Assembly: GCA_019351995.1 (NCBI GenBank)
Contig: JABBOD010000002.1
Span: 1-64,000, forward strand
Direction of reading: 5' to 3'
DNA: 64,000 nucleotides
DNA from: Acidobacteriota bacterium
GTDB taxonomy: Bacteria; Actinomycetota; Actinomycetes; Actinomycetales; Microbacteriaceae
Numbering within the stretch: position 1 is the first letter of the stretch; the number at the start of each line of letters is the position of its first letter. Below are positions 1 to 64,000 of the stretch, in pieces. The notes under the pieces were generated by a model. It ran no database searches, was not told the DNA's origin, and saw nothing but the letters and a program-made list of their open reading frames with translations. The translations under genes and the position numbers were made by a program.

Positions 1-74
1 AGCCCCTGCAGGGTGTCGCCCAGTTCGACGTCGATCTTTTGGCCGCTCCACCGCATCCACTCACTAGAACACAT
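1..74 (-). CDS. N-terminus of probable radical SAM protein (Rv2578c-like), cut by window edge
   Basis: A reverse-strand reading frame starts at ATG 72-74 or ATG 54-56 and runs off the left edge. It reads MCSSEW followed by MRWSGQKIDVELGDTLQG. The MRWSGQ opening resembles the start of Rv2578c-type radical SAM proteins, but the CxxxCxxC cluster motif would lie outside the window, so this is recall of a family N-terminus and not proof. An AAGGG sequence lies a few bases before ATG 72-74, and the second ATG is the more usual family start. A short hairpin with 7-bp arms (105-111 / 119-125) lies about 30 bp upstream and could be an operator. Confidence 0.4.
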   Translation of the reverse strand, partial: MCSSEWMRWSGQKIDVELGDTLQG

Positions 75-326
75 GTCACCCTTACGATTCCAGTGAGATA
101 AGGAATGACTCGATCCCTGAGTCATCTTGAACCCGGTTCGGCCGAAGACAGGCCATCTTGCCCGCGGGTTTTTGCGTGCGGGCCTCTTGTGATCGGCGAA
201 GTGCTTGGTACTTTCGGCCGCGGCGCGGAGAGAACCGATCTCCATCTCACTGAAATCGTAAGGCTGACACATGTTCGAATATCCGTCAAGGGAGCCACGG
301 TGGCGCGGTGCGTGCAGCGGGCGCGA

Positions 327-403
327 GTTCGACCAACGATTTTTCAAACACACCGATTGAAGGGGACTCAAAACGGCGTGTCACGGCAAAACGTTGGTCG
401 AAC
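327..403. repeat. Inverted repeat, 12-bp perfect arms
   Basis: The arms GTTCGACCAACG (327-338) and CGTTGGTCGAAC (392-403) are exactly complementary and both are flanked outside by CGCG-rich bases. Inside them ATTTT can pair with AAAA and ACACACCG with CGGCGTGT apart from one mismatch, so the 77-nt unit could fold as one long hairpin. No T-tract follows either arm, so a classical terminator is not evident. No second copy was noticed in the window. Confidence 0.6.
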
Positions 404-414
404 GCGCGGGTCCT

Positions 415-446
415 GTGCGCGGCGGGTCGGGTGCGCGGCGGGTCGG
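415..446. repeat. Two tandem copies of a 16-bp unit
   Basis: The unit GTGCGCGGCGGGTCGG is repeated twice without mismatch, immediately downstream of the mqo stop. It looks like a simple local duplication in GC-rich spacer DNA. Confidence 0.8.
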
Positions 447-473
447 CCGCCGGCACGCCGCGGTGACGCCGTG

Positions 474-1946
474 CTACGCGACGATATCGAGGCCTTTGGC
501 GGTCGCCGCGAGTGTCTTCCGCGCCGTCGCCTTGTTGCTCGAGAGCTGCGTGCCGTAGCTCGGGATCATCCTCTGCAAGTCGGGCTTCCAGCCGTCGAGA
601 CGGTCGGGGAAGCACTTCGCCAGCACGTCGAGCATGATCGGCACGGCGGTCGATGCACCGGGCGAGGCACCCAGAAGTCCCGCAATCGAACCATCAGATG
701 AGGCGACGACCTCGGTGCCGAACTGGATGACCGGCCTGCCCGCGGCATCCCGCTTCATGATCTGCACACGTTGACCGGCTGTTTCGAGTGACCAATCGCG
801 GGACTTGACCTTCGGCGCGAACTGCTGGAGCGCCTCGACCTTCTTGGCGCGGCTGGCGAGCAGCTCGCCGATCAAATAGGTCACCAGCGAGAGGTTGGTG
901 AGGCCGGCACCGACCATCGTTCCGATGTTGTGCAGACGGATCGAGCCGAACAGGTCGAACCAGGATCCTGTCTTGAGGAACTTCGGCGAGAAGCCCGCGT
1001 ACGGGCCGAAGAGCAGGCTGGCCTTGCCATCCACGACACGGGTGTCGAGGTGCGGGACGGACATGGGCGGAGACCCGACGGCGGCTTTGCCGTAGACCTT
1101 CGCCTGGTGCCGCGACACGATCGCCGGGTCATCGGTGCGCAGCCAGAGCCCGCTGATCGGGAAACCGCCGTAGCCCCGGATCTCCGGGATCCCCGACTTC
1201 TGCAACAGCGTCAGGGCGGCGCCGCCGGCGCCGACGAACACAAAACGGGCCGTCAGTTCGAGGGGGGTGCCGCCGATCTCGTGCCGCATGCCGATTCGCC
1301 ACAGACCGTCGCGCCGCTTCGCCAAGCTGGTGACCTTGTGCTCCAACTTCAGCCTCACTCCGGACTTCACCAGCCCGTCGATGAGGAGATGGGTGAGCGA
1401 ACCGAAATCGACGTCGGTACCCGACATGATCCTGGTGGCCGCGATCGGCTCGTCCTTCTGACGGCCCGGGATCAACAGTGGTGCCCACGAGCGGATCACC
1501 TTGGCGTCGTCGCTGAACTCCATACCCTGGAAGAGCGGGTGATCTTTCAACGCCTCGTAGCGCTTCTTGAGATACGCGACATTCGTCTCGCCCCACACGA
1601 AGCTCATGTGCGGGACGGGATTGATGAACCGGTCGGGCTCGGGCAGCAGACCCTCACTCACCAGGAACGACCAGAACTGACGGGTCACCTGGAACTGCTC
1701 ATTGACCTTCACCGCCTGGGCGATATCGATCGTGCCGTCGGCCTTCTCGGGCGTGTAGTTCAACTCGCACAGTGCCGAGTGGCCGGTGCCGGCGTTGTTC
1801 CAGGGGTTCGAGCTCTCGAGGGCGACATCACCGAGCCGTTCGATGATCGTGATCGACCAACTCGGCTCCAGCTGCCGCAAGAGGGATCCGAGTGTCGCAC
1901 TCATGATTCCTGCTCCGATGAGGACGACGTCGATCGGTTTACTCAC
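474..1946 (-). CDS. mqo: Malate:quinone oxidoreductase
   Basis: This 490-residue protein oxidises malate to oxaloacetate at the inner face of the membrane, passing electrons from FAD to quinones, and replaces or supplements soluble malate dehydrogenase in the TCA cycle. The N-terminal FAD-binding Rossmann motif IGAGIMSATLG lies at about residues 10-20, and the following SSNPWNNAGTGHSALCELNY segment is typical of Mqo. Length matches the family (about 490-500). The start is GTG at 1944-1946. A TAGAAT -10 box at 1953-1958 ends 6 nt before it, so the mRNA is probably leaderless. It is transcribed alone, with asd upstream on the same strand. Confidence 0.96.
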   Translation of the reverse strand: MSKPIDVVLIGAGIMSATLGSLLRQLEPSWSITIIERLGDVALESSNPWNNAGTGHSALCELNYTPEKADGTIDIAQAVKVNEQFQVTRQFWSFLVSEGLLPEPDRFINPVPHMSFVWGETNVAYLKKRYEALKDHPLFQGMEFSDDAKVIRSWAPLLIPGRQKDEPIAATRIMSGTDVDFGSLTHLLIDGLVKSGVRLKLEHKVTSLAKRRDGLWRIGMRHEIGGTPLELTARFVFVGAGGAALTLLQKSGIPEIRGYGGFPISGLWLRTDDPAIVSRHQAKVYGKAAVGSPPMSVPHLDTRVVDGKASLLFGPYAGFSPKFLKTGSWFDLFGSIRLHNIGTMVGAGLTNLSLVTYLIGELLASRAKKVEALQQFAPKVKSRDWSLETAGQRVQIMKRDAAGRPVIQFGTEVVASSDGSIAGLLGASPGASTAVPIMLDVLAKCFPDRLDGWKPDLQRMIPSYGTQLSSNKATARKTLAATAKGLDIVA

Positions 1947-2032
1947 GGCTTCATTCTAGGCGTGGCCGATCTGACTCGCCGGGGCCCGGGCGAGGTCGCG
2001 GCCGCGAAGATCCCCCGTTCTTGACGTCGGTC

Positions 2033-4621
<2,589 letters not shown>

Positions 4622-4634
4622 CGCGCCACGCGGT

Positions 4635-4687
4635 GCCGAGCGCGGGGTGCAGCGCCGAGCGCGGGCAGCGCGCACCCCGCGCTCGGC
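4635..4687. terminator. Strong hairpin between convergent genes (bidirectional terminator)
   Basis: Perfect 16-bp arms, GCCGAGCGCGGGGTGC (4635-4650) and its complement (4672-4687), enclose a 21-nt loop. The hairpin sits between the stop codons of the FAD oxidoreductase (plus strand) and lysC (minus strand), where a bidirectional terminator is expected. It lacks a U-tract, which is common in actinobacteria. The arm sequence is partly repeated inside the loop and again near 4697. Confidence 0.7.
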
Positions 4688-4721
4688 CGCCGACCCCGCG
4701 CTCGCCGATTCGGGAGGGACG

Positions 4722-5240
4722 CTAGCGGCCGGTGCCGCCGTGCACGATGGCCGCGTCGTCCGAGTCGAGCCCGAAGGCGGTGTGCACCACGCGCATCGCC
4801 TCGTGCAGCGTGTCGGCACGAGTCACCACCGAGATGCGGATCTCACTGGTCGAGATCATCTCGATGTTGATTCCCGCATCCGACAAGCAGCGAAAGAGCT
4901 GCGCGGAGACGCCCGCGCTGGTGCGCATGCCGGCCCCGACCACGGCGAGCTTGCCGATCTGGTCGTCGTACTGCAGGGCGACGAAACCGACATCGGGCTG
5001 ATCCACCCGCAGCGCGGTCAGCACCATCTCCCCCTCACCCTTGGGAAGCGTGAAAGAGATGTCGGTGAGGCCCGTCGCGGCCGCCGAGACGTTCTGCACG
5101 ATCATGTCGATGTTGGCGCCGGTCCTCGCCACGATGGCGAAGATGTCGGCGGCCTTGCCTGGCACGTCCGGAACGCCGACCACGGTGATCTTGGCCTCGT
5201 TGAGATCGCCGGCCACGCCGGTGATGATGGGCTCTTCCAT
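4722..5240 (-). CDS. Probable in-frame internal start for aspartate kinase beta subunit
   Basis: Within lysC, residue 255 is a methionine opening the sequence [12 protein letters not shown], which aligns by eye with the MEEAVLTGVA start known for the separately translated regulatory beta subunit of corynebacterial LysC. A GGAAGG SD sequence (complement of 5248-5253) sits 7 nt before this ATG (5238-5240), unusual inside a coding region that otherwise needs none. The product would be a 172-residue protein consisting of the two ACT domains. Separate translation is known for the family but only inferred here. Confidence 0.6.
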
Positions 5241-6002
5241 GGCGGTGCCTTCCGGGATGCTGGGGACGCGGTCGGCGGTGACCCAGGTCCCTTCGTTGTT
5301 GTTGAACGATGAGCGCACGTGGAGCACGACGCCGTGGCGTCTGGCATATTCCACGGCACGGATGTACAGCACCTTCGCCCCCGCAGCGGCGAGTTCCAGC
5401 ATTTCCTCGCTGGTGATGCTGTCGATCTTGTGGGCACGGGGCACGACTCGGGGATCCGCGGTGAAGACGCCATCGACATCCGTGTAGATCTCACAGACGT
5501 CGGCGCCCAGGGCCGCAGCCAAGGCGACCGCCGTCGTGTCGGAGCCACCGCGACCGAGGGTCGTGATGTCGCGGGAGTCCCGGTTGAAGCCCTGGAAGCC
5601 CGCGACGATGACGATGGCGCCGTCGTCGAGTGCTTCCCGAAGGCGAACCGGGGTCACGTCGACGATGCGCGCCGAGCCGTGCCGGGCATCCGTGATCATG
5701 CCAGCCTGGCTGCCCGTGTAGGAGCGCGCCTCGACGCCCATGCTCTTGATCGCCATCGCCAGCAACGCCATCGAGATGCGCTCGCCGGTGGTCAGCAGCA
5801 TGTCGAGCTCGCGCGGATCGGGCACCGGCGTGACCTCGTGCGCCAAATCGAGCAGCTCGTCCGTGGTGTCGCCCATCGCGCTGACGGCGACGACAACCTC
5901 GTTCCCGGCCTTGCGGGTTTCGACGATGCGCTTGGCGACCCGCTTGATGCTCTCCGCGTCGCTGACGGAGGAACCGCCGTACTTCTGGACGATGAGACTC
6001 AC
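4722..6002 (-). CDS. lysC: Aspartate kinase (alpha subunit / full length)
   Basis: This 426-residue enzyme phosphorylates aspartate, the committed step of the aspartate-family amino acids. It opens with the kinase signature VQKYGGSSV, carries the [18 protein letters not shown] substrate motif mid-protein, and ends with two ACT regulatory domains (about 265-425), as in feedback-inhibited actinobacterial enzymes. Start is GTG 6000-6002. A TAAACT -10 box (6011-6016) ends 8 nt before it, so the message is probably leaderless. The gene is separated from asd by a convergent flavoprotein gene. Confidence 0.96.
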
Positions 6003-6047
6003 GAGCCCTGAGTTTACCGGCGAGAATCAGCGCGGTACGGCGGGACG

Positions 6048-6839
6048 CTAGCGCGTACGCTCGGCCGCGCGGTCTGCCAGGAATACCTCGACAAACGCTG
6101 CCGTGTCCTCCCAATCGTCCACGGCGCGGGTCGGCACCCCGAGCGCCTTGACCGGGAAGTCGTTGCCGTCGGGGTCGAGTCTGTCGCCGACGAAAAGCAT
6201 GTCCTCGAGCGGGATCCCGGTGAGCTCGGCGAGCCGGGTCATGCCGTAGGCCTTATCAATGCCCATTCGAGTGATGTCGACGCTCGTGGAGCCACCGGAA
6301 CGAACCTCGAGGTCGGGCAGCACCTCTTGGACGGCCGCGCGGAGGGCGTTCTTCTTCTCGCCGGTCGGATCCCAGGCCTTCTTGGCATCCACGGGTGCCG
6401 CCTGGCCGAGCGCGGAGAAGGTGATCTGCGATCCGCGGTCCTCCAGAATCGGGCCCCAGGTCTCCGACTCCCAGAAACCGAGCCGGTGCGCCTCGCGTTC
6501 GACCGCCGTGATCGCCGCCGCTTTCTCGTCGTCGCTCAGATTCTCGGCGTATTGCTGGTGCCATGCCGCATCCCGCGGGGTGTCACCGACGAAACGGTAG
6601 TACTGCGTGCCGCAGGTGGGCATCAGGTGCAGGCGACCGAGCGCCGCCGGATTGTCGAGCGGGAGATTGTCGATCAACTGGCTGCGGAACTGCTCGAACT
6701 GCCCGCCCGAGATCACGCACACCTCGACCACGTCGAGCAGACGCACCAGAAGCCGAGCCATCCGCGGATCCACCGGAGATTTCGAGGGGGCCAGGGTGTC
6801 GTCGAGGTCGAAAGCGACCAGCTGCGGAGAAGTGCTCAC
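6048..6839 (-). CDS. HAD-superfamily phosphatase, phosphomannomutase-like
   Basis: This 263-residue protein begins with the HAD nucleophile motif VAFDLDDTLAPSK and has the late acidic motif FVGDRLDPDGND typical of the HAD-IIB (Cof/PMM) cap class. The middle (GSQITFSALGQ and SGGSTSVDITRMGIDKAYGM) resembles the substrate cap of eukaryotic-type phosphomannomutase, so a sugar-phosphate substrate is likely. Whether it is a mutase or a phosphatase cannot be told from sequence. Start is GTG 6837-6839, immediately divergent from the thioesterase gene. A CAGACT sequence lies 7 nt upstream, a weak match to the leaderless -10 pattern. Confidence 0.8.
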   Translation of the reverse strand: MSTSPQLVAFDLDDTLAPSKSPVDPRMARLLVRLLDVVEVCVISGGQFEQFRSQLIDNLPLDNPAALGRLHLMPTCGTQYYRFVGDTPRDAAWHQQYAENLSDDEKAAAITAVEREAHRLGFWESETWGPILEDRGSQITFSALGQAAPVDAKKAWDPTGEKKNALRAAVQEVLPDLEVRSGGSTSVDITRMGIDKAYGMTRLAELTGIPLEDMLFVGDRLDPDGNDFPVKALGVPTRAVDDWEDTAAFVEVFLADRAAERTR

Positions 6840-6883
6840 GCGGGCAAGTCTGCCAGACCGGTAGATGCGGCTAGCGTGGCGGG

Positions 6884-7405
6884 ATGAGTGATCGACGACC
6901 CGGTTGGGGTGCCCAGGACACGCTGCACGTCACCTGGCACGACCCGACACCGGCCCTCGAGCTGGTGCGCACGATGAGCGGCATCGACTACCTGAACGGC
7001 TGGATCGCCGGAGAGGTGCCGCCGCCTCCCATCGCCGAACTTCTCGGGATGCGGATCTCGTCGGTCGGCCACGGCGAAGTGCACTTCACGCTGGAGCCGC
7101 ATCCCAGCCACTTCAACCCCATCGGCGGCGTGCACGGCGGCATTCTGTGCACGGTGCTCGACACCGTCACCGGCTGTGCCGGCCATTCGGTGCTGGAGGC
7201 CGGCTGGGGATATACCTCGATCGACATCAATGTCAGCTATCTGCGGGGGGTCGGCATGGAATCCGGCACGATCACCTTCACCGGGCGCGTCACCAAGGCG
7301 GGCAGACGGGTGATCTTCACCAGCGCGGAGGGGGTGGATGCCGCGGGCAAGGTGGTCGCGACGGCGACCAGTTCTCTGCTGGTCATTCCGCCGCAGGGTC
7401 GCTAA
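6884..7405 (+). CDS. PaaI-family hotdog thioesterase
   Basis: This 173-residue protein carries the hotdog-fold hallmark [20 protein letters not shown] (about 79-98), which forms the central helix and active-site loop of PaaI/YdiI-type acyl-CoA thioesterases, followed by the [12 protein letters not shown] strand. A soluble enzyme hydrolysing an aromatic or short-chain acyl-CoA is the family expectation; the true substrate is not evident. The start ATG 6884 is 6 nt after a TAGCGT -10 box (6872-6877), suggesting a leaderless mRNA. Its stop overlaps the recR stop by 4 bp, tail to tail. Confidence 0.9.
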
Positions 7406-8001
7406 GCCTCGACGACGCGACGGCCCTCGAAGGCGCGACCGAGAGTGACCTCGTCGGCGTACTCGAGGTCGCCGCCGACGGGGAGTCCGGAGGCGAGTCG
7501 CGTCACGCGCAGCCCTGGCTGCACCAGCAGCCGCGAGAGGTAGGTTGCCGTCGCCTCGCCCTCGAGGTTGGGGTCGGTGGCGATGATCACCTCGGTGACC
7601 GCGGCATCCGCGAGTCGCTGCACCAGCTGGGTGAAGCGCAGCTCGTTCGGGCCGATGCCGTCGATCGGGCTGAGTGCGCCGCCGAGCACGTGGTACAGGC
7701 CGCGGAACTCGCGCGTGCGCTCGATCGCCGCCACATCTTTCGCCTCTTCGACGACACAGATGATCGCCTGGTTGCGACGCGGATCGCGGCAGATCGTGCA
7801 GGTGTCCTGCTCGCTGACGTTGCCGCAGATGGAGCAGAAGCGCACCTTCTCGCGCACGTCCATCAGGATCTGAGCCAGTCGCGTGGTGTCGAAGCTCTGG
7901 GTCTGCAGAATGTGAAACGCGATCCGCTGCGCCGACTTCGGCCCGATGCCGGGGAGTCGACCGAGCTCGTCGATGAGCTCCTGGACGATGCCCTCGTACA
8001 C
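7402..8001 (-). CDS. recR: Recombination mediator RecR
   Basis: This 199-residue protein helps load RecA at gaps in the RecF pathway. It has the N-terminal helix-hairpin-helix [14 protein letters not shown] (about 13-26), the four-cysteine zinc finger (Cys56, 59, 68, 71), and a TOPRIM domain from about residue 80 containing VVEEAKD. Start is GTG 7999-8001, only 3 nt after the dnaX stop, so it is translated from the dnaX message. The dnaX-recR pair is widespread in bacteria. Confidence 0.97.
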
Positions 8002-8004
8002 GCG

Positions 8005-10119
8005 CTACTCCGCGGTTCCGCTGGCGGGCGGCGGGGTCGACGAACTCGCGGGACTAGTTTCGAGCGTCAGCGGACGGTCACGCGGCGCGAGATTCTGCTC
8101 CTCGATGAAGCTGGCGCCGAGGAGCTCGCGCACGACAGCTTCTCCGTAGCGCGCGGTGGGTGCCGGGGACCCGCGCCGTGGTTGGGTGGGTCCCGCCGAT
8201 GCGGCTGAACCAACCGCCTGCGCGGCGGGCGTCGAGCCCTCGGGGGTGGTTGCCCCGTCGTCGAAGGGCTCGAATGGCGGTTCCGGCTCATCGGCGGGCG
8301 GCGCGTCGTCGGCGCCGGGGATGGCGATGACGTTCCAGCCACCGGTCGGGGCCGCGGCGGCCGGGGCCGGCACCACCGGTGCCGCGTGTGCCTCCTGAGC
8401 GGCCGGTGCCGAGGCGCCAGAGATGTCCACTCGCGCCTTGAACTTGACCCGGATGCCCAGCACGGTCGAGATCGCCGTGCGCAGTTGCTCACTCACACTG
8501 TCGCCTGACGGCGGCCGCTCCTTGAAGTTGGTGACATCGGTCTCGCTCGGGAAGGAGAGCGTGAGGACATCACTCTCCAGGACGCGAGGCGTCGAGGTGT
8601 AGACCACCATCCACGCGGTGCGTTTGGCCTTCTGCACGACCTCGAGAATCTCCGGCCACGCATCGCGCAGCTGGGCGAGGGTGACGGCGGCCGTCGGCTC
8701 GGCGACGACGGGCTTGCCAGGAGCGTCGGGCCGCGACGTCGGCACATTCGCCGGTTCTGTCGACGTCGCCGGTTCTGTCCGTTCCGCCGGTGGGTCGACG
8801 GGCATGTCTGGGGAGACGGGCCGCCGCGTCGGCGTGGCTGCCGGGTGGCGCTCGCGCGCAGGCACGGGCACGGACACGGACACGGACGATACCGCTCCCG
8901 ATGGTGCCGCAACGGTCTCGGTCGCGATCGAGGCGTCAGCAATCCCGATTCGGCGCTCGAGCCGCTCGACACGGGCCAACGCTCCGCGCTCGGTGTCATC
9001 GGCGGCCGGGACGAGCAGCCGCGCGATCATGAGCTCGAGATGCAGCCGTGGCGAGGTCGCCCCCGTCATCTCGGTGAGCGAGCTGTTGACCACGTCAGCG
9101 GCTCGGGACAGCTCGGCCGCACCGAAGGCGGCTGCTTGGACATTCATCCGGTCCAGCTCGTCCTGCGGGATGCCGCGCAGGACGGCGGCGGCACCGTCTC
9201 GCGTGGCCGCCACCACGATGAGGTCGCGCAAGCGCTCAAGAAGATCCTCGACGAACCGGCGCGGATCCTGGCCCGTCTGGATAACGCGATCGACCCCGGA
9301 GAAGGCGGCCCCGGCATCCATCGCCCCGAGCGCGTCGACCACCTCATCAAGCAGCGCCGCGTGCGTGTAGCCGAGGAGCGCGACAGCACGCGCGTACTCG
9401 ACAGAGCTCCCGGTCGAGCCCGTCGCCACCTCGGAACCGGAGATCAACTGGTCGAGCAGCGAGAGGGTGTCGCGCACGGAACCACCGCCAGCGCGCACCA
9501 CCAGAGGCAGCACTCCCGGCTGCACCGAAACCTTTTCGGAATCGCAGAGCTGTTGCACGTACTCCAACATCTGGGCGGGCGGCACCAGGCGGAATGGGTA
9601 GTGATGAGTTCGGCTGCGGATCGTCCCGATGACCTTCTCGGGTTCCGTCGTCGCGAAGATGAATTTGACGTGATCCGGTGGTTCCTCCACCAGCTTCAGC
9701 AGGGCATTGAAGCCCTGCGGCGTCACCATGTGCGCCTCGTCGAGGATGAAGATCTTGTAGCGGTCTCGGGCCGGCGCGAAGGCGGCGCGCTCGCGGAGGT
9801 CGCGGGCGTCATCCACCCCGTTATGGCTGGCGGCATCGATCTCGACGACGTCGAGGGAGCCGCTGCCGTCGCGGGCCAGCTCGATGCAGCTCGCACATTT
9901 TCCGCACGGTGTGTCGGTGGGGCCTTCGGCGCAGTTGAGACAGCGAGCCAGGATGCGCGCGCTGGTTGTCTTGCCGCAGCCACGTGGTCCGCTGAACAGG
10001 TATGCGTGATTGACCCGGTCGGTGCGCAGAGCCGTGCGAAGCGGATCGGTCACCTGTGACTGGCCGATCAACTCGGCGAATGTCTCCGGCCGATAACGGC
10101 GGTAGAGGGCGGTGACCAC
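8005..10119 (-). CDS. dnaX: DNA polymerase III gamma/tau subunit
   Basis: This 704-residue clamp-loader ATPase opens with ALYRRYRPETFAELIGQ. Walker A GPRGCGKT lies at about residues 44-51, a zinc-binding cysteine cluster at about 60-78, and the DEAH-type Walker B LDEAHM near 128. The C-terminal third is Pro/Ala-rich and low in complexity, normal for tau; it contains a run of hexamer repeats (8861-8884) encoding alternating Ser-Val/Pro-Val. No A-rich slippery site is visible, so only the full-length product is predicted. Start GTG 10117-10119 follows a TACTCT -10 box (10126-10131) by 6 nt. Confidence 0.97.
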   Translation of the reverse strand: MVTALYRRYRPETFAELIGQSQVTDPLRTALRTDRVNHAYLFSGPRGCGKTTSARILARCLNCAEGPTDTPCGKCASCIELARDGSGSLDVVEIDAASHNGVDDARDLRERAAFAPARDRYKIFILDEAHMVTPQGFNALLKLVEEPPDHVKFIFATTEPEKVIGTIRSRTHHYPFRLVPPAQMLEYVQQLCDSEKVSVQPGVLPLVVRAGGGSVRDTLSLLDQLISGSEVATGSTGSSVEYARAVALLGYTHAALLDEVVDALGAMDAGAAFSGVDRVIQTGQDPRRFVEDLLERLRDLIVVAATRDGAAAVLRGIPQDELDRMNVQAAAFGAAELSRAADVVNSSLTEMTGATSPRLHLELMIARLLVPAADDTERGALARVERLERRIGIADASIATETVAAPSGAVSSVSVSVPVPARERHPAATPTRRPVSPDMPVDPPAERTEPATSTEPANVPTSRPDAPGKPVVAEPTAAVTLAQLRDAWPEILEVVQKAKRTAWMVVYTSTPRVLESDVLTLSFPSETDVTNFKERPPSGDSVSEQLRTAISTVLGIRVKFKARVDISGASAPAAQEAHAAPVVPAPAAAAPTGGWNVIAIPGADDAPPADEPEPPFEPFDDGATTPEGSTPAAQAVGSAASAGPTQPRRGSPAPTARYGEAVVRELLGASFIEEQNLAPRDRPLTLETSPASSSTPPPASGTAE

Positions 10120-10166
10120 CTACACAGAGTAGTCGGCGCGTCGGACATCCACCTGGCCGCTCCACC

Positions 10167-10210
10167 GCTCGTGCGGCGCAGCACACGCGCTCGTGCGGCG
10201 CAGCACACGC
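10167..10210. repeat. Two tandem copies of a 22-bp unit
   Basis: A 22-bp unit beginning GCTCGTGCGGCGCAGC is repeated twice head to tail in the spacer between the epimerase stop (10249) and the dnaX start (10119). Downstream, GCTGCGCGTGCCACGAG (10233-10249) is roughly complementary to the unit, so a hairpin acting as a terminator for the epimerase gene is possible. There are no spacers and only two copies, so it is not CRISPR. Confidence 0.75.
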
Positions 10211-10248
10211 AGCTCGACAACCCGCCGTCGCGCTGCGCGTGCCACGAG

Positions 10249-11157
10249 TCAGCCTCGCGTGTAGTGGCCAGCATCCAGATCCTCGATGAGGGTGGCGTGC
10301 GTCGGCGTCCAGCCGAGCAGCCGCTGGGTGATGGCGCTCGATGCCAGAGAGCTGACGCCGAGAAATCGCTCGAGCCACTGGAACTGCGGCGCCTTCGCGG
10401 CGACCTCTCCCGTGTCGAAGGCGCGGACGGGGAGGCCGGTCCCCCGAGCGATCGCCTCGGCGATGTCCAGGTGCCGCACACCCTGCTCAGCCACCGCGTG
10501 CACAACCGATGCGGGCGGCGCCTTCTCGACGGCGAGGGCGACGAGAGCCGCGGCATCCGCCCGGTGAACGGCCGGCCAGGTGTTGGTTCCGTCGCCGACA
10601 TACCCCGCGACCCCGGCCGCCCGGTCCATCGCGACGTATGCGGCCATGAAACCGTGGTCGCCCTCGCCGTGCACGGTCGGCGCGAACGCGACGGCCACCG
10701 GACGAACACCCCGCTCGGCCGACGCCAGCGCGAACAGTTCGTTGAGCGCGCGCGGGGAGGCGACCGTCGCGGGGTCGATGGCGATGTCTTCGGTGGCGAC
10801 GATCCCCGCGCCGGCCCGGCCGAGCACCCCCGACGCGAAGACGAAGGGGCGGTCCGAACCCGCGAGCGTGTCGAGGATCGAGGTCATCACGGCCTGATCG
10901 GTCGCGATCGCAGCCGAGTGCGCCGAGAAGTCGTGATTGAAGGCGAGGTGGATGACGCCATCCGATGCGTCGGCGGGGGCGCGCAGTGCATCCGGGTCGT
11001 CGATCGAGCCACGGAATACCTCGGCGCCGGCGGCCCGAAGCTTGGCGGCGGAGTCGTCGTTGCGCGCGAGGCCGACGACCTGGTGGCCGCGTGCGAGCAG
11101 TTCGGCGGTGACGGCGGTGCCGATCCATCCGGATGCGCCGGTGATGAAGTACTTCAT
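10249..11157 (-). CDS. NAD-dependent epimerase/dehydratase (extended SDR) of unknown substrate
   Basis: This 302-residue protein starts MKYFITGASGWIGTAV, giving the TGxxGxxG NAD(P) motif at about residues 6-13. It lacks a clear YxxxK catalytic pair, as in the atypical SDR group often annotated as NAD(P)-dependent oxidoreductases. The frame is open upstream to 11199, but ATG 11155-11157 gives the family N-terminus and has a GGAAGG about 9 nt before it. It diverges from a TetR gene across a spacer with two related palindromes, so it is the likely target of that repressor. Confidence 0.85.
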   Translation of the reverse strand: MKYFITGASGWIGTAVTAELLARGHQVVGLARNDDSAAKLRAAGAEVFRGSIDDPDALRAPADASDGVIHLAFNHDFSAHSAAIATDQAVMTSILDTLAGSDRPFVFASGVLGRAGAGIVATEDIAIDPATVASPRALNELFALASAERGVRPVAVAFAPTVHGEGDHGFMAAYVAMDRAAGVAGYVGDGTNTWPAVHRADAAALVALAVEKAPPASVVHAVAEQGVRHLDIAEAIARGTGLPVRAFDTGEVAAKAPQFQWLERFLGVSSLASSAITQRLLGWTPTHATLIEDLDAGHYTRG

Positions 11158-11192
11158 GGTGGGAAACCTTCCGAGTGATGTCGCCATGCGTG

Positions 11193-11209
11193 ATGTCACA
11201 GGCTGACAT
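11193..11209. promoter_or_regulatory. Putative TetR operator 1
   Basis: ATGTCA-CAGGC-TGACAT is a 17-bp near-perfect palindrome with 6-bp arms. It lies 36 bp upstream of the epimerase start and 51 bp upstream of the TetR start. A related 17-bp site lies 17 bp to its right. Confidence 0.65.
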
Positions 11210-11226
11210 GACAGACGATAGCACCG

Positions 11227-11243
11227 ATGTCAGCTGCTGTCAT
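11227..11243. promoter_or_regulatory. Putative TetR operator 2
   Basis: ATGTCAGCTGCTGTCAT, read on the minus strand, matches operator 1 at 13 of 17 positions. It abuts the TACCAT -10 box (11248-11253) of the TetR gene, an ideal place for autorepression. Confidence 0.6.
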
Positions 11244-11259
11244 CACGTACCATCGACGC

Positions 11260-11823
11260 ATGACACGCTGGCAGCCGGATGCGCATGGTCGCCTCGTCCG
11301 TGCGGCCATGGAGCTCTACCTCGAGCGCGGGTTCGGTCAGACCACCGTCGCCCAGATCGCCGAGCGCGCGGGAGTCACCGAGCGCACCTTCTTCCGCTAC
11401 TTCACCGACAAGCGGGAGATGCTGTTCGACGGATCGGAGCGCCTGCAGCAGCTCATGGTGGATGCCGTCGCCGGCTCCCCCGCCGACGCGACGCCGCTCG
11501 ACTCGATCGGCACGGCCCTCGACGCGGTCGGCTCGGTCTTCGTCGACCTCACCCGCTCCCGAACTCGCCAGGTGATCATCGATTCGGATGAGTCGTTGCA
11601 GGAACGCGAGCTCATCAAGCGCGACCGGTTGGCGACGGCGATCACTGGGGCGCTGCGCGATCGCGGCGTCGAGGAGCCCGTGGCATCCCTGGCGGCGCAG
11701 ACCGGGATCGGCGTCTTCCACGTGGCCTTCGCGAGCTGGATCGCTCCCGGCAACACCCTCGGCTATGCCGAAATTGCGCGGAACCTTCTCGCCGAACTCC
11801 GAATAGTCACGAACGGCTCGTAG
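11260..11823 (+). CDS. TetR-family transcriptional regulator
   Basis: This 187-residue repressor has a typical N-terminal TetR helix-turn-helix: AMELYLERGFGQTTVAQIAE, then RAGVTERTFFRYFTDKREML (about 16-55). The divergent C-terminal ligand domain gives no hint of the inducer. The start was set at ATG 11260, not the earlier in-frame codon at 11227, because a TACCAT -10 box (11248-11253) ends 6 nt before it and the upstream stretch contains an operator-like palindrome. Divergence from the SDR gene and the two shared operators suggest it controls that gene and itself. Confidence 0.92.
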   Translation: MTRWQPDAHGRLVRAAMELYLERGFGQTTVAQIAERAGVTERTFFRYFTDKREMLFDGSERLQQLMVDAVAGSPADATPLDSIGTALDAVGSVFVDLTRSRTRQVIIDSDESLQERELIKRDRLATAITGALRDRGVEEPVASLAAQTGIGVFHVAFASWIAPGNTLGYAEIARNLLAELRIVTNGS

Positions 11824-11832
11824 CGAGGACAG

Positions 11833-11924
11833 AAACGACCCCCCGCGCACCCGCCAGAGCCCGGTTACCCTTGCTGCGTTTCCGCCCTGGGGGAGTTGGC
11901 CTGGATGGCGCCACGCGGGGAGCC
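11833..11924 (-). ncRNA. ffs: Small bacterial signal recognition particle RNA
   Basis: Read on the minus strand, the region contains the SRP domain IV core CAGG-GCG-GAAA-CGC-AGCA, with a GNRA tetraloop and the conserved symmetric internal loop that binds Ffh. Outer segments CCCCGCG/CGCGGGG and CGCCA/TGGCG pair to form the long hairpin expected for the roughly 95-nt RNA. A TAAACT -10 box (complement of 11931-11936) lies 6 nt before the proposed 5' end, and a GTCGTTTCTGTCC stretch follows the 3' end. Ends are approximate. Proximity to dnaX and tRNA-Ser is common in actinobacteria. Confidence 0.92.
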
Positions 11925-12094
11925 GCTCGTAGTTTATCGCGCCGCCGCTCCTGCCGCAGGACCTGCGTGAGCGCGCGACGCACACGCTGCATCCCGCTTT
12001 CTCGTCGGCGGCACAGCCGTCCCCCTTTCGTGCGACATCACGAACGCGAGTAGACAGGTAAGATTCCTGATGGCCACCGCTCCCGAGCGGTCCA

Positions 12095-12179
12095 GGAGGA
12101 TTCGCCTAGTGGCCTATGGCGCACGCTTGGAAAGCGTGTTGGGTGAAAGCCCTCGGGGGTTCGAATCCCCCATCCTCCG
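12095..12179 (+). tRNA. tRNA-Ser (anticodon GGA)
   Basis: The acceptor arms GGAGGAT and ATCCTCC pair, with discriminator G at 12179. The anticodon stem CACGC/GCGTG encloses the loop TTGGAAA, giving anticodon GGA at 12129-12131, which reads UCC/UCU. A long variable arm and the T-loop GGTTCGAATCC are present. CCA is not encoded. A TAAGAT -10 box at 12059-12064 lies about 30 nt upstream. Confidence 0.97.
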
Positions 12180-12273
12180 CACCACACAGACACTCGCCCC
12201 CAGTCCCGCGGCACCGCCTGGCACCAGAACACGAAGCATCTCGCCGAGTACCGCAGCGCACGAAGGGGAAACC

Positions 12274-12876
12274 ATGGCATCCGCCTCGACCCCGGTCCTC
12301 GTGCGGCCTCGGCGTTCGCTGATGAGGACGGCATTCATCTCGGTCGTTCTCGGCATGCTGCCGATCTTCGCGGTGCTGTACTGGTTCGGGAGCCGCAACG
12401 ACAGTTGGCCGATCGTGCTCTGCGTCCACATCGTGCTCGTCGTGGCCTCCCTGTTGACACTGTTCCGGCAGTTGCGGGTCTTCAGCGCAGTCTCTGCCAC
12501 GGAGCTCAGCGGCAACGGAATCTTCAGCCGGGTTGAGCGCATCCCCCTCGAAAAGATCGCGAGCGTGACGCTCGTGCCGACCTATGTCGGACAAGTTCCT
12601 GAGCCGGTGCAACAGCTTCTGGCGCGGGATGCTGACGGCCGCACGCTGTTCAGGATGCGCGGCAACTTTTGGCACCCCGGTGACCTCACCGCAATCGCCA
12701 CGGCGATTCCCGTGCCGTCGACCGTGGTCAAGGAACCCATCGGGATCCAGGAGTTCTTCGACACCTACCCGGGCAGCGCGTACTGGTTTGAGAACAACCC
12801 GGCACTGCGGGTGGGCATCGTGATCGGAGCGATCGCGATCGTGCTGGCCGGCTTGTTGTTCTCGGTCTTCCGCTGA
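12274..12876 (+). CDS. Hypothetical membrane protein with PH-like middle domain
   Basis: This 200-residue protein has two hydrophobic segments near the N-terminus (about 18-40 and 46-66) and one at the C-terminus (about 178-198). The soluble middle (about 75-160) has the strand-rich look of bacterial PH domains, with ERIPLEKIASVTLVP as a typical motif. No specific function is recognised. Start ATG 12274 is preceded by AAGGGGA about 5 nt upstream; the longer open frame overlaps the tRNA and is rejected. Confidence 0.7.
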   Translation: MASASTPVLVRPRRSLMRTAFISVVLGMLPIFAVLYWFGSRNDSWPIVLCVHIVLVVASLLTLFRQLRVFSAVSATELSGNGIFSRVERIPLEKIASVTLVPTYVGQVPEPVQQLLARDADGRTLFRMRGNFWHPGDLTAIATAIPVPSTVVKEPIGIQEFFDTYPGSAYWFENNPALRVGIVIGAIAIVLAGLLFSVFR

Positions 12877-12898
12877 GCATCCGCCCGATCGCCGCGGT

Positions 12899-14710
12899 TC
12901 AGCGGCGGGTGGAGCCGAACAATTTGCCGACGACCAGCCTCGCGATGCTGACACCGGCGCCGACTGCCTGCTTGCGAAGGCGTTCCTCGGCTCTGGCCTT
13001 CTCGCGCGCCGCACGATCGGCGGCCACCTGCGCGGCCTTGGCCTCGCGTGCCGCCTGGGCGGCTGCCGCCTTCTGCAACCGCTCGAACTGAGCCTGCTGC
13101 TGTTTCTGCGCGGCGGCCGCGCCCTTCTGCTCGGCCGTCATCGTCGGGCCGCTCGACACCTGGCCGGCGGAGAGAGCGGCAGGAGCCGCCGCCACCGCAT
13201 CTCGCGCCCGCTCATCCAGAATGTCCCCTGCCGACCTTCGGTCGATCGGCGTCCCGTACTCGGCAAGCAGCGGGGACGCGGCCACCGCGGCCGCCATCTG
13301 CTCAACCGGCGTCGGAGACATCGAGCCCTGCGGAGCACGGAGGCGCGTCCAGGCGACCGGCGATGGGGCGCCCTTCTCGTTCATGACCGTCACGATGGCC
13401 TCACCGGTGGCGAGATTCTGCAGCACCTGCGCGAGGTCGTAGCCCGAGCTCGGATACGTCGACACGGTCGCTTTGAGGGCCTTCGCGTCATCCGGTGTGT
13501 GCGCGCGCAGTTGATGCTGAATGCGGCTGCCGAGTTGGGCAAGCACGTCGCCCGGCACATCCTTGGGCGTTTGGGTGACAAAGAAGATGCCAACGCCCTT
13601 CGAGCGGATGAGACGCACCGTCTGCGTGATCACCTGCAGAAAATCTTTCGAGGCGTCGTTGAACAGCAGGTGCGCTTCGTCGAAGAAGAACACCAGCTTC
13701 GGCTTCGGCAGGTCGCCGACCTCGGGCAGGGCCTTGTACAGCTCGGTGAGGAGCCACATCAGAAAGGTGGAGAACAGCTCGGGCTTGTCCTGCACGCCCG
13801 GCACCTCCATGAGGCTGATCAGACCGCGCACGCCATCGGGGGCCATCCGCAGGAACTTCTGCACATCGATCTCCGGCTCGCCGAAAAACACGTCGGCGCC
13901 CTGATCGGAGAAGGTGATCAACTCGCGCAGGATGACACCCGCCGTTGCCTTGGAGAGGCCACCCAACTCGTCGAGCTCGCTCTTGCCCTCGTCGCTCACG
14001 AGGTACTTCACCACTTTCCGCAGGTCGGTGATGTCGATGAGCGGCCACTGCTTCTGTTCGGCGAAGTGGAACACGAGACCGAGGCTCGACTCCTGCGTCG
14101 GGTTCAGGCCCAACACCTTGCTCAGCAGCAGGTAGCCGAAACCCGTGACGCTGGCGCGCAGGGGAATCCCCGTGCCGACGCCTCCGAGCGAGAAGTATTC
14201 GGTCGGCGAAGCGAGCGGCGCCCAGGTCTGACCGATTCCGGCGGTGCGCTCGAGAAGTTTCGGGTTTGCGACACCGGCACTGGCAATGCCGCTCAGGTCG
14301 CCTTTGATGTCGGCCGCAAAGACCGGGACGCCAGCGCTGGCGAGCTGCTCGGCAAGCACCTGCAGCGTCTTCGTCTTGCCGGTTCCCGTTGCACCGGCGA
14401 CGAGACCGTGGCGGTTCACCATTGCGATCGGGATGCGGACCGGCACGTCGGGCATGGCACTCCCGTTCACCAGGGCACCCATCTCGATCGCGGGGGCGTC
14501 GAAGGTGTAGCCGGCGCGGACGATCGCCACCTGCGCGTCGGTCAGCGGCACGGGCGAACCGGCCGCTGCTGACCCCGCATCAGCCACCGGCACCCACGCC
14601 GTAGCCGCCGCCACGGCCGCGTCGGCAACAGCCTGAGCATCGGCGAGCGCGGCCTGCGCCTCGGCGAGCGCCTTCTGAGCGGCGACGACGTGATCCTGGG
14701 GGTCGGTCAT
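12899..14710 (-). CDS. HerA-like helicase/ATPase (DUF853)
   Basis: This 603-residue protein belongs to the HerA/VirB4-like ATPases commonly annotated DUF853. Walker A AGATGTGKTKTLQVLAEQL lies about residues 105-123, Walker B LVFFFDEAHLL about 345, and an arginine-bearing QLGSRIQHQLRAHTPDDAKA segment follows. The N-terminal 45 residues and the last 110 are Ala/Glu-rich and probably coiled coil. The cellular role of this family is not settled; DNA translocation is inferred from HerA. Start ATG 14708-14710 is 6 nt after a TATCCT -10 box (14717-14722). Confidence 0.9.
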   Translation of the reverse strand: MTDPQDHVVAAQKALAEAQAALADAQAVADAAVAAATAWVPVADAGSAAAGSPVPLTDAQVAIVRAGYTFDAPAIEMGALVNGSAMPDVPVRIPIAMVNRHGLVAGATGTGKTKTLQVLAEQLASAGVPVFAADIKGDLSGIASAGVANPKLLERTAGIGQTWAPLASPTEYFSLGGVGTGIPLRASVTGFGYLLLSKVLGLNPTQESSLGLVFHFAEQKQWPLIDITDLRKVVKYLVSDEGKSELDELGGLSKATAGVILRELITFSDQGADVFFGEPEIDVQKFLRMAPDGVRGLISLMEVPGVQDKPELFSTFLMWLLTELYKALPEVGDLPKPKLVFFFDEAHLLFNDASKDFLQVITQTVRLIRSKGVGIFFVTQTPKDVPGDVLAQLGSRIQHQLRAHTPDDAKALKATVSTYPSSGYDLAQVLQNLATGEAIVTVMNEKGAPSPVAWTRLRAPQGSMSPTPVEQMAAAVAASPLLAEYGTPIDRRSAGDILDERARDAVAAAPAALSAGQVSSGPTMTAEQKGAAAAQKQQQAQFERLQKAAAAQAAREAKAAQVAADRAAREKARAEERLRKQAVGAGVSIARLVVGKLFGSTRR

Positions 14711-14728
14711 CGGCTCAGGATACGACCG

Positions 14729-16009
14729 TCACGCGGTGCCGACGAGTCGGTCCTCGAGCCCCCAGGCCTGGCCGTATCCGCCCTCCGCCACCGGCTTCTT
14801 CATCAGTTCGAGGAACGGCGTCGCCGGGAACGCCTCGGGGCCGAGCACGCCGGTTCCCGTCCAGGTCCCGTCGGCCAGCAGTTCCAGGGCGATCACCGGA
14901 TTGAGAGCCGTCTGCCAGACGACGCACTGGCTGTCGTACTCGGACATCGTCCACTCGTTGTCGCTCACGTGATACAGGTAGACCTCGCGCGGCTTCCCGT
15001 CGGTGCCGGTGCCGGTCACCCACACCCCCGCGCACGTCTTGCCCGTCATCTTGGGGCCGATGGTCGCGGGGTCGGGCAGTGCCGCCGCGACGACATCACG
15101 CGGCGCGATCTCGACCGGACCGTTGGCGCTGCGCACACGCAGCGGCGCAACGGAATCGAGGTGCAGCGTGTGCAAGGTCTTCAGTACGCCGATGAACTCG
15201 TCACCGAGTCCGTACTTGAAGGTGACGCGCTTGGCGTTCAGCCAACGCGGCATCAGCAGCACCTCCTCGTGCTCGACGTTGACGCACTCGACCGGGCCGA
15301 TCCCCTCCGGGAAGTCGAAGGTCTCCGGCTCCGAGAACGGGGCGGTGGTGAACCAGCCCCTCTGCTTCTCCCAGATCACCGGCGGATTCAGGCACTCCTC
15401 GATCGTCGTCCAGATGCTGAAGCTCGGCGCGAAGATCTCGTTCCCGGCCTCATCCCGAACCACGAGATTGGCACCGTCCCGGGTGCCCAGCTCGTCGACC
15501 TCGCTGAACAACTCGTCGACGGCGTAGCGCGCGAACACGTCACTCAGCCCGGGTTCGACGCCCATCCCCACCAGGGCAAGTCGGCCCGCCGTCTCCCAGT
15601 CCGGCGCCTGCTCGAACTGGTCGTCGCCGAGCTTCACGCCGGTCTCGCTGTACGGGTTCTCCGGATGCGGTTCCGACAGGCTCATCGCCATGTCGAGGTA
15701 GTCGGCGTTGGCCGCAAGCGCGCCGGCGAAAATCGTGGGGACGAACTTCGGCTCGACCGCGTTCATCACATGCGTGACGGCGTGCTCCCGGGCGACGCTC
15801 GTGACGTCATCCGGGTTCGAGGCGTCGATCTTGGCTGCGACGAACCGGCCGTTCTGCGCGCCGTGCCTCGCCTCAATCCACGCGATCGTGCGCTCAGCGC
15901 GTGTCAGCTCGTAATCGCTGACGACCATCAGTTCGAAGAAGTCGCGGCGGGCCGCGATCTTGGCGATGGCGTCACCGACGCCGCCTGCACCCACGAGGAG
16001 GATTCTCAT
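14729..16009 (-). CDS. Saccharopine dehydrogenase family protein
   Basis: This 426-residue protein opens with the NAD(P) motif MRILLVGAGGVGDAIAKIA and continues through the family features NAVEPKFVPTIFAGALAANA, then DYLDMAMSL, and GVEPGLSDVFARYAVDELF. Members act on saccharopine, carboxynorspermidine or homospermidine-type substrates; there is no neighbouring lysine-degradation or polyamine gene to choose between them. Start ATG 16007-16009 follows a TAACGT -10 box (16016-16021) by exactly 6 nt. The gap to the next gene downstream (the HerA-like gene, whose own -10 box lies in it) is only 18 bp. Confidence 0.9.
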   Translation of the reverse strand: MRILLVGAGGVGDAIAKIAARRDFFELMVVSDYELTRAERTIAWIEARHGAQNGRFVAAKIDASNPDDVTSVAREHAVTHVMNAVEPKFVPTIFAGALAANADYLDMAMSLSEPHPENPYSETGVKLGDDQFEQAPDWETAGRLALVGMGVEPGLSDVFARYAVDELFSEVDELGTRDGANLVVRDEAGNEIFAPSFSIWTTIEECLNPPVIWEKQRGWFTTAPFSEPETFDFPEGIGPVECVNVEHEEVLLMPRWLNAKRVTFKYGLGDEFIGVLKTLHTLHLDSVAPLRVRSANGPVEIAPRDVVAAALPDPATIGPKMTGKTCAGVWVTGTGTDGKPREVYLYHVSDNEWTMSEYDSQCVVWQTALNPVIALELLADGTWTGTGVLGPEAFPATPFLELMKKPVAEGGYGQAWGLEDRLVGTA

Positions 16010-16083
16010 GAGACGACGTTACCGGTGCTCGAGGCGCGATGCGGCCCCGAATTCCGTCGTTCGCTCCCGCGGAAACCCTCGTC

Positions 16084-17346
16084 TCAGGTGCCGATCGAAG
16101 GCACCGAGCGAGGTCGCACGAGAATCCAGAGCGAGAGGATGCCGACCGCCAGCGTCACGGTCATGACCTCGGCCATGGGAAGCGCTGTTGAGATACCCAG
16201 CACGCCGACGATCGGGGAGATGGCCCCGGCGAGCCCGAAGTTGACGGCACCGAGAAGGGACGCCGCGGTCCCTGCTTCTTCGCCGTGATGCGCCAGCGCG
16301 AGCACCTGCACGATCGGGAAGCAGAAGCCGCAGCCCGTGAGAATCACGAAGAGCGGGACCAACACGGAGAACAGACCACCCCCCAGCAGAGCGGAGGTGC
16401 CCACCGCAACGGCGGCCAACAACATGACCGGCAGTGCGATGGCCAGCACCCACTGCGGGCCGAACCGGCGCACAATCCTCGATGACGTCTGCGACCCCAA
16501 CACGACGCCAATCGAGTTGATCCCGAAGATCAGCCCGAACTGCTGTGCGTTGAGGTGGAAGACGTCCTGAAGAAGGAACGACGACGACGAGAGATACGCG
16601 AACAGGGCCGAGAAGACCATGCCGCCGATGAGTGCGACTCCGACGAAAATGCGATCGGAGAACAGCGCGCGGTACCGTTCCCTCGCCGTGCTGCGCGCGG
16701 CGTGCCCGCGAGCTGAACGCGGGAGAGTCTCGACGATCAGGAGCGCGGCAACGGCGAGCACGACGGCCCCGTAGACCGACAGGACTAAGAAAATGCCGCG
16801 CCAATCCGTCACCCGCAGCAGCTGAGAGCCGATCACCGGAGCGAGGATCGGGGCGAGCCCGCTGACCAATGCGAGACGTGACAGCATCCTGACCAGCGGT
16901 TGACCCCCGAACAGATCGCGCACCGTGGCCATCGCCACGACCCCACCGCCCGCTGCCCCGATGCCCTGCACGACGCGCAGCACCGCGAGCATGTCGATGT
17001 TGGGGGCGAACGCGACCCCGATGCTGGCGACCACATGGATGCCGGTGGCGATCAGCAGAGGTGTTCGGCGCCCGATCTTGTCACTCCAGGGCCCGATCAC
17101 CAACTGCCCGATGGCGAATCCGATCGATGTCGCGGTCAGAGTCAGCTGCACCGCAGCATCCGACGCCGAGAAGTCGCGCGCGACGCTCGGGAACGCGGGG
17201 AGATAGAGATCGATCGTGAATGGTCCGAGGGCGACAAGTGCCCCGAGGGCGATGATGTAGACCAGGCGCTGCCCGCGCGACAAGGCATCGCCGGGGTGGG
17301 CCGTCACCGGAAGAGTGATGGAACCGGTGGCGTTGGAGATGGTCAC
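16084..17346 (-). CDS. MFS transporter of the Bcr/CflA drug-resistance family
   Basis: This roughly 420-residue protein has 12 predicted membrane segments and the MFS motif A GPWSDKIGRRTPLL between helices 2 and 3, with PFTIDLYLPAFPSVARDF in helix 1 as in Bcr/CflA exporters. Likely a proton-driven efflux pump for a small molecule; the substrate is unknown. The frame is open upstream to 17532 but begins to look like typical family sequence only from GTG 17344-17346. No clear TANNNT box or SD marks this start, so the N-terminus is uncertain. It diverges from the acetyl esterase gene. Confidence 0.85.
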   Translation of the reverse strand: MTISNATGSITLPVTAHPGDALSRGQRLVYIIALGALVALGPFTIDLYLPAFPSVARDFSASDAAVQLTLTATSIGFAIGQLVIGPWSDKIGRRTPLLIATGIHVVASIGVAFAPNIDMLAVLRVVQGIGAAGGGVVAMATVRDLFGGQPLVRMLSRLALVSGLAPILAPVIGSQLLRVTDWRGIFLVLSVYGAVVLAVAALLIVETLPRSARGHAARSTARERYRALFSDRIFVGVALIGGMVFSALFAYLSSSSFLLQDVFHLNAQQFGLIFGINSIGVVLGSQTSSRIVRRFGPQWVLAIALPVMLLAAVAVGTSALLGGGLFSVLVPLFVILTGCGFCFPIVQVLALAHHGEEAGTAASLLGAVNFGLAGAISPIVGVLGISTALPMAEVMTVTLAVGILSLWILVRPRSVPSIGT

Positions 17347-17509
17347 GGCGAGATGCGGCCTGTTCGATCGAAAATGGGCTGACCGGAGTCGGTTCAACTG
17401 CGTCAACACGGCGGCGCCCAAGATATTCCGCCGAGAAACCAATTTAGCGCAACGGGCCTCTCCTCTTCGAGGTTCTGGGGGAACGCAGTCGCCCGTGTAG
17501 CATCCGACA

Positions 17510-18475
17510 ATGGCCCTCACCGACCTCCCCATCGGGGAGCTGCGCAGCTACCGTGCGGAACTCAGAGAACCGCACGACTTTGACGAATTCTGGCGCACGA
17601 CCATCGCCGACGCGCGGTCCCACGGGGGCGGCGCGGAGCTCGCCGGAGCATCGACACCGATCTCCGAGCTTGTCGTCGAAGACCTGCGATTCCCGGGTTT
17701 CGGTGGAGAGCCGGTGCGTGGCTGGGTGACCCGGCCCGCGCACTCCGAGGTGCCACTGCCCGCCGTCGTCGAATACCTCGGATACAACGGGGGCCGCGGT
17801 ATCCCGGGCGAACGACTGCAGTGGGCGGCGGCCGGCTACGTGCACGTGCTGATGGACACTCGCGGGCAGGGAAGCGGCTGGGGTTCCGGTGGCAGCACCC
17901 CCGACCCGCACGGTTCGGGTCCCGCGGTCGCCGGCTTCATGACGCGGGGCATCACCGATCCGCACGACTACTTCTACCGGCGCGTATTCACGGATGCCGT
18001 GCGGCTGATCGACGCGGTCCGTCAGTTCCCCTTCGTCGACCCCGAGCGCATCGCCGTGACGGGTGGCAGCCAGGGCGGAGGCATCGCGCTCGCCGCCGGT
18101 GGCCTCGTCCCGGGGCTGCGGGCCGTGATGCCCGACGTTCCTTTCCTGTGCGACTTCCGTCACTCGGTCGAGGTGGCGATGGGCCCGCCGTTCACCGAGA
18201 TCGCGGGGTACCTTGCCGTTCACCGCGGGCACGTCGAGGACGCCTTCCGCACCCTGGCGTACTTCGATGGCGTCTCGTTCGCCCGCCGGATCGACGCGCC
18301 GACGCTCATCTCGATCGCGCTGATGGACGAGATCGTGCCGCCGTCCGGATCGATTGCGGCGTTCAACGAACTTCGTGTGGCGGACCGCGAGCTGGCGGTG
18401 TACGAGTTCAACGGCCATGAGGGTGGCGGAATGCACCACTGGGAACACCAGGCGCTCTGGCTGGCGGAACGCTAG
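17510..18475 (+). CDS. CE7-family acetyl esterase (acetylxylan esterase / cephalosporin C deacetylase)
   Basis: This 321-residue alpha/beta hydrolase has the CE7 signatures: MDTRGQGSGWGSGG, the nucleophile elbow GGSQGGGIA, the acid in ALMDEIVPPS and the histidine in NGHEGGG near the C-terminus. CE7 enzymes remove acetyl groups from xylo-oligosaccharides or cephalosporin C; there is no signal peptide, so an intracellular role on imported acetylated xylosides fits. Start ATG 17510 is 6 nt after a TAGCAT -10 box (17498-17503). Its stop overlaps the ROK gene stop by 4 bp, and the xylA-xylB cluster follows, supporting a xylan role. Confidence 0.92.
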   Translation: MALTDLPIGELRSYRAELREPHDFDEFWRTTIADARSHGGGAELAGASTPISELVVEDLRFPGFGGEPVRGWVTRPAHSEVPLPAVVEYLGYNGGRGIPGERLQWAAAGYVHVLMDTRGQGSGWGSGGSTPDPHGSGPAVAGFMTRGITDPHDYFYRRVFTDAVRLIDAVRQFPFVDPERIAVTGGSQGGGIALAAGGLVPGLRAVMPDVPFLCDFRHSVEVAMGPPFTEIAGYLAVHRGHVEDAFRTLAYFDGVSFARRIDAPTLISIALMDEIVPPSGSIAAFNELRVADRELAVYEFNGHEGGGMHHWEHQALWLAER

Positions 18476-19650
18476 AAGTCGCCAGCGGGGTCGGCGAGCA
18501 GAGCCGAGAAGGCGAGCTCGGCGGCACCGATCATCAGGCGATCCTCGCCGAGCCCGGCCGGGCGGATGCGCGTGCCCTCCCACGCGGCCGAGACCGCGAG
18601 GGCGGCGACATCCCTCTCGAGTTCCTCGGGCCCGGACGCATAGACACTCGCCAGGAAGCCGCCGAGCACGACCAGTTCGGGGTTGAGCACGTTGATGGCG
18701 TTGCTCAGGGCGACAGCGAGCACCCGGCGCTGCCGGGCGAGTTCCTCACGGACCGCGGGGGTCGACGAGTTCACGAGTGCCGCTTCCAGCGCCGCTTCGT
18801 CACCCCCCGGTATTCCGAGCACCGCGAGCAGGCGGGCGCGGCTCACCTCGTCCTCGAGAGTGCCATGAACCGTGCGCTGGTCGGCGGGGTCGGTGAATCC
18901 CGGCCGATTCTGCCCGAACTCCCCGGCGAAGCCGCGGTGACCGCCGAGCGCTGACCCGGCGGAGATCACACCGCCGCCGATGCCGCTCGCCCCGCCGTTG
19001 AGGTAGATGAGATCGTCAATGCCTCGGCCGACACCGAAGAGGTGCTCGGCCCAACCGCCGAGGCTGGCGTCGTTGCCGGCGCGCGCGGGACGACCGGTTG
19101 CCGCCTCGACGAGCGGCACGATGGCCGAGTCCGTCCAGGCAAGGTGGGGAGCCCACCGCACGGTGTTGTCGGCAGAGCGGACCAGACCGGGGACCGCGAG
19201 TCCGATCCCGACGACCCGGCGGTCGGCCAGCTCCGCCGAGAGCCCGGCGAGTTCCTGCGCCACGATCTGCGCCGTCTCCTGTGGGGTGACCGGATGGTCG
19301 ACCTCGCGTCGAACACGCCGATCGACCCGCGCACTCAGTCCGACGATGGCGACCGTGATCGCGTCGACTTCCGGGTTCACGGCGATGGCGACCGGTCCGC
19401 GGTGGGGGGTGACGATCGGAGATGGTCTCCCCACCCGACTGGTGGCCTCCGGGTCGTTCTCCACGACGAGTTCCCGTTCGACGAGTTCACCGACAAGTGC
19501 GGCGACAGTTGAGCGGTTGAGTCCCGTGAACTGGGTGATTTGGGAGCGTGAGGCGGCTCCCGTGCGGTGCACGAGCCGCAGCACCGTCGAGAGGTTGCCG
19601 CGGCGAACCCCGTCGAGGTTGCGTCCGAGGCCGTTCACATGGCCGGTCAC
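18472..19650 (-). CDS. ROK-family repressor, probable xylose regulator (XylR-like)
   Basis: This 392-residue protein has an N-terminal winged helix ([20 protein letters not shown], then NRSTVAALV, about 23-50) and a C-terminal ROK sugar-kinase-like domain with the [12 protein letters not shown] region. The zinc-ligand segment usual in ROK kinases is not obvious, as expected for a repressor. The start was set at GTG 19648-19650, where a TACAGT -10 box (19657-19662) ends 6 nt upstream; the upstream open frame is not conserved-looking. It diverges from xylA, whose promoter carries a TTGTT-N6-AACAA palindrome, so xylose-dependent control of xylA-xylB is the best inference. Confidence 0.88.
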
Positions 19651-19743
19651 GCGGTCACTGTATCCGAGTCGACACCCGGCCGTCCCCATTTTGTTGCCTT
19701 TGACGCTAAATCGTCGAACCGGCCTCGCATTCCGAGCTCGGCC

Positions 19744-19772
19744 TTGTCCCACGCGACGCGGCGTCGTAATAT
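19744..19772 (+). promoter_or_regulatory. xylA promoter
   Basis: A -35 box TTGTCC (19744-19749), a 17-bp spacer and a -10 box TAATAT (19767-19772) form the best sigma70-type promoter in the window. Transcription would start near 19779, leaving a leader of about 38 nt before xylA. Confidence 0.75.
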
Positions 19773-19773
19773 G

Positions 19774-19789
19774 TTGTTCGAATCAACAA
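19774..19789. promoter_or_regulatory. Putative ROK/XylR operator over the xylA transcription start
   Basis: TTGTT-CGAATC-AACAA is a perfect 5-bp-arm palindrome starting 2 bp after the xylA -10 box and covering the expected start site. Its A/T-rich arms resemble known ROK-family operators, and the divergent gene is a ROK repressor. Confidence 0.65.
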
Positions 19790-19816
19790 TCAAAAACGAC
19801 TGAAAGCAGAAACACC

Positions 19817-21010
19817 GTGGTCACTCCCACCCCGACCCCCTCCGACAAATTCACTTTCGGCCTGTGGACCATCGGCTACAACGGGGCAGACCCGTTCGGC
19901 GGCCCCACCCGCCCGCACCTCGACACCGTCCACGCGGTCGAGAAGCTCGCCGAACTCGGCGCCATGGGCCTCACCTTCCACGATGACGACCTGTTCGCCT
20001 TCGGGTCGACGGATGCCCAACGTCAGCACGAGATCGACCGCCTGAAGGGCGCACTCGCCGCCACCGGGCTGAAGGTCCCGATGATCACCACCAACCTGTT
20101 CAGCCAGCCCGTTTTCAAAGACGGCGGCTTCACCAGCAACGATCGCGCGGTTCGCCGGTTCGCCCTGCGCAAAGTACTCCGCAACCTCGACCTCGCCGCC
20201 GAGCTGGGCGCCGAGACCTTCGTCATGTGGGGTGGGCGCGAGGGTGCCGAGTACGACGCAGCCAAAGACATCCGCTCGGCCCTGTCGCGCTACAAGGAGG
20301 CGGTCGACCTGTTGAGCCAGTACGTGCTCGACAAGGGCTACGGCATCCGCTTCGCGATCGAGCCCAAGCCGAACGAGCCCCGCGGCGACATCCTGCTGCC
20401 GACCCTCGGGCACGCACTTGCGTTCATCAACTCGCTCGAACACCCCGAGCTGGTCGGCCTGAACCCCGAGGTCGGGCACGAGCAGATGGCTGGTCTCAAC
20501 TTCGCCAGCGGCATCGCCCAGGCGCTCTACCACGACAAGCTCTTCCACATCGACCTCAACGGGCAGCGCGGCATCAAGTACGACCAGGACCTCGTCTTCG
20601 GGCACGGCGACCTGCACAACGCATTCGCCCTCGTCGACCTGCTCGAAAACGGTGGCGTCAACGGCGGACCGAGCTACACCGGCCCGCGCCACTTCGACTA
20701 CAAGCCGAGCCGCACCGAGGACGAGTCCGGTGTCTGGGACTCCGCCGCGGCCAACATGCGCACCTACCTGCTGCTGAAGGAGCGCGCCGCAGCCTTCCGC
20801 GCCGACCCCGAGGTGCAGGAGGCGCTGCTCGCCTCCAAGGTCGCGGAACTCGCACAGCCGACGCTGAGTCCGGGCGAAGGCTACGAGCAGCTGCTCGCGG
20901 ACGACGCAGCGTGGAACATCGACACCGATGCCTACATGGGCGGCAAGGGCTTCGGCTTCGTCCGGCTGCAGCAGCTGGCGACCGAGCACCTGATCGGCGC
21001 TCGCAGCTGA
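19817..21010 (+). CDS. xylA: Xylose isomerase
   Basis: This 397-residue enzyme converts D-xylose to D-xylulose. Visible active-site features are His55 in GLTFHDDD, the metal-site Glu and Lys in [13 protein letters not shown], the Glu/His in NPEVGHEQM, and the Asp cluster in HIDLNGQRG plus [10 protein letters not shown] and [11 protein letters not shown]. Length matches the class I actinobacterial enzymes (about 390). Start is GTG 19817-19819 with only a weak GAAAG upstream. It is driven by the promoter at 19744-19772 and followed by xylB after a strong hairpin. Confidence 0.97.
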
Positions 21011-21038
21011 ACTCGCCTCGGCGCGATATGACGCGCCT

Positions 21039-21071
21039 CGCCGGTGCTCTGGCCACGAGGGAGCACCGGCG
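21039..21071 (+). terminator. Strong hairpin between xylA and xylB
   Basis: CGCCGGTGCTC (21039-21049) and its exact complement (21061-21071) form an 11-bp stem with an 11-nt loop, 28 nt after the xylA stop. With no T-tract, it may act as a partial terminator or as a stability element that makes xylA expression exceed xylB. Confidence 0.6.
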
Positions 21072-21134
21072 CCGTCCCGGTCACTGACGCCGATCCCCCA
21101 AGCGGTCGACAACCGATGCTGTGAAGGAGCACCA

Positions 21135-22553
21135 ATGACACTCGTCGTGGGCGTCGACTCGTCGACGCAGAGCTGCAAGGTCGTCGTCCGCGACGTCGAC
21201 ACGGGCGCGGTCGTGCGCACCGGGCGAGCCTCGCATCCCGAGGGCACCGAGGTGGACCCTGACGCCTGGTGGACCGCGCTGCTCGCCGCGATTTCCGAGG
21301 CCGGCGGTCTTCACGACACCTCTGCCGTGGCGATCGGGGGCCAGCAGCACGGCATGGTCGTGCTGGACGCCGAGGGTCGCGTCATCCGCGACGCCCTGCT
21401 CTGGAACGACACCCGCTCGGCCGCCGCCGCCGCCCAACTGATCGCCGAATACGGCGCGGATGCGCTCGCAGCGCGCAGCGGGAGTGTCCCAGTCGCGTCG
21501 TTCACGATCACCAAGCTGCGCTGGCTGCGCGACGCGGAGCCGGAGAACGCCGACCGTGTCGCCGCCGTCGCCCTGCCGCACGACTGGCTGACCTGGCGAC
21601 TGCGCGGCTTCGGGCCGACGGGCGAGAGCGAGCACGGGCCGGTGCTGGACGAGCTCACCACCGACCGATCCGACGCCAGCGGAACCGGATACTGGTCACC
21701 CGGTTCGGGCGACTACGACCGCGAGCTTCTGGTGGCAGCTCTCGGCCATGACGCAGTGCTTCCGCGGGTCATGGCCGCCCATGACTCCCCGGGGGTGTCG
21801 GCGGCACACGCCGGCATCCCCGCGGGTCTGGTCGTCGGGGCCGGTGCGGGCGACAACGCGGGGGCGGCGCTCGGGCTCGATGCCCGCGACGGGGACGTGA
21901 TCGTCTCGATCGGCACCAGCGGGACCGTCTTCGCGGTGACCGAGGTGCCATCCGCCGACTCGAGCGGCGCGGTCGCCGGGTTCGCGGATGCCGGCGGCGG
22001 CTTCCTGCCCCTCGTCGCGACCCTGAATGCGGCCCGCATCCTGGATGCGATCGCTCGATTGCTCGCCGTCGACCACCAGGAACTCGGCAGACTCGCTCTC
22101 GCGGCCGCGCCGGGCTCGGTCGGGCTCGTGTTGCAGCCGTACTTCGAGGGCGAACGCACCCCGAACCTGCCGGATGCCACCGCGACTCTGTTCGGTATGA
22201 CTCTCGCCTCGACCACTCGCGAGAACCTGGCGCGCGCAGCCATCGAGGGGATGCTGTGCGGGCTGGCCGATGGGCTGGATGCGATCACGCGCATGGGCAT
22301 CTCGGCGACGCGTGTGCTGATCATCGGCGGGGCCGCCCAGAACCCGGCAGTCGCGGCGATCGCGGCGCAGGTGTTCGCTGTGCCGGTCGAGGTGCCGCAG
22401 CCGGGCGAGTATGTGGCGCTGGGGGCCGCTGCGCAGGCGGCGTGGGCGCTCAGCGGCGCGCGGCCGAACTGGCCGGTATCGGTGACGTCGCGACCGCCGC
22501 TGGATACTCGCCCCGAAATCCGCGCATGTTATGCGGCACGCGCGAGCTGCTAG
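21135..22553 (+). CDS. xylB: Xylulokinase
   Basis: This 472-residue FGGY-family kinase phosphorylates D-xylulose to xylulose-5-phosphate. It has the N-terminal phosphate-binding motif [14 protein letters not shown], the substrate signature [11 protein letters not shown] (about 69-79), LLWNDTRS, and the C-terminal FGGY-type motif. [10 protein letters not shown] and IGGAAQNPA complete the ATP site. A clear GAAGGAG lies 6 nt before ATG 21135. It is the second gene of the xyl operon and ends tail-to-tail with chvE by a 4-bp overlap. Confidence 0.96.
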
Positions 22554-23668
22554 CCCCGGGTCAGCGGCTCGAGTGTGGGGTCTGTCGCATACGACTGCGC
22601 TGCGTTCTGACGCGTCACCAGCTGAGGCGTCAACAGAAACGTCGGCACGACCTTGGCTCCGTTGTTGTACGACGTGGTGTCGTTCACATCGACGCGCGAC
22701 CCCCTCTGCAGCTCGCTGACCATCTTGATCGCCTCTGCCACGAGCTTGCGGGTGTCCTTGTTGATCGTCGAGTACTGGATGCCTTGCATGATCAGGCGCA
22801 CCGAGGCGGCCTCCGAGTCCTGGCCCGTCACAATCGGGTACGGCTTGCCCGCCGTTTTCACCGACTGCAGGATCGCGCGGGCGAGCGTGTCATTGGGCGC
22901 GAGCACGCCATCCAGTTCGGTGCCGCTGTAGAAGCCGGCGAGAAGCGTGTCCATGCGGCTCTGCGCGTTCTGGGCAAGCCAGCCCTGTGTCGTCACCTGC
23001 TTGAACGCGGTCTGACCCGACACGACCTTCAGGGTGCCGTCATTGATTTTCGGCTGCAGCACCTTCATCGCTCCCTGGAAGAAGACGCTGGAGTTGTTGT
23101 CGTCCGGTGAACCGGCGAAGAGCTCGATGTTGTAGCTGGTCTTGTCGGGGTACTTCGCCTTCATGCCGGCCAGCAGGGCCTGGCCCTGGAGCTCGCCGAC
23201 GCGCTCGTTGTCGTACGCCACGTAATAGTCGACATTGCGGGTGTTCAGGATGAGACGGTCGTAGCTGATGACCATCGCTCCGGCCCTTTTGGCATCCGCC
23301 ACCTGCGTGGACAGCTGGCTCCCGTCCTTCGCCCCGATGATGATGACCTTCGCTCCTCGCGTGATCATCGCCTCGATCTCGTTCTGCTGCTCAGCCACCG
23401 TGTTGGTTGCCGGTGCGTATTGCACGTCGGGAGAGAACCCTGCCTTCGTCAAACCCTCGACGAAGAGCTGGCCGGCGATCGCGAAGTTCTCGCTCGTCTT
23501 ATCCGGCAACGCAACGCCGATGATCGCGTTGGCAGGGAACCCTCTCGTCGATCCGGATGCCGCCTCCTGCGCCCGGGAGGTGCAGCCGGTGAGGGCGACG
23601 ACCACCGAACAGACGGCGACGAGAGCCGCCACGCGTGTGGCGATGACGGTGCGTCGTGCGCGCATCAT
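22550..23668 (-). CDS. chvE: Sugar-binding lipoprotein of a multiple-monosaccharide ABC transporter (ChvE-like)
   Basis: This 372-residue protein begins with a basic stretch and a lipobox ending ALTGC (Cys about 28), so it is an exported lipoprotein. The mature part has the periplasmic-binding-protein fold with the ChvE-type features VYAPATNT-like [25 protein letters not shown] and the PNDTLARAI hinge segment. ChvE-class receptors bind xylose, glucose, arabinose and galactose; xylose is favoured here by the adjacent xylA-xylB. It is the last gene of a four-gene operon, with ATGA overlap to the permease gene. Confidence 0.9.
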
Positions 23669-24990
23669 GGGGTGGGGCCGTTCGGAACGGGCGCGGAGCT
23701 CGGAAGAGGTTCGTCTCCCGGCAGCCCTGCCGCGGTGGACCGGCGTTGGAATCGCCCGATGAGCGAGGGGCGGCCGCGGCGCTGACTGTAGACGTCGATC
23801 CCGACGGCGACCAGCAGAACGAGTCCCTTGATGATCTGGACGCGGTCAGAACTCACTCCCAGCAGGGCGAGACCGTTGTTGAGCACCGCGATCACCAGAC
23901 CGCCGATCACCGATCCGACGATCGTGCCGATCCCTCCCGAGACCGCGGCACCACCGATGAAGACCGCCGCGATCGCATCAAGCTCCCAGCCGATCCCATC
24001 ACCGGGCCCCGACGCGGCGGCACGCGCGACCCACATCTCTCCGGCGAAGGCAGCGATGATCGACATGTTCATCATCACGAAGAAGTTCGTACGACGGATG
24101 TTCACGCCCGACAACTCGGCGGCCCGCCAATTGCCCCCCACCGCGTAAATGTGCCTCCCGATCACCGTCCGGTTGGAGAGGAACGAATAGCCGAGCACCA
24201 GCGCCACGAGAATCACCCCCGAGATCGGAAAACTCGTGCCGATCGGGCCCTCGGCGAACAGGTACGTGCCTGCGCCGATCACCGCGACCAGGAGGGCGAC
24301 CCGCAGCACGTCGACCCAGAGCGGGAGTTCCTCGGCGCCACCACCACGAGCCCGGCGACGACGCCGAAGTGTGCGGATGATCACCGCGGCGATGGCGGCG
24401 AGCCCCAGCACCACCGTTGACAGGTTCAGTTGCACGCCCCACGCCGGGTCGGGCAGGTACCCGCTCCCGATGAAGGAGAAGGTGTCACCGGCGGGCAGGC
24501 TCACACTCGTGGAGTTGCCGACGAATTGATTCGCGCCACGGAAGATGAGCATTCCCGCGAGGGTGACGATGAACGCGGGCACGCCGACGTAGGCGACCCA
24601 GAAGCCCTGCCACGCGCCGACGACGGCGCCAACGCCCAACCCGAGCAGGAGGCCAAACAGCCAGGGCCAGTGCCAGTTGTCGATCGAGATCGCGACGATG
24701 ACGCCGACGAAGGCGGCGACCGAACCGACCGAGAGGTCGATGTGACCGGCGATGATCACCATCACCATGCCGATCGCGAGGATCAGCACATAGGCGTTCC
24801 CATTGACCAGGTTCAACAGGTTGATCGGGTCGAGCGTCTTACCGCCGGTGACGATCTGGAAGAAGATCACAATCGCCACGAGGGCACCGAGGATGCCGAA
24901 CTGGCGCCCCGAGCGCTGGCCGCCGAACAGGTGGCGCAGCTCCGCGAGCCGGGAGGGCGCAGTCCGTCGCATCGGAGCCTCGTCGGTCAT
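23665..24990 (-). CDS. gguB: Sugar ABC transporter permease (GguB-like)
   Basis: This 441-residue membrane protein of the ribose/xylose permease family (BPD_transp_2) has about ten hydrophobic segments, the motif [20 protein letters not shown] and the cytoplasmic-loop region [20 protein letters not shown] typical of XylH/GguB. It pairs with GguA and ChvE to import a pentose or hexose. Start ATG 24988-24990 overlaps the gguA stop, and its own stop overlaps the chvE start by 4 bp, indicating tight translational coupling. Confidence 0.92.
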
Positions 24991-26543
24991 CGGGTTGCCG
25001 CCTTCTTCTGAGTGGTGGTGATGCTGCGCATGAGCGTCTCCGGATCGGCGTGCGTGACGAGCAGGTTGTTCGTGATGCGGCCCTCGAAGATCGTGTAGAT
25101 GCGATCACAGACGCCGAGCAGTTCTGGCAACTCCGAGGAGATGAGCACGACGCCGCCGCCCTGAGCCGCCAGCCGCTGGATGATGCCGTAGATCTCGAAC
25201 TTCGCCCCCACGTCGATCCCGCGGGTCGGCTCGTCAAGGATCAGCAACTCCGGATCGGTGAACATCCACTTCGCCAGCACCACCTTCTGCTGATTGCCCC
25301 CCGACAGCTTGGAGACGCCCTCGTCGATCGTGGGGGTCTTGATCCGCAGACCCGCGCGGAATGACTCGGCCACCCGACGTTCCTCCCACTCGTCGACGCG
25401 GCCGCCGCGCGATATCTTCCGCAGCCGAGCCGAGACGATCGACTCTTTCACGTCATCCAGCAGATTGAGGCCCAGGTTGGTTCGGTCCTCGCTGACGTAG
25501 GCGATGCCGTGCGCGATTGCGTCGGCCACGCTGTTCAGCACGATCTCACGACCGTCCTTGAAGATCTGGCCGGAGACGTAACTCCCGTAGGAGCGTCCGA
25601 AAATGCTCATGGCCAACTCGGTGCGCCCCGCGCCCATGAGTCCCGCCAGCCCGACGATCTCGCCGCGGCGCACCTCGAAGCTCTCGCCTTTGCAGACCAG
25701 TCGCTCGGGGACGTGCGGATGCCGAACGGTCCAGTCCTTCACCTCGAAGAACACCTCCCCGATGCGCGGCTGCCGGTCGGGGAATCTGCTCTGCAGGCTG
25801 CGGCCGACCATGCCGCGGATGATGCGATCCTCGTCCACCTCCTGCGCCTGCACGCTGAGGGTCTCGATGGCCCGTCCGTCGCGCAGGATCGTGATCGAAT
25901 CCGCGATCTGTTCGATCTCGTTGAGCTTGTGGCTGATGATGATCGAGCTGACGCCCCTCCCCTTCAGCCCCAGAATCAGGCTGAGCAGGTGCTGCGAGTC
26001 GGTGCCGTTGAGCGTCGCGGTGGGCTCGTCCAGGATGAGCAGCTTGACGTCCTTGTGCAGGGCGCGCGCGATCTCCACCAGTTGCTGCTTGCCCACTCCG
26101 AGGTGTTTGATCTGGGTGTTCGGATCCTCTCGCAGACCGACGAGCTCGAGAAGGGACGTCGCCTGACGGTTCTGCTCCGACCAGTCGATGACCCCCCGCC
26201 GGGTGATCTCGCTGCCGAGAAAGATGTTCTCGGTGATCGAGAGCTCCGGGATGAGCGCGAACTCCTGGTGGATGGTGACGATCCCGACCGTCTCACTCGA
26301 CGCGACGCTCCGAAACCGCTGAAGCTTGCCGTGGAAGACGATGTCTCCGTCGTAGGAGCCGTATGGGTAGACCCCCGACAGGACTTTCATGAGGGTGGAC
26401 TTCCCGGCGCCGTTCTCGCCCGCAACCGCGTGGATCTGACCGGGGCCGACAGCGATCGACACCTCGGAGAGCGCGCGGACGCCGGGAAAGTCTTTGGAGA
26501 TCCGGCGCATCTCCAGGATGGGCGCCGCGGCGACGGTGGTCAT
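24987..26543 (-). CDS. gguA: Sugar ABC transporter ATP-binding protein, two NBDs (GguA/XylG-like)
   Basis: This 518-residue protein contains two tandem nucleotide-binding domains. The first has Walker [10 protein letters not shown] (about 43-51), signature [15 protein letters not shown] (a variant of LSVGQQQ) and Walker [10 protein letters not shown]. The second has a degenerate P-loop (GLMGAGRTE), the signature LSGGNQQKV and Walker [13 protein letters not shown]. This is the standard layout for monosaccharide importers such as XylG and GguA. ATG 26541-26543 overlaps the lacI stop by 4 bp. Confidence 0.93.
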
Positions 26544-27565
26544 GATCGGCCCCCTGGGGCACTCGTCGATGACCGCAGAATCAGCTGGGGTTGGATGGGA
26601 TCGGTGTGAAGCTTGCCCCCCTCCCCCAACTCCGCGAGCAGCAGATCGACGGAGCGGCGTCCGATTTCGGCGAAGTCCTGCCGGACGGTGGTCAAGGGCG
26701 GACTGTAGTGCGCGGCCTCCGGGATGTCATCGAAGCCGACGACGCTGACATCCCGCGGGACGTCGATACGGGCTTCCGCGAATGCATGCAACAGCCCGAG
26801 TGCCATGAGGTCATTGGAACAGAAGACGGCGGTGAAGTCCTCCCGCGCGATCAGTTCCTGCCCGGCTCGGTAGCCGAACTCTGCCGTCCAGTCGCCGAGC
26901 ACCGGCGGTCGAACGCTGAGTTCCGAGTCGGCGATCTCACGGAGATAGCCCTGCATGCGCGCCTCTGCCTCGATCCAGTCCTGAGGGCCGGCGAGGTGGA
27001 GGATGCGCCGATGCCCGAGCGCGATGAGGTGACGCGTGGCAAGTCTGGCTCCCTCGAACTGGTCGACCGAGATGCTGTGCGGCACGTCTCGGCGGTCGGG
27101 ATCGAGCAAGACATACGGCACCCGAAGCGGGGTCGACCTCAGCAGGTCGAAGACACGCGCCTGGGGAGCGACCACGGCAACGGCGCGCACCGACTGACCC
27201 TCCAGTTGGTCGAGCGCGTCACGCACCGATCGGTCGTCGCTGGCGGACGTGACGATGGCGAGGGTGTACCCGGCTTCGCGGGCCGCATCCTCGATCTCGT
27301 ACAGGATGGTCTGCGCCCCGTACGCCGCCGCGCGAGTGGCGACGAGCACACCGAGAACCTTGGACTTACTGGTGACCAGCGCACGGGCGGCCTGATTCGG
27401 GCGGTAGCCGAGCTGTTCGATGACCTCCATCACGCGCTGACGGGTCTCCGGACGCAACCGCGGCGAGTCGTTGAGGACCCGGGAGACCGTCTGGTAGGAG
27501 ACGCCGGCTTCGCGCGCCACATCACGGATGTTCGGCGCGCGCGTCGCGGTCGGCTCGGTGGTCAC
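26540..27565 (-). CDS. LacI-family transcriptional regulator of the sugar ABC operon
   Basis: This roughly 341-residue regulator has the N-terminal LacI helix-turn-helix [20 protein letters not shown] and the hinge segment [15 protein letters not shown], followed by a sugar-binding core ending in [20 protein letters not shown]. The start was set at GTG 27563-27565, which has a GGGAGG 4 nt upstream; a TTG at 27601 would add 12 residues. It is the first gene of the lacI-gguA-gguB-chvE operon. A perfect 8-bp-arm palindrome just upstream (27643-27669) suggests autoregulation. Confidence 0.92.
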
Positions 27566-27630
27566 GGGCCTCCCGACCTCGCTCGGTACCACACCAGGCA
27601 AAGCGGCTCTGCGTCGAGTGGCTGGAGACC

Positions 27631-27669
27631 ATTATGCACGGGATGTGACACCGTGCCGCATTGTCACAT
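27631..27669 (-). promoter_or_regulatory. Promoter and putative operator of the lacI-ggu-chvE operon
   Basis: On the minus strand a CATAAT -10-like box (complement of 27631-27636) precedes the gene by about 65 nt. Upstream of it lies the palindrome ATGTGACA-N11-TGTCACAT (27643-27669), covering the -35 region. The right arm overlaps the stop codon of the neighbouring cyclase gene. Binding by the encoded LacI protein is an inference; typical LacI-family sites have a shorter centre, so another regulator of CRP-like site architecture is possible. Confidence 0.5.
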
Positions 27670-28356
27670 GGTGGCGAACGCACGCACAGGGAACGTGCCG
27701 AACCCCTCGACCGCGGGAGGAGCCGCGGTGAAGCGCGCACCGCGGCTCGGCAGGAGCTCCAGGTTCGTCAGGTGCTCGACCACATGGATGCCAGCCGCGA
27801 GCAGTCCGCTGTGCGCCGGTCGTTCCCCGCCCGACTCGGTGTCGTCGATGTTGAGCGAATCGATTCCGACCAGTGCGACGCCCTGGCGGATCAGTTCGGC
27901 GACCCCGGCTGCTCCCAGGAAGGGCGCACCCCGCGCGTAGTCTGGCGTCCCGAAGAACCGACTCCAACCGGTGTCGAGAAGCACCGCCGATCCTTTGAGC
28001 TCCCGATCGTGGAATGCCGCGGCGGGAATCTCCCGGTCGGCGGAACCTCCCGGTACCACCTCCCGCAGGTGGAAGACCTGGGTCGGCAAGTCGACCAGCG
28101 TGGCGAGGTCAAGCCCCGCCAGATCGGCGCCGTTCTCGTAGCGATGGAAGGGACTGTCGAGATAGGTACCGGTGTTCCCGATCATGGTGATGACATCCAT
28201 GGCGAACTGGGTGCCCCGTGCGTACTTCGCGACCGACTGCTCGCGCGTGAGGTGCGGGGTGATCACCGGTGCAGGCAGGCCAGGGTAGGTGACCAAGCCG
28301 TCGCGGATGACCTGGCTGAGATCGACGACCCGCCGGGCGGGGAGTTCAGCGGGCAC
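27664..28356 (-). CDS. Cyclase-family (kynurenine formamidase-like) hydrolase with altered metal motif
   Basis: This 230-residue protein belongs to the cyclase family PF04199, which includes bacterial kynurenine formamidase and isatin hydrolase. Recognisable parts are LSQVIRDGLVTYPGLPAP near the start and the later AHSGLLAAGIHVVEHLTNL, which keeps the His and Glu of the active site. The family's metal-binding HxGTHxDxPxH reads N61-T-G-T-Y65-L-D67-S-P-F-H71: both early histidines are replaced. Activity and metal use may differ. Start GTG 28354-28356 has GGAGG about 10 nt upstream and overlaps the transporter gene by 11 bp, so both are in one operon. Confidence 0.85.
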   Translation of the reverse strand: MPAELPARRVVDLSQVIRDGLVTYPGLPAPVITPHLTREQSVAKYARGTQFAMDVITMIGNTGTYLDSPFHRYENGADLAGLDLATLVDLPTQVFHLREVVPGGSADREIPAAAFHDRELKGSAVLLDTGWSRFFGTPDYARGAPFLGAAGVAELIRQGVALVGIDSLNIDDTESGGERPAHSGLLAAGIHVVEHLTNLELLPSRGARFTAAPPAVEGFGTFPVRAFATM

Positions 28357-29650
28357 GGTGTCGGAACCTCCGAATCAGAGCCACCGCGAGGGCGACCAGC
28401 GTGAGCAGCGCGGGTACGACCAGGTGCCACCCGGCGAGAACGAGCAGCCCGGAAGTCAGGACCATCGAGATCACCGCCATGACCCAGCCGACACTGCCGA
28501 TGCGCAAGAGCTTGACCGCGGCGACCATGCCCAGCGCGTAGACCGCGACCAGCGAACTGGTCTGGATCAGGATGAACGTCTGCAGGTCGAGACGGAACAG
28601 GAAGTATGCCGTCGTATACACGAGCGCCAGCACCGCGAACAAGGCAAGGGCCCGCCGGGGCACGGCGCCCGCCTCCGCCCCGCGAGCGAACCACCGGGGC
28701 AGGTCGCCGTCGCGACCGAGGGAAGCACCCAGGTTCGCGAAGGCGGGGACGTAGGCGTTCTGCACGCCGATGACGACCACGGCTGCGATCACCGCGACCA
28801 CGATCGGGCCGAAACCCGGCAGCGTCACCGCCACCAGATCGATCAGCGGCACGGCGCTCGACGTGGCCGTCGCCCCCAGCACCCCGACAGTGGCGAACTG
28901 CAGCGCGAGGTAGGCGAGCCCGACCACGGCGACGGCGATCGCCGTGGCCAGCGGGATGGTGCGCCGCGGACTCCGGAACTCACCGGCGATGTGCGTCACC
29001 GCCTCCCACCCTGCGAATGCCCACACGAACAGGCTGATGGCTACCCCCACCCCGGCCCACCCGTGCGGAAGGAACGGGGTGAAGTGCGCGACCCGCGCGG
29101 AGGGCACCGAGCTCGCGACCACGCCCAAGACCACCACGACCAGCAGCGCTGAGAAGACGAGTTGCACCCGTCCGCTGACCCTCAGCCCGAATACGTTGAG
29201 AGCGAGCGGGACGAGCACGAAGGCGAACCCGATCGCCGGGACGAACGAGCGGTCGAGACCGAGGGCGGACACCAGGTACTCTCCGCCGAGAGTGGCGACG
29301 ACGGGGACGCCGAAACTGACTCCGAAGAAGAACCAGTAGCCGGCCGCGCGCGCCGCGGTCGCGCCGAAGGCGAGACGAACGAAGGTGGCGACGCCCCCGG
29401 CATCCGGATACCGCGCCGCGAGCGCTGCGAAGGTGCCCGCCAGCGGGATCGACAGCAGCAGTACCGCACCGACCGCGAGCACCGACGCCGGACCTGCCGC
29501 GTCGGCGGCAAGGCCGGGGAGCACGAGCACTCCACTGCCGAGCACGGCGGCAACGTAGAGTGCCGATGCGGTACCGAGCCCGATCCGACCGTGCGGAGCC
29601 GAGGCGGCATCCAGCTGCGGAGTCGACATCGAACTCTCGGTCACGGGCAT
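28346..29650 (-). CDS. APC-family amino acid/amine permease
   Basis: This 434-residue membrane protein has about 12 hydrophobic segments and the APC helix 1 pattern GLGTASALYVAAVLGSGVLV (glycine-rich unwound segment), similar to the YjeH-type exporter group. Substrate is not evident; co-transcription with a cyclase-family amidase-like hydrolase suggests an aromatic or amide compound. Start ATG 29648-29650 was preferred because GAGG lies 4 nt upstream; the longer frame runs into the palindromic regulatory region at 29656-29726. Confidence 0.85.
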   Translation of the reverse strand: MPVTESSMSTPQLDAASAPHGRIGLGTASALYVAAVLGSGVLVLPGLAADAAGPASVLAVGAVLLLSIPLAGTFAALAARYPDAGGVATFVRLAFGATAARAAGYWFFFGVSFGVPVVATLGGEYLVSALGLDRSFVPAIGFAFVLVPLALNVFGLRVSGRVQLVFSALLVVVVLGVVASSVPSARVAHFTPFLPHGWAGVGVAISLFVWAFAGWEAVTHIAGEFRSPRRTIPLATAIAVAVVGLAYLALQFATVGVLGATATSSAVPLIDLVAVTLPGFGPIVVAVIAAVVVIGVQNAYVPAFANLGASLGRDGDLPRWFARGAEAGAVPRRALALFAVLALVYTTAYFLFRLDLQTFILIQTSSLVAVYALGMVAAVKLLRIGSVGWVMAVISMVLTSGLLVLAGWHLVVPALLTLVALAVALIRRFRHRAR

Positions 29651-29655
29651 GTCCT

Positions 29656-29726
29656 CATCGTGGCAGTGGCAGGAACACGGCGTGAACCGCATTCCTGCCA
29701 CGACTCGTGGTTTTCACGCCACGATG
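29656..29726 (-). promoter_or_regulatory. Array of four GGC-NN-GAA half-sites upstream of the APC permease
   Basis: On the minus strand GGCGTGAA (29713-29720) and GGCAGGAA (29692-29699) occur in direct orientation, followed by their exact inverses TTCACGCC (29679-29686) and TTCCTGCC (29668-29675). The outermost bases CATCGTGGC/GCCACGATG are also perfectly complementary. This interleaved palindrome fills the space between the GT39 stop and the APC start and looks like a multi-site operator for an unidentified regulator. Confidence 0.6.
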
Positions 29727-29739
29727 TCACACCCCCGAC

Positions 29740-31791
29740 TCAGCCGTTCGCCGCCACGCTCAGGTCGTAGAGCGTCACGCCGTCCACCGTCGTGGCGGTG
29801 AAGTTGCTCGCCACCCAGCTCGCGATCGTGCTTGAGGAGTTTGAGCCGCCGTCCGACCCGCCGATCGAGTCACCGCCGATGAAGTAGTGAATCTCCCCGT
29901 TGCTGACGAGCGTCTGGAACTCGGCAAGCGTCGGCGATGGGTCACTGCCGTTGAAGCCGCCGACCGGCATCACCGGATCACCGGTCGCCAACTGGTAGCC
30001 GGCCGCGCTATTCGAGCCGACCGCTGCCGCCACCCAGGTGTACGACGACGCGTTCTTCTCCAGCACCGCGGCCAGGGCACTCCCGACGGATGCGGCATTG
30101 AGCAGACCGCCGGCCCCACCTCTGCCTCCGGCGCGGCCCCCGAACGCGCCCGGGTTCTGCGCCGTTCCGCCGGGCGCCGTCCCCCCCGGCGCCGTGCCGT
30201 TGGGGGGACCGAATACTCCCGGGGCCCCGCCGGGCCCACCACCACGGCCACCACCCCCGAACCCGCTGCCCGCGACGGTCGGACCGGCGGTCACGATCCC
30301 CCCGGTGTGGGCGGTGTTCACGGTCTCGATGGTGTACGCCAGCGGCGCCAACAGGATCGCGGCGAGCGCCATGGATGCGGTCGCAATCGACAGGGACCGT
30401 GCGCGAGGAGTCAGTAGCAGCATTCCGGCCGCGACGACCGCGAGGATCAGCACGACCACCTTGAGAGCCGGCAACCACGTCGGCGCCTCGTTCAGAAGCG
30501 ACCAGGCCCAGAATGCCGTGATGAGGACGAGGGAGGCCATGACGATCCGCGCCCAGAGCGCGGCGCGGCGCTCCCACAGCAGCGAGGCTCCGATGGCCAC
30601 GACCCCCGCGATCGCCGGGGCGAGAGCGACCGTGTAATAGGCGTGGAAGATGCCCGCCATGAAGCTGAACGCGAGGGCCGTCACCATCAGCCAGACGACG
30701 AACAGGCTCAGCGTCGCCCGCCGCACCGAGGTGCGCGGGGCCCGGCGGAGCACCAGGTAGCCGACGAGCGCGAGGACCAGAGCCGCTGGCAGCAGCCAGG
30801 TGATCTGGCCGCCGAACTCATTCTCGAAAAGTCGGAAGAGCCCGGTAGCCCCCCACTGACGCGAACCGCCCGCGGCGCCCACCGCACCGCCGCCGGTGAC
30901 ACTCCCCGTCTCGGCGCCAGTCAGACGGCCGAAGCCGTTGTAGCCGAAGGTGAGTTCCAGGAAGTCGTTGGTCTGCGATCCCCCGATGTACGGGCGCATC
31001 GACGCCGGCACCAGTTCGACGATCGCGACCCACCAGCCGGCAGACACGAGGAGTGCCCCCAAGCCGGCGAGCAGATGCAGGATGCGCCTGCCGAGGCGGT
31101 GCGGCGACGCCCAGCTGTACACGGCGATCAGCGCCGGAAGGATCAGGAACACCTGCAACTGCTTGGTGAGAAAGCCGAAGCCCACCATGACGCCGGCCCA
31201 GATCACCCAGCGAATGCGGCCATCCTCGACACCGCGAAGCGTGAAGTACACGGCGAGGCTCATCAGGAGCACGAGCAGCGCATCCGGGTTGTTGAAGCGG
31301 AACATCAACGCGGCCACCGGAGTGAGCGCGAGCACCGCCCCGCCGAGGACGGCCGTTCCGGCCGAGAAACGGCGGCGCAGGGTGGCGTACAGCACGGCGA
31401 CGCTCGCGACACCCATCAGTGCCTCGGGGAGCAGGATGCTGAACGAGCTGAGTCCGAAGAGCTTGATCGACAGCGCCATGAACCAGAGGCTCATCGGCGG
31501 TTTGTCGACCGTGATCGAGTTCGCCGCATCGGAGGAGCCGAAGAAGAACGCCTCCCAGTTCACCGAGCCGGCCTGAGCGGCCGCCGAGTAGAACGAGTTC
31601 GCCCATCCGCTCTCGGACAGGTTCCAGAGGTACAAAGCGGCCGTGATCGCGAGAAGTCCGAGGAGGGTTGGCCGTTCCCAGATGGCCGAGTCTGCGCGCC
31701 CGCGGATTATCCAGCGGGCGGCGGCGCTGACTTTGTTCAGGAGGCCGCTGCCAGCCGGACGGGTGAGGGTGTCGGGTGTGGTGGTGGCCAT
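29740..31791 (-). CDS. GT39-family membrane glycosyltransferase (ArnT/YkcB-like)
   Basis: This 683-residue polytopic protein resembles the polyprenol-phosphate-sugar transferases ArnT and YkcB: a first helix, then a loop with SVNWEAFFFGSSDAANSITV and the conserved DKPPMSLWFMALSIKLFG. About 11 further membrane segments follow, then a Gly/Pro-rich linker (about 505-570) and an extracytoplasmic C-terminal domain. It probably moves a sugar from a lipid carrier to a cell-envelope acceptor. Its ATG (31789-31791) overlaps the stop of the upstream GT2/GtrA gene by one base, so they are coupled, like ykcC-ykcB in Bacillus. Confidence 0.9.
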   Translation of the reverse strand: MATTTPDTLTRPAGSGLLNKVSAAARWIIRGRADSAIWERPTLLGLLAITAALYLWNLSESGWANSFYSAAAQAGSVNWEAFFFGSSDAANSITVDKPPMSLWFMALSIKLFGLSSFSILLPEALMGVASVAVLYATLRRRFSAGTAVLGGAVLALTPVAALMFRFNNPDALLVLLMSLAVYFTLRGVEDGRIRWVIWAGVMVGFGFLTKQLQVFLILPALIAVYSWASPHRLGRRILHLLAGLGALLVSAGWWVAIVELVPASMRPYIGGSQTNDFLELTFGYNGFGRLTGAETGSVTGGGAVGAAGGSRQWGATGLFRLFENEFGGQITWLLPAALVLALVGYLVLRRAPRTSVRRATLSLFVVWLMVTALAFSFMAGIFHAYYTVALAPAIAGVVAIGASLLWERRAALWARIVMASLVLITAFWAWSLLNEAPTWLPALKVVVLILAVVAAGMLLLTPRARSLSIATASMALAAILLAPLAYTIETVNTAHTGGIVTAGPTVAGSGFGGGGRGGGPGGAPGVFGPPNGTAPGGTAPGGTAQNPGAFGGRAGGRGGAGGLLNAASVGSALAAVLEKNASSYTWVAAAVGSNSAAGYQLATGDPVMPVGGFNGSDPSPTLAEFQTLVSNGEIHYFIGGDSIGGSDGGSNSSSTIASWVASNFTATTVDGVTLYDLSVAANG

Positions 31792-33083
31792 CAGGCACTC
31801 GCCTTCTGTGTCGGGTCCAGACGGGCGACGAGCGCGTCGCGCGTCGTCACGTCGTTCCGAACGGGAAAGGGGATCGGCCCCGCGGCGGGGTCGATGGATT
31901 GACGCTGCTGTCGAAAGACCCAGAGCCGCAGGAGCAGGAAACGCACGACCGTCGCGAAGAGATTGGCGCCGGTCAGAATGAGGAGAGAGGTCAGGGAGGA
32001 GGCACCCGGTCGAACGGCCTGCAGCAGCGCGAGGGAGCCCGCGGTGATCCCCCAGGCAAGACCGAAGACGATCAGGCCCTGAAATTGGTGGACGACGGCC
32101 CCGCTCCTGCCCCGCACTCCGAACGTGAAATGCCGGTTGGCGGCGGTGTTGGCGATCGCCGTGATCAGCAACGCCAGGAAGTTGGACAGCTGAGCGGGCA
32201 CCGCGAGGTGGAACAGCAGGAAGAGCAGAGCATATGCCGCAGTGGATGCCAGTCCAACGACTCCGAAACGCAGCACCTGGCCGACGAAGCTGGGCGGCCT
32301 CGCGGAGACAAGCGGATGCCGCCCCAACTCCGCGTAGATGCGCTCGAGCGGGATCTGGCCGGTCGCGATCGAATGCCCGACCCTGACCATCCCTCTGAGG
32401 TCCTCGAGCGCGGTGCCCCGGATATCGACGGAACTGTCGGAATCGTCGACCCAATCGACCGGCACCTCGTGGATGCGCAGGCCCGCCCGTTCGGCGATCA
32501 CCAGCATTTCGGTGTCGAAGAACCAGTTCGTGTCGCGAACGTAGGGCAGAACCTGTTCCGCCGCATCGTGACGCATGGCCTTGAAGCCGCACTGCGCGTC
32601 GCTGAAGCTCACCCCGAGAGAGCGGCGGAGCAGGAAGTTGTAGCCGCGCGAGATGAACTCGCGCTTCGGCCCGCGCACCACTCGCGAATTCGGCGAGAGG
32701 CGCGTGCCGATCGCGACATCCGAGTGCCCGGACAGCAGCGGCGCCACCAGCGGGGGCAGCGCGCGCAGGTCCGTCGACAGGTCCTCATCGAGGTAGGCGA
32801 CGACGTCGGCCTCGCTCTCCAACCAGGTCTGCTTGAGCGCCCGACCCCGGCCCTTCTGCACCAGATGCACCACCTGGATTCCGGGCAACTCGAGCGACAG
32901 CCGATCGGCGATCACGCGTGTGGCGTCGGTGGAGGCGTTGTCGGCGACGGTGATCAGCCACGGCTCATCGAACATGCCGCTCACGGCATGATGCAGTGTG
33001 CGGATGCTCTGTTCCAGAGTCGCCTGCTCGTTGTGGACAGGCACCACGATCTCGAGGCGGAGGCCTTCGCTCGGTTCGGTCAT
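31791..33083 (-). CDS. GT2 polyprenyl-phosphate glycosyltransferase fused to a GtrA membrane domain
   Basis: Residues 8-230 are a DPM1-like family 2 glycosyltransferase with EIVVPVHNEQATLEQSI, the acidic motif VAYLDEDLSTDL and the later DAQCGFKAM. Residues about 270-400 form a four-helix GtrA domain beginning QVLRFGVVGLASTAAYALL. The 430-residue protein would load a sugar on a polyprenyl carrier and flip or present it, supplying the downstream GT39 enzyme. Start ATG 33081-33083 is 6 nt after CAGGAT, one base from the leaderless -10 consensus. The frame upstream is open but not family-like. Confidence 0.9.
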   Translation of the reverse strand: MTEPSEGLRLEIVVPVHNEQATLEQSIRTLHHAVSGMFDEPWLITVADNASTDATRVIADRLSLELPGIQVVHLVQKGRGRALKQTWLESEADVVAYLDEDLSTDLRALPPLVAPLLSGHSDVAIGTRLSPNSRVVRGPKREFISRGYNFLLRRSLGVSFSDAQCGFKAMRHDAAEQVLPYVRDTNWFFDTEMLVIAERAGLRIHEVPVDWVDDSDSSVDIRGTALEDLRGMVRVGHSIATGQIPLERIYAELGRHPLVSARPPSFVGQVLRFGVVGLASTAAYALLFLLFHLAVPAQLSNFLALLITAIANTAANRHFTFGVRGRSGAVVHQFQGLIVFGLAWGITAGSLALLQAVRPGASSLTSLLILTGANLFATVVRFLLLRLWVFRQQRQSIDPAAGPIPFPVRNDVTTRDALVARLDPTQKASA

Positions 33084-33154
33084 GCCCCGATCCTGGGCAC
33101 GGGCCCTATGCCTCGCGCTGACGGCTCCTAAGAAACCGCTCAGCGTCGGGTGGT

Positions 33155-34333
33155 CTAGACCCGCTCGAGCGCCTGCAGGACGTCGCCGAGCAGGTCGTCG
33201 ACGCCCTCGATGCCGACAGAAAGGCGCACGACGTTGTCCGGCACCTCCAGCGCGGTCCCACGCACCGAGGCGTGAGTCATCTCCGAGGGGTAGCACATCA
33301 GCGACTCGACACCGCCGAGAGACTCCGCCAGCTGGAACAGTTTGGTCCCCTCCGCGAAGGCCCGCGCCGCGGTCGCGTCGGCCAGCCGCAGCGAGATCAT
33401 GCCCCCGAACAACTTCATCTGCCGCGCCGCGAGCTCGTGGCCCGGGTGGTCAGGCAGCCCGGGATAGAAGACCGTCGAGACCTTCGGATGCCCGACGAGG
33501 GCCTCGGCGATGGTCTGCGCGTTCGAGGAGTGGCGGTCCATGCGCACCGCGAGGGTCTTGATGCCCCGGATGGTGAGCCAGGCATCCAGGGGGCTGGACA
33601 CCGCGCCGACGCCGAACTGCAGGAAGGCGACCTTCTCGGCCAGACTCTCGTCGCCGACCATCACGTCGTTGTTCAGGATCACCGCCCCGCCGAGCACATC
33701 GCTGTGGCCGCCGAGGTACTTCGTCGTCGAGTGGGTCACCACGTCGGCGCCGAGCGAGAGCGGCTGCTGCAGGTACGGCGAGGCGAAGGTGTTGTCCACC
33801 ACGACCACGGCGCCGGCGGCATGAGCGATTTCGCTGATCGCGGCGATGTCGGTGATCTTCATCAGCGGGTTGCTCGGAGTCTCGAGCCAGACCACCTTCG
33901 TGGTCGGGCGGATCGCCGCGCGAACGGCGTCGGCGTCCATCATCTCGACCGTTGAGAGCTCGATGCCCCACGGCACATGCGCCCGATTCACCAGCCGGTG
34001 TGTGCCGCCGTAGACGTCATTGCCCATCAGCACATGGTCACCGGGCTTCAGGATGGAGCGCAGCAGCGTGTCCTCGCCGGCGAGCCCCGACGCGAAGCTG
34101 AACGCCCGGTCTCCACCCTCGAGTGCTGACAGCAGGGTCTGCAGCGAATCCCGGGTGGGGTTGCCACCGCGTGCGTACTCGTAGCCGCCCCGGAAACCGC
34201 CGAGGCCGTCCTGCACGAAGGTGGTCGTGAAGTAGACGGGCGGGATCACGGCTCCCGTCGTCGGGTCGAAGTCCTGTCCGGCGTGGATGGCGGTGGTTCG
34301 GAAATCGGGCGTGATGCTGTCTGGCTGCGTCAT
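33155..34333 (-). CDS. metB: Cystathionine gamma-synthase / trans-sulfuration PLP enzyme
   Basis: This 392-residue PLP enzyme has the opening TTAIHAGQDFDPTTGAV, the YARGGNPTRDSLQ phosphate-site motif and the Schiff-base lysine in HSTTKYLGGHSDV. It forms cystathionine from an O-acylhomoserine and cysteine, or, as cystathionine gamma-lyase, cleaves it; sequence alone does not settle which, and the adjacent cystathionine beta-synthase suggests reverse trans-sulfuration. It starts 21 bp after the cbs stop in the same operon. Confidence 0.88.
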   Translation of the reverse strand: MTQPDSITPDFRTTAIHAGQDFDPTTGAVIPPVYFTTTFVQDGLGGFRGGYEYARGGNPTRDSLQTLLSALEGGDRAFSFASGLAGEDTLLRSILKPGDHVLMGNDVYGGTHRLVNRAHVPWGIELSTVEMMDADAVRAAIRPTTKVVWLETPSNPLMKITDIAAISEIAHAAGAVVVVDNTFASPYLQQPLSLGADVVTHSTTKYLGGHSDVLGGAVILNNDVMVGDESLAEKVAFLQFGVGAVSSPLDAWLTIRGIKTLAVRMDRHSSNAQTIAEALVGHPKVSTVFYPGLPDHPGHELAARQMKLFGGMISLRLADATAARAFAEGTKLFQLAESLGGVESLMCYPSEMTHASVRGTALEVPDNVVRLSVGIEGVDDLLGDVLQALERV

Positions 34334-34353
34334 GACGGCTTTCTGTGGCGGAA

Positions 34354-35718
34354 CTAACTGTTGAGGAAGGTGAGCAGGTCGTGCCGGGTGAGCACGGCGG
34401 CAGGCTTGCCGTCGGTCGTGACCATGAGCGCGTCCGCGTCGCGCAACTGGAGGCGAGCCGACTCGACCGTCTCGTGCATCCCGATCAAGGCAAAGCGGGG
34501 CGCGATCAATCCCGCGACAGGGTCGGTGAGCGCAACACGGCCGCTGAAGACGGCATCCACGAGTGTCCTCTCGTCGATCGAGCCGACCACCTCACCCATC
34601 ACAACGGGCGGTTCCGCGCTCAGCACCGGCACCTGCGAGACGTCGTATTCCTTGAAGATGCCGATCACATCGCGCACGGTGTCGCTCGGGTGGGCATGGA
34701 CGAACTCGGGAAGCGTTCCGTTCTTCGTGCTGACGATGTCCCCGACCGTCTTGCCCTCGTCAGCGGGGAGGAAACCGTAGCTGCGCATCCAGCCGTCGTT
34801 GAAGATCTTGCCCAGGTAGCCGCGCCCCCCGTCGGGCAACAGGATCACCATGACGTCGTCGGGGCCGAGCCGGCGAGCAACCTTGAGCGCGGATGCCACG
34901 GCCATGCCGCTGGAGCCACCGACCAACAGGCCCTCCTCGCGAGCGAGACGCCGGGTCAGCTCGAACGATTCCGCGTCGGATGCTGCCACGATTTCGTCGA
35001 CGACGCTCGGGTCGTACGCGGTCGGCCAGAAGTCTTCACCGACTCCTTCGACCAGATACGGTCGGCCGGTGCCGCCCGAGTAGACGGATCCCTCGGGGTC
35101 AGAGCCGATGATCCGCACCCGACCGTTGCTGACCTCCTTGAGGTACCTACCAACACCACTGATCGTGCCGCCGGTGCCGACGCCCGCGACGAAGTGGGTG
35201 ATCTCGCCGCCCGTCTGCTCCCAGATCTCGGGACCGGTGGTCTCGTAATGGCTCAGCGGCCCGTTGGGGTTCGAGTACTGATCGGGCTTGAAGGCGCCCG
35301 GGATCTCGCGCGCCAGACGGTCGCTCACCGAGTAGTAGCTCTCGGGGCTGCTGGGCTCGACGGCGGTCGGGCACACCACGACCTCCGCGCCGTAGGCCAT
35401 GAGCGTATTCCTCTTGTCTTCGCTGACCTTGTCGGGGCAGACGAACACGCAGCGGTACCCGCGCTGCTGGGCGACCAGGGCGAGACCGATCCCGGTGTTG
35501 CCGCTCGTGGGTTCCACGATCGTGCCGCCCGGCTTCAGCTTGCCCTCCCGCTCGGCCGCGTCGATGATGCGCACGGCGATGCGGTCCTTGGAGGAGCCGC
35601 CCGGGTTGAGGTACTCGATCTTGGCGAGCACCGTCGCCTGGATACCCTCGGTGACCTTGTTCAGCCGGACCAGCGGGGTGTTGCCGATCAGATCGAGCAC
35701 GGTCTCGGCATAATCCAT
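34354..35718 (-). CDS. cbs: Cystathionine beta-synthase with C-terminal CBS domains
   Basis: This 454-residue protein begins DLIGNTPLVRLNKVTEG and has the PLP lysine in NPGGSSKDR, the TSGNTGIGLALVAQQRGY loop and a glycine-rich VAGVGTGGTISGVGRYLKE phosphate site. Residues about 330-450 form a CBS-domain pair for regulation. It condenses serine (or O-acetylserine) with homocysteine. Start ATG 35716-35718 follows a TAGGCT -10 box (35725-35730) by 6 nt, indicating a leaderless operon cbs-metB. Confidence 0.93.
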   Translation of the reverse strand: MDYAETVLDLIGNTPLVRLNKVTEGIQATVLAKIEYLNPGGSSKDRIAVRIIDAAEREGKLKPGGTIVEPTSGNTGIGLALVAQQRGYRCVFVCPDKVSEDKRNTLMAYGAEVVVCPTAVEPSSPESYYSVSDRLAREIPGAFKPDQYSNPNGPLSHYETTGPEIWEQTGGEITHFVAGVGTGGTISGVGRYLKEVSNGRVRIIGSDPEGSVYSGGTGRPYLVEGVGEDFWPTAYDPSVVDEIVAASDAESFELTRRLAREEGLLVGGSSGMAVASALKVARRLGPDDVMVILLPDGGRGYLGKIFNDGWMRSYGFLPADEGKTVGDIVSTKNGTLPEFVHAHPSDTVRDVIGIFKEYDVSQVPVLSAEPPVVMGEVVGSIDERTLVDAVFSGRVALTDPVAGLIAPRFALIGMHETVESARLQLRDADALMVTTDGKPAAVLTRHDLLTFLNS

Positions 35719-35781
35719 GTTCCGAGCCTAGTTGCGGGCTGCCGAGTGTGACGCGGCACCGCCAAAACCCTGATCCCTCCC

Positions 35782-35862
35782 CCAAATCAAGGCTGGGAGC
35801 GGATGCCGCGGCCGGCGCGTCGAGGGCTGCCGGTGCCTTCCTCTTCCTCAGCCTTGATTTGG
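35782..35862. repeat. Dispersed inverted-repeat element, copy 1
   Basis: Perfect 14-bp arms CCAAATCAAGGCTG (35782-35795) and CAGCCTTGATTTGG (35849-35862) enclose 53 bp. The element lies between the mak stop and the cbs promoter. A second copy with the same arms is at 46732-46818. Read in opposite directions, both interiors contain CCGGCAGCCCT, and both right flanks contain GCGAACGGG. It is not followed by a T-tract. Confidence 0.8.
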
Positions 35863-35898
35863 CGAACGGGCGGATGGTCGGCGAACCCCGACCGGCCG

Positions 35899-37248
35899 CT
35901 AGACCAGCTTCTGCAGCGCCCGGATCGGGATCGAGACCCAGTCAGGTCGGTGATCCTCCTCGTAGGCGACCTCGTAGACCGCTTTGTCGATCGCGTAGGC
36001 GCGCAGCAAAGCCACCCAGGCGTCTGACCGGTCGAAGCCGTAGCCGAGCAGGAACGCGATCTGGTTGCGGCGCACCCAGTCGTCGGCGACAGCGGCTTCA
36101 TCCACCTGGGGGTCGAGCGAGATCACTCCCGTCATGGGGGTGATCGAGTGCGCGACGTAGTCGAGCGAGCGCAGCATCCCGGCAAGGTCGCGCAATGGCG
36201 AATCCAGCCGGATGCGGTCCTCACGCGGCTTGGACGGCTCACCCTCGAAGTCGATGATCTTCCAGCCCGTGGTGGTGCGCAGCGTCTGACCGAGGTGGAA
36301 GTCACCGTGGATGCGCTGCACGGGGACCGGCACGCCTCGGTCGATGCGCTCGTAGGCGGCACGGGCACCGTCGGCGTACTCGGCGACGATCGGATGCGCC
36401 GCGATCACCTCGTCGAGCCGCCGTTCGAGTCGGACGACCAGCGCGTCGAGCTCCACCGGCCCCCAGATCGCGACGGGCAACAGCTCGCGCATCTGCGTGT
36501 GGACCGCGGCGGTCGTGGCGCCGAGGCGCTCGGCCTCGGCGGCGAAGTCGCCACCCGCCTCGCGCGCACGGATCGCGTCGTTCTGCAGGGCGCGCACACT
36601 GGCGCGCGCCGTGTCCCACCCGTCGGTGGCGGACCGCTGGAAGGTGCTGACCATTGCGAGGTCGATGTCGCCACTGCGAATCCAGCCGAGCAGCGGCGAG
36701 ATGTCCTCGGAGTCGGCCAGGGTCAACGCCTCCTGCACCTCGATATCCGGATTAACCCCGGGCGTCAGCCGGCGGAAGAATTTCACCATCGCGTCCCCAG
36801 CGATCACCGAGGTGTTGCTCTGTTCGACTCCGAGCAGCACATTGTCGGCCCCCGGTTCGAGGGAGAAGCCCTGAAGCCGACCGAAGCTGATGTCATCGGG
36901 CACCACGGCGCCCTCGGCGAATCCGCTCAGCAGCACACCGCGCGCCTCGCCGTCGTGGAGCGCGTCGTAGACGTAGAAGGTGCGGTTATCGACAATGGTG
37001 GCGCCGATGAAGCCGTGCGACAGCTCCTCGTGCGGTTCCGGGCGATAGGACAGCGGCACGTTGTAGATCCCGACCTCAGTGCCCGAAGCGACCGAGATGA
37101 TCTCGAAGCGGACGCCCAGCCCGGATGACGGGTCGCGCAACCACTTCAGCGACCGCGCATCCGTCACCGTGACCTGCTGTGATCTCGCAAACCACCGCTG
37201 ACGACCCAGATAGGCCGCGAGCTCTGGTCGTTGCGTCCAGATACTCAT
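35899..37248 (-). CDS. mak: Maltokinase
   Basis: This 449-residue protein resembles mycobacterial maltokinase (Pep2): it opens with [19 protein letters not shown], has an eukaryotic-like kinase fold, the catalytic loop [11 protein letters not shown] and the metal-binding [11 protein letters not shown]. It phosphorylates maltose to maltose-1-phosphate for the GlgE glucan route. ATG 37246-37248 has a GAGGAG about 7 nt upstream and overlaps the treS stop by 4 bp. The frame upstream is shadow coding of treS. No glgE is present in this window. Confidence 0.93.
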
Positions 37249-38939
37249 TCGTGCGCTCCTCTCGCCGAGCCGGCTCCGGATATCCGGAACCAGTAGAAGC
37301 CGTAGCCGGCCAACGTCAGCAGGTACGGCAGTTCGCCGATCGGCGGGAACTCGACGCCGCCGAGCATCTCGATCGGGCGAAGGCCGCCGAACTGGTGCAG
37401 GTCGAGCTCGATCGGCTGCGGGAACCGCGACAGGTTGTTGACGCAGAGCATGACATCGTCGTCGTATTCGCGAAGGTACGAGAGCACCGAGGGATTCGAC
37501 CCGCCGAGGTCGAGAAAGGTGCCGCGCCCGAACGCCGGGTGCTGCTTGCGCACGGCGATCATGCGGCGCGTCCACTGCAGCAGCGAGGAGCTGCTGGCCT
37601 GCTGCGACTCGACGTTGATGGACTGGAAGCCGAAGACCGGGTCCATGATCACCGGCAGCGACAGCCGGCCCGGGGTCGCCACCGAGAAGCCCGCGTTGCG
37701 ATCCGGTGTCCACTGCATCGGGGTGCGCACGCCGTCGCGGTCGCCGAGCCAGATGTTGTCACCCATGCCGATTTCGTCACCGTAGTACAGCACCGGCGAA
37801 CCCGGAAGGCTGAGCAGCAGCGCGCTGAACAGCTCCATCTGGTTGGTGTCGTTGTCGAGCAACGGTGCGAGCCGCCGCCGGATGCCGATGTTGGCCTTCA
37901 TGCGCGGGTCGGTCGCGTACTCGTTCCACATGTAGTCGCGATCCTCATCGGTCACCATCTCGAGGGTGAGCTCGTCGTGGTTGCGCAGAAAGATCCCCCA
38001 CTGCGCGTGCTCGGGAATCGCCGGCGTCTGCTCCATGATCTCGCTGATCGGGTAGCGCGACTCCCGACGCACGGCCATGAAGATGCGCGGCATCACCGGG
38101 AAATGGAAACACATGTGGCACTCGTCGCCACCCACCGCGGGATCACCGAAGTAGTCGACGACGTCGGCGGGCCACTGATTCGCTTCGGCCAGCAGCACCC
38201 GGCCGGGGTAGTTGTCGTCGACGTACCTGCGCACCTTCTTGAGGAACGCGTGGGTGCGAGGCAGGTTCTCGCCGTTGGTCCCCTCCTCCTCATACAGGTA
38301 CGGCACCGCATCCAGTCGGAAGCCGTCGACGCCGATGTCGAGCCAGAACTTCAGCGCATCGAGCATCGCCTGATGCACGGCCTCGTTCTCGAAGTTGAGG
38401 TCGGGCTGGTGGCTGTAGAAGCGGTGCCAGAAGTACTGCTGTCGCACCGGATCCCACGTCCAGTTCGACGCTTCCGTGTCGACGAAGATGATGCGAGCAT
38501 CCGAGTACGGCTCGTCGGTGTCGTTCCAGACGTAGAAATCGCCGTACGGGCCATCGGGATCGCGGCGAGACTCCTGAAACCACATGTGCTGGTCGGAGGT
38601 GTGGTTCATGACGACGTCGATGATCACGCGGATGCCGCGGGAGTGGGCGGCATCCAGGAAGGTCTGGAAGTCGTCGATGGTGCCGATCTCCGGGGAGACA
38701 GCGGTGTAGTCGGAGACATCGTAGCCGCCGTCTTTCAGCGGAGACGGGAAGAAAGGCGGGAGCCACAGGCAGTCAACGCCGAGCCACTGCAAGTAGTCGA
38801 GTTTCTCGGTCAACCCGTTCAGGTCGCCGACGCCGTCACCGGACGAGTCGTTGAACGAGCGGATCAGCACCTCGTAGAAGACCGCGGACTTGAACCAGTC
38901 GACATCACCGCGGTCGAGCCCGTCGGGGGAAATGGCCAT
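37245..38939 (-). CDS. treS: Trehalose synthase (maltose alpha-D-glucosyltransferase)
   Basis: This 564-residue GH13 enzyme interconverts maltose and trehalose. Catalytic residues are seen in [16 protein letters not shown] (nucleophile Asp), LLAEANQWP (acid/base Glu) and [12 protein letters not shown] (transition-state Asp). The opening [19 protein letters not shown] is typical of TreS. Start ATG 38937-38939 is 6 nt after a TAGCGT -10 box (38946-38951). It forms a coupled pair with mak, the arrangement that converts trehalose to maltose-1-phosphate. Confidence 0.96.
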
Positions 38940-39009
38940 GCCTCGACGCTAGTGGCCGAGCCCCTGGGACCCCAAGCTTTGGAGGCCCTACTCAGGGTGT
39001 CGGCTGTGC

Positions 39010-40884
39010 TCAGATCGCCGACGCCGCCAGCTGCTCGGCGAAGAGCCGCGCGTAGACGCCGTCATTCGCCAGGAGCTCGGCGTGCGTTCCGCGCTCGACG
39101 ACCCGGCCGGACTCGATGACGAAGATCACGTCGGCGGCAACGACCGTCGAGAGCCGGTGCGCGATCGCGATCGTGGTGCGGCCCTGCGCGGCCTGGTCGA
39201 TCGCTCGCTGCACGATGCGCTCCGAGACCGTGTCGAGGGCGCTGGTCGCCTCATCCAGAATCAGCACGGCCGGATCCTTGAGCAGCACTCGCGCAATCGC
39301 GACGCGCTGCTTCTCCCCGCCGCTGAGTCGGTAGCCCCGTTCTCCGACGATCGTGTCGTAGGCATCCGGGAAGGAGACGATCGTGTCGTGGATGTTGGCC
39401 GCCTTCGCCGCCGCGATCAGTTCATCGTCACTCGCGTCTGGCTTCGCGTAGCGAAGGTTCTCGGCAATCGTCGCGTGGAAGAGGTAGGTCTCTTGGCTCA
39501 CGATGCCGATGGCGCCGATCAGCGACTCCTGCCGCAGTTCGCGCACGTCATCGCCGGCGAAGCGGATGACGCCGCCGCTGACGTCGTACATCCGAGGGAC
39601 CAGGTACGAGACCGTCGTCTTGCCCGCTCCCGATGGCCCCACGAATGCCGCGTACTGGCCGGGCTGGATGTCGAAGCTGATGTCCTTGAGGGTGGCGGGT
39701 GAGTCGGGCGTGGTGTCCGGGTACCGGAAGACGACATCATCGAACTGCACTCGGCCGAGCTTGCTCGCATTGACCGGTTTGGCGTCGGGGGCATCGGTGA
39801 TGCTCGGGCGAAGATCGAGGTACTCGAAAATGCGGGCAAAGAGAGCCTGCGAGGTCTGCAGGTCGAGGGCGATGCGCAGCAAGCCCATCAGCGGGAACAG
39901 CAGCCGCGCCTGCACGGTGGTGAAGGCGACGATCGTTCCCGCGGTGACCGTCACATTGTGGGTGATCAGCCAGGCCGCGACGAGGTAGATGACCGCGGGA
40001 ATGATGGAGAGGAAGACGCTCACGATCGCGAAGAACCACTGCCCGCTCATCTGCTGCTGCACCTGCAGGCGGATCTGGTTCTTGTTCTCGTTGGAGTAGC
40101 GTCCGATCTCGGCCTGCTGCTGGTTGAAGCTCTTCGCCAGAAGGATGCCCGAGACACTCAGCGTCTCCTGCGTGATCGCCGTCATCTCCGACAGAGACTC
40201 CTGGGTCTTCGTCGCGATGCGCGCCCGCACCTGGCCGACCCGGCGCTGCGCGATGACAAGCACCGGCAGCAGGATGACCGCGACGATCGTCATCTGCCAG
40301 CTCAGCACGAGCATGGCCACGAAGGCGGCGATGACGGTCACCGTGTTGCCGACGACACTCGAGATGGTGTTGCTGAGCACGTCGGCGACACCGCCGACAT
40401 CGTTCTGCAACCGCGATTGGATGACGCCGGTCTTGGTGCGGGTGAAGAACCCGAGCTCCATGGCCTGCAGGTGCGAGAAGAGTCGGATGCGCAGCGCACC
40501 CATCACCGAGTTGCCGACCCGCGCGGTCAGGTAGGTCTGCCCGACGCCGATCCCCGCCGACGCCAGCCAGAGCAGCACCATCGTGCCGACCAAGCCGAGG
40601 AGGACGGGCACATTGGGCCCACCGGGCGGGAAGAGCCCACGGTCGAAGGCCTGCTTCGTCAAGAGCGGCGGGATGACGCTCAGGCCGGCACTGATCAGCA
40701 CCAGCACGATCGTGACGATCAGCTGCGGGCGATAGGGAGCGAACAGTTCGCCGATCCGGCGGAGAAGGTTCGGGATCTTCGGAGCCCCCGCGTTCTTGGC
40801 CCGCTGCGCCGCGGCATCCCCGTTGCTGATGCGAGAGCCACCGTGCGGGCCTCCTCTGCCGCCACCGCCACCGCGCATGCTCAT
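39010..40884 (-). CDS. ABC exporter half-transporter (TMD-NBD), probable homodimer
   Basis: This 624-residue protein has a Gly/Arg-rich N-terminus, six membrane helices (about 50-330) and a C-terminal nucleotide-binding domain with Walker A GPSGAGKTT, signature LSGGEKQR and Walker B LILDEATSALD, all canonical. It belongs to the MsbA/multidrug exporter type; substrate unknown. ATG 40882-40884 follows a TAGGCT -10 box (40891-40896) by 6 nt, so it has its own leaderless transcript, separate from the upstream exporter pair. No partner half is adjacent, hence the homodimer inference. Confidence 0.9.
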   Translation of the reverse strand: MSMRGGGGGRGGPHGGSRISNGDAAAQRAKNAGAPKIPNLLRRIGELFAPYRPQLIVTIVLVLISAGLSVIPPLLTKQAFDRGLFPPGGPNVPVLLGLVGTMVLLWLASAGIGVGQTYLTARVGNSVMGALRIRLFSHLQAMELGFFTRTKTGVIQSRLQNDVGGVADVLSNTISSVVGNTVTVIAAFVAMLVLSWQMTIVAVILLPVLVIAQRRVGQVRARIATKTQESLSEMTAITQETLSVSGILLAKSFNQQQAEIGRYSNENKNQIRLQVQQQMSGQWFFAIVSVFLSIIPAVIYLVAAWLITHNVTVTAGTIVAFTTVQARLLFPLMGLLRIALDLQTSQALFARIFEYLDLRPSITDAPDAKPVNASKLGRVQFDDVVFRYPDTTPDSPATLKDISFDIQPGQYAAFVGPSGAGKTTVSYLVPRMYDVSGGVIRFAGDDVRELRQESLIGAIGIVSQETYLFHATIAENLRYAKPDASDDELIAAAKAANIHDTIVSFPDAYDTIVGERGYRLSGGEKQRVAIARVLLKDPAVLILDEATSALDTVSERIVQRAIDQAAQGRTTIAIAHRLSTVVAADVIFVIESGRVVERGTHAELLANDGVYARLFAEQLAASAI

Positions 40885-40958
40885 CTGCCGAGCCTAACCT
40901 CGCACGCCGTCACGCGCCGGGGCCGGGCGACCGGGAGAGGCGGTGGTGCACCATCGAC

Positions 40959-42767
40959 TCACACCAGGCTCTCCCGCCAGGCGGCGTGCAGCTTCGCGAA
41001 GCGGCCGGTGCCGGCGATGAGGTCTGCGGGGGCGCCGTCCTCCACGATGCAGCCGTGCTCCATCACCAGCACGCGATCGGCGATCGCCACGGTCGAGAGG
41101 CGGTGCGCGATGATGACCGCCGTGCGGTCCGCGAGCAGAGTCGTCAGGCCCTCCTGCACGAGCCGTTCGCTGGGGATATCGAGCGAGGCGGTCGCCTCAT
41201 CCAGAATCAGCACGGCCGGATCGGCCAGGAAGGCCCGCGCGAAGGAGAGCAGCTGCCGCTGCCCCGCCGACACCCGACCGCCGCGTTTGTTGACGTCCGT
41301 GTCGTAGCCGTCGGGAAGCGCCCGGATGAACGGATCGGCACCGACGGCGCGGGCAGCTCGCTGGATCTCCTCGAAGCTCGCGTCCGGCTTGCCCAGCGCG
41401 ATGTTCTCGGCCACCGAGCCGCTGAACAGATAGGCCTCCTGTGTGACCATCACGATGGCGCGACGCAGATCCTTGGGGTGAAGGCTTCGCAGGTCGATGC
41501 CGTCGAGGGTCACCGATCCCGCCGTCGGGTCGTAGAAGCGCGCCATCAGTTTCGCCAGGGTCGACTTGCCGGCTCCCGTCGATCCGACCAGAGCAATGGT
41601 CTGCCCGGCCGGGATGTGCAGCCCGAAATCGGGCAGGATCACACGCCCGGGCTGGTACTCGAACCGCACGTCCGTGAAGTCGACGGCGCCGTTCGACTGC
41701 CAGAGGTCGACGGGGTGCGTCGGGTCGACGACCCCCGGCTCCTCCTCGAGAACGCCCGAGATCTTCTCCAACGCGGCAGCTGCCGACTGATAGGAGTTGT
41801 AGAACTGCGCCATCTCCTCCATCGGGTCGAAGAAGCGTCGCGTGTAGAGCACGACCGCGAGCAGCGCGCCGATCTCGAGTCCGCCGCTGACCACACGGAA
41901 CCCGCCCACCAGCAGCACGGCCGCCACCGTCACGTTGCCGATCAGGATCAGGCCGGGATCGAAGATCCCGAACAAGCGGATCGCCTGGGCATTCGCATCG
42001 CGGTAGCCCTCGACGATGTCGCCGAACTCCTTCGCGTTGCGTGCCTCTTTGCGGAATGCCTTCACCGCCCGGATGCCCGTCATCGTCTCGACGAACTGCA
42101 CGATCAGCCGGGCCGAGAACACCCGGGTCGCGCGGAATCTGGTCTGCGAGCGCTTCTGGAACCACCGCGTCAGGAAGACGAGAGGGATCAGCGCGAATGC
42201 CAGGACGAGGGCACTCCACGGGTCGAGCAGCACCAGGGCGACCGCGATGAAGCCCATGTAGAGGATGCCGCGCACCAGCCCGGTGATGCCCTCGTCGAGC
42301 AGCTCCCGAACCGACTCGAGATCGCTGGTCTGGCGGGCAATCAGTCGGCCGGAGGTGTAGCTCTCGTGGAACTCCAGGCTGAGCCGCTGCGAGTGGCGGA
42401 ACACACGCTTGCGCAGATCGATGAGCACCGCCTGCGAGATGCGCGCAGAGAGCACGGTGAAGTGCGAGATGAGCACGGCACCGAAGATTCCCGCGATCAG
42501 GTATGCCGACACGATCAGCAGGATCGGCATCCCATCGTGCTGTTTCATCAGGGCAGGCAGACCCTGGTCGATGCCGAGAGCGATGAGTGTCGGACCGGCG
42601 ACCTGCAGCGCTGTGCTGATGACGATGACCCCGACGGCGTAGGCGACACGACCGCGCAGGGGTCGCAGCAGCGAGCCGAGCAGCCGTAGTGAGCGGTCCC
42701 GGATGCTGCGGCTCTCCTCGCGCGTGTACTCACTGCGCTCCTCGCCCTCGACCCCTGTCACCGTCAT
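40959..42767 (-). CDS. ABC exporter subunit B of a heterodimer (canonical Walker B, degenerate signature)
   Basis: This 602-residue TMD-NBD protein has Walker [10 protein letters not shown], Walker [12 protein letters not shown] with the catalytic glutamate, and the H-loop IIAHRLSTV. Its signature motif reads VSAGQRQL in place of LSGGQ. In heterodimeric exporters the degenerate site pairs one partner's weak Walker B with the other's weak signature; its upstream neighbour has exactly the matching defect. ATG 42765-42767 overlaps that neighbour's stop by 4 bp, ensuring equal synthesis. Confidence 0.92.
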
Positions 42768-44596
42768 GCGTTCACCCGGATCTCGTTCTTGTCGTCGTCC
42801 AGCGAGGAGATGACGTAGCGGTAGTGGTCGTTGCTGGCGAGCAGCTCGGAGTGTCGCCCGACGGCCGTCACCCGGCCGTTCTCCAGCAGGGCGACGCGGT
42901 CGGCCAGCGTCACCGTCGACGGTCGATGGGCCACGATCAGTGCCGTCGTCGTCGCCAGCACGCGGCGCAGCCCGGCCTCGACCCGGGCCTCGGTGTCCAC
43001 GTCGAGCGCCGACAGCGGGTCATCGAGCACCAGCACCGCGGGCCGTGCGGCGATCGCGCGAGCCAACGCGAGCCGCTGCCTCTGCCCGCCCGAGAGGCTG
43101 AGCCCCTCCTCGCCGACCCGCGTCTCGGCACCGTCCGGCAGCTCGGCGACGAAGTCGGCCTGCGCGATCTCGAGCGCCTCGCGCAGGACCTCGTCGGCCT
43201 CGGTTCCGCCGCCCGCCAGCTCGGGACGGCCGAGCAGCACGTTGTCACGCACCGATGCCGAGAACAGCGTCGCGTCTTCGAACGCCATCGCGATGTGCCG
43301 GCGCAGGTCCTGACGAGTCAGGTCACGGATGTCGACCCCGTCGAGTCGGATGGCCCCGCCGGTCACGTCGTAAAGTCGCGTGACGAGCGCCGTCAACGTC
43401 GTCTTGCCGGACCCGGTCAGACCGACGAGCGCCATGGTCTCGCCCGGCTCCAGTTCGAGGTCGACACCGTCGAGCAGGTCAGGGTACTGTGCGGGCGAAT
43501 CCTGGTACCGGAAGTGCACGTCGGCGAAGATCAGCCGCCCACGAGGATCCGCGATCGTGACCGGGCTCTCAGGATCCTGGATGCCGTCGGGCTCATCGAA
43601 CACCTCGAAGAGTCGATCGACGGCGGTGCGAGCGTCGAAGGTCATCGACAGGAGGAAGCCGATCGACTCGATCGGGAAGCGCAGCACCGTGGCCGTGGCG
43701 AAGAACGCGAACAACTGGCCGACGGTCAGCGATCCGCTGGAGGCCAGCCAGACGCCCGCCAGCAGACACAGCGCGAACGCGACATCCGGGACCAGCAGGA
43801 GCCAGAGCCAGATTCCGGCGACCGCCTGCGCTTTCTCGATCTCGGTGCCGCGCAGTTCCTCGGCTTGCCGGGTGAACTTGTCGAGCGAGTAGCGACCGCG
43901 ACCGAAGGCCTTCAGCACGCGGATGCCGTGCACGGACTCCTCGACGGCCGTCGCCAGATCGCCCTGCTGGTCTTGCGAGCGGCGCGCCACGAGGGAATAG
44001 CGCTGCTCGAACACGTAGCCGTAGATCCAGAGCGGCACCGAGCACACCAGGAAGATCAGGCCGAGCACCCAACTCCAGAAGAAGAGCACCACGAAGCCGA
44101 CCGCGATCGTGACGATGTTCACGATCAGCAGCACGACACCGAACGACAGCCAGCGACGGACCAGGTTGAGGTCGCTCATCGCGCGCGACAGCAGCTGACC
44201 GCTCTGCCAGCGATCGTGGAACGACACCGGCAGGTCTTGCAGCTTGGCGTAGAAGGAGTTGCGCATCGCCGCCTCGACCTGTGTGCCGGGGGTCAGCACG
44301 AGGAAGCGCCTGGCCGCGATCAGGCAGGCCTCGAGCACCCCGAGCACGAGCACCAGGATCGCGGCGGGCCAGATCTGAGCGCCGTCACGGGTCGACAGTG
44401 GACCGTCGACGAGATTCTGCAGAATCAGCGGAATGGCGAGCGAGACGAGCCCCGCGAGGAGCGCCACCACCATGCCGAGGATGATCCGCGACAGGGCGGG
44501 ACGCACCCACGGCATGAGGCGCAGAAGGGTACGAAGAGTTCCCGCGCCGTGCGCGTCGGACGCGGTGGCGGGGGTTTCCGTTGGCGTGTTTGGCAT
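42764..44596 (-). CDS. ABC exporter subunit A of a heterodimer (degenerate Walker B)
   Basis: This 610-residue TMD-NBD protein has Walker [10 protein letters not shown], a canonical signature [14 protein letters not shown] and H-loop VAHRPSTV, but its Walker B ends [12 protein letters not shown], with Asp where the catalytic Glu is expected. This is the mark of the non-hydrolysing site in heterodimeric exporters such as BmrCD and TM287/288. The start ATG 44594-44596 has a GGAAGAG SD that lies inside a small hairpin (44597-44611), and a 28-codon ORF precedes it, so translation may be controlled. The longer open frame upstream overlaps that ORF and is rejected. Confidence 0.92.
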
Positions 44597-44611
44597 GACT
44601 CTTCCGGAGTC
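44597..44611 (-). promoter_or_regulatory. SD-sequestering hairpin at the ABC exporter start
   Basis: On the minus strand GACTC-CGGAA-GAGTC folds as a 5-bp stem directly before the start codon of exporter subunit A. The SD GGAAGAG lies in its loop and 3' arm. A second GACTC (complement of 44694-44698), shortly after the upstream ORF stop, could pair with the same GAGTC, giving alternative folds. Confidence 0.45.
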
Positions 44612-44718
44612 GAGCGGACGCGCGCAAAGGCGCGAACCGGGTGGCGGGGTGGTGCGGTGGATGCTGCGGCCGGGGTGCGATCCGACGGCCGCCGAGTCAG
44701 CGGGCGGTGCGTCGACCG

Positions 44719-44805
44719 CTACGGTCGCGCAGCCCGGGAGCGGGCGGCGAACGCAATGACGCCGAAGAGCGGTGTGGCGATCCGCGTCGTTCCGTACGTC
44801 TTCAT
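44719..44805 (-). CDS. 28-codon upstream ORF, candidate leader peptide of the ABC exporter operon
   Basis: ATG 44803-44805 opens a 28-codon frame beginning [15 protein letters not shown] and ending RSRAARP before TAG (44719-44721). A strong GAGGAG SD ends 5 nt before the ATG, better than that of most genes here. It lies on the exporter strand, between a promoter (44866-44895) and the exporter start 122 nt further on. Translated leader peptides control heterodimeric exporters elsewhere (BmrB before bmrCD), so a regulatory role is plausible. A free small protein or chance ORF cannot be excluded. No family is recognised. Confidence 0.6.
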
Positions 44806-44865
44806 GGCGCCTCCTCGGGCTGTCGATCACTCGAAATGCCGACGGCGAGCACCGCGCAGCCCTCC

Positions 44866-44895
44866 AGACTAGGCCCAGCTCGTTGTGGGGGGCAA
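44866..44895 (-). promoter_or_regulatory. Promoter for the leader ORF / ABC exporter operon
   Basis: On the minus strand a -35 box TTGCCC (44890-44895), an 18-bp spacer and a -10 box TAGTCT (44866-44871) are visible. Transcription would start near 44859, about 54 nt before the leader ORF. It is the only promoter-like signal in the 337-bp gap between purH and the exporter genes. Confidence 0.55.
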
Positions 44896-44933
44896 GTACC
44901 TTCTCAGAAGCGGCGACGCACCGCGAAACCCCG

Positions 44934-46520
44934 TCAGTGGAAGAAGTGCCGCTCCCCCGTGAAGTACATCGTGACGCCGAGCTCGTTCGCCGCCGCGATG
45001 ACGTCCTCGTCGCGGATCGACCCGCCGGGCTGGACGATCGCGGTGACCCCCGCCTCCATCAGGATGCGCGCACCGTCGTCGAACGGGAAGAAGGCATCCG
45101 ACGCCGCAACACTGCCCGCCGCCCGCTCGCCGGCTCGCTCGACCGCGAGCTTGCAGGAGTCGACCCGGTTGACCTGACCCATTCCGACGCCGACGGAGGC
45201 GCCGTTCGTGGCCAACAGGATCGCGTTCGACTTCACGGCGCGGCAGGCGACCCACGCGAAGTGCAGATCGGCGAGGGTTGCGGCATCGGCCGGCTCCCCG
45301 GCGACGAGCTTCCACTGCAGGGCGGGTTCGAAGTGCGTGTCGGCTTCCTGGGCGAGGATGCCTCCCGAGATCTGCCGGAGCTCGAAGTCACCGCGCGCAT
45401 AGTCGGCGGGCAACTCGAGCAGACGCAGATTCTTCTTGGCCTGCAGGATGGCGAGCGCCTCCGGCTCGAACCCGGGAGCGATGACGACCTCGGTGAAGAT
45501 CGGCGCGATCGATTCGGCGGCCTCTTTCGTGATCGGGCGGTTGGCGGCGATCACGCCGCCGAAGGCCGACATGGGATCGCAGGCGTGCGCCTTCGCGTGC
45601 GCCTCGGCGATCGTGTCGGCCGTCGCGATCCCGCACGGGTTGGCGTGCTTGATGACCGCAACGGTCGGGGTGTGGTGGTCGTATGCGGCCCGGAGCGCGG
45701 CGTCCGCGTCGACGTAGTTGTTGTACGACATCTCCTTGCCGCCGAGCTGGGTCGCCTGGGCGATGCCCGCCGCGCCGGGCGTGCGGTAGAGCGCGGCTCG
45801 CTGATGAGAGTTCTCGCCGTAGCGGAGCACCTCGCCGCGGTCCCAGCTGGCACCGAGCCAGCCCGGGAAGCCAGAGCCCCCGTCGTCGGGCGCGAGCACC
45901 GCGCCGAGCCAGGATGCGACGGCCTCGTCGTAGCGCGCGGTGTGGCGGAACGCCTGGAGCGCAAGCTCGCGGCGGTGCAGAAGAGTGGTGCCGCCGGCGG
46001 CCAGCGCGTCGATGATGTCCGCGTACCCGGCCGGGCTGGTCACCACCGCGACGTTGGCGTGGTTCTTCGCGGCCGCGCGCACCATGGCCGGGCCGCCGAT
46101 GTCGATCTGCTCGACCACGGCATCCGGTTCCGCCCCCGACGCGACCGTCTCGGCGAAGGGGTAGAGGTTGCTGACCAACAGTTCGAAGGGCTCGATGCCC
46201 TGGGCTGCGAGTTCGTTCTCGTGCGACTCGAGGCGCAGGTCAGCCAGCAGCCCGGAATGGACGAGCGGATGCAGCGTCCGCACGCGCCCGTCCAGCGACT
46301 CGGGGTAGCCGGTCAGCTCGCCGACCTGGACGACCGGGTATCCGGCGGCGGCGATCGTGGCGGCCGTCGAGCCGGTCGAGACGATCTCGACGCCGGCGGT
46401 GGTCAACGCCGCCGCAAGCTCGACGAGCCCGGACTTGTCACTGACCGAGACGAGCGCGCGGCGGATGGGGACGAGATCGCGGGGCCGGTAGGCGGCGGGA
46501 TCGATGGTGGGACCGGACAT
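44934..46520 (-). CDS. purH: Bifunctional AICAR transformylase / IMP cyclohydrolase
   Basis: This 528-residue enzyme performs the last two steps of IMP synthesis. The N-terminal IMP cyclohydrolase domain (about 18-150) shows [15 protein letters not shown] and the [10 protein letters not shown] motif; the C-terminal transformylase domain has [32 protein letters not shown] and the ending [14 protein letters not shown]. Start ATG 46518-46520 has AGAAGGAG about 6 nt upstream. Expression is probably controlled by the ZTP riboswitch located 48-122 nt upstream, which senses the enzyme's own substrate family. Confidence 0.97.
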
Positions 46521-46540
46521 GAACGGCTCCTTCTGGGTAC

Positions 46541-46566
46541 AACCGGACGGATGAGAGAGTCCGGTT
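46541..46566 (-). promoter_or_regulatory. Expression-platform hairpin of the ZTP riboswitch
   Basis: On the minus strand AACCGGAC (46559-46566) and GTCCGGTT (46541-46548) form a perfect 8-bp stem with a 10-nt loop, between the aptamer and the purH SD. There is no T-tract, so control may be at translation or by a factor-assisted terminator. Confidence 0.6.
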
Positions 46567-46567
46567 C

Positions 46568-46642
46568 AGCCCAGGCGAACGGCCGAAACAGTGTGGATGA
46601 TCGCTCCCCGATGGTCACCCATCCGAACGCCAGTCGCGACGG
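46568..46642 (-). ncRNA. ZTP (pfl motif) riboswitch controlling purH
   Basis: Read on the minus strand the region contains the conserved pfl blocks in order: GCGACTGGCG, then GGATGGGTGACCATCGGGG with AGCG following, and at the 3' end CGCCTGGGC. GGCG and CGCC form the enclosing helix. ZTP/ZMP accumulates when 10-formyl-THF is short, and this aptamer class commonly sits before purH. A TAAACT -10 box (complement of 46647-46652) places the transcription start right at the 5' edge of the aptamer. Exact ends are approximate. Confidence 0.92.
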
Positions 46643-46680
46643 CACAAGTTTACCCGCCCGAGCTGCGCGAGCGACACCCC

Positions 46681-46719
46681 GTCCGCACTCCGCGTCCGGA
46701 CTCCGCGTCCGCACTCCGC
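46681..46719. repeat. Three tandem copies of a 13-bp unit
   Basis: GTCCGCACTCCGC is repeated three times head to tail, the middle copy differing by one base (GTCCGGACTCCGC). It lies in the 369-bp gap between purN and purH, upstream of the purH promoter. It looks like a small simple-sequence expansion. Confidence 0.8.
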
Positions 46720-46731
46720 GCGCACCCGTCG

Positions 46732-46818
46732 CCCCCAAATCAAGGCTCGCGGACGGATCGCGCGGTCCCATTGCTGCCGCTGCGGCATCCGGCAGCCCTG
46801 CCAGCCTTGATTTGGGGG
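46732..46818. repeat. Dispersed inverted-repeat element, copy 2
   Basis: Perfect 16-bp arms CCCCCAAATCAAGGCT (46732-46747) and AGCCTTGATTTGGGGG (46803-46818) enclose 55 bp. It is intergenic, between the purN stop and the purH control region. The arms match copy 1 (35782-35862), and CCGGCAGCCCT occurs inside both, in opposite orientation, with GCGAACGGG on the right flank of both. Confidence 0.85.
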
Positions 46819-46889
46819 AAGCGAACGGGGAAAGGGAACGCCGAACGCCGGACGCGAGTGCCGGGCGCCGAGGCCGCGCGCGCGGATCC

Positions 46890-47474
46890 CTAGGGTCGAG
46901 ACAGGTCGATGCGGCCGTTCGCGACGTCGAGGACGACATCCACCAGCAGCCGCCGCTCGACCAGTTTGATCCGATCGTGCAGCGTGCCCTCGGTGTCATC
47001 CGGGCGCACCTCGATGCGTTCCTGGGCGAGGATCGGACCACTGTCGACGCCGCCGTCGACGACGATCACGCTCGCACCGGTCTGGGAGACGCCGGCGGCG
47101 AGAGCATCCCGCACCGCGTGAGCTCCCGGAAACTCGGGCAGGTACGCCGGGTGGGTATTGATCAAGGCGGAGCCGAACGCCGCCAGCACGCGCGGCGGCA
47201 GCAGACGCATGAAGCCGGAGAGCACGACCAGATCGGCATCCCACTGTCTGAGTTGGTCGACCAGTTCGTCGCCCCAGGCCTCCCGAGTCTCGAAGGCGTT
47301 GAACGGGACCACGAAGCTCGGGATGCCGTACTCCTCGGCGTGCGCGAGACCGTCAGCGTCGCGGTCGGCTCCGATCGCGACCACTCGGGCCGGGAACTCG
47401 ACGTCTTCGCACGCGTCGAGAAGAGCGCGCAGATTGGATCCGCCGCCCGAGATCATCACGACCAGTCGGAGCAC
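46890..47474 (-). CDS. purN: Phosphoribosylglycinamide formyltransferase 1
   Basis: This 194-residue enzyme transfers a formyl group from 10-formyl-THF to GAR in purine synthesis. It shows [17 protein letters not shown] (phosphoribosyl binding), the catalytic segment [17 protein letters not shown] with the conserved Asn and His, and [13 protein letters not shown] with the catalytic Asp. Start GTG 47472-47474 follows a TAGGCT -10 box (47481-47486) by 6 nt. It lies 9 bp downstream of the DUF6350 gene, so it may also be read from that transcript. Confidence 0.96.
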
Positions 47475-47483
47475 GGGTCGAGC

Positions 47484-48749
47484 CTATCTTCCGCCAGCCC
47501 GCGAGCTTTCGTCGGCCCGCGAGCTCGGTCTCCGACCGGATGCCGCCAGGCCAATCCCGATCGCCGCCGCAAACTCGATCGCGGCGACGAGACCGACGGC
47601 CAGCGCGTCGGGACCGACCTGCTGGAAACGACCGGGACCGGCGGCCCCGCTCGACACCGCCGAGAGCAAGCCCATCAGGAGGCCGCCGAACACACCGCCC
47701 CCCACCGCGGTGACAACGAGCATCAGTCCGTGCGGGGTGTCGCTGTGCTCCGCACCTCGGTCGAGGGCCCGCACGACGATCGGCCGTGTCGCCACGCCCG
47801 CGAAGAAGCCGGCGATCACCGGCACGAGGAGTCCCGCAAAGCCGAACGCCAGGTCACCCGTTGGGAGCGCCCCGAGCACGGGAATCGTCGGGATCGGCCC
47901 CAGTGCTGTTCCGAGCGGCGAAACGTGTGACCCCGCTCCGATCGCGAAGCCCGGACCGATGAACCATGACGCCGCCCAGATCACCAGGTTCGGCAAGAAC
48001 GCGAGTTCGCCGGCCGTCAGCGCGAGGCCGCCGATCACCTGGGTGTGCAGCGCCTCGTAGAGGCGGATGATCTGCGCGTAGTTCACGGCGAGGAGGAGCG
48101 AGACGGCGAGCGCGCTGACCAGCAGGACGAGCGCGGTGGCGGCGGCTCCGGCGCGGAGGGCTCCTCCCATGGCCGCGCGCCAAGGGGGTCGCAGGGTTCC
48201 GGTCCACTCCCTCAGGAGGCCGGCATCGGCATCCGACCCGCGTTCGCGCCCTTCGCGCAGCACGCCGAGAAAGAGTCCGACGGCGAAGACCAGCGTGGGC
48301 AGCAGTGTGCCCTGCCACAGCGAGGGGCGGGCCGCGACATTCAGCGCGGAGAGCGTGACGACGAAGGATGCCGCCGCAAACACCACGAGACAACTCAGCT
48401 CGGCGAGGGCGCGGTGTCCGGTCTCGGCGACGCGCTCCCCCGCCCGCACACCGAGCAGCAGCGTGAGCATCGCGAAGCCGAGAAGCGCGATCGTGATCTT
48501 GACCGGAAGCCCGGCCCCCGCGATCCCGAGCGACGCGGCGGTCGCCGGATCGAGCGTGAAGGTGACGTCGACCCCGTGACCGATGAGCCAGATGTCGGCA
48601 GCACCACGCCAGAAGATCGCCCAATCCGGCGCGAAACCGAACTGCGCCGCCCACAGGATGGTCAGCGGCACCAGGGGAATCGCCACCCCGATCGCCACCA
48701 CGAGCAGCGCCTCGAAGGTCGAGAACAGCAGAGTCAGGCGCCGGGTCAT
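47484..48749 (-). CDS. DUF6350-family membrane protein
   Basis: This 421-residue protein has about eight to ten hydrophobic segments, beginning with LLFSTFEALLVVAIGVAIPLVPLTILW and WRGAADIWLIGHG, and a conserved-looking IGPGFAIGAGSHVSPLGTAL in the centre. Actinobacterial DUF6350 genes commonly precede purN and purH, and the family has been linked to cell division (PerM-like), although nothing here shows function. The start was set at ATG 48747-48749, where a TACAGT -10 box (48757-48762) ends 7 nt upstream; the frame is open further up but into the pta promoter. Confidence 0.85.
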   Translation of the reverse strand: MTRRLTLLFSTFEALLVVAIGVAIPLVPLTILWAAQFGFAPDWAIFWRGAADIWLIGHGVDVTFTLDPATAASLGIAGAGLPVKITIALLGFAMLTLLLGVRAGERVAETGHRALAELSCLVVFAAASFVVTLSALNVAARPSLWQGTLLPTLVFAVGLFLGVLREGRERGSDADAGLLREWTGTLRPPWRAAMGGALRAGAAATALVLLVSALAVSLLLAVNYAQIIRLYEALHTQVIGGLALTAGELAFLPNLVIWAASWFIGPGFAIGAGSHVSPLGTALGPIPTIPVLGALPTGDLAFGFAGLLVPVIAGFFAGVATRPIVVRALDRGAEHSDTPHGLMLVVTAVGGGVFGGLLMGLLSAVSSGAAGPGRFQQVGPDALAVGLVAAIEFAAAIGIGLAASGRRPSSRADESSRAGGR

Positions 48750-48857
48750 CGGGATGACTGTACCGGCGGCGTGCACGGGTGCCGGGGCGGCGTTCCGGGC
48801 GTCGACGAATCCGGCGCGCGGACGCGCGGGCGCAGGCGACCCCGCTAGCGTGAACAT

Positions 48858-50957
48858 GTGACAACACGCATCTACCTCGGCTCGGCCGAAGGGCGGACCG
48901 GCAAGTCGACGATCGCCGTCGGACTGATCGAGACGTTGCGCCGCAGCGTGGAACGGGTCGGGGTCTTTCGTCCGATCGCCCGCTCAACGACGGAGTCCGA
49001 TTACGTGCTCGAGATGCTCCTCGACCACGCGACGGCGCCGCTCGACCAGGCGGAATGCGTCGGCACCGACTACGAGTCCGTTCATGACAACCCGGATGCC
49101 GCACTCGCCCTGATCCTGGACCGCTTCGCCGCGATCGAGGGACGCTGCGACGCGGTGCTCATTCTCGGCTCGGACTACACCGACGTCGGCACCCCCACCG
49201 AGCTCGCCGACAACGCGAGGATCGCGGCCGCACTCGCGGCGCCCGTGCTGCTGGTGCTCGGGGGCCGGCGCGCCGACGGGAACGGAGCCCGTACCGCCGC
49301 CGAAATCGCGGAGGTCGCCGCGGTCGCGGTCGGCGAACTGCGGGCCGAGCATGCCGAGGTGGTCGCTCTCGTGGTGAACCGGGCCGACCCTGAGCACCTC
49401 GATGACATCGCCAGCGCGGTCACGGCCGGCAGCGGGAGCTCGTCGCTTCCCGCCTGGGCCGTCCCCGAGGATCCGCAGCTGGTGGCGCCGCTGCTCGGCT
49501 CGGTGTTCGCCAGCGCGCACGCCGAGTTGCTCATGGGCGACCCCGAGTTGCTCGAACGACCGGTGCTGGGCACGGTGGTCGCCGGAATGACGCTCGAGAA
49601 TGTGCTCCCTCGCCTGCTGGAGGGTTCCGTGGTGGTCGTGCCCGGAGACCGTTCGGACGTGCTGATCGGCACGCTGGTCGCACACGCGTCGACGACCTTC
49701 CCGAGCGTGGCGGGGATCCTGCTCAACGGGGGGTTCCCGATCGCGCCGTCCATCCAGCGACTGCTCGACGGCCTGACTCCGGCACTCCCCATCGGTCGGA
49801 CCTCGCTCGGCACCTTCGACACCGCGATCGCCGTCACCCAGACCCGCAGTCGCCTGGCCGCGGATTCCCCCCAGAAGTACGAGCTCGCGCTCGCGCTCTT
49901 CGAACGCCATGTCGACGGCGAGGAGCTGGTCAGGCTCCTGAGCCTTCCCGCCACGCGCGCGATGACCCCGCTGCGTTTCGAGCACGAACTGCTGGAGCGC
50001 GCGCGCCAAGGCCGCCGCCATATCGTGCTGCCGGAAGGCGACGACGACCGCATCCTGCGCGCGGCCGCCATCGTCGCGCAGCGCGACATCGCCCGGCTGA
50101 CCATTCTGGGCGAGGAGATCACGGTTCGCGCCCGGGCGGCCGAGCTCGGACTCGACCTGTCAGGGGTCACCGTGCTGTCGCCGCGTGATCCCGAACTGCA
50201 CGCGCGCTTCGCCGCCGAATACCTGGAACTCCGCGCCGCCAAAGGCATCTCGGCACAGCTCGCCGCTGACACCGTCACCGACGTCAGCTATTTCGGCACG
50301 ATGATGGTGCACGACGGCCTGGCCGACGGGATGGTGTCGGGGGCCGTCCACACGACGGCGCACACCATCCGTCCCGCTTTTGAGATCGTGAAGACCTCCC
50401 CCGGGGTGAAGGTCGTCTCCAGCATCTTCTTGATGGCACTGGCCGATCGCGTGCTGGTCTACGGCGACTGCGCGGTCATCCCGGAACCGACCGTCGAACA
50501 ACTCGCCGACATCGCCATCTCGTCCGCCGCCACCGCTCGGCAGTTCGGCATCGAGCCGCGCGTCGCGATGCTCAGCTATTCGACCGGCGACTCGGGCAGC
50601 GGGAGCGAGGTGGAGCGGGTCCGTGCGGCGACGGCGCTGGTCCACGAACGGGCACCCGAACTGATGGTGGCCGGGCCGATCCAGTACGACGCGGCCGCCG
50701 ACCCGACCGTCGGGGCGGCGAAGATGCCCGGCTCGGAGGTCGCCGGCCGCGCGACGGTGTTCATCTTCCCCGACCTCAACACCGGCAACAACACCTACAA
50801 GGCGGTGCAACGCAGTTCGGGTGCGCTCGCAATCGGGCCGGTGCTCCAGGGGCTCGCGAAGCCGATCAACGATCTGTCGCGGGGTGCTCTGGTTCGGGAC
50901 ATCGTCAACACCATCGCGATCACCGCGATCCAGGCGCAGGGCGGCGTCGCACCGTGA
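48858..50957 (+). CDS. pta: Phosphate acetyltransferase (long form with DRTGG domain)
   Basis: This 699-residue enzyme interconverts acetyl-CoA and acetyl-phosphate. The N-terminus is a BioD-like P-loop region (GSAEGRTGKST, about 8-18), followed by a DRTGG domain, and the catalytic PTA domain spans about 375-695 with SGAVHTTAHTIRPAFEIVK and MLSYSTGDSGSG. Start GTG 48858-48860 follows a TAGCGT -10 box (48846-48851) by 6 nt. It overlaps ackA by 4 bp. Together with Xfp it links xylulose-5-phosphate cleavage to acetyl-CoA. Confidence 0.96.
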   Translation: MTTRIYLGSAEGRTGKSTIAVGLIETLRRSVERVGVFRPIARSTTESDYVLEMLLDHATAPLDQAECVGTDYESVHDNPDAALALILDRFAAIEGRCDAVLILGSDYTDVGTPTELADNARIAAALAAPVLLVLGGRRADGNGARTAAEIAEVAAVAVGELRAEHAEVVALVVNRADPEHLDDIASAVTAGSGSSSLPAWAVPEDPQLVAPLLGSVFASAHAELLMGDPELLERPVLGTVVAGMTLENVLPRLLEGSVVVVPGDRSDVLIGTLVAHASTTFPSVAGILLNGGFPIAPSIQRLLDGLTPALPIGRTSLGTFDTAIAVTQTRSRLAADSPQKYELALALFERHVDGEELVRLLSLPATRAMTPLRFEHELLERARQGRRHIVLPEGDDDRILRAAAIVAQRDIARLTILGEEITVRARAAELGLDLSGVTVLSPRDPELHARFAAEYLELRAAKGISAQLAADTVTDVSYFGTMMVHDGLADGMVSGAVHTTAHTIRPAFEIVKTSPGVKVVSSIFLMALADRVLVYGDCAVIPEPTVEQLADIAISSAATARQFGIEPRVAMLSYSTGDSGSGSEVERVRAATALVHERAPELMVAGPIQYDAAADPTVGAAKMPGSEVAGRATVFIFPDLNTGNNTYKAVQRSSGALAIGPVLQGLAKPINDLSRGALVRDIVNTIAITAIQAQGGVAP

Positions 50958-52093
50958 ACGCGGATGTCCGGTCCGTCTTCGTGCTGAATGCGGGATCGTC
51001 CTCGATCAAGTACCGCGTCGTCGACCCCGTCGACGGTGCCGCGCTCGCCAGCGGTTCGCTCGACCGGATCGGCGAGCCCGGCTCGTCGACCGCCGACCAC
51101 GCGCAGGCACTCGTCGAGATCCGCACACGACTGGCCGGCATCCCGATCGACGCGGTCGGTCACCGTATCGTGCACGGTGGCCGCCTCTTCACCACTCCGG
51201 TGCTGATCGACGACGAGGTGGAGCGCGGGATCGAGAGTCTGGCACCGCTCGCGCCGCTGCACAATCCACCCGGGCTGCTGGGCATCCGGGGCGCCCGTGC
51301 GCTGTTGCCCGATGTCCCGCAGGTGGCGGTGTTCGACACGGCATTCCACGCGACGATGCCGGCGGAAGCCTCCACCTACGCGATCGATCGCGAGCTGGCG
51401 GGCCGCCTGGGGATCCGGCGCTATGGATTTCACGGCACCTCCTACCGTTACGTCTCGGCCCGCGCTGCCGCCCACCTCGCTCGGCCGCTCGACGAGCTGA
51501 AGATGATCGTGCTGCACCTGGGCAACGGTGCGTCAGCGGCGGCGATCCTCGGTGGGCGCTCGATCGACACGTCGATGGGCCTGACCCCGCTCGAAGGGCT
51601 CGTGATGGGCACGCGTTCCGGCGATCTCGACCCGGCGATCCTTCCGTACCTCAACCGGGTTGCCGGGATGTCCTTTGCCGACGTCGACGAGTTGCTCAAT
51701 CGGCGCAGTGGGCTGCTCGGCCTTGGCGGAACCTCCGATATGCGCGCGACATCGGCAGCAGCGGAGGGCTCGGGGCCGGAGTCGGATGCCGCGGCTCTGG
51801 CGATCGACGTCTACGTTCACCGACTGCGGCACTACATCGGCGCATACATGGCCCAGCTCGGCGGTCTCGATGCTCTCGTCTTCACCGGAGGCGTCGGCGA
51901 GAACAGCCCGCTCATCCGCGAGCGCGCCGTGGACCGCTTGGGCTTTCTGGGCATCGAAGTCGATCGGGATGCCAACGCGAACGGTTCCGGCGAACGCACC
52001 ATCTCCGCACCGGGTTCGGCGGTCGCCGTGCTCGTCATCCCGACCGATGAGGAGCTGGAGATCGCGCGGCAGACCGCGTCGCTGCTGCACTGA
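50954..52093 (+). CDS. ackA: Acetate kinase
   Basis: This 379-residue enzyme makes ATP and acetate from acetyl-phosphate. It shows FVLNAGSSSIKYRV, HRIVHGG, LHNPPGL, FDTAFHATMP, RYGFHGTSYRYV, HLGNGAS and MGTRSGDLDP, the full set of acetate kinase motifs, and ends with FTGGVGENS and GFLGIEVD. The start is GTG 50954, sharing GTGA with the pta stop. The pta-ackA operon complements the phosphoketolase gene nearby. Confidence 0.97.
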   Translation: MNADVRSVFVLNAGSSSIKYRVVDPVDGAALASGSLDRIGEPGSSTADHAQALVEIRTRLAGIPIDAVGHRIVHGGRLFTTPVLIDDEVERGIESLAPLAPLHNPPGLLGIRGARALLPDVPQVAVFDTAFHATMPAEASTYAIDRELAGRLGIRRYGFHGTSYRYVSARAAAHLARPLDELKMIVLHLGNGASAAAILGGRSIDTSMGLTPLEGLVMGTRSGDLDPAILPYLNRVAGMSFADVDELLNRRSGLLGLGGTSDMRATSAAAEGSGPESDAAALAIDVYVHRLRHYIGAYMAQLGGLDALVFTGGVGENSPLIRERAVDRLGFLGIEVDRDANANGSGERTISAPGSAVAVLVIPTDEELEIARQTASLLH

Positions 52094-52153
52094 TTGCCCG
52101 CCGCGGGACCTTTGCCTCTCCTCGCCGGATCGCCGAGTCCCTACGGTCGGGGA

Positions 52154-53992
52154 ATGCGCGCTGTGCTCCTGTCGATCGGCCGTCGCGTGCGACGCTTCCC
52201 CTCCGTCTCCGCCACGGTCGGGGTGGGTCTGGTGGCCCTCATCATGACGGCAGCGGGCCTGGGCGAAGTCGCTCGCATCGGGGTGACGGTCTTCGTCATC
52301 GGGATCGCCGCGCTGCAGTTGTGGCAGATGGTGCGCCAGTTCCGCGGCGGGCATTGGGGTCTCGACGTGCTGTCCGTGCTCGCGATCGCCAGCACGGTGG
52401 CCGTCGGCGAATACTGGGCCGCCCTGGTGGTCGCCTTGATGATCACCGGCGGAGGCGCGCTGGAGAGCTACGCGAGCGCCCGTGCCCGCAGCCAGATGGA
52501 TGCGCTGATGCAGCGGACGCCGCGCGTCGCGCACCGCGTCGATGACTCCGGAACGGTCTCCGACATCGAGGTCGACGCCGTCATGGTCGGCGATGTGCTC
52601 CTCGTCAAGCCGGGTGAGATGGTGCCGGTCGACGGCGAGCTGATCGACGGACCCGCCGAGTTCGATCAGTCATCGATCACCGGAGAGAGCCTTCCCGTCG
52701 AGCTCACGACGGGGGCGACTGCACCCAGCGGCTCCGTCAATGGCGACCGCGCCATCCGCCTCCGCGCCGTCTCCATCGCGGGCGACAGCCAATACCAGTT
52801 GATCGTCGCGCTCGTTGCGGATGCCGCGAGCACCAAGGCTCGCTTCGTGCGCATCGCGGATCGGGTCTCCATCCCTTTCACCGGTGTCGCGCTGGGACTG
52901 GCCGCGCTCGGCTGGGCGCTCAGCGGCGATCCGGTGCGCGCGGCGGAGGTGCTGGTGGCGGCAACACCCTGTCCGCTGCTGATCGCCGCGCCGGTGGCGT
53001 TCGTCGCAGGAATGGGCAACGCGGCGCGCAACGGCGTCATCATCAAGAGCGGCGACAGCCTGGAGGCACTTGCCCATCCCCGCACGGTCACCTTCGACAA
53101 GACCGGCACGCTGACCGGCGGAGCTCCTCGTGTCGAACGGATCGATCCCGTGGCAGGGACCACCGTCGCACAGGTGCTCTCGCTTGCCGCGGGGGCCGAG
53201 GCTCTGTCGCCGCACGTGCTGGCGCGCGCCGTGGTGGATGCGGCCGCCGAGGCCGGAATCGCGGGCGATGATCTGACCGAAGTCCGCGAACAGCCCGGTG
53301 CCGGAGTCCTTGCCGACCGAGCCGGGGAGGCCGTCCGCGTCGGGAAGCCGGCCTTCGTGCTCGACGGTCGGCAGGATCCATTCCCCCTGCTTCCCCTGGG
53401 AGACACCGCCATCGCGGTGTCCCTCGCGGGCATCATCATCGGTCGCATCGTGCTCCGCGATCAGATTCGACCGGAGGCACGTGGGGTGGTTGCTGGGCTT
53501 CGCGCGCTCGGTGTCCCGCGAATTGCGATGCTCACCGGCGATGCGGAACGAACGGCGTTTCACGTCGCCGAACAGCTGGGGATCGACGAGGTGCACGCCG
53601 ATCTGCTGCCGGCGGACAAGGTGCGCATCGTCGCGGCCGCCCCGGAGCGCCCGGTCGTGATGGTGGGTGACGGGGTGAACGACGCGCCCGTGCTCGCGGC
53701 GGCCGACGTCGGCGTCGCGATGGGCGCGCGCGGCGCGACCGCCGCCAGCGAGAGCGCCGACGTGGTCATCTTGCTCGATAACCTCGACCGGCTCGACGTG
53801 GCGATCGCCATCGCGCGGCGCACCATGCGCATCGCGACGCAGAGCATCTGGATCGGGATCGGCCTGAGCCTCGCCCTCATGCTCGCCGCGACCACCGGGG
53901 TCGTGCCCGCCATCGTCGGCGCCCTCGCGCAAGAGGTCATCGACGTGGTCACCATCCTGAACGGCCTGCGCGCCATGAGGAACCCCCGCTAG
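52154..53992 (+). CDS. P1B-type metal ATPase with TPC membrane motif and no metal-binding N-domain
   Basis: This 612-residue pump has the P-type features TGES (A-domain, about 176-179), DKTGT phosphorylation site (315-319) and GDGVNDAP. The metal-site motif in the membrane is TPC (271-273) where CPC or SPC is usual, and the nucleotide-domain HP dipeptide is replaced: SPHVLAR (352-358). There is no N-terminal HMA domain or His-rich tail. Metal specificity is therefore unclear. Start ATG 52154 lies 6 nt after a TACGGT -10 box (52142-52147). Its stop overlaps that of mgtA by 4 bp, tail to tail. Confidence 0.88.
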   Translation: MRAVLLSIGRRVRRFPSVSATVGVGLVALIMTAAGLGEVARIGVTVFVIGIAALQLWQMVRQFRGGHWGLDVLSVLAIASTVAVGEYWAALVVALMITGGGALESYASARARSQMDALMQRTPRVAHRVDDSGTVSDIEVDAVMVGDVLLVKPGEMVPVDGELIDGPAEFDQSSITGESLPVELTTGATAPSGSVNGDRAIRLRAVSIAGDSQYQLIVALVADAASTKARFVRIADRVSIPFTGVALGLAALGWALSGDPVRAAEVLVAATPCPLLIAAPVAFVAGMGNAARNGVIIKSGDSLEALAHPRTVTFDKTGTLTGGAPRVERIDPVAGTTVAQVLSLAAGAEALSPHVLARAVVDAAAEAGIAGDDLTEVREQPGAGVLADRAGEAVRVGKPAFVLDGRQDPFPLLPLGDTAIAVSLAGIIIGRIVLRDQIRPEARGVVAGLRALGVPRIAMLTGDAERTAFHVAEQLGIDEVHADLLPADKVRIVAAAPERPVVMVGDGVNDAPVLAAADVGVAMGARGATAASESADVVILLDNLDRLDVAIAIARRTMRIATQSIWIGIGLSLALMLAATTGVVPAIVGALAQEVIDVVTILNGLRAMRNPR

Positions 53993-56544
53993 AGCTGGTG
54001 CGCCATCCGTGGACGGAAGAACCACCGCTTGGCGACGTCGATCACGATCACGTAGCCGACGATGATCCCGAGCAGCGCCAGCAGGGTGCTTGGCGCGGGT
54101 GCGGTGAACCCGAACAGGGCGCCGATCGGAGTGAAGGGGACGATCCATCCCGCGACGATCGATGCGATCACCGCGACCGAGAGCACCCACTTCGGGCGGC
54201 TGCGGACGAAGGGAAAGCGGCGGGTACGGATCACGAAGACGACGAGCCCCTGGGTCGCAAGGGATTCCACGAACCAGCCCGTCTGGAAGGTGGATGCCGA
54301 CGAGTCGATGCCCAGGAGAACGGCAAAGGTGATGAAGTCGAACAGCGAACTCAGCACACCGAAAACCAGCATGTACCGACGGATCAGTCCGAGATCCCAG
54401 TGCGACGGTCTGCGCGTCAGCTCGTGATCGACGTGGTCGGTGGAGATCGCGAGCTGGCTGGAGTCGTAGAGCAGATTGTTGAGCAGCACCTGCGTCGGCA
54501 GCATCGGCAGGAACGGAAGAAACGCCGACGCAGCCGAGGCGCTGAGCATGTTGCCGAAGTTGGCCGATGTCCCCATCAGCAGGTACTTCATGGTGTTCTG
54601 GAAGATCCGTCGCCCCTCCTCGACACCGTCGGCCACCACATCCAGGCTCTTATCGAGCAGCACGATATCGGCTGCATCACGAGCCACGTCGGTGGCGGTC
54701 ACCACCGAGATTCCCGCATCAGCGGCGTGCAGGGCGAGCGCATCGTTGACGCCATCGCCGAGGAAGGCAACGGTGTCCCCGCGCGCGCGAAGGACCCGCA
54801 CGAGCCGCTCCTTCTGCTTGGGCAGCACTCGAGCCACGATCGCCCAGCCGGTCAGTCGCGCGCGCAGCGCGTCATCGTCGAGGGTGTCGACGTCCGCGCC
54901 GGTGAGCACGGTGTCCACCCGGTGCCCGAGCTCCGCGGCGAGGCGCGCGGCGACCAGCGGGTGATCGCCGGTGGCGATGACCACTTGGATGCCAAGGCCG
55001 GCCAGGCGCTCCATCGCCGCTCCGGCATCCGCTCGCAGGGGATCCGCGAAGACCAGGAGTCCGAGGAACTCGAGCCCCGCCTCGTCGGCTGCCACGACCG
55101 TGTCGCTGGTGTCGGATGAGGCCGACATCGGCCGGCGCGCGACGGCGACGACCCGGCCGCCTGCCATCAACTGCTGCTCGACCACGGCCCGCGCGTCGCC
55201 GACCCCGGTGGTGCAGCGCGCCAGCACCGCCTCCGGCGTCCCCTTGACCACCAGCCAGCGCATGCCGCCCGCGAGTTCGACGAGCGACGACGAGAGGGTG
55301 CGCTCGTGGTCGAACGGCAGGCCGGAGACCGGCGTCGCCGCGGGAGTCCCCGGCGGCGCGGGCAGAGCGAGCAGCGCCTCATCGAGCGCGTTGTCGGCGA
55401 CGGCTCCTTCCCCGCTGGTCGCCACCGCGAGACGGCCCCAGATCGTCGGGAGCGGAGACGAGGCCCCCGTTGCATCGAGCGAGATGGAAAAGGAGATCTG
55501 CCCCTCGGTGAGGGTGCCGGTCTTGTCGGTGATCAGAGTCGTGACGTTGCCGAGGTCCTCGACGCAGACCAGCCGCTTGATCAGCACCTTGCGCTTGGCC
55601 AGACTCCGAGCTCCCTGCGCCAGCGAACTGGAGACGACGGCCGGCAACAGCTGCGGTGTCACGCCGACGGCGATGGTGAGGGAGAACAGCAGGGTGTCGA
55701 TGAGCGGACGGTGCAGGGCGATGCCGGTGATGACGATCGTGGCGACCAGCACGGCAGCAACCCCGAGCAGCAGCCGGCTGAAGCGTGCAAGCCCGAGCTG
55801 GAACGAGGTCTCCGGGAGGCGGGCTGAGAGCTCCTGCCTGCTCGATCCGACGAGAGTTTCGATGCCGGTCGCCACGACGAGCCCCACACCGGAGCCGGCG
55901 GTCACGACCGAGCTGGCGAACGCGAGGCAGCCGGCGTCCGACGCACCGACCTCGGGAGCGACCGGCGCGGCGCTCTTGGGGCGCGGTGCCGACTCGCCGG
56001 TCAACGTGGATTCGTTGCACTGCAGTTCCTCAACCGACAGCAGGCGGATGTCTGCCGGAACCAGAGCCCCCAAGGTGAGACGCACGATATCCCCGCGCAC
56101 CAGGGCCGCGGCATCGATCCGCTTCTCGATCCCCGCGCGGATGACGATCGCCGTCACGGGGATGGTGTCGGCGAGCGCCGCGGATTCCCGCTCAGCGCGA
56201 AACTCGTTGACCGCGCCCAGCCCCACGCTGATCAGCAGGACCACGCCGATGATCGCCGCCTCGGCGGGGTCACCGAGCAGTGCGGACGCCGCCGCCGTGG
56301 CGATCAGCAGCAGCAGCACCGCGTTGCGAAACTGCCGCAGCACCACGGTGACGAAGCGCACGCGATTCGAGCGAGGCGCTCGGGCCGCGTTCACCGAACG
56401 ACGAGCCGCTTCGGCCTCATCGAGTCCTCGCAGCGAGGAACCGGCGCGCTCGAGCGCGACATCCACCGTCAGGCTGCCCCATGCCCGTGCGACCGGTTCC
56501 GATCCGGCCGTGACGGGTGTGGCGGAAGTCGCCGCCGCCGTCAT
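53989..56544 (-). CDS. mgtA: Magnesium-translocating P-type ATPase
   Basis: This 851-residue P3B-type pump imports Mg2+. Diagnostic stretches are [11 protein letters not shown], the helix [20 protein letters not shown] with LAQGA following, and [20 protein letters not shown] containing the phosphorylated Asp. About ten membrane segments are present. ATG 56542-56544 overlaps the xfp stop (ATGA), so it is translated from the phosphoketolase message; no Mg2+ riboswitch is possible at this junction. Coupling to xfp is unusual, although phosphoketolase needs Mg2+ with TPP. Confidence 0.95.
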
Positions 56545-58976
56545 GCCGAGGCGGGCCCGAAAACGCCGTCAGACCCGAGAACGTCGCTCGGATCCTCACC
56601 ATGCTGACGGGTGTAGGCACGGTGCCTCGAGCGCGCGTCATCGAACTCCTGATGCACCCCGGCAAAGCGCTCGCGCAGCCCAGGAACCCGCTCGAGCACG
56701 TCCATCGCGAGACGGAAGCGGTCGAGATCGTTCAGCAGGAGCATGTCGAACGGCGTGGTGGTGGTCCCGTGTTCGCGGTAGCCGCGCACGTGGAAGTTCG
56801 CGATCCCGTGCCTCTTGTACGCCAACTGGTGCACGAGGGATGGGTAGCCGTGGAAGGCGAAGATCACGGGACGGTCGACCGTGAAGATCGCGTCGAACTG
56901 CTCGTCGTCCATGCCGTGCGGATGCTGGCTCGGCTGAGTGAGCCGCATCAGGTCGACCACGTTCACGAGCCGCACCGCGACCTCCGGCACCCGCTCGGCG
57001 AGAAGTCGCACGGCGGCGAGCGCCTCGACGGTCGGCACGTCGCCCGCGCAGGCGAGGACCGCATCCGGCACCTCTCCGCGCCGTTCGCTGCCCGCCCATG
57101 CCCAGATTCCCAACCCTCTGGCACCGTGCTCGCGCGCTTCCTCGATGGTGAGGAACGTGGCCTCCGGATGTTTGCCCGCCACGATCACGTTGATGTGGTC
57201 GCGGGATGCCAGGCAGTGCTCGGCGGTCACCAGCAGGCTGTTCGCGTCCGGCGGGAGGTACACCCGCACCACCTCTGGACTCTTGGTGGCGACGTGGTTG
57301 AGAAAGCCAGGGTCCTGGTGCGAGAAGCCGTTGTGGTCCTGTCGCCAGACGTGCGAGGAGAGCAGGTAGGTGAACGACGAGAGCGAGCCCCGCCAGCCGA
57401 CGTGGCGGGCGGACTCCATCCACTTGGCGTACTGGTTGAACATCGAATCGACCACGTGGATGAAGGCCTCGTACGAGGTGAACAGGCCATGGCGCCCGGT
57501 CAGCAGGTACCCCTCGAGCAGACCCTGCATGAGGTTCTCGCTGAGCGCCTCGATGACGCGGCCCTCCGGCGCGAGGTGCTCATCGACATCCACGACCTCG
57601 GCCTGCCACTGCTTGGCGGTGACCTCGTACACGTCGTCGAGGCGGTTCGACGCGACCTCGTCGGGGCCGAACAGTCGGAAGTCGGTGGGGTTGGCGACCA
57701 TCACATCCCGCAGCCACCCGCCCAGCAGCCGCGTCGACTCGACCAGGGCGCCGTCTCTCACCACCGCGACCGCGTGCGGCTCGAGCGGTGGCAGGCGCAG
57801 TGGGGCGCCCACCCCGGCGTTCGCGTGCCTGCTCGCGCTCATCCTGCGCTCGGCACGCGGCCGCAGCGCATCGAACTCCTCGATCGGGGCGCCCGCCGCC
57901 GTGAACAACTCCTCCGGGCGGTAGGAGGCGAGCCATTCCTGCAGCTTCGCCAAGTGCTCGGGATTGTCGCGCACCCCTGCCAGCGGCACCTGATGGGCAC
58001 GCCAGGTGTTCTCGATCGGCACCCCGTCGACGAATCGCGGCCCTGTCCAGCCCTTCGGGGTGCGCAGGATGATCATCGGCCATGCTGGTCGGGGGATCTG
58101 ATCGAGGCCGGCGGCATCGTGCGGGCTCCGGTCCGGCCGCGCCTGATCCTGGATGTCGCGGATCTCATCGAGCGCCGCATCCAGTTGCGCAGCGAATCGC
58201 GCGTGCACCGCCGCGGAGTCCTCGCCGTCATACCCGCCGCTGACGACGCGCGGAGCGTACCCGTAGCCGCGCATGAGTTGCAGCAACTCCTCCTCGGGGA
58301 TGCGCGCCAGAATCGTCGGGTTGGCGATCTTGTAGCCGTTGAGGTTGAGGATCGGCAGGACCACGCCGTCGGCGCGCGGGCTGAGGAACTTGTTGAGATG
58401 CCAACTCGCCGCCAACGTCGCCGTCTCGGCCTCGCCGTCGCCGATCACACAGGCGGCGATCAGACCGGGATTGTCGAGCACCGCACCGTACGCGTGCACC
58501 AGCGAGTAGCCGAGCTCTCCGCCTTCGTGCAGTGATCCGGGGGTCTCCGGGGAGGCGTGCGACGGCACACCGCCGGGGAACGAGAACTGGCGCATCAGGC
58601 GGCGCAGGCCCGCAGCATCCAAGCTCACTTCGGGATACAGCTCGCTGTACGTGCCGTCCAACCAGGCATTGGCCAGGATCGCGGGGCCACCATGGCCGGG
58701 ACCGGCGATGTAGACGACGTCGAGGTCTCTCTGCACGATCACCCGGTTGAGGTGAGCCCAGACGAGATTGAGCGCGGGATCGGTGCCCCAGTGACCGAGA
58801 AGGCGCGGCTTGATGTCGTCCCGGTCGATCGGGCGCTGCAGCAGTTCGTCATCGAGCAGGTAGATCTGCGCGGCGGAGAGATAGTTCGCGGCGCGCCACC
58901 ACTTGTCGACGAGCTCCAGCGACATGCCGCCGCGTTGGCTACCGAGTGATTCGACCGTGCCGACCGTGAGCTTCAC
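56541..58976 (-). CDS. xfp: Xylulose-5-phosphate/fructose-6-phosphate phosphoketolase
   Basis: This 811-residue TPP enzyme cleaves xylulose-5-phosphate (and often fructose-6-phosphate) to acetyl-phosphate. It has [20 protein letters not shown], the family signature [20 protein letters not shown] with EGGELGYSL following, the TPP/Mg motif [19 protein letters not shown], and the C-terminal [13 protein letters not shown]. Length fits the family. The start is taken as GTG 58974-58976, where GAGACT lies 6 nt upstream; ATG 58925 is possible but would remove 17 residues. It is the first gene of xfp-mgtA. Confidence 0.95.
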
Positions 58977-59199
58977 CCGTCGAGTCTCGGGGGCCGGACG
59001 CCACGACGACAGTGCCGAAGGTCCCTGGATGGCGCGGGCTCCTGGCCCTCGCCCCCACCCGTGTCAAGAAATCAGGATGGATCGCAGTCGCAGAGCCGAA
59101 ATGGTCGCGGATCGTCGATCTGTCCTGAATCGTCGACCCCGCGATGAGCGGAAGCGGGCCCACGACTGGCCCAGACCCCACGACGGCGATCGGAAACGG

Positions 59200-59445
59200 C
59201 TAACCCTGCCCAGGAAAGATCACGCGCAGCAGCGAGACAACCCCGAGCAGAATGAGCCCGACTCCGATGATCACGATCCAACTGGGAGTCGAGTTCTTCG
59301 CCACGCGATCGCCGAACGCGCCAAAAGTCTTTCGATTCACCCGGGCATTCCACCCCGCGATTCGCTCGCGCATCGCGATGACGAGCACTCCGCCACCGAC
59401 CGTCACGATCGCGAAGAGAGTGCCGAGCACCCCCGCTACGGTCAC
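59200..59445 (-). CDS. Small two-helix membrane protein, unknown function
   Basis: This 81-residue protein has two hydrophobic segments (about 3-22 and 52-72) joined by a basic loop, with a C-terminal FPGQG. No family is recognised. GTG 59443-59445 overlaps the stop of the TAP-like peptidase gene as GTGA, a typical coupling; a GTG two codons earlier is also possible. The 223 bp between this gene and xfp show no further feature. Confidence 0.65.
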   Translation of the reverse strand: MTVAGVLGTLFAIVTVGGGVLVIAMRERIAGWNARVNRKTFGAFGDRVAKNSTPSWIVIIGVGLILLGVVSLLRVIFPGQG

Positions 59446-60992
59446 GAGCACATTGGGTCGGCCTTCGGCACCGTGCCGCTGATCAGGTAGGCATCCACCG
59501 TGCTGTCGATACAGGGGTCGCCCTGCGCGTAGATCGTGTGGCCTTCGCCCTTGTGGGTCACCAGCACGCCGCTCGAGAGCTGCTTCGACAACGAGACGCC
59601 GCCGGCGTACGGGGTTGCCGGGTCGTTGGTGGTGGCGACGACCATGATCGGCGGCGCACCGGTGGCCGCGAAGGAGGTGGGCAGCTTCGCGACCGGCTCC
59701 GGCCAGTTCGAACAGGCCGCGTCGAGCACGGCGTAGTCGTCTTCGGCGAAGTACTTCCCGAGAATCGGGGCCGCGGCATCGATGCGCGCCAGCCCCTGAA
59801 GCAGCGGGACGCCATCCGTCCCGAGGTTGCCTTCGGCACAGGTGACCGCGGCGTACACGTCGGACTCGTTGTCGCGGTATGTCCCGTCCGCGTTGCGGCC
59901 GTTGTAGCCGTCGGCGTTGACGAAGGTGGAGTTGGCGTCACCGGCAGCCAGATCCTGGAACATCTTCGTCAGGCTGGGCCAGCTCGACTGCGAGTACAGC
60001 GTGTACGAGATCCCCGTACCGACGGTGGCGGAGTCGAGCTTGCGTCCGTCACTGGCAACCAGGTGTCGCGCATCGATTCCGTCGAGCACCGCGCGCACCT
60101 GGGCGAGACCCTCGGCGACGGTCCCGGTGAATGGGCACCCGGCCGTCGCGAGGCAGGAGGCCATGTAGCTCTTCAGAGCACTGTCGAATCCCGCCATCTG
60201 CGTCGCCAGCGAGTTCAGATCGCTGACGGTCGGATCGATAGGCCCGTCCAGCACCATCCGTCCCACGTTGTGCGGAAAGAGCTCGGCGTACATCGTGCCC
60301 AGGTAGGTGCCGTATGAGTAGCCGAGGTAGTGCATCTTCGTGTCCCCCAGAACCGCCCGGATCACATCCATATCGCGCGCATTGCTCGCCGCGTCGATGT
60401 GGCCGAGCAGCGGGCCGGTGTTCTTCAGACATGCCGCCGCCCAGTCCTTCTCGACCGCGGTCAGCTCGTCGACCCATCCGGGGGTTCCATAGGCACTGGC
60501 GTACGTGCCGTAGAGGAGCTTGTCCTCCTGTTTCGGATCGGTGTAGCAGGTGATCCTCGGGGTCGAGTGGTTCACTCCGCGAGGATCGAAGCCGATGATG
60601 TCGTACTTCTTCAGGACCGCCGGCGTCACGACGTCGTTGACGTACTGCTCGACGAAGTCATAGCCGGAGCCTCCGGGTCCGCCGGGATTGATGAGCAGGG
60701 AACCGAGCTTGCCGGAGCCGGCAGAGTGGCGCGCGATCGCGATCTTGATGGTGGCACCGGTCGGGTGACTCCAGTCGAGCGGGACCGTGACGTTGGTGGT
60801 GTCGATGCCCCCACTCGGTGCGCTCCAGGTGAGGGTCTGCTCGTAGAACGGTCTCAGGTCCGCGGCGACGGTCTCGTTGGTCCGCGTCGCCGTCGATCTC
60901 GACCCACTCGAGTTCGGGAAGAACTGGCAGGCCGTCAGGAGCATCGCCAGTGCAGCGAGGACGGCAACGGTGGCGACGGGGCGTGAACGCAT
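59442..60992 (-). CDS. Secreted TAP-like alpha/beta-hydrolase lipoprotein (tripeptidyl aminopeptidase family)
   Basis: This 516-residue protein starts with a signal peptide and lipobox AMLLTAC (Cys about 22). The hydrolase domain has INPGGPGGSG (oxyanion region), DPRGVNHSTP, the nucleophile GYSYGTYLG, and a C-terminal TAP-like domain carrying the acid in NDPATP and the His in KGEGHTIYAQGD. Family members release tripeptides or act as esterases outside the cell. ATG 60990-60992 follows a TAAGCT -10 box (60999-61004) by 6 nt. Confidence 0.9.
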   Translation of the reverse strand: MRSRPVATVAVLAALAMLLTACQFFPNSSGSRSTATRTNETVAADLRPFYEQTLTWSAPSGGIDTTNVTVPLDWSHPTGATIKIAIARHSAGSGKLGSLLINPGGPGGSGYDFVEQYVNDVVTPAVLKKYDIIGFDPRGVNHSTPRITCYTDPKQEDKLLYGTYASAYGTPGWVDELTAVEKDWAAACLKNTGPLLGHIDAASNARDMDVIRAVLGDTKMHYLGYSYGTYLGTMYAELFPHNVGRMVLDGPIDPTVSDLNSLATQMAGFDSALKSYMASCLATAGCPFTGTVAEGLAQVRAVLDGIDARHLVASDGRKLDSATVGTGISYTLYSQSSWPSLTKMFQDLAAGDANSTFVNADGYNGRNADGTYRDNESDVYAAVTCAEGNLGTDGVPLLQGLARIDAAAPILGKYFAEDDYAVLDAACSNWPEPVAKLPTSFAATGAPPIMVVATTNDPATPYAGGVSLSKQLSSGVLVTHKGEGHTIYAQGDPCIDSTVDAYLISGTVPKADPMCS

Positions 60993-61052
60993 GTCGCGAG
61001 CTTAACCGTCGCCGTCGTGATACCGACCGGCGAATGGCCACCAGAGGACAAC

Positions 61053-61098
61053 GTTCTCAACGACCTCCGAGAGACCGCAAGGAACATCTCTCGAGAAC
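61053..61098 (-). terminator. Nested hairpin downstream of sucD
   Basis: An inner 7-bp stem CGAGAGA/TCTCTCG (61068-61074 / 61087-61093) lies within an outer 6-bp pair GTTCTC/GAGAAC (61053-61058 / 61093-61098). It sits about 80 nt after the sucD stop and before the TAP gene, so a factor-dependent or U-less terminator of sucCD is likely. Confidence 0.45.
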
Positions 61099-61180
61099 TC
61101 GGAACGACGACATGGCCCGCGCGGGTGCGGACCGCCGAGGTGACGGTCGACTGAACGGCCGCAACACGCGACCTTCCCCG

Positions 61181-62071
61181 TTACAGCGAGGCGATGATCT
61201 CCCGCATCAGATCCGCGGTCTCGCTCGGCGTCTTGCCGACCTTGACCCCGGCGGCCTCGAGGGCCTCCTTCTTGCCCTGTGCCGTTCCGGCACCGGCCGA
61301 CACGATCGCGCCGGCATGGCCCATCGTCTTGCCCTCGGGGGCCGTGAAGCCCGCGACGTAGCCGACGACCGGCTTGGTGACGTGCGCCTTGATGAAGTCC
61401 GCCGCACGCTCTTCGGCGTCTCCGCCGATCTCGCCGATCATGACGATCGCCTTCGTGTCGGGGTCGGCTTCGAAGGCCGCGAGCGCATCGATGTGCGTCG
61501 TGCCGATGATCGGGTCGCCGCCGATGCCGATGGCGGTCGAGAAGCCGAGGTCGCGCAGTTCGAACATCATCTGGTACGTGAGGGTGCCCGACTTGCTCAC
61601 GAGCCCGATCGGACCTTTTCCGGTGATGTTCGCCGGCGTGATGCCCACCAGGGCCTCGCCCGGGGTGATGATGCCGGGGCAGTTCGGGCCGATGATCCGG
61701 GTCTTATTGCCCTTCGCCTTGGCGTGCGCCCAGGCCTCGGCGGAGTCCTGCACCGGGATGCCCTCGGTGATCACGACGAGCAGCGGGATCTCAGCATCGA
61801 TGGCCTCGATCATCGCGTCTTTCGCGAATGCCGGCGGAACGAAGGCGATCGAGACATCGGCGCCGGTCTCGGCCATGGCCTCGGCGACGGTTCCGAACAC
61901 CGGCAGGCTGACGCCTCCGTCATGCTCGACCGTCGTCCCGGCCTTGCGCGCGTTGACGCCGCCGACGACCTGCGTTCCGGCCTTGAGCATCAGGGCGGTG
62001 TGCTTGGTGCCCTCGCCGCCCGTGATGCCCTGGACGATGACCTTGCTGTCCTTGTTGAGGAAGATCGACAT
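61181..62071 (-). CDS. sucD: Succinate-CoA ligase alpha subunit
   Basis: This 296-residue subunit binds CoA and carries the phosphorylated histidine. It shows [44 protein letters not shown] and, near the C-terminus, the active-site [12 protein letters not shown]. It forms the TCA-cycle enzyme with SucC, making ATP or GTP from succinyl-CoA. An AGGAG lies about 9 nt before ATG 62069-62071. It follows sucC after a 90-bp spacer containing a small hairpin. Confidence 0.97.
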
Positions 62072-62142
62072 TTTCTTGCTCTCCTATTTCAAAGTGTTCG
62101 CGAGCCCGGGGGCCGAGACGGCGCCCGGCGCAACTCGCGCGA

Positions 62143-62158
62143 AGGCCAGAAATGGCCT
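62143..62158 (-). other. Small hairpin directly after the sucC stop
   Basis: AGGCCA-GAAA-TGGCCT forms a 6-bp stem with a tetraloop three bases after the sucC stop codon, inside the sucC-sucD message. It may be a processing or partial-termination point. Confidence 0.5.
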
Positions 62159-62161
62159 CCG

Positions 62162-63322
62162 CTAAGCAGCGAGTTGCGCAGCCTTGGCGGCGCCATCGTC
62201 CATGGTCGTCGCGAGGGTGACAAGGGGGTTGTTGGCCGCCGCAAGAATGGCGCGGCCCTCCTCGACCTGGTTGCCGTCGAGGCGCACCACGAGCGGCTTG
62301 GTGGCGGAGTCTCCGAGGATCTCGAGCGCCTTCACGATGCCCTCCGCGACGGCGACACAGGAGGTGATGCCGCCGAAGACATTCACGAACACGCTCCTCA
62401 CCTGCTCGTCGCCGAGGATCACGTCGAGGCCATTCGCCATGACGGTGGCGGATGCTCCGCCGCCGATGTCGAGGAAGTTGGCCGGCTTCATGCCGCCGAA
62501 GTTCTCGCCGGCATAGCTGACGACATCGAGCGTGCTCATGACGAGCCCCGCACCGTTGCCGATGATGCCGACCTGGCCGTCCAGTTTGACGTAGTTGAGC
62601 CCGAGCGCCTTGGCTTTCGCCTCAAGTGGGTCAGCGGCACCCTTGTCTTCCAGGGCCTCGTGACCGGGATGCCGGAAGTCGGCGTTCTCATCGATCGAGA
62701 CCTTGCCGTCCAGCGCGACGATGTCCCCCGCACCGGTGAGCACCAGCGGGTTGACCTCGACGAGCGTTGCATCCTCGCCCACGTAGACCTCGTAGAGCTT
62801 CACGAAAACGGGAGCGACCCTGTCGATGAGCTCGGCCGGGAAGTGCGCGGCGACCGCGATGGCCTTCGCCTTCTCGAGGTCCAGCCCCTCCTCGGGGTTG
62901 ACCTCGACGCGAGCAAGGGCCTCGGGGCGCTCCACCGCGAGCTCCTCGATCTCCATGCCGCCCTCGAAGCTCGAGAGGCTGAGGTAGCTGCGGTTCGCGC
63001 GGTCCAGAAGCACGGAGAAGTAGTACTCCTCCTTGATATCGGCGCCGGCCGCAACCATGACGCGCTTGACGGTGTGGCCCTTGATGTCGAGGCCGAAGAT
63101 GCCCTTGCTGAGCTCTTCGGCATCCGTCGCGGTCTTGGCGACTTTGACGCCGCCGGCTTTGCCGCGACCGCCGGCCTTGACCTGCGCCTTCACGACCGTG
63201 ACGCCGCCGAGCTTCTCGGCTGCGGCACGCACCTCTTCTGGGGTGTCGGCGATGATGCCCGGGAGTACGGGAACGCCGTACTTCTCGAAGAGATCACGGG
63301 CCTGGTACTCGAAAAGATCCAC
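62162..63322 (-). CDS. sucC: Succinate-CoA ligase beta subunit
   Basis: This 386-residue ATP-grasp subunit begins [20 protein letters not shown] and has [20 protein letters not shown] (nucleotide loop) and the C-terminal [21 protein letters not shown]. The frame runs open to 63967, but only GTG 63320-63322 gives the family N-terminus. GGAAGAAG lies about 11 nt upstream. The promoter region carries a palindrome (63380-63397). Confidence 0.96.
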
Positions 63323-63379
63323 GCTGTTTGCTTCTTCCGTCTGCGTTCGTCGGTGGCGGTCCGTCGTGTCCTCGGCGGT

Positions 63380-63409
63380 ATCTCGATAGCGAGATAGTTC
63401 GACGTCAAG
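63380..63409 (-). promoter_or_regulatory. sucCD promoter with overlapping palindromic operator
   Basis: On the minus strand a -35 box TTGACG (63404-63409) is followed after about 17 bp by a weak CGAGAT/GAGATA -10 region. The palindrome TATCTCG-ATAG-CGAGATA (63380-63397) fills the spacer and -10, as expected for a repressor site. The regulator is not in the window. Confidence 0.5.
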
Positions 63410-63537
63410 AGACTTTCGGGCCATCGAGAACTCTACTCGCGCAAACTCTGGCCGTTGTCCGAGTACCTGCTGACAGCGAGGAAACATCCGGGGTTCTTTC
63501 GGTGCCCACTGCCACCCGAGCCTGTCACCATGGGCGC

Positions 63538-64000
63538 ATGGCCGGTGCGCAGAGCTTCGAGGAGTACGCCGCCGACGGCGCGCTCGTGCTGGGCGGCGCG
63601 GCCGCGATCCTCCTGCAGCTGGCCGATCCGGTCGTCGCGCGCGGGGTCGCCGCCCACAGCACCTTCGCGACGGACCCGATGAAGCGGCTCCGCAACACGC
63701 TGAGCTACGTCTACGCGGTGGGGCTCGGTTCGCAGGCACAGGCCGCGCTGGCGGCACGCTTCGTCGATCGCGCCCACGTCGGCGTCGAGGGAGCGATGGA
63801 TGCCGACCATCAGCTCTGGGTGGCCGCCACCCTCTATGAGGTGGGGCGTTCCGTGCACGAGCGGGTCCACGGCCCGCTCGCGCCCGGCGTCGCAGACGAG
63901 GTCTACGCGGCCTCCGCCCGCCTCGGCACGACGCTGCAACTGCCAGACGGGGTCTGGCCCGAGTCACGCGCGGCGTTCGCCGAGTACTGGGCGACCACGG
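63538..64000 (+). CDS. Oxygenase MpaB family protein (DUF2236), cut by window edge
   Basis: ATG 63538-63540 opens a frame that stays open to the right edge (154 codons). It contains [40 protein letters not shown] and [15 protein letters not shown], the usual pattern of MpaB/DUF2236 proteins (rubber-oxygenase-like, His-rich). Substrate is unknown. CACCAT lies 6 nt before the start, close to the leaderless -10 pattern. A nearer ATG at 63530 is out of frame. Confidence 0.85.

Follow-up and report, generated by a model that had tools for sequence, protein, structure and literature searches.

A branch of the PF04199 cyclase fold with Asn and Tyr at the first metal site and an arginine in the pocket points to changed handling of an amino-acid-like molecule

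An open reading frame of the cyclase fold lies at 27664..28356 on the minus strand of the window, the whole stretch of 64,000 nucleotides that was analysed. It starts with GTG, encodes 230 amino acids, and is intact. The protein matched PF04199 (Cyclase) with an E-value of 2.9e-18 and a score of 66.9 bits (cut-off 23.1), over positions 1-141 of the 142 in the profile. The AF2 model of the protein had a pLDDT of 88.8 and a pTM of 0.87, and the fold matches by VIA-align were 8f9x (Z 25.4), isatin hydrolase 4j0n (25.0), and KynB 4co9 (24.1). The motif N61-TGT-Y65-L-D67-SPF-H71 (NTGTYLDSPFH), which had been read in this form in the initial annotation and was found exactly so in the translation, departs from the classical HxG[T/A]HxDxPxH of PF04199. 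Along the minus strand, the gene order is cystathionine beta-synthase (CBS), a cystathionine gamma-synthase (CGS) type PLP enzyme, two glycosyltransferase-like genes (named by eye), an APC-family amino acid permease, the cyclase, a LacI regulator, and a sugar ABC transporter. The CBS gene (34354..35718, minus strand) scored 622.6 bits with TIGR01137 (cut-off 510.25), and the CGS-type gene (33155..34333, minus strand) scored 626.8 bits with PRK07811 (cut-off 513). The permease gene (28346..29701, minus strand) runs 11 bases into the start of the cyclase gene and matched PF13520 with an E-value of 4.1e-32; its best NCBIfam match, PRK11021, gave 184.8 bits, under the cut-off of 284. An amino-acid-type permease had been proposed as the partner of the cyclase, and the adjacent gene is indeed of this type; several related genera also keep it upstream of the cyclase. 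Directly after the cyclase, the LacI regulator and a GguA/GguB-type monosaccharide ABC transporter occupy positions 23665-27601.

In the excerpted account of KynB (PMC4243253), the ligands of the first zinc are His50, His54, and Asp56 and those of the second are Asp56, His161, and Glu173; His60 is the proposed base, and Leu158 lines the substrate cavity. According to the printed alignment to 4co9, both site-1 histidines are replaced in the window protein, His50 by Asn61 (codon at 28174..28176, minus strand, like all codons given here) and His54 by Tyr65 (28162..28164). Asp67 (28156..28158), the counterpart of the Asp56 that binds both zincs, is kept, as are His71 (28144..28146) at the place of His60 and the site-2 ligands His182 (27811..27813) and Glu194 (27775..27777) at the places of His161 and Glu173. 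On the pocket wall, Arg179 (27820..27822) stands at the place of Leu158. Further counterparts in the same alignment are N169 for Ser149, D171 for Asp151, and Y24 for Trp20. Read against the zinc ligands of KynB, the alignment indicates that the window protein lost the histidines of site 1 and kept site 2, which is complete, together with the base. The retention of the later His and Glu had been noted before and agrees with the KynB ligands. The claimed loss of two metal-binding histidines holds for both positions, but it is confined to site 1, and the ligands of the second zinc are intact. With the KynB equivalog model TIGR03035, the window protein scored 40.8 bits against a cut-off of 223.05; identity with KynB was ruled out by this score and by the ligand replacements.

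The altered motif is shared by the relatives of the window protein. We took as close relatives the best 80 of 182 contig stretches encoding a relative, and N..TGTY was present in the window protein and in all 80. Among these 81 aligned sequences, N61, G63, T64, Y65, H71, H182, and E194 were invariant, and D67 was found in 80, with Asn in L051. A wider set numbered 191 rows, some of them repeats (the window appears two times and L185 in two pieces). Tyr65 stands in 133 of these rows and His65 in 57, and the remaining row is an incomplete piece. In 18 of the 191 rows (L161, L156, L157, L160, and others), Gln stands for the first motif His (GSQTGTH) and the second His is kept. A tree was computed for 121 rows by a quick method without bootstrap, with the ligand columns left out, 67 of the 80 close relatives thinned, and L185, whose gene lies in two frames, dropped; warnings of long branches and of odd composition were given by the program. 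On this tree, a single change accounts for Tyr65, and the rows with Tyr, 64 in number, make up one side of a branch with an SH-aLRT of 99. The NTGTY homologues, for which a clade check had been suggested, thus fall into a single clade. We named it the GTY clade and defined it by Tyr65, Arg179, and the single branch. The window protein has both residues and lies on this branch, and carries Gln at the place of His15. Chance or an isolated mutation as the source of the motif was ruled out by the single clade and by Tyr65 in 64/64 rows inside against 0/57 outside.

GTY members were common in Actinomycetota and were also found in Chloroflexota (Herpetosiphon) and Ensifer. Residue 61 is Ile in Enterobacter and Ser in Pararhizobium and haloarchaea. 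Within the window's own family, the matches listed included one above 60% identity for about a third of 150 sampled genomes. No homologue matched in the phage records. In the plasmid records examined, GTY genes were named 'cyclase family protein' or were absent from the gene table. On an Ensifer adhaerens plasmid (L185), an N-terminal domain and a GTY cyclase are split into two frames that are absent from the PLSDB gene table, and hydantoinase and aspartate dehydrogenase genes lie in the surroundings.

Arg179 and His15 are conserved together with Tyr65. In the tree set, Arg179 was present in 63/64 clade rows against 0/57 outside, where Phe, Leu, Trp, or Tyr mostly occupies the position, and His15 in 63/64 against 12/57. 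A larger clade set of 132 rows was made by dropping rows shorter than 200 amino acids; one of its rows is an exact duplicate, and the L185 row still has the out-of-frame tail. In this set, Y65, H71, Y140, D166, D171, and R225 were found in all 132 rows, and D67, H182, and E194 in 126 each. Arg179 was found in 130 and is therefore not absolute, being Val in L186 and Trp in L047. His15 was found in 131, and the window protein, with Gln15 (codon at 28312..28314), is the sole exception. Since the new arginine accompanies the loss of the metal site and stands where Leu158 lines the cavity of KynB, we suggest that Arg179 and Tyr65 may now hold a carboxylate or some other anion.

A nested group within the clade has gone further. 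In a class-wide search of 345 genomes, it was found in at least nine genomes, all with the genus code g237 (L150-L154 and L193-L196, the latter four taken as sequences without flanks). His182 and Glu194 are replaced in all nine and Asp67 by Glu in eight, and residue 61 is Ala or Thr; Tyr65, His71, and Arg179 are kept. The tree included five of the nine, and these grouped together (SH-aLRT 100) inside the NTGTY members that share their family code. The mean pN/pS by Nei-Gojobori proportions was 0.384 for the nine nested-group genes and 0.382 for seven NTGTY relatives, and with such similar values these genes do not look like decaying genes. Of the five loci that were read with flanks, four (L151-L154) have two neighbour genes common to the NTGTY relatives. 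To judge from its residues, the nested group could hardly hold a metal in the manner of the family.

Many GTY cyclases carry a fused N-terminal domain of about 70 amino acids. It was found by profile in 61 of the closest relatives (58 by a stricter pattern), again the best 80 of 182, and in 76 of 144 GTY frames overall, a number that includes repeats (the window three times, and L197-L199, which repeat earlier loci). The domain follows the pattern YRAHFDxxIxFANGGxLxxxGFRLDLPS...HLGLALV...IVEExHRGSRG and lies at 5761-5970 in L002, the sister of the window gene; in L002 numbering, R3, A4, F12, N14, G16, F23, R24, D26, H44-L47, V50, E63, H65, G67, and R69 are invariant. The domain is also present in the Ensifer frame. 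No Pfam or NCBIfam match covered it when whole L002 was searched, no Pfam match covered it in L185, and the PDB sequence search gave no convincing match, the best having an E-value of 0.083. Its model shows a beta-beta-alpha-beta unit with a pLDDT of about 92, and the fold search with the domain-bearing protein returned a list filled by matches to the cyclase part. A domain search in 296 genomes across the phylum gave seven matches: three fused members of the window's family, three outside its class that precede NTGTY cyclases, and L203, a match (E 6.5e-4) in a frame without a cyclase that looks spurious. In the loci examined, the domain did not occur as a separate gene, and the sole hit outside a GTY frame was weak (L024, E 0.007). 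The query that found the domain in other genomes found none in the window or elsewhere in the window genome.

The neighbouring genes of the clade fall into two recurrent arrangements. In related genera, the CBS and CGS genes are retained upstream of the cyclase. In 24 loci, one or more of CBS, CGS, and permease, with an identity of at least 50% and in the same orientation, precede the cyclase (CBS in 14, CGS in 18, and permease in 16), a count in which the short locus of the window enters twice, for the permease only. GguA was about 70% identical near the cyclase in several relatives and was counted in 27 loci, mostly below 40% identity. The other arrangement has a GNAT gene up to about 1.5 kb upstream and an NSAR/OSBS-type gene 0.2 to 1.9 kb downstream; the two genes share the strand of the cyclase and occur in the same 18 of 190 loci, although many of the 190 are too short to show neighbours and the codon-position gene call missed the target gene in 21 of them and left gene ends rough. 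Where named, these 18 loci are from Microbacterium. The GNAT gene is presumably COG3375, and a GNAT-racemase-hydrolase pathway is known for D-amino acids. The NSAR/OSBS-type gene of L011 scored 305 bits with TIGR01928 (cut-off 200.65). N-acylamino acid racemases accept N-acetyl-methionine, according to the excerpted text of PMC8142540. A search of the window genome for the GNAT gene found no match, and the search for the racemase-type gene found no close one, just a distant enolase-family match. In eight mycobacterial loci, including L034, an amidohydrolase-family gene lies nearby. Two GTY cyclases (L183 and L184) are located in biosynthetic-looking clusters of two Streptomyces plasmids, together with genes for TauD dioxygenases, a carbamoyltransferase, a condensation domain, and an argininosuccinate synthase domain. 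What the neighbours share is a link to amino acids, which perhaps contain sulphur or are N-acylated, and no single substrate follows from it. We considered homocysteine thiolactone as a candidate on the basis of the CBS and CGS neighbours.

On these grounds, we regard the GTY clade as a subfamily of the PF04199 fold, of single origin and with a remodelled active site, whose members would be hydrolase-like enzymes that act on a carboxylate-bearing amino-acid-type substrate with at most one metal. Drawn from sequence, this explanation as a whole has in our judgement a probability a little above even. In the proposed mechanism, the site-1 histidines would have been replaced by Asn61 and Tyr65, and Arg179 would have entered the substrate pocket at the place of the KynB leucine, so that the substrate carboxylate would be bound by Arg179 and Tyr65 in place of metal 1. 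His71 would activate water in the way put forward for KynB, with the help, in most members, of a single metal left at site 2 (Asp67, His182, and Glu194). The substrate would be an N-acyl amino acid, or a lactone/thiolactone or cyclic amide of an amino acid. The two neighbourhoods on which the substrate class draws are bound to lineages and may reflect nothing more than chromosome order; they indicate different pathways, and further loci have neither of them.

The window copy differs from its sister in ways that allow another reading, namely that it is a decaying gene whose own deviations say nothing about catalysis. The window gene is without the N-terminal domain that L002 has, because the permease gene runs over the cyclase start, and its Gln15 is unique among the 132 rows; in the family loci L204 to L231, His15 was present in 28 of 28 (25 by pattern and three read separately). 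Of two further genomes with the same genus code, G680 has an 83% identical protein with the N-terminal domain and is probably the same assembly as L002, and G741 has only gene fragments, on two contig ends, one of them without an inner stretch. A family member with an interrupted cyclase frame was seen in G655 (L236). However, Gln15 is a one-base difference in a draft assembly, the position of the G741 fragments at contig ends may reflect an assembly fault, the frame of the window gene is intact, and the comparison with L002 gave a pN of 0.10 at a pS of 0.55, which indicates that the gene is still constrained. Moreover, NTGTY is common to the whole clade. We consider decay of the window copy unlikely, although the lack of the domain and of His15 may mean that this copy has an altered or failing function.

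For the clade as a whole, the question is how much of the metal chemistry is left. The members could be ordinary family hydrolases that bind a metal, probably Mn or Zn, through Tyr65 and Asn61, or through Asp67, His182, and Glu194 alone, and carry out the usual hydrolysis of an amide, ester, or lactone. MGS0169 offers a precedent, because in the excerpted report (PMC5341072) both histidines are Gln and the enzyme is nevertheless stimulated by Mn and sensitive to alanine at Gln127, Gln131, and Asp133; by analogy, metal binding may be normal here too. The retention of each site-2 ligand in 126 of 132 rows is consistent with this, but the nested group has given up these ligands with its pN/pS unchanged and with Tyr65, His71, and Arg179 in place, and we find an ordinary metal hydrolase possible but rather unlikely. 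The same group lends itself to the opposite reading, in which the enzymes are metal-free and Tyr65, His71, His15, and Arg179 form an acid/base site, or a site for binding only, with the metal ligands as relics and a non-hydrolytic reaction such as elimination, dehydration, or isomerisation. Complete conservation of Tyr65 and His71 against the less complete conservation of Asp67, His182, and Glu194 would fit such a site, as would the unrelaxed pN/pS of the nested group and the two neighbours shared by L151-L154. All three site-2 ligands are present in most members, however, which would be odd for relics, and the nested group may have changed function independently. A metal-free, non-hydrolytic clade thus appears improbable. 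A tentative and in our view doubtful extension is that the two-metal fold turned into a site of Tyr65, His71, His15, and Arg179 by losing metal 1 first and metal 2 in one branch.

The reading that we prefer, a remodelled hydrolase-like enzyme with at most one metal, points to changed handling of an amino-acid-like molecule, because Asn and Tyr took the place of the site-1 histidines and the substrate pocket gained an arginine. The GTY branch is widespread and, as far as found, unstudied: a literature search, including the excerpts of PMC4243253, PMC6117287, PMC5341072, PMC6214936, and PMC8142540, gave no study of an NTGTY member and no characterised member of the clade. The 'polyketide cyclase' of pAO1 in the excerpted PMC6214936 may or may not be a GTY member. 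The substrate of one GTY member would provide a substrate for a large set of genes without assignment. NTGTY and ATGTYVE members together bear on whether a metal-dependent fold became metal-poor or metal-free in steps, and if the stepwise loss were true, the clade would show the change from a metalloenzyme to a metal-free enzyme across living relatives.

Among the known systems, 8f9x, a 'Cyclase-Phosphotriesterase' of Ruegeria pomeroyi, was the best fold match (Z 25.4, 24% identity), but it has an ordinary HTGTHVDAP motif. PDB 5ibz ('novel cyclase'), which we take to be MGS0169, is a larger protein with a Z of only 19.4. The structures of KynB (4co9, 4cog, and 4cob) share the fold (Z 24.1, 23.7, and 23.5), and the counterparts of Asp56, His60, His161, and Glu173 are kept in the window protein, whereas His50 is changed to Asn, His54 to Tyr, Leu158 to Arg, and Ser149 to Asn. 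Isatin hydrolase (4j0n, 5nna, and 5nmp; Z 24.7 to 25.0) has the same fold, and in the excerpted descriptions one metal suffices, the site-1 metal (His69, His73, and Asp75) being retained. Isatin hydrolase thus keeps site 1 and has Gln/Ala at the place of the KynB Glu, whereas the window protein lost site 1 and kept the Glu; the classical motif is absent from it, and VVE stands where I(L/I)E of KynB and GLQC/GLAS sit. MGS0169, a Mn-stimulated esterase with Gln127/Gln131/Asp133/His137 in the excerpted PMC5341072, resembles the window protein in that both early histidines are replaced and the motif Asp and His and the later His and Glu are kept. In the same source, trans-dienelactone hydrolase likewise has Gln..Gln in place of both histidines. 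Both differ from the window protein, which has N61 and Y65 in place of Gln and so departs from the QxxxQxDxxxH motif of the MGS0169 type. The histidine loss, the clade, and the permease of the initial annotation therefore stand, but the loss of both histidines is by itself not new in the family, Gln/Gln being the precedent. The combination of NTGTY with Arg179, an almost ligand-free sister group, and an extra domain did not appear in the literature searched and seen in listings and excerpts.
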